This document shows positions 1 to 5,011 of a stretch of 5,011 nucleotides of DNA, in pieces. A program made the translations under genes and the position numbers. Within the stretch, counting starts at the first letter, position 1. Each line of letters opens with the position of its first letter. The notes beneath the pieces are model-generated. The model ran no database searches and was not told the origin of the DNA. It saw only the letters and a list, made by a program, of their open reading frames with translations. This stretch comes from Pseudomonadota bacterium (GTDB taxonomy: Bacteria; Pseudomonadota; Alphaproteobacteria; Acetobacterales; Acetobacteraceae), in contig JAJYFW010000191.1 of NCBI GenBank assembly GCA_021785335.1, positions 1 through 5,011 on the forward strand, given 5' to 3'.

Positions 1-500
1 GCTATCCCCTCGGGTGCGGCTAGCAGGCACACCATGCGGATCCGCCTCCCGCCCGCCTGCTTGACGCGCCGCACCGCCGCCGCCGCGGAGTGCCCCGTCG
101 CCAGCATCGGGTCGAGCACGATCACCTGCCGTTCCGCGATCCCGTCCGGCAGCTTCGCGTAATACTCCACCGGCTCCAGCGTCGCGGGATCGCGATAAAG
201 CCCGATGTGCCCGACGCGTGCCGCCGGCACCAGGTCGAGCATCCCGTCCAGGAGCCCGTTCCCCGCCCGCAGGATGGAGACGAAGCACAGCTTCTTCCCC
301 GCCAGCAGCGGCGCCATCATCGGCTCCAGCGGGGTCGAGATCGGCACCTGCTCGACCTCGAGGTCGCGCGTCACCTCGTATCCCATGAGCAGCGCGATCT
401 CCCGCGCGATGCGCCGGAATCCCGAGGTCGAGGTCTCCCGGTCGCGCAGCAGCGTCAGCTTGTGGGCCACCAGCGGGTGCCCGACGATCGTCACGGTCAT
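1..500 (-). CDS. upp: Uracil phosphoribosyltransferase, N-terminal 166 residues (gene continues past left edge)
   Basis: This enzyme makes UMP from uracil and PRPP in the cytoplasm (pyrimidine salvage). The ATG is at 500-498. The visible 166 residues match the UPRTase family along their whole length: [13 protein letters not shown] at residues 8-20, FRRIAREI near 28-35, [12 protein letters not shown] at 76-87 and GHIGLYRD at 97-104. YYAKLP follows at 113-118, and the PRPP-binding loop [12 protein letters not shown] is at 128-139. Asp130 starts the loop, as in other bacterial UPRTases. A His stands at 137, where many relatives have Gly or Asn. The family is about 208-210 residues long, so some 40 C-terminal residues, including the uracil-binding GDAGDR-type segment, lie outside the window. 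An AAGGAG (519-514) lies 13 bases before the ATG, a rather long spacing. The gene follows the SDR gene by 64 bases on the same strand with no terminator between them, so co-transcription is plausible. Confidence 0.95.
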
Positions 501-564
501 CCGCCCGCCCCGTCTCCTTCGGCAGTCCCTCGCTCACCGCGTCCGGGTCAACCGCCCGCGCGCG

Positions 565-1305
565 TCAGACGTGCTGCCCGCCATTGATGTGCAGCTCGGC
601 GCCGTTGATATACGACGCCGCCGGCGAGCACAGGAAGTGGATCGTGTTCGCCACCTCCTCCGGCCTTCCGAGCCTGCGCATCGGCACCTGCTTCTCCGCA
701 TAGGCCCGCGTCCCCGGCGAGAGGATCGAGGTGTCGATCTCCCCGGGGCTGATCGCGTTCACCCGTATCCCCATCGGCGCGAACTCCGCCGCCATCTCCC
801 GCGTCAGCGTCGCCAGCCCCGCCTTGCAGGTCGCGTACGCCACGCCCGCGAACGGATGCACCCGCGAGCCCGCGATGGAGGTCACGTTGACGATGTTCCC
901 CCCCGCCGCCGAAAGCTCCGCCGCCAGGCCCTTGGCCAGCAGCGCCACCGACAGCAGGTTCACGCGGAACACCTGCTCCCACAGCGCCGCCGGCGTCGCC
1001 ATCACGCCCATCCGCGACCCGTCCGGCCCCTTCGGCGAGATCGCCGCGTTGTTGACCAGCGCGTCGAGCTTCCCGTCCGGCAGCCGCGAGCGCATCTCCT
1101 CCAGCCCCTGCTCAAGGTTCTCGAGGTCGCCGAGGTCGAGCTGCAGATGGTCCTGCGGCCCCGCGATCCACGGGCAGCGCGGCGAGAACGCCTGGCGCGA
1201 GACCGTGATCACCCGCCACCCCTCGTCCGCGAAGATGCGCGCCGTCGCATGCCCGATGCCGCGCGAGGCGCCGGTCAGGACCAGGATGCGCTGACGGTTT
1301 TCCAT
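565..1305 (-). CDS. Classical SDR-family NAD(P)-dependent oxidoreductase
   Basis: This 246-residue protein has the normal length and motif set of a classical short-chain dehydrogenase/reductase, a soluble Rossmann-fold enzyme that interconverts alcohols and ketones. The N-terminal cofactor motif TGASRGIG is at residues 11-18 and NNAA at 85-88. The active-site tetrad is Asn116, Ser143, Tyr157 and Lys161 (YATCK at 157-161), followed by the PG motif at 187-188. The C-terminal NGAELHINGG segment is typical of the family. Ser36-Arg37 after the second strand suggests a preference for NADP(H), by family rule. The ATG is supported by GGAGGA (1317-1312) six bases upstream. The gene lies between the C45 hydrolase (75 bases upstream) and upp (64 bases downstream), all on the minus strand. 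FabG-like SDRs cover many substrates and nothing here fixes this one's. All catalytic residues are intact. Confidence 0.93.
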   Translation of the reverse strand: MENRQRILVLTGASRGIGHATARIFADEGWRVITVSRQAFSPRCPWIAGPQDHLQLDLGDLENLEQGLEEMRSRLPDGKLDALVNNAAISPKGPDGSRMGVMATPAALWEQVFRVNLLSVALLAKGLAAELSAAGGNIVNVTSIAGSRVHPFAGVAYATCKAGLATLTREMAAEFAPMGIRVNAISPGEIDTSILSPGTRAYAEKQVPMRRLGRPEEVANTIHFLCSPAASYINGAELHINGGQHV

Positions 1306-1380
1306 GGCTCGTCCTCCAGGGCGAACACGTGTGCCTCAATCTGGGGTCCGCGCACCCGTTTCACAAGCGCGACGACTGGC

Positions 1381-2508
1381 TCAGGCCGCCGACCGGCTCG
1401 CCGAGCGGTCCGGTGTCAGCCGGTAGGTGGTGAAGCGCCGGCTCAGCGCCGGCAGCGCCGCGATGTCCATCGCCCCCTCGCCAGGCCGCATCACGATCAT
1501 CGCCACCGTCGCCGTCTCCACGCCGTCCAGTCCCGGACGGGGCGGCCGGCAAACGGACCACGGCGAGCCGAAATCGTCGAACAGCGCGTTCTTGATCGCG
1601 GTGCGGTCGATCCTGCCCCTGAGCGGCGCCAGCGCCTCGCGCACCCGCGTATGCCGGTAAAGCGTGCACGGCGTGCTCTCGATCCCCGTATCCTTCAGCT
1701 TCGCGAGCGCGACGGGCGAGAGAAAATGGTTGGAGTGCACCAGCAGCCCCGCATCCGCCTCCAGCATGAAGGTCTCGTCCGGCGCGCACTCGAAATTGAT
1801 CGCGAGTCCCCTGGCATGGCTCACGCACATGTTGTTCGCCGCCGACTTCCTCGTCGCCTGCGCCACCCGCCACGCCAGGGCCAGGTTCTGCTGCGCCAGG
1901 ATCTTCCGCCGTATCAGCGCCAGCGGCACCCCCAGTTCCCGATAATCCCTGTCACACTGCAAATAATTCGCCGTAAGCCCGATCCCGGCGGCATTGAGCC
2001 CGGACCGCGCGAGCCCGCCCGCCTCGGTGAACGTCAGAATGTCCGGCCCGTCGTCGCGGCGGATGTGCAGCACCACCGCCGTCTCCGCGCACGCCGCCTT
2101 CCAGTCCCAGTTCTGCGCGTGCAGCAGCCCCTCGGTGGTGGCCTCCGGCATCGCCAGCACCGCCGTGCAGCCCTCCTCGGCTCCCACCGCCGCCGCCAGC
2201 GCGCGCCGCTTCGCCAGCTGCAGGATCTCGGTGCGCGCGTTGAGCAGCACGATGTCCTCGAACGCCACCTCCGCCCCGCGCGCGATCCCGCGCATCTCCG
2301 GGATCATTGCCTCGTCGAATGCCTTGATCGTGGGCAGGAAGCCGCGCACCAGGTCGGCAAGCCGCCCGCCTTCCAGCCCCGCCGCACGCAACTGCGCCCC
2401 GTAATGCGCGATCCCGGCATCGATGCGCGCCTTCGCCGCCCTGCCATAGGCCACGCCGCGCTGCTCCGGCCCGCCGGACAACTCGATCAGGGGAAACGCA
2501 TTGACCAT
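1381..2508 (-). CDS. C45-family autoproteolytic acyltransferase/hydrolase (penicillin acyltransferase-like, Ntn fold)
   Basis: This 375-residue protein resembles the peptidase C45 / acyl-CoA:6-aminopenicillanate acyltransferase family. These N-terminal-nucleophile enzymes cut themselves before a Cys, and that Cys then attacks amide or acyl substrates. The expected cleavage site is Gly113-Cys114-Thr115 in EEGCTAV. Cleavage there would give subunits of about 113 and 262 residues. Supporting family segments are AYGRAAKARI (20-29), the Glu/Asp-rich region near 75-95 ending FEDIVLLNARTEI, and AQNWDW (131-136). Further segments are GGLARSGLNAAGIGLTANYL (164-183), LLVHSNHF (255-262) and the late TATVAMIVMRPGEG (332-345). 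There is no signal peptide, so it is probably cytoplasmic. The ATG at 2508-2506 was chosen because GAGGAG (2522-2517) lies eight bases upstream and homology begins just after it. The frame stays open 51 codons further back, but that extension is Arg/Gly/Pro-rich and unlike the family. The substrate is unknown; N-acyl amides, beta-lactams and peptide-like amides are all possible in this family. Confidence 0.9.
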   Translation of the reverse strand: MVNAFPLIELSGGPEQRGVAYGRAAKARIDAGIAHYGAQLRAAGLEGGRLADLVRGFLPTIKAFDEAMIPEMRGIARGAEVAFEDIVLLNARTEILQLAKRRALAAAVGAEEGCTAVLAMPEATTEGLLHAQNWDWKAACAETAVVLHIRRDDGPDILTFTEAGGLARSGLNAAGIGLTANYLQCDRDYRELGVPLALIRRKILAQQNLALAWRVAQATRKSAANNMCVSHARGLAINFECAPDETFMLEADAGLLVHSNHFLSPVALAKLKDTGIESTPCTLYRHTRVREALAPLRGRIDRTAIKNALFDDFGSPWSVCRPPRPGLDGVETATVAMIVMRPGEGAMDIAALPALSRRFTTYRLTPDRSASRSAA

Positions 2509-2568
2509 GCCGACATCTCCTCGCGCGCGAGCATGGTCCCGCCCCGTGGCACAAGCCAGTCCCCATGG

Positions 2569-2589
2569 CGGGCCCGGGCTACGGGCCCG
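2569..2589. repeat. GC-rich hairpin in the divergent intergenic region
   Basis: Two copies of CGGGCCCG (2569-2576 and 2582-2589) form an 8-bp stem with a five-base loop. An overlapping alternative stem pairs CCGGGC (2574-2579) with GCCCGG (2585-2590). There is no T-run on either side, so it is not a typical intrinsic terminator. It lies about 60 bases upstream of the C45 start, so it would be in that gene's leader if transcription began further right. Its role is unknown. Confidence 0.4.
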
Positions 2590-2770
2590 GAACGGCCGCG
2601 GCACGGCAAGTGCAAGACCCATCGCGGCAGGACCACCACGCGCGGGCCAACAAAAGCGCACGCCGGACGGGCTAGCGCCCGGACGGAGGGCGCGCCATGC
2701 TGCCCGCGCTGACGCCCGATCGCGCCCGCCAGAATGCGGCGGGAGCCAAACGGACGCGCATTCTGCTGGC

Positions 2771-2776
2771 TATACT
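2771..2776 (+). promoter_or_regulatory. Possible -10 element for the solute-binding-protein gene
   Basis: TATACT is the most AT-rich, sigma-70-like hexamer in this GC-rich gap. It lies 43 bases before the GTG start, which would leave a leader of roughly 35-40 bases. The expected -35 position (about 2747-2753, AAACGG or similar) matches the consensus poorly, so the call is weak. A promoter needing an activator would fit. Confidence 0.35.
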
Positions 2777-2785
2777 TTGGGGGAC

Positions 2786-2800
2786 TGGCGCTCAGCGCCA
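2786..2800. promoter_or_regulatory. 15-bp inverted repeat, candidate operator or leader hairpin
   Basis: TGGCGCT-C-AGCGCCA is a perfect inverted repeat of seven-base arms around one central base. It lies between the possible -10 (2771-2776) and the ribosome binding site (2807-2811). In DNA this is a plausible site for a dimeric repressor blocking the start of transcription. In RNA it could fold as a five-base-pair stem with a five-base loop just ahead of the Shine-Dalgarno. GC-rich DNA produces such repeats by chance fairly often. Confidence 0.35.
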
Positions 2801-2811
2801 CAACATGGAGG

Positions 2812-2827
2812 TGTTTCACGTGAAACG
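2812..2827. other. parS: parS-like ParB-binding centromere site overlapping the start codon of the next gene
   Basis: The 16 bases TGTTTCACGTGAAACG match the widely conserved chromosomal parS consensus TGTTTCACGTGAAACA at 15 positions; only the last base differs. The inner 14 bases (2813-2826) are a perfect palindrome with the CACGTG core at its centre. ParB dimers bind such sites, spread along the DNA and, with ParA, segregate the origin region. Chromosomal parS sites normally cluster near oriC. Here the GTG start codon (2820-2822) of the solute-binding-protein gene is part of the core, and the gene's Shine-Dalgarno lies directly before the site. ParB bound here could reduce transcription of that gene. 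A chance match to within one base in 5 kb is unlikely (about 6 in 100,000 assuming equal base use). No parA or parB gene is visible in the window. Confidence 0.78.
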
Positions 2828-4400
2828 ACGCAACTTCTTGCAGGGCAGCGCCGCCGCTGTCGCTGCTTCCGGGCTCGCGAGCCCCGCGCTCGCGGCTCAG
2901 CCGCAGGTGCTGAAATACATACCGCAGGCGAACCTGTCCTCGATCGACCCGATCTGGACCACCGCCACCGTCGCGACCCTGCACGGCTACATGGTCTACG
3001 ACACGCTCTACGGCATCGACGAGAAGCTGCTGCCGCACCCGCAGATGGTCGCCGGCCACACCATCTCGTCGGACAAGCTCACCTGGACGCTCACGCTGCG
3101 CGACGGCCTCGCCTTCCACAACGGCGCGCCCGTGCGTTCCGCGGACTGCATCGCCTCCATCGAGCGCTGGGGCAAGCGCGACGGCTTCGGCCAGTACATG
3201 ATGGCGATCACCAACGAAATGAAGGCGGTGAACGACAAGACCTTCACCATCCGCCTCAAGAAGCCTTTCGCCCTGCTGCCCTACTCGCTCGGCGCCGAGG
3301 GCTGCTTCATCATGCCCGAGCACGTCGCCAAGACCGACGCCTTCAAGCAGATCACGGATGCCACCGGCAGCGGCCCCTTCGTCTTCCAGCCGAAGGAGTT
3401 CGTCTCCGGCTCGCAGGTGATCTACACCAAGAACACCAAGTACGTCCCCCGCTCCGGTCCCGCGAGCTACTGGGCTGGCGGCAAGGTCGCGCATTTCGAT
3501 CGCGTCGAGTGGAAGATCATCACCGATCCCGCCACCTCCGCCGCGGCGCTCGAGCGCGGCGAGGTCGACTGGTGGGAAAACCCGATCTTCGACCTGCTGC
3601 CGACCCTTGAGAAGGCCAAGGATGTCACCGTAGAGGCGCTCGACCCGCTCGGCGCCCTCGGCATCATCGCCTTCAACCACGAGCAGGCGCCGTTCAACAG
3701 CCACGCAATCCTGCGCGCGCTCCTGCACGCGGTGGACCAGAAGGAATACGTCCAGGCCGTGCTCGGCGCCCAGGCGTCGAAGTTCGGCAAATACCCGGCT
3801 GGCTACTTCACCCTCGGCTCGCCCTACGCCAACACCGTGGGGCTCGAGGCGCTCAGCGGCCCGCGCAACATCGACCTGGCCAAGAAGCTGATCGAGCAGG
3901 CCGGATACAAGGGCGAACCCGTCGTGCTGATGTCGCCCTCGGACCAGCCGCAGCTTCAGATCATGGCCCAGGTCACCCAGGACCTGTACCAGAAGGTCGG
4001 GATGAAGGTGCAGTACCAGAGCATGGACTGGGGCACGCTCGTTGCCCGCCGCGCCGAGCACAAGCCGGCGGACCAGGGCGGCTGGAACAGCTTCTGCACC
4101 ACCTGGGGCGGCCTGCAGGTCGCCAACCCCGGCGGCTCCTACCCGCTGCGCGGCAACGGCAAGAACGGCTGGTTCGGCTGGCCCACCAACCCGGACATCG
4201 AGACCCTGCGCAACCAGTGGTTCGACGCTCCGGACCTGGCCGCCCAGCAGAAGATCTGCGAGCAGATCCAGGCCCGCGCCTTCCACGACGTGCCCTTCAT
4301 TCCCGTCGGCCAATGGGTCACCCCCACCGGCCATCGCTCCAACCTCACGGACTTCGTGAAGTGCGGCGTGATGGTCTTCTGGAACGTGAAGCGCGTCTGA
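2820..4400 (+). CDS. Tat-exported ABC transporter solute-binding protein, SBP_bac_5 (dipeptide/nickel class)
   Basis: This 526-residue periplasmic protein should capture a solute and deliver it to an ABC importer. Relatives bind oligopeptides, nickel, glycosides, opines and other ligands, so the substrate cannot be named. A twin-arginine signal opens the protein: KRRNFLQ at residues 2-8, a hydrophobic Ala-rich stretch and SPALAA, with likely cleavage near residue 25-26. Family-5 signatures follow: DPIW (43-46), YDTLYG (60-65), LTWTLTLRDGLAFHNGAPV (87-105) and ATGSGPFVF (181-189). The C-terminal end is VFWNVKRV. Length is normal for the family. The GTG start is chosen because GGAGG (2807-2811) lies eight bases upstream and it places the Tat arginines near the N-terminus. 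In-frame ATGs at 2805 and 2697 would add 5 or 41 residues. The start codon lies inside the parS-like palindrome. No permease or ATPase is seen on either side, so this looks like an orphan binding protein or one whose transporter is elsewhere. Confidence 0.92.
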   Translation: MKRRNFLQGSAAAVAASGLASPALAAQPQVLKYIPQANLSSIDPIWTTATVATLHGYMVYDTLYGIDEKLLPHPQMVAGHTISSDKLTWTLTLRDGLAFHNGAPVRSADCIASIERWGKRDGFGQYMMAITNEMKAVNDKTFTIRLKKPFALLPYSLGAEGCFIMPEHVAKTDAFKQITDATGSGPFVFQPKEFVSGSQVIYTKNTKYVPRSGPASYWAGGKVAHFDRVEWKIITDPATSAAALERGEVDWWENPIFDLLPTLEKAKDVTVEALDPLGALGIIAFNHEQAPFNSHAILRALLHAVDQKEYVQAVLGAQASKFGKYPAGYFTLGSPYANTVGLEALSGPRNIDLAKKLIEQAGYKGEPVVLMSPSDQPQLQIMAQVTQDLYQKVGMKVQYQSMDWGTLVARRAEHKPADQGGWNSFCTTWGGLQVANPGGSYPLRGNGKNGWFGWPTNPDIETLRNQWFDAPDLAAQQKICEQIQARAFHDVPFIPVGQWVTPTGHRSNLTDFVKCGVMVFWNVKRV

Positions 4401-4408
4401 TCGCCTCC

Positions 4409-4434
4409 CCGGGCAGCGCCTTGGCGCTGCCCGG
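4409..4434 (+). terminator. Terminator-like hairpin after the solute-binding-protein gene
   Basis: CCGGGCAGCGCC (4409-4420) and GGCGCTGCCCGG (4423-4434) are perfect reverse complements. They make a very strong stem of about 11-12 pairs with a tiny loop (TT, or CTTG if the last pair opens). It begins eight bases after the TGA. The following bases are pyrimidine-rich (CCTCTCTCCTTT at 4442-4453) rather than a clean T-run. It could end transcription or protect the 3' end of the message, and it separates this gene from the DoxX gene. Confidence 0.65.
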
Positions 4435-4541
4435 ACCGACGCCTCTCTCCTTTGCCGCACATCGCGCACATCGCCGCGATCCTTGCGATGGATCAATGAA
4501 ACCCGGCCACGGGCGGCCTAGCGACGCATTCGTGCAGTCGT

Positions 4542-4547
4542 AAGGAG
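4542..4547 (+). promoter_or_regulatory. Ribosome binding site fixing a GTG start for the DoxX gene
   Basis: AAGGAG lies seven bases before GTG at 4555-4557. The next codon is TTG, which could also start translation, but the spacing favours the GTG. No ATG occurs in this frame close by; the first is residue 16, inside the first membrane helix. Confidence 0.8.
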
Positions 4548-4554
4548 AATATCC

Positions 4555-5011
4555 GTGTTGCCCGCTCTCACGCCGCAAGGCCAGTCGATCGAAAAGGTGA
4601 TGCTCGCCGGCATCCGCGTCTGTGTCGGCTGGGTCTTCCTCTGGGCCGCGATCCACCATTTCGGCAACAGCGCCTATGTCGGCGGCTTCCTCTCCCACAC
4701 GAAGACGTTCCACCCCGTCTACGGCCCTCTCGCGGCCTCGCCGCTGCTGCCGCTCATTTCGTTCCTGGTGGAATACGGCCACCTGCTGATCGGCCTGTCG
4801 CTGGTGAGCGGGCTGTTCGTGCGCGCCTCCGCTCCCTTCGGCATCCTGCTCCTGATCCTCTACTGGACCGCGCACATGAGCTTCCCCTTCATCGGGGACC
4901 CGAACAACCTGCTGATCGACTTCCACATCACCTACGCCTTCGCGCTCGGCCTCTGCATGGTCCGCCACGCCGGCCACGCCTATGGGCTCGACGGCCTGGT
5001 CGCGAAATGGC
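4555..5011 (+). CDS. DoxX-family integral membrane protein, 3' end beyond the right edge
   Basis: The frame is open from GTG at 4555 to the end of the window, giving 152 residues. It looks like the DoxX/DoxD family of small four-helix inner-membrane proteins. Members are linked to thiosulfate:quinone oxidoreductase subunits, respiratory redox balance and oxidative-stress complexes. Likely helices lie at residues 15-33, 64-88, 93-108 and 119-136. Features common in the family are Arg21 in helix 1 and Glu73 in helix 2 (FLVEYGHLLIGLSLVSG). Near helix 4 are FIGDPNNLLIDFH and a YGLDG motif close to the C-terminus (143-147). Family length is about 130-180 residues, so only a short tail is probably missing. 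The gene follows the solute-binding-protein gene by 154 bases with a hairpin between, so it probably has its own promoter, though I see no clear one. Its partner and substrate are not evident. The family call rests on pattern and topology only. Confidence 0.82.
   Translation, partial: MLPALTPQGQSIEKVMLAGIRVCVGWVFLWAAIHHFGNSAYVGGFLSHTKTFHPVYGPLAASPLLPLISFLVEYGHLLIGLSLVSGLFVRASAPFGILLLILYWTAHMSFPFIGDPNNLLIDFHITYAFALGLCMVRHAGHAYGLDGLVAKW

Follow-up and report, generated by a model that had tools for sequence, protein, structure and literature searches.

A parS-type site spanning the likely start codon of a family-5 solute-binding protein gene in the Acetobacteraceae

Chromosomal parS sites at gidB (rsmG) and gidA (mnmG) are the closest counterparts of the site described here. 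They carry the same 14-16-bp palindrome, and several show the arrangement Shine-Dalgarno-TTTCAC-GTG-AAAC with the central GTG in the frame of the gene. In P. aeruginosa, as described in the available part of PMC5521831, parS3 and parS4 lie near oriC in intergenic regions upstream of the ordinary genes PA0011 and PA0013, and ParB was measured to repress the genes beside them. The same part of that paper reports that genes beside the intragenic parS1 and parS2 are unrepressed at the native ParB level and that loss of the B. subtilis ParB caused no significant change in expression. In Streptococcus pneumoniae, the accessible text of PMC7022226 describes a single site, parS(-1.6 deg), that affects the non-par operon comCDE, located 5 kbp away.

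We analyzed a 5,011-nt stretch of DNA from a member of the Acetobacteraceae (hereafter, the window) that contains a parS-type site at the beginning of a gene encoding a solute-binding protein (SBP; Table 1). Unlike the gidB and gidA sites, which occupy housekeeping genes neighbouring the par locus, this site lies on an SBP gene whose contigs carry no par genes. Like parS3 and parS4, it is associated with an ordinary gene, but it spans the end of an intergenic region and includes the start codon itself. As in S. pneumoniae, a single site is associated with a non-par gene, but here it sits on the gene start.

Table 1. Coordinates of features in the window.
Feature	Position	Strand	Basis
C45-family autoproteolytic acyltransferase/hydrolase, divergent neighbour	1381..2508	-	NF040521 E 1.1e-77; likely start ATG 2508, from translation
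TATACT, possible -10-like element	2771..2776	+	inferred; G001 and G002 have it, G004 lacks it; no match to a sigma-70 consensus pair
Small inverted repeat TGGCGC-TCA-GCGCCA, with four bases between it and ATGGAGG	2786..2800	+	sequence; partly kept in G004
Alternative in-frame starts ATG 2805 and GTG 2811 (MEVFHVKRRNF...), judged less likely	2805..2819	+	open frame; conserved in genus
Shine-Dalgarno GGAGG, abutting the parS-type site, 8 nt before GTG 2820	2807..2811	+	sequence; conserved in G001, G002 and G004
parS-type site TGTTTCACGTGAAACG, 15/16 to consensus, inner 14-bp perfect palindrome 2813-2826	2812..2827	+	sequence; identical in G001, G002 and G004
ABC-type family-5 solute-binding protein (SBP_bac_5), Tat-type signal, GTG start inside the parS-type site	2820..4400	+	PF00496 E 3.4e-66; TIGR01409 above cut-off; TAT_signal PF10518 below cut-off

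Comparison of TGTTTCACGTGAAACG with the parS consensus TGTTTCACGTGAAACA, in the form printed in the available part of PMC7383237, revealed a single mismatch, at the final base, and the inner 14 bp, GTTTCACGTGAAAC, form a perfect palindrome. Using a threshold of three mismatches, no other parS-like 16-mer was present in the window, nor did any of 200 shuffled window sequences contain one. The initial annotation had described the near-consensus match, the inner palindrome and the abutting Shine-Dalgarno sequence, and all three were confirmed. It had also placed the GTG start codon in the middle of the CACGTG core (2817-2822); the likely start is indeed inside the site, but the GTG (2820-2822) is the 3' half of that core rather than its middle. 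Translation of the SBP gene likely starts at GTG 2820. This codon was preferred over the two upstream candidates because the resulting N-terminus, MKRRNFLQG, matches those of many homologs (MKRR...) and because its distance from the Shine-Dalgarno sequence is usual.

The SBP gene comprises 526 codons. No ABC permease or regulator was recognised among the five window proteins scanned, and the last open reading frame (4555-5010) matched no family. The intergenic region between the C45 and SBP genes is approximately 310 bp, and the parS-type site spans its end as well as the start codon. A scan of positions 2500-2900 for promoters and terminators yielded no match. A plasmid origin for the window was rejected: the one match fell on the SDR gene and amounted to 10% of the sequence.

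To place the site among its relatives, four genomes of one genus (G001-G004; the genus of L002) were used as close relatives. A scan of genome contigs was also performed, and its best 80 loci were examined. Two of these (L001 and L002; 97 and 96% protein identity) retained the 16-mer in full at the start codon; the other 78 had no site with two or fewer mismatches anywhere in the DNA fetched. Orthologs of the SBP gene were present in three of the four genus genomes, with amino acid identities of 97, 97, and 82% in G001, G002, and G004, respectively, and in each the 16-mer was identical at 16 of 16 positions and contained the same start codon. Thus, conservation of the palindrome at the same gene in relatives, which the initial annotation had suggested checking, was borne out in all three genus genomes that have the SBP gene. 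The fourth, G003, is without a close ortholog (best E 1.8e-156 versus 0 in the other three), and no match to the C45 gene was found in this small assembly (2.4 Mb). The gene order upp-SDR-C45-SBP-last ORF is identical in the window, G001, and G002. The C45 gene also adjoins the SBP gene in G004, where it is cut by the contig end. On the G004 contig (L101), there was no match to the open reading frame that follows the SBP gene in the window, G001, and G002; another gene lies directly after SBP.

The G004 gene is 84.7% identical to that of the window at the nucleotide level, with changes at 70 of 232 fourfold sites; upstream of the gene (2680-2799), identity falls to approximately 50-65%. Despite this divergence, the 26 bp of ATGGAGGTGTTTCACGTGAAACGACG (2805-2830) are invariant. 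This run was rejected as stand-alone proof, as longer invariant runs occur inside the gene body, and constraints on the Shine-Dalgarno sequence and start codon explain some of the invariance. The conservation argument comprises four sequences including the window, with G001 and G002 close to the window and three derived from fragmented assemblies; on these data, there is moderate support for the site having been kept by selection at its place.

Outside the genus, searches of 200 and 397 genomes of the family provided further homologs, of which 29 loci were examined (27 from the first and two from the second). Identities were approximately 52-70%, so paralogs are certainly among them. In all 29, the closest start codon to the aligned position was ATG, versus GTG in the window and the three genus orthologs. 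None of the 29 had a parS site at the SBP start; within 45 nt of this ATG, every 16-mer differed from parS at five or more positions. There was no site at the SBP gene of G073, an ortholog with an adjoining C45 gene and the sequence GGGAGAATTTCATGATCAAGCGACG at the same place, or of G071, in which the C45 gene is approximately 2.5 kb away. Because the 29 outside homologs have ATG as the closest start and lack the site, the simplest account is that the palindrome, and with it the GTG start, arose on the lineage leading to the genus and was then kept. The codons under the palindrome were considered separately: AAA accounts for 3 of 31 Lys codons and CGA is the sole one among 19 Arg codons. As evidence for the site, these rare codons were judged weak because CGA also occurs at the same place in G073.

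Allowing up to two mismatches, G001 through G004 contain 4, 1, 3, and 3 parS-type sites, respectively. In G001, G003, and G004, two of these occupy the 5' end of rsmG (gidB) at a distance of 52 bp from each other; mnmG precedes rsmG, and parA and parB follow it. The rsmG proteins of G001 and G004 were confirmed by a match to the GidB Pfam family. In G002 (2.7 Mb), the SBP site is the only one. The ParB of G004 has ParB_N, HTH_ParB, and ParB_C domains, and those of G001 and G003 are 93-94% identical to it. Alignment to C. crescentus ParB (6t1f), motif-matched to the numbering of PMC7383237, located R173 and G201 in the G004 protein; the available part of that paper lists these among the specificity residues and as absolutely conserved in ParB orthologs. 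By its domains and these residues, G004 has a parS-type chromosomal ParB.

Two further sites in the genus lie elsewhere. G001 has a 15/16 site, TGTTGCACGTGAAACA (L097:3816-3831), outside the rsmG and SBP loci, in surroundings that appear AT-richer by eye. The third site of G003 (L100:1936-1951) lies in a contig with phage-type genes: a primase-like gene is on one side of it, and genes for terminase, portal, and head protease are on the other. It possibly belongs to a prophage with a host-type centromere site.

Across 200 Acetobacteraceae genomes, 159 had at least one site with one or no mismatch, commonly one to three, and 41 had none. A reversed-pattern control on the 200 genomes was non-zero only in G044 among the genomes listed. 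Two genomes of the family are rich in sites. G198 has 15 parS-type sites, and the ten fetched (L177-L186) lie on seven contigs; by eye, approximately eight of these ten are a perfect parS within a palindrome-like element of approximately 60 bp (TTAGG...CCTT-parS-AAGG...CCTAA). G180 has 12 sites; of the ten fetched (L209-L216), three lie within 106 bp at rsmG and the rest on seven further contigs.

The sequence, its conservation in the genus, the rarity of such sites in the genomes, and the parS-type ParB of G004 make it very likely that the site at the SBP gene is a genuine accessory parS of a chromosomal ParABS system, and ParB probably sits on the SBP gene.

The location of the window relative to the origin was evaluated from contigs and from the family. 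The genus contigs bearing the SBP gene are 6-20 kb and contain no par genes; the par loci are on different short contigs. In G071, G073, G056, G059, G024, G167, G195, and G018, the contig with the best SBP homolog was not one of those with parS sites. Among the matches listed, weaker homologs (48-55% identity, likely paralogs) that share a contig with parS were 158 kb from it in G071 and at least 0.9 Mb from it in G105, G124, and G146. Extra sites with one or no mismatch were present on the contig of the rsmG/mnmG site, within approximately 133 kb, in G057, G139, G083, G152, G089, and G194, and on another contig in G100, G065, G041, G013, and G146. Sites with two mismatches lay up to approximately 227 kb from the rsmG/mnmG site in G124 and G146, and many dispersed sites were found in G198 and G180. 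These extra sites hint that the window is near the origin. According to the available parts of PMC7333895 and PMC5815017, cells mostly tolerate ectopic parS close to native sites; Caulobacter disfavours it at mid-arm and is also reported to show some preference for the terminus region. It is plausible that the window lies near the origin, both for this reason and because extra sites in several family genomes are within approximately 133 kb of the rsmG/mnmG site when the two share a contig.

The initial annotation had implied that a start codon within parS is unusual. The start does lie inside the site, but the layout recurs at rsmG and mnmG of related bacteria. A GGAG located 0-4 nt before the 14-bp palindrome occurred in 20 of 385 Alphaproteobacteria genomes, at 26 listed places. 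At these, the central GTG was in the frame of rsmG three times (L133, L135, and L146) and in that of mnmG three times (L143, L144, and L145); L134 corresponds to the window's site in G002. At L136, the frame from the central GTG reaches a CoaE domain only at residue 30, and the true start may therefore be later than this GTG. Elsewhere among the 26, no recognised gene followed from the central GTG at the places scanned. A start codon inside parS is therefore a known layout, and the novelty lies in the gene, an orphan family-5 binding protein. No description of parS on the start codon of a transporter gene was found in a literature search that had little coverage of subscription journals.

The preferred reading, an accessory parS, suggests the following course of events. 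In the ancestor of the genus, the start region of a Tat-exported family-5 SBP gene would have acquired the sequence Shine-Dalgarno-TTTCAC-GTG-AAAC in place of an ATG start and kept it since. ParB dimers would load on this site as on the two rsmG sites and slide outward across the divergent intergenic region and into the beginning of the SBP gene. The available part of PMC5815017 reports that Caulobacter ParB spreads up to approximately 2 kb around individual parS sites. Less certainly, and by analogy with parS3 and parS4 of P. aeruginosa, the bound ParB could lower transcription of the SBP gene, and possibly that of its divergent C45 neighbour.

Whether the gene responds is a separate matter. 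The site may only load ParB and SMC, its position on the start codon being incidental and SBP expression unaffected by ParB; we hold this to be about evenly balanced against its opposite. Consistent with it, the central GTG was in the frame of rsmG, a housekeeping gene, near its 5' end in 12 of 28 regions with an rsmG match; these 28 are a subset of 60 fetched family regions, which were a non-random choice from the listed places. Some parS-type sites of other family genomes also lie outside par genes, and the intragenic sites of P. aeruginosa that left their neighbours unrepressed fit the same account. Against it, the SBP site is at a divergent intergenic end, close to the kind of location at which repression was seen in that organism, again according to the available part of PMC5521831. 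As the site spans both the intergenic end and the start codon, either outcome, repression or none, is possible. The initial annotation had proposed that ParB could silence or time the gene and so couple uptake to origin segregation. We regard a real regulatory effect on the SBP gene as possible but the less probable outcome. A stronger version, in which the centromere site was recruited as an operator such that ParB nucleates on the SBP start and represses the gene or times it with origin segregation, selection for ParB binding having replaced ATG by GTG, is slightly more doubtful still.

Three accounts that dispense with ParB fared considerably worse. The palindrome could be the operator of a dedicated transcription factor, its likeness to parS being coincidental. 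Its place between the Shine-Dalgarno sequence and the start, at a divergent intergenic end, would suit an operator, as would the second inverted repeat at 2786-2800. However, the site matches parS at 15 of 16 positions, its other copies with up to two mismatches are in rsmG beside parAB in every case in G004 and in all but one in G001, and none of the five scanned window proteins is a recognised regulator. We thus consider such an operator improbable. It is similarly improbable that the start region drifted into the palindrome by chance or neutral inheritance. The sequence GGGAGAATTTCATGATCAAGCGACG of G073 indicates that the ancestral sequence may have shared several bases with the site, and the genus sequences number only four. 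Nevertheless, the reversed-pattern control was nearly empty among the genomes listed, the 16-mer is unchanged in G004 despite wide divergence, and all four genus sequences retain the less favoured start codon. Finally, translational control by an RNA hairpin was rejected as extremely improbable: a 5-bp hairpin with the start codon partly in its loop is possible, but none of the four folds exceeded its shuffles in stability (z +1.05, +1.22, +0.29, and +0.12), and the predicted G004 fold lacks the hairpin.

The accessory parS reading describes an apparent genus-specific gain of parS outside the par locus, placed with base precision on an unrelated gene. As such, the locus offers a small system for asking how centromere regions expand by acquiring further parS sites and whether a gene comes under the control of ParB loaded at its start.
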